Both the position numbers and the translations under genes were made by a program. Positions 1 to 7,377 of a DNA stretch of 7,377 nt are shown here, in pieces (position 1 is the stretch's first letter; each line of letters opens with the position of its first letter). This DNA is from Collinsella sp. (GTDB taxonomy: Bacteria > Actinomycetota > Coriobacteriia > Coriobacteriales > Coriobacteriaceae), in assembly GCA_022728415.1 (NCBI GenBank), contig JAIJJM010000099.1, positions 1 to 7,377 on the forward strand. The letters are read 5' to 3'. The notes below the pieces were generated by a model. The model saw only the letters and a list, made by a program, of their open reading frames with translations, ran no database searches and was not told the DNA's origin.

Positions 1-169
1 GGCATCGGCGGTGGCACAGTCGGGCAAGAGTGAGGACTTGCTCGTCGACAGCATCAACGAGGCGCTCTTTGACTTGGTGGGCGACACCGTTATTGAATTT
101 GGCTCAGCAGGACCGCAGATTATCGAGGACTACGAAGCAGACGTGAGAGGATACCTAGACCATGAGTGA
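1..169 (+). CDS. C-terminal end of a TerB-C-like domain protein (partial, 5' end outside window)
   Basis: Only the last 55 codons are visible, read from base 2 to a TGA at 167-169. The tail is acidic and helical: it contains LLVDSINEALFDLVGDTVIEF, then a Gly-Pro turn, then IIEDYEADVRGYLDHE at the very end. From memory, this 'NE-LFD-IGDT-IE-...-IEDY-DL-G-L' ending resembles the TerB-C domain that closes large TerB-N/TerB-C proteins. Those proteins are placed by comparative genomics in tellurite-resistance-associated and defence-like operons. The stop overlaps the start of the following ATPase gene by 8 bp, so the two are probably translated in a coupled way. The function is not settled even for the family; a sensor or scaffold for the downstream ATPase and helicase is an inference. 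With only 55 residues, the family call is moderate. Confidence 0.6.
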   Translation, partial: ASAVAQSGKSEDLLVDSINEALFDLVGDTVIEFGSAGPQIIEDYEADVRGYLDHE

Positions 170-1466
170 TACCGCATCCGCAGCGCCCCGCGTGCCCAAG
201 CGCGTCGCTGCCGTCATTCTCAACTCGCTCAAGGGCGGCGTGGTCCCGCGCATCGGCCTTCCCTATATCACCGTAGGGCGCGAGGTCGAGATCCGCGCCC
301 TACTCACCGACCTGAACCTCATCGCCGACGGTGGCGCGAGCTTCCGTTTCCTAGTCGGTCGCTACGGCGCCGGCAAGAGCTTTTTGCTCCAGACCATCCG
401 CACGCACGCCATGGGCGAGGGCTTTGTGGTCGCCGATGCCGACCTTTCCCCTGAGCGCCGCCTACAGGGCGGCCAGGGCCAGGGCCTCGCCACCTATCGA
501 GAGCTCATCCGCAACATATCGACCAAGACGCGCCCCGAGGGCGGTGCGCTCAACCTTATCCTAGATCGCTGGGTCGCCTCGTGTGCCGATGCCGACGAGT
601 CTGCCGTCAATTCCCAACTGGCCCCGCTCGAGGAAATGGTCCATGGCTTCGACTTCGCCCGTATGCTCCGCCGCTACCGCGCGGCCGTATCAGAGGGCGA
701 CGAAGAAGCTATGAGTCGCGTGACCAAATGGATCCGCGGCGAATACCGCACCAAGAGCGAGGCTCGCGCCGAACTGGGGTCCTCAACCATCATCAGCGAT
801 GACGACTGGTACGACTACGTTAAGCTCATTGCGCGCTTTTTGGTCTGCAGCGGCTACAAGGGCATGCTGGTGCTCATCGACGAGCTCGTGAATCTGTATA
901 AGATTCCCAACGCCATCACGCGACAGTACAACTACGAGAAAATCCTTACGATGTACAACGACACGCTGCAGGGCAAGACGCAGTACTTGGGCATGATCAT
1001 GGGCGGCACGCCGACCTCTATCGAGGACCGCCGGCGCGGCGTCTTTTCCTACGAGGCCCTTCGGAGCCGTCTCGCTCAGGGCCGTTTTGCACGCAATGAC
1101 CTCAAAGACATGCTCGCGCCCATCATCCGCCTGCAGCCGCTCACCTACGAGGAGCTGCTGGTGCTCATCGAAAAGCTCATGCAGATCCATGCCGGCTACT
1201 TTGGCTGGACGCCCACGCTTACCGAGAACGACTTGGTGGACTTCCTCAAGATTGAGTTTGGCCGCGTGGGGGCAGACACGCACCTGACGCCCCGCGAGGT
1301 CATCCGCGACTTTATCGAGCTGCTCGATATCCTATGTCAAAGCCCCGATGCCAACGTGGCCGAGTTGCTGCAAGGCGTCGGTGGCGACGCGCCGGTGCCG
1401 GCAGCCGCAACAGACGGCACCGGCACCGCAGACGGCGACCGCAACTTCGCCGAATTCACCATCTAA
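162..1466 (+). CDS. brxD: BrxD-type P-loop ATPase (BREX/DUF2791-like ATP-binding protein)
   Basis: This encodes a 434-residue cytoplasmic ATPase of the BrxD/DUF2791 type. In type 2 BREX and related systems it pairs with a helicase; its mechanism is not well defined, and DNA or nucleoprotein remodelling is an inference. Motifs seen are: a conserved-looking N-terminal region with GLPYITVGRE (about 32-41), Walker A GRYGAGKS (66-73), Walker B with hydrophobic strand MLVLIDE (235-241), a sensor-like strand GMIMGGTPT (277-285), and a basic stretch RSRLAQGRF (301-309) that could supply an arginine finger. The rest is mostly helical. A Gly/Ala/Thr-rich linker (about 405-426) ends in the tail NFAEFTI. 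The ATG at 162 overlaps the upstream stop, and an AGAGGA at 146-151 lies 10 bases before it. The stop at 1464-1466 overlaps an inverted repeat. Family length is normal and no motif is missing. Confidence 0.8.
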   Translation: MSDTASAAPRVPKRVAAVILNSLKGGVVPRIGLPYITVGREVEIRALLTDLNLIADGGASFRFLVGRYGAGKSFLLQTIRTHAMGEGFVVADADLSPERRLQGGQGQGLATYRELIRNISTKTRPEGGALNLILDRWVASCADADESAVNSQLAPLEEMVHGFDFARMLRRYRAAVSEGDEEAMSRVTKWIRGEYRTKSEARAELGSSTIISDDDWYDYVKLIARFLVCSGYKGMLVLIDELVNLYKIPNAITRQYNYEKILTMYNDTLQGKTQYLGMIMGGTPTSIEDRRRGVFSYEALRSRLAQGRFARNDLKDMLAPIIRLQPLTYEELLVLIEKLMQIHAGYFGWTPTLTENDLVDFLKIEFGRVGADTHLTPREVIRDFIELLDILCQSPDANVAELLQGVGGDAPVPAAATDGTGTADGDRNFAEFTI

Positions 1467-1501
1467 CCTGCCAAAAAGGGACAGGTTTATTTTGGCAGGT
1501 T
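1465..1501. repeat. 37-bp inverted repeat between brxD and brxHI
   Basis: The two 12-base arms are perfect: AACCTGCCAAAA (1465-1476) and TTTTGGCAGGTT (1490-1501), with a 13-base loop AGGGACAGGTTTA. The left arm starts on the last two bases of the brxD TAA. The right arm runs into TTATC, so an RNA hairpin here would end in a short U-run and could partly terminate or protect the brxD transcript. The core GGGACAGGTTTATTTTGGC resembles the arm of the larger palindrome at 4045-4156, which suggests a shared repeat family. The pairing is seen directly; the role is inferred. Confidence 0.85.
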
Positions 1502-1570
1502 TTATCTGGGCAAACGCCGATGCTGCAATTCGACGACCCATTGCCCGTTGCGTTTGATAGCCCGTTGTTG

Positions 1571-1578
1571 AAAGGAGG
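1571..1578 (+). promoter_or_regulatory. Ribosome binding site that sets the brxHI start
   Basis: AAAGGAGG lies 4 bases before the GTG at 1583. It is the only strong Shine-Dalgarno match near the 5' end of the helicase frame. It favours this GTG over the in-frame ATGs at 1334 (inside brxD) and 1520 (no Shine-Dalgarno). The spacing is slightly short. Confidence 0.75.
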
Positions 1579-1582
1579 CCCC

Positions 1583-4027
1583 GTGAACGCCTTTGACCGC
1601 TACGCCCCGTTTATCCAGGATTTCATTTACTCCCACGATTGGGAGAGCTTGCGCTCCATCCAGGTTGCGGCAGCAGATGCCATCTTTAACACGCAGGACA
1701 ATGTGCTCCTGACAGCATCCACGGCATCTGGCAAAACTGAGGCGGCCTTCTTTCCCATCCTGACCGAGTTTTGGGAGAACCCACCCGCAAGCGTGGGCGC
1801 CCTCTACATTGGTCCCCTCAAGGCGCTCATCAACGACCAATTCGTCCGCCTCAACGACCTGTGCGAAGAAGCCGATATCCCCGTCTGGCACTGGCATGGC
1901 GATGTCTCGCAATCGCACAAGACCAAACTCATCAAAAAACCGAGCGGCATCTTGCAGATTACGCCCGAGTCACTCGAGGCACTCCTAATCCACAAGCACA
2001 TGGCAATCCCGCGTGTGTTCTGTGACCTGCGCTATGTGGTCATCGACGAGGTCCACTCGCTCATGCGCGGTGACCGCGGCGGGCAGACGCTCTGCCTTAT
2101 CGAACGCCTCTCGCGCATGGCGGGCGTGCGGCCCCGGCGCATCGGCCTTTCGGCCACCATTGGCGATCCCGAGCGCACGGGTGCCTTCCTGTCGCAGGGG
2201 ACGGGACGCGACTGCGTCATCCCCCGCTTTGAGGAGCCGCGCCGCGTGTGGCGTATCTCCATGGAGCACTTCTACAACTCGGGTCCCCAGGCGCAGCAGC
2301 GAGGATTCACGGGCACGGGTCCGCAGGAAGCTGAGGTGCTCGCATGCGAGCGCATTGAGGCGGCACCACCCGCGGCACTGCCCGTCAGCACCCAAGACAT
2401 GCGCCATAGCGGACAGCTTACACAGGAGGAACGCCGCCAACGTCGCGAGCAGGCACGGGGCAAGGCTGCCCCCAAGGACCGTCGCACTTCCTCAGCCCCC
2501 GAGGGCGAAGTCGACATCCCGCAGGCAACCGAACAGGCACTGCTCAACCCCACCGACACCGCACCCGACAACGCCGACCCCGGCATGGGCTACATCTTTG
2601 AACATACCCGCGGCCGCAAGTGCCTGGTCTTTGCCAACTCGCGCGAGGAGGCAGAGGCCGTGTGCTCCATGTTGCGCAGCTACTGCGAGAGCCGGCACGA
2701 GCCAGACCGCTTCCTTATCCATCACGGCAACCTCTCGGCATCGCTACGCGAGACCGCCGAGGAGCTCATGCGCGACGAGGAACAGGCACAGACAACCGTC
2801 ACCACCTCCACACTAGAGCTCGGCATTGATATCGGCCGCCTGGAGCGCGCGTTCCAGATCGATGCACCGTTTACCGTCAGCTCCTTTTTGCAGCGCATGG
2901 GGCGCACAGGCCGTCGCGACCTTCCGCCCGAGATGTGGTTTGTCATGCGCGAGGAAGAACCCGAGCCGCGCACGATGATGCCCGAGACCATTCCCTGGAA
3001 GCTCCTACAGGGCATCGCGCTCGTACAACTCTATCGCGAGGAAAAGTGGGTCGAGCCGCCCGAACTCGATCGACTCCCCTACAGCCTGCTCTACCACCAG
3101 ACTATGTCGACGCTCGCCAGTACCGGCGAGCTCACACCGGCCGAGCTTGCTCAGCGCGTTCTCACGCTCAGCTATTTCCACCGTATCTCGGCCGATGACT
3201 ATCGCATACTGCTGCGCCACCTCATCAAGATCGACCATATCCAGGTCACCGAAGGTGGCGGGCTCATCGTGGGTCTCGCGGGAGAGCGCATCATCAACAA
3301 CTTTAAGTTCTACGCCGTGTTCCAGGAGAACGAGGAGTTTACCGTCCGGAGCGAATCGGCCGAGCTGGGCACGATTGTCAACCCGCCACCACCTGGCGAG
3401 CGCATCGCCATCGCGGGCCATTGCTGGATCGTCGAAGAAGTGGACTGGAAGCGACACACCATCTTTGCCACGCAAGTCAAAGGTCGTGTGCCGGCCTACT
3501 TTGGCGACTGCCCCGGCGACATCAATACACACGTACTCGAGCGCATGCGCAAGGCGCTCAACGAGCATGCGGCATATCCGTATCTCATGGGCAACGCACG
3601 GGCACGCCTTGCACAGGCTCGTCATACCGCCGAGATTTCGGGCGCGGGAACTAAACCGCTCATTAACCTGGGCGGCGACACCTGGGTGCTCTTCCCCTGG
3701 CTGGGCAGCTACGCCTTTCTGGCGCTCGAGCGCATACTCAAGATTAAATGTGCCGCTGAGCTTGGCCTTCGCGGGCTCGATCCGTCGCGTCCGTACTTTA
3801 TGCAGTTTAAGATGAAGGCCGACGAGGAGACGTTCTTTGAGGTGCTCGCCGCCGAGGCCGAAAAGGACTTCGACCCCATCGAGCTCGTCTATCCCGGCGA
3901 GGTGCCTTACTTTGACCGCTACGACGAGTTTGTTCCCGAGGAGCTCGTGCGCAAGGGCTTTGCCGAAGGCGTACTCGACATCGAGGGCATGAAGCAGCGT
4001 GTCCGCAGCTGGCGCGACCACGCCTAA
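1583..4027 (+). CDS. brxHI: BrxHI-type Lhr-like DEAD/DEAH helicase
   Basis: This encodes an 814-residue superfamily II ATP-dependent helicase of the Lhr-like group, as found beside BrxD in BREX type 2 and TerB-linked loci. It probably unwinds or translocates on nucleic acid in the cytoplasm. Counting from the GTG, motif I is TASTASGKT (44-52), motif Ia is in IGPLKALINDQ (76-86), motif II is DEVH (155-158), motif III is SAT (190-192), motif V is TLELGIDIG (410-418) and motif VI is QRMGRTGRR (437-445). A long charged Pro/Ala-rich linker (about 232-335) separates the two RecA-like lobes. A large C-terminal region (about 465-814) follows, as in Lhr-type helicases. All catalytic motifs look intact. 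The GTG is chosen for its AAAGGAGG; an ATG at 1520 would add 21 residues. The gene follows brxD by 116 bases across an inverted repeat and is probably in the same operon. Confidence 0.82.
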   Translation: MNAFDRYAPFIQDFIYSHDWESLRSIQVAAADAIFNTQDNVLLTASTASGKTEAAFFPILTEFWENPPASVGALYIGPLKALINDQFVRLNDLCEEADIPVWHWHGDVSQSHKTKLIKKPSGILQITPESLEALLIHKHMAIPRVFCDLRYVVIDEVHSLMRGDRGGQTLCLIERLSRMAGVRPRRIGLSATIGDPERTGAFLSQGTGRDCVIPRFEEPRRVWRISMEHFYNSGPQAQQRGFTGTGPQEAEVLACERIEAAPPAALPVSTQDMRHSGQLTQEERRQRREQARGKAAPKDRRTSSAPEGEVDIPQATEQALLNPTDTAPDNADPGMGYIFEHTRGRKCLVFANSREEAEAVCSMLRSYCESRHEPDRFLIHHGNLSASLRETAEELMRDEEQAQTTVTTSTLELGIDIGRLERAFQIDAPFTVSSFLQRMGRTGRRDLPPEMWFVMREEEPEPRTMMPETIPWKLLQGIALVQLYREEKWVEPPELDRLPYSLLYHQTMSTLASTGELTPAELAQRVLTLSYFHRISADDYRILLRHLIKIDHIQVTEGGGLIVGLAGERIINNFKFYAVFQENEEFTVRSESAELGTIVNPPPPGERIAIAGHCWIVEEVDWKRHTIFATQVKGRVPAYFGDCPGDINTHVLERMRKALNEHAAYPYLMGNARARLAQARHTAEISGAGTKPLINLGGDTWVLFPWLGSYAFLALERILKIKCAAELGLRGLDPSRPYFMQFKMKADEETFFEVLAAEAEKDFDPIELVYPGEVPYFDRYDEFVPEELVRKGFAEGVLDIEGMKQRVRSWRDHA

Positions 4028-4044
4028 AACGGGGCCGACTATAT

Positions 4045-4156
4045 GAGTAGTCAATTTGGGACGGGGCTATTTTAGCTACCCCTGCCGCCAATCGGCCAAC
4101 CCGTTCGCGCTACCTGCTTGGGTAGCTAAAATAGCCCCGTCCCAAATTGACTACTC
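4045..4156. repeat. 112-bp palindromic element with perfect 37-bp arms
   Basis: The left arm (4045-4081, beginning GAGTAGTCAATTTGGGACGG) is an exact reverse complement of the right arm (4120-4156, ending GTCCCAAATTGACTACTC). The unpaired centre of 38 bases (4082-4119) is unrelated to the arms except for a second GCTACC at 4109-4114. That copy can pair with GGTAGC at 4121-4126 and so competes with the main stem. The element starts 17 bases after the brxHI stop and ends 8 bases before the stop of the convergent gene at 4165. It may end transcripts from both sides, although there is no adjacent long U-run in either direction. The perfect arms, ordered size and similarity to 1465-1501 suggest a mobile palindromic (REP/MITE-like) repeat, which is an inference. 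Confidence 0.93.
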
Positions 4157-4164
4157 CCAATAGG

Positions 4165-5040
4165 CTAGTCGTGGAGGGCAGCGCCGAGGAAGTCGGTGTC
4201 GAAGGGCACAGCTTCGGCAAAGGCGTAGTCGCCGTCGCTGGCGATGAGCAGGTAGTTCTCCTCGCCGCCGAACTCCGCATCGCCACATGGGACCACCCAG
4301 GCGTGGGCGAATACCTCGAGTGCCGTGGCAGCGCAGTCGCGCAGGAACGTCACATCGCTCCCCTCGTTTGCGCTCACGATATTGGCCACGTAGATACCCC
4401 CGGGGTTCAGGCTGCCTCGCACCAAACGCAGCGCCTCAACCGTTGCCAGCTCGCGCACGGGCTCGGTACCGCCAAAGCAATCGCTCACGACCACGTCGTA
4501 GCGACGATGGCCCACGCTCGTCACACCCAGATACGAGCGAGCCTCAGCGGTAATCACTCGCAGGCGATCGCCCACCGCGTGCTCCAGCTCATCCAGGTAG
4601 AACCAGCGGCGTGCCAAGCGCGTTACCTCTCCGTCATACTCGATAACGTCCATGCGCAGGCCCTCGTGCGACATCAGCGCAAATTTGGGATAGGCAAACC
4701 CGCCGCCACCTAGCATAAGCATGCGGTCGATGCCGTGACCATAAGCGTCGCGCATTGCATCCTCGGCCTCAAACACGTCGTCAAACGCACGGTAGTACGC
4801 AAAGACGGGCTCTGCCCAACGCTCGCCAACGTAACTCGCGCTTTGGTAGACGCCGCCTTGCACCAGCACGCGAATCTCATCGCCGTTCCCCGCGTGCACG
4901 CGCTTCACACGCGCCAGCCCATTGCGGGTTCGTGCAACCTGCAGGCAGGCAGCATGGACAGCGACGGCGGCCGCACCAAGCGCCGCAGCTCCCAGGGCAA
5001 CGCCGGCAACGACGCCAGCAGAAACACTCGGCTTGTTCAT
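4165..5040 (-). CDS. Membrane-anchored spermidine-synthase-like (SAM-binding Rossmann) protein
   Basis: This encodes a 291-residue protein with an Ala/Gly/Val-rich hydrophobic segment at about 8-32, either a membrane anchor or an uncleaved signal. After it comes a Rossmann fold of the spermidine-synthase/methyltransferase type. Visible motifs are the nucleotide loop MLMLGGGGFAYP (107-118), the acidic strand end DVIEYDGEV (131-139), the DVVVSDCFGG segment (182-191) and LNPGGIYVANIVS (211-223). Classical spermidine synthases have an Asp-Ser-Thr-Asp-Pro type active-site segment; here it is SDCFGG. Polyamine synthesis is therefore not assured, and another aminopropyl- or methyltransferase activity is possible. 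The ATG follows the elp3 TAG directly, with AAAGGAG 6 bases upstream, so coupled translation with elp3 is likely. It is convergent with brxHI. I give no gene symbol because the substrate is unknown. Confidence 0.72.
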   Translation of the reverse strand: MNKPSVSAGVVAGVALGAAALGAAAVAVHAACLQVARTRNGLARVKRVHAGNGDEIRVLVQGGVYQSASYVGERWAEPVFAYYRAFDDVFEAEDAMRDAYGHGIDRMLMLGGGGFAYPKFALMSHEGLRMDVIEYDGEVTRLARRWFYLDELEHAVGDRLRVITAEARSYLGVTSVGHRRYDVVVSDCFGGTEPVRELATVEALRLVRGSLNPGGIYVANIVSANEGSDVTFLRDCAATALEVFAHAWVVPCGDAEFGGEENYLLIASDGDYAFAEAVPFDTDFLGAALHD

Positions 5041-6948
5041 CTAGAGCTCCTTTTGCAGATAGAGTCCATGGTCGTAAAAACCCAGATGGCGATAGTACTC
5101 GCGCGTACCGATTGCGCTGATCACGTTGATGTGCGAATACCCCGCGTCCCGAGCAATATGGCATGCGCGCTCCACCAGCAACCGCCCCAGCCCATGGTGC
5201 TGGGCCGCCTGGCCTTGATCCCCCACGCGTGCCGCCATACCATACACGTGCACCTCACGAATCATCGCCTCGTCCGGCCCCGTCGGCAGCTCGTCCGCGT
5301 GCGCGGCAACAAACGAACGGGCGGGCAACGACAGCCGCAAAAAACCCGCGATCTTGCCCTGCGGCGTCACCCACTGCAAAAAGCGCTCATAAGTCACCGG
5401 CGTCTCGTACGCCACTTCCTCATCGAGAGACAGCTCATCCAAGTCGGCACCCGCAGTACTGATCTCGCGATAGCGAATCTCGCGCACCGCCGCGCCTTCT
5501 CCGCGAGCCGCCAAGCGGTTCTCGACGAGTTGACGCAGGTTGGGCTTCTTGTTGCCCACCATGATGTCATCGGAACTAAAGTCGCGAATCATGCGGCTGA
5601 TACGGCAGAACGACGGCGTCACCACGATGTCGTCGGCCAGCACGTCGAGCAGCTCTTCCTCGGTATAGGGGCGCCACTCGCCACGCTCGTAACAGCCCAC
5701 CAGACGCGAGCCCTCGATGAGTGCGCACGGGTAGACCTTGACCTCATCGGGCATAAAGGCCCCCTCGGTCATAAAGCGCTCGTAGTCGCGCTTGTCCCCC
5801 TCGGGCGTGGCGCCGAGCAAATTGAGCATAAAGTGCGCGTGGATCTTAAAACCAAACAGGCGCGCGAGCGAAAACGCTCGCTCGACCTGTGCCACCAAAA
5901 TACGGCGCTCGTTGATGTCGAGCAGGTGCTGGTCGAGACTCTGGATGCCCATCTGAATCTTGGTGCAGCCCAGACGGCGAACGAGCGCAAGCGCTTGCGG
6001 CGTCACGGCATCGGGGCGCGTCTCGATAACGAGCCCCACCACGCGATGCTTCGCCGTCTCGTTGATGTGCTGCTGGCGCTCAAGCTCCTCCATCGTAGCG
6101 GTCTGCCACTCGGTGACCTCGCCCCACGGCGTGCCGGGACCGTACAGGCGACGCACCGCGCGGTTGTAGCCGCCCACGGCGGCATCCACACGCTCCTGCT
6201 CGTCGGCAACGCCGACAGTAAGCTCGGCCTCGCCTGTCGCAATACCGGCGGCCCGATAGCGCTCGCGACGCTCCGCCACTACCGACGGAAGAGCATCGGC
6301 GGGAGCATCATCGAGCAGGCGCCCTGCCTCGGCACGACTGATACCCAGACGCGCCAGCATGGGATTGGCCGCCACGCCGGCCACAGCATCGTCATTGAGT
6401 GCACGGAAAAGCTCCGACATAAACCATGTCTGATAGCCTTCCGGATAGTCGCTCCAGGTGCCACCGAGCACGATGAGCTCGATCTTATCGGTCGCATGCC
6501 CCATCTGCGAAAGTGCGGTCAGACGAGCACTCACCTGCAGATACGGGTCGAAGCAGTTTTGCTCCGCGCGGGCGCACGCCGGCTCGTCGTGCAGATAGCT
6601 TTTGGGCATGCGCAGATCGCTGGGGCAAAACAGGCAATCGCCCGAACAGGGCCACGGCTTGGTGATGACGGTAATGGTCGCCACACCCGAAGCCGTGCGA
6701 CGCGGCTTCATCCTCAGCACTCGCAGCAGCTGGCGTTCCAGATCGGCATCGACATTCCACGCAGCCCAACGAGCCGGCTCCTCGCGCTTCACCCGCTGGT
6801 AAAACGGCAGCAGACGGCGCTTGGCCAGATCGCGCTTGTCGGCACCCTCACGGCGTGCCTCGGCATGAATCAGTTTGACGAGCGCCTTGTCGTCCACGGT
6901 CTCGCCGCGACGCAGGGCATCGAGTATGTTCAAAATAATCTGTTCCAT
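5041..6948 (-). CDS. elp3: Elp3-type radical SAM/GNAT tRNA wobble-uridine-modifying enzyme
   Basis: This encodes a 635-residue bacterial Elp3. Elp3 uses a 4Fe-4S cluster with S-adenosylmethionine, plus acetyl-CoA, to carboxymethylate C5 of uridine 34 in tRNA; that role is known from eukaryotic, archaeal and a few bacterial homologues. Seen here are the cluster motif CSGDCLFC (C101, C105, C108), extra cysteines C125 and C132 that may bind metal, VLGGTWSDYPEGY (160-172), VIETRPD (307-313), KIQMGIQSLD (330-339), KIHAHFMLNLLGATPEGD (368-385) and VKVYPCALIEGS (403-414). The C-terminal GNAT domain follows, with IREVHVYG (563-570), the acetyl-CoA loop QHHGLGRLL (583-591) and GTREYYRHLGF (614-624). 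Between the GGT and ETRPD motifs it carries roughly 80 more residues than I expect for archaeal Elp3. The start ATG has only a weak GGGG-type ribosome site. It is co-directional and adjacent (0 bp) to the spermidine-synthase-like gene. Confidence 0.9.
   Translation of the reverse strand: MEQIILNILDALRRGETVDDKALVKLIHAEARREGADKRDLAKRRLLPFYQRVKREEPARWAAWNVDADLERQLLRVLRMKPRRTASGVATITVITKPWPCSGDCLFCPSDLRMPKSYLHDEPACARAEQNCFDPYLQVSARLTALSQMGHATDKIELIVLGGTWSDYPEGYQTWFMSELFRALNDDAVAGVAANPMLARLGISRAEAGRLLDDAPADALPSVVAERRERYRAAGIATGEAELTVGVADEQERVDAAVGGYNRAVRRLYGPGTPWGEVTEWQTATMEELERQQHINETAKHRVVGLVIETRPDAVTPQALALVRRLGCTKIQMGIQSLDQHLLDINERRILVAQVERAFSLARLFGFKIHAHFMLNLLGATPEGDKRDYERFMTEGAFMPDEVKVYPCALIEGSRLVGCYERGEWRPYTEEELLDVLADDIVVTPSFCRISRMIRDFSSDDIMVGNKKPNLRQLVENRLAARGEGAAVREIRYREISTAGADLDELSLDEEVAYETPVTYERFLQWVTPQGKIAGFLRLSLPARSFVAAHADELPTGPDEAMIREVHVYGMAARVGDQGQAAQHHGLGRLLVERACHIARDAGYSHINVISAIGTREYYRHLGFYDHGLYLQKEL
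5047..5053 (-). promoter_or_regulatory. Ribosome binding site inside the elp3 3' end
   Basis: On the - strand AAAGGAG lies within the last elp3 codons and 6 bases before the ATG at 5040. It supports that start and coupling of the spermidine-synthase-like gene to elp3, whose TAG directly precedes the ATG. Confidence 0.75.
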
Positions 6949-6967
6949 GACCCCATTGTAAAGGCAA

Positions 6968-6999
6968 AGGCGCCGGAGCCCGTCACGGCTCCGGCGCCT
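6968..6999 (-). terminator. GC-rich hairpin, probable terminator of the DUF4097-like gene
   Basis: The 13-bp arms at 6968-6980 and 6987-6999 (core GGCGCCGGAGCC) pair perfectly around a 6-base loop. On the - strand the stem is followed by TTTGCCTTTAC, a broken U-run, so termination is plausible but may be incomplete. It lies 52 bases past the stop of the gene ending at 7052 and only 19 bases before the elp3 ATG. It therefore may also sit in the elp3 leader. Confidence 0.75.
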
Positions 7000-7051
7000 A
7001 CATCAAACAGCGCGTATAAGCATCTATGTTTGCGGACTTAGCCCGCCGTCG

Positions 7052-7377
7052 TCATTCCGGATTGAACGACATGTCGCCCGAACCAACCGCAAAGCGATAC
7101 GTAGCAGACTTGTCACCGTTATCGAATTCAAGATTCAAAATAGTCTCTCCATCGTAGCCAAGCGGAAGGAAATCGCTCTCGAAGTCGCCACTGCCCAAGG
7201 TGAGGCTCGCCTTAAAGCCCGTAGAGTTCGGAACCGTCATCTCCACGTCGCCCGAGTCCACGCTTACGTTCATCGACTTCGCGGGGGCCTGGTAGAGCTC
7301 GAACGTCACATCGCCCGAACCGACCTCGGCACTGAGCGCATCAGTCACGCTGCCCGTAAACTCTACATCTCCCGCAC
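7052..7377 (-). CDS. C-terminal end of a DUF4097-like beta-repeat protein (partial)
   Basis: The visible 107 residues run from the window edge to a TGA at 7052-7054, and the N-terminus lies beyond 7377. An in-frame GTG at 7348 could be mistaken for a start, but the frame is open upstream with the same repeat (AGDVEFTGSV), so it is internal. The sequence is a series of short beta-strands each turning at a Gly-Asp: AGDV, GSGDV, DSGDV, GSGDF, DNGDK and GSGDM. This matches the DUF4097 beta-repeat pattern, often found in Actinobacteria and Firmicutes as the extracytoplasmic part of membrane proteins, sometimes with PspC or DUF1700-type partners upstream. The molecular role is not established. The end MSFNPE is followed after 52 bases by a hairpin. 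No membrane segment is visible in this part. Confidence 0.75.
   Translation of the reverse strand, partial: AGDVEFTGSVTDALSAEVGSGDVTFELYQAPAKSMNVSVDSGDVEMTVPNSTGFKASLTLGSGDFESDFLPLGYDGETILNLEFDNGDKSATYRFAVGSGDMSFNPE

Follow-up and report, generated by a model that had tools for sequence, protein, structure and literature searches.

The window, as we call the whole 7,377-nucleotide stretch of DNA analysed here, opens with the 3′ portion of a Shango operon (sngA-sngB-sngC) from a Collinsella near C. aerofaciens (Table 1). We put the probability of this reading, in which the trio is Shango, a known anti-phage system, and not a stripped-down BREX, at about 0.93. The locus itself is ordinary and is explained by the known system; what is unusual is that Shango is kept in nearly every Collinsella genome examined, and this clade-wide retention is the part worth following. 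Shango was reportedly first described by Millman et al. in 2022. According to one report (PMC10250203), the Shango of P. aeruginosa PA14 consists of a TerB-like protein, an ATPase and a DEAD/DEAH helicase; after its transfer to PAO1, plating of many, not all, of the phages tried fell 10- to 100-fold and liquid cultures were protected, and other workers are said to have found the system in E. coli as well.

Table 1. Positions of the operon, its repeats and its neighbours in the window
Feature	Position	Strand	Remarks
sngA 3′ end (TerB-C tail)	2..169	+	55 codons and stop; runs off the left end of the window
sngB, AAA+ ATPase of the BrxC/BrxD family, 434 aa	162..1466	+	PADLOC SngB; Pfam BrxC_BrxD
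12-base inverted repeat between sngB and sngC	1465..1501	+	Perfect arms; overlaps the sngB stop
sngC, Lhr-like SF2 helicase, 814 aa	1583..4027	+	PADLOC SngC; DEAD and Helicase_C domains
Palindromic dispersed repeat, outside the operon	4045..4156	.	37-base perfect arms
Spermidine-synthase-like gene, outside the operon	4165-5040	-	NCBIfam MFS_SpdSyn, 72.2 bits (cut-off 40)
Elp3-like radical SAM/acetyltransferase gene, outside the operon	5041-6948	-	NCBIfam ELP3, 396 bits (cut-off 350)
Partial DUF4097 protein, beyond the Elp3-like gene	7052-7375

The identification is supported by the model scores. With PADLOC, the ATPase gives 561 bits as SngB (E = 4.7e-169) versus 134 bits as BrxD, and the helicase 917 bits as SngC (E = 3.3e-276) versus 408 bits as BrxHI, a lead of more than 400 bits for the Shango model on each complete gene. 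The ATPase matches the Pfam family BrxC_BrxD (E = 5.5e-149) and falls below the NCBI equivalog cut-off for BrxD (135.6 versus 350 bits). The initial annotation had read the two genes as brxD followed by an Lhr-like BrxHI; the protein families it recognised are right, while the genes score as sngB and sngC, and BrxD/BrxHI and SngB/SngC are related pairs serving different systems. Its TerB-C-like tail is borne out by the profile search, in which the 55-residue open tail (2-166, stop at 167-169) scores 34.3 bits with Pfam TerB_C (cut-off 26.3, E = 3.4e-8) and aligns to profile positions 110-148 of 148; the PADLOC SngA model also matches the tail through its C-terminal end (E = 3e-11).

The catalytic motifs of both complete proteins are intact, with Walker A (GRYGAGKS) at residue 66 and Walker B (LVLIDE) at residue 236 of SngB, and DEVH at 155, SAT at 190 and QRMGRTGR at 437 of SngC. 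As the sngB start is the ATG at 162 and the sngA stop lies at 167-169, the two genes overlap by 8 bases. The best start for sngC is the GTG at 1583, directly 3′ of AGGAGG, which gives 814 residues; an alternative longer frame from 1334 intrudes into the ATPase gene. Among the six window proteins that were scanned there is no BREX-type methyltransferase, PglZ or PglW, and the neighbours downstream are indeed convergent, again as first described.

From 547 confirmed relatives the best 80 loci were compared, and the sample is therefore biased to close relatives. The 17 closest (L001-L017, the aerofaciens group) all have Collinsella in their titles, in many cases C. aerofaciens, and align with the window at a DNA identity of 90-92% across the operon and 89-91% across the flank. 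All 17 repeat the overlap of 8 bases between sngA and sngB that had been pointed out from the window, together with a gap of 116 bases between sngB and sngC. The complete SngA homologue in one of them (L007, 8248-10008) is a 586-residue protein with TerB_N and TerB_C domains (SngA E = 2.8e-77). Across 35 aligned SngA C-terminal ends nine residues are invariant, of which eight fall in the window tail and all eight are present there. SngA is the fastest-diverging of the trio: its identity is 93% inside the aerofaciens group and 47% against other loci, compared with 98% and 75% for SngB and 97% and 74% for SngC. Two side observations concern the proteins and their surroundings. Approximately residues 255-320 of SngC (window 2345-2542) form a charged, poorly conserved segment between the two helicase halves, which is gapped in part of the aligned loci and absent from the SngC of a Paenibacillus plasmid. 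Upstream of sngA, L007 carries DUF554 and electron-transfer-flavoprotein genes; ahead of the DUF554 gene and sngA it also encodes a 476-residue protein (5895-7325) with a signal-like start and no Pfam match.

The palindrome downstream of sngC had been taken as the end of the module, an interpretation that we reject, together with a regulatory role. Its arms (4045-4081 and 4120-4156) are strongly paired in the predicted RNA fold (-81.7 kcal/mol, z = -12), and the element is a dispersed repeat, with 16 to 46 matches, both strands counted, in each of 22 of the 43 genomes of the genus. In 15 of the 17 close relatives the sngC stop and the convergent gene are just 17-27 bases apart, so the palindrome is absent there; of the remaining two, L010 has 204 bases after sngC and carries the repeat, and L017 has 102 bases. 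The smaller hairpin between sngB and sngC folds at -20.2 kcal/mol (z = -3.1), with 2 of 200 shuffles as good, and its core pattern occurs in 11 of 88 loci, always directly 3′ of sngB, and all 11 belong to the 17 loci of the aerofaciens group. The terminator scan did not report this hairpin, which may possibly act on sngC expression. Over window positions 1-5100 the same scan gave one terminator-like site, inside sngB (shuffles averaged 3.4), and a search with consensus promoters gave no promoter-like site (shuffles averaged 1.4).

For the distribution, "genus" denotes that of the L007 genome (Collinsella sp.), and the two families are those of L053 (Thermophilibacter) and L078 (an Eggerthellaceae MAG). 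Every one of the 43 genomes of the genus has a SngA match, which in four of them (G030, G035, G036, G039) is incomplete or divided between contigs; of 14 control genomes, none has one. SngC was found in 43 of 43 at E below 1e-100, one match being partial (G036); at E = 0.001 the SngC model also matches 13 of the 14 controls, as helicases do, and for this reason only strong SngC matches were counted. SngB was found in 41 of 43 genomes and in one of the 14 controls. The two genomes that lack a SngB match, G030 and G036, measure 1.6 Mb each and match SngA only in part, a pattern compatible with incomplete assemblies.

Outside the genus, SngB was detected in 106 of 140 genomes of the Thermophilibacter family, each with a best E of 2.7e-58 or better, in 15 of 138 genomes of the Eggerthellaceae family (13 strong, two weak), and in 126 of 296 genomes drawn from the class (121 strong, five weak). 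A draw of 296 genomes from the phylum gave SngA in 12, 11 of which were already in the class draw. Shango is thus concentrated in part of the class, whereas elsewhere in the phylum sample it is rare. Among 72,556 plasmid records, 691 also carry relatives of SngB, always at less than 60% identity to the window SngB, and 542 of the 691 are predicted to be conjugative; two of these records, from Aeromonas and Paenibacillus, were opened, and both hold complete trios with the same order and the same model hits, and both are typed non-mobilizable. No SngB match was found in phage records. Separately, three SngB matches contain one in-frame TAG (G268:C1:321385-321888, G342:C204:5791-6297 and G334:C177:1-561); in G268 and G342 a stronger, stop-free match is present alongside, and in G334 the TAG-bearing match is the sole one. 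These are either decaying extra copies or assembly pieces.

Among the best 80 of the 547 loci, 68 show the whole trio on one strand inside the stretch retrieved, and some of the others are cut by contig ends. Within the same best 80, sngB and sngC are more than 1 kb apart in 30 of the 71 loci showing both, and sngA and sngB in 8 of 75. The spermidine-synthase-like gene is convergent 3′ of sngC in 29 of these 80 loci, including all 17 of the aerofaciens group; in 18 of the 80 it stands before sngA. In one genome, G019, sngC is located on contig 2, apart from sngA and sngB, which occupy 950-953 kb of a contig 3 that extends past 1.07 Mb. That the genes are retained despite such separation argues for a joint function of the trio. 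Fifteen of the frames between sngB and sngC were picked and characterised by Pfam scan only. Five are of metabolic or transport type (two hydrogenase-like, one glutamate-synthase-like, two of ABC-transport type), two form a PIN/RelB-like pair in which the RelB match is just under the cut-off, and others encode an AAA_14/DUF4143 protein, a DUF5104 protein, an M13 peptidase with ankyrin repeats, a LytTR protein and a NikA-like mobilisation protein; three had no Pfam match. Defence cargo among these genes is possible.

In the SngB tree, the loci labelled Atopobiaceae do not form a single clade, and L043 is placed elsewhere. The L043 locus (8396-18862) is mixed: SngA shares 89%, SngC 94.5% and the spermidine-synthase-like protein 95% identity with the L053 counterparts, but SngB is 94% identical to that of L034, a Coriobacteriaceae MAG. 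Either a swapped segment or a chimeric assembly would account for this locus.

On these counts one may ask whether Shango in Collinsella and Thermophilibacter/Olsenella is a near-core system and not an accessory island, serving either as a lineage-wide innate defence or as a domesticated machine that guards the genome, in which the ATPase and helicase stay conserved and the TerB subunit changes fast. We regard this proposal as possible though, on balance, doubtful. In the open-licence literature, which leaves out preprints and most subscription papers, we found no account of Shango being near-core in these bacteria; the papers listed for the system together with this group dealt only with gut microbiota and colorectal cancer. 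The rival view that the trio is here mainly a housekeeping or genome-maintenance machine, a domesticated Shango in which phage defence is secondary or lost, seems unlikely. Its presence in practically all genomes of the genus speaks for it, as does the persistence of the genes where others intervene or where, as in G019, sngC is on a separate contig from sngA and sngB. SngB and SngC are also no more variable in the aerofaciens group (identities of 0.976 and 0.970) than the neighbouring Elp3-like protein (0.964). However, the data do not demonstrate vertical descent: the correlation between SngB and Elp3 identities, 0.97 over 26 loci, falls to 0.38 over the 11 that remain once the aerofaciens group is represented by a single locus. 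Further, relatives of the system are proven to act against phages (PMC10250203); the sparse occurrence in the Eggerthellaceae family indicates that the class does not need it; and an immune system can itself be a core trait of a lineage.

A Ter-type module against tellurite or general chemical stress would account for the TerB_N and TerB_C domains of the first gene, but the ATPase and helicase partners are those of Shango and no other Ter gene was found among the scanned L007 neighbours, and we consider this reading very improbable. The neighbours in question come from the 21-kb locus of L007, in which 12 of the 17 longest open frames were scanned with PADLOC; none of these frames is a pgl or brx core gene, so that the upstream core expected of an ordinary type 2 BREX does not appear among the scanned frames of this relative. 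Besides the three Shango genes, two weak matches to one MADS protein, mad2, were the only hits among the 12 frames (L007 18526-19533, E = 1.3e-6, and 19652-20491, E = 3e-4). PglZ has no match in the genome of L007, and it is present in 13 of the 43 genomes of the genus, all of them among the 41 with SngB, which leaves 28 of the 41, L007 included, without it. Shango needs no BREX core, because SngB is so much more widespread in the genus than PglZ. We therefore reject as scarcely credible a type 2 BREX remnant whose core was lost or lies elsewhere in the genome: the BrxD and BrxHI models do match and PglZ does occur somewhere in some genomes, but the Shango models score far higher, the BrxD cut-off is missed, the first gene is a TerB gene and not a BREX component, and most SngB genomes are devoid of PglZ.

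Returning to Shango, a review from 2026 lists its mechanism as unknown (PMC12926258). We suggest a sense, load and unwind scheme, which we hold tentatively, at a little under even odds for the scheme as a whole. SngA, the TerB protein, would sense or adapt; SngB, a BrxD-like AAA+ ATPase, would assemble with SngA and load SngC on invading or abnormal DNA; and SngC, an SF2 helicase, would unwind or translocate on the target DNA, halting phage replication. A loader role has been suggested by others for BrxD with BrxHI (PMC12839542). No nuclease or modification enzyme turned up in the family scans of the operon, and destruction of DNA would thus need an unrecognised activity of SngA or a host nuclease. 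A clade with Shango in nearly every genome offers many natural variants (121 genomes with strong SngB matches in the class draw of 296) for the study of interface co-variation, and the same variants allow one to ask about a role of Shango besides phage defence. If the near-core reading is true, the activity of Shango in the absence of phages becomes directly testable.

Compared with known systems, the likeness to Druantia, Dpd and Hachiman is confined to the helicase part: the window SngC matches the PADLOC models for DruE, DpdJ and HamB more weakly than its own, and the partner genes differ. SngC, BrxHI, DruE and DpdJ are reported to form a single helicase clade (PMC12278908). With type 2 BREX the operon shares a related ATPase-helicase pair, as the lower BrxD and BrxHI scores reflect; unlike it, the operon begins with a TerB gene, its ATPase misses the BrxD cut-off, and no PglX, PglZ, PglW or BrxC stands beside the trio in the L007 frames scanned. 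The suggestion that the trio is a compact system in its own right holds as to the TerB gene as third member and the lack of an adjoining BREX core in the sequences scanned, and needs amending in that the system already has a name; for the idea that TerB replaces the BREX modification and phosphatase parts there is no evidence. With Shango the window operon shares all three genes, their order and their orientation, and the succession of TerB, ATPase and helicase genes on one strand is seen in the window, in all 17 close relatives and on the two plasmids. It differs from Shango elsewhere in the poorly conserved segment of SngC, in the frequent separation of sngB and sngC by other genes in its relatives and in its near-universal presence across the genus.
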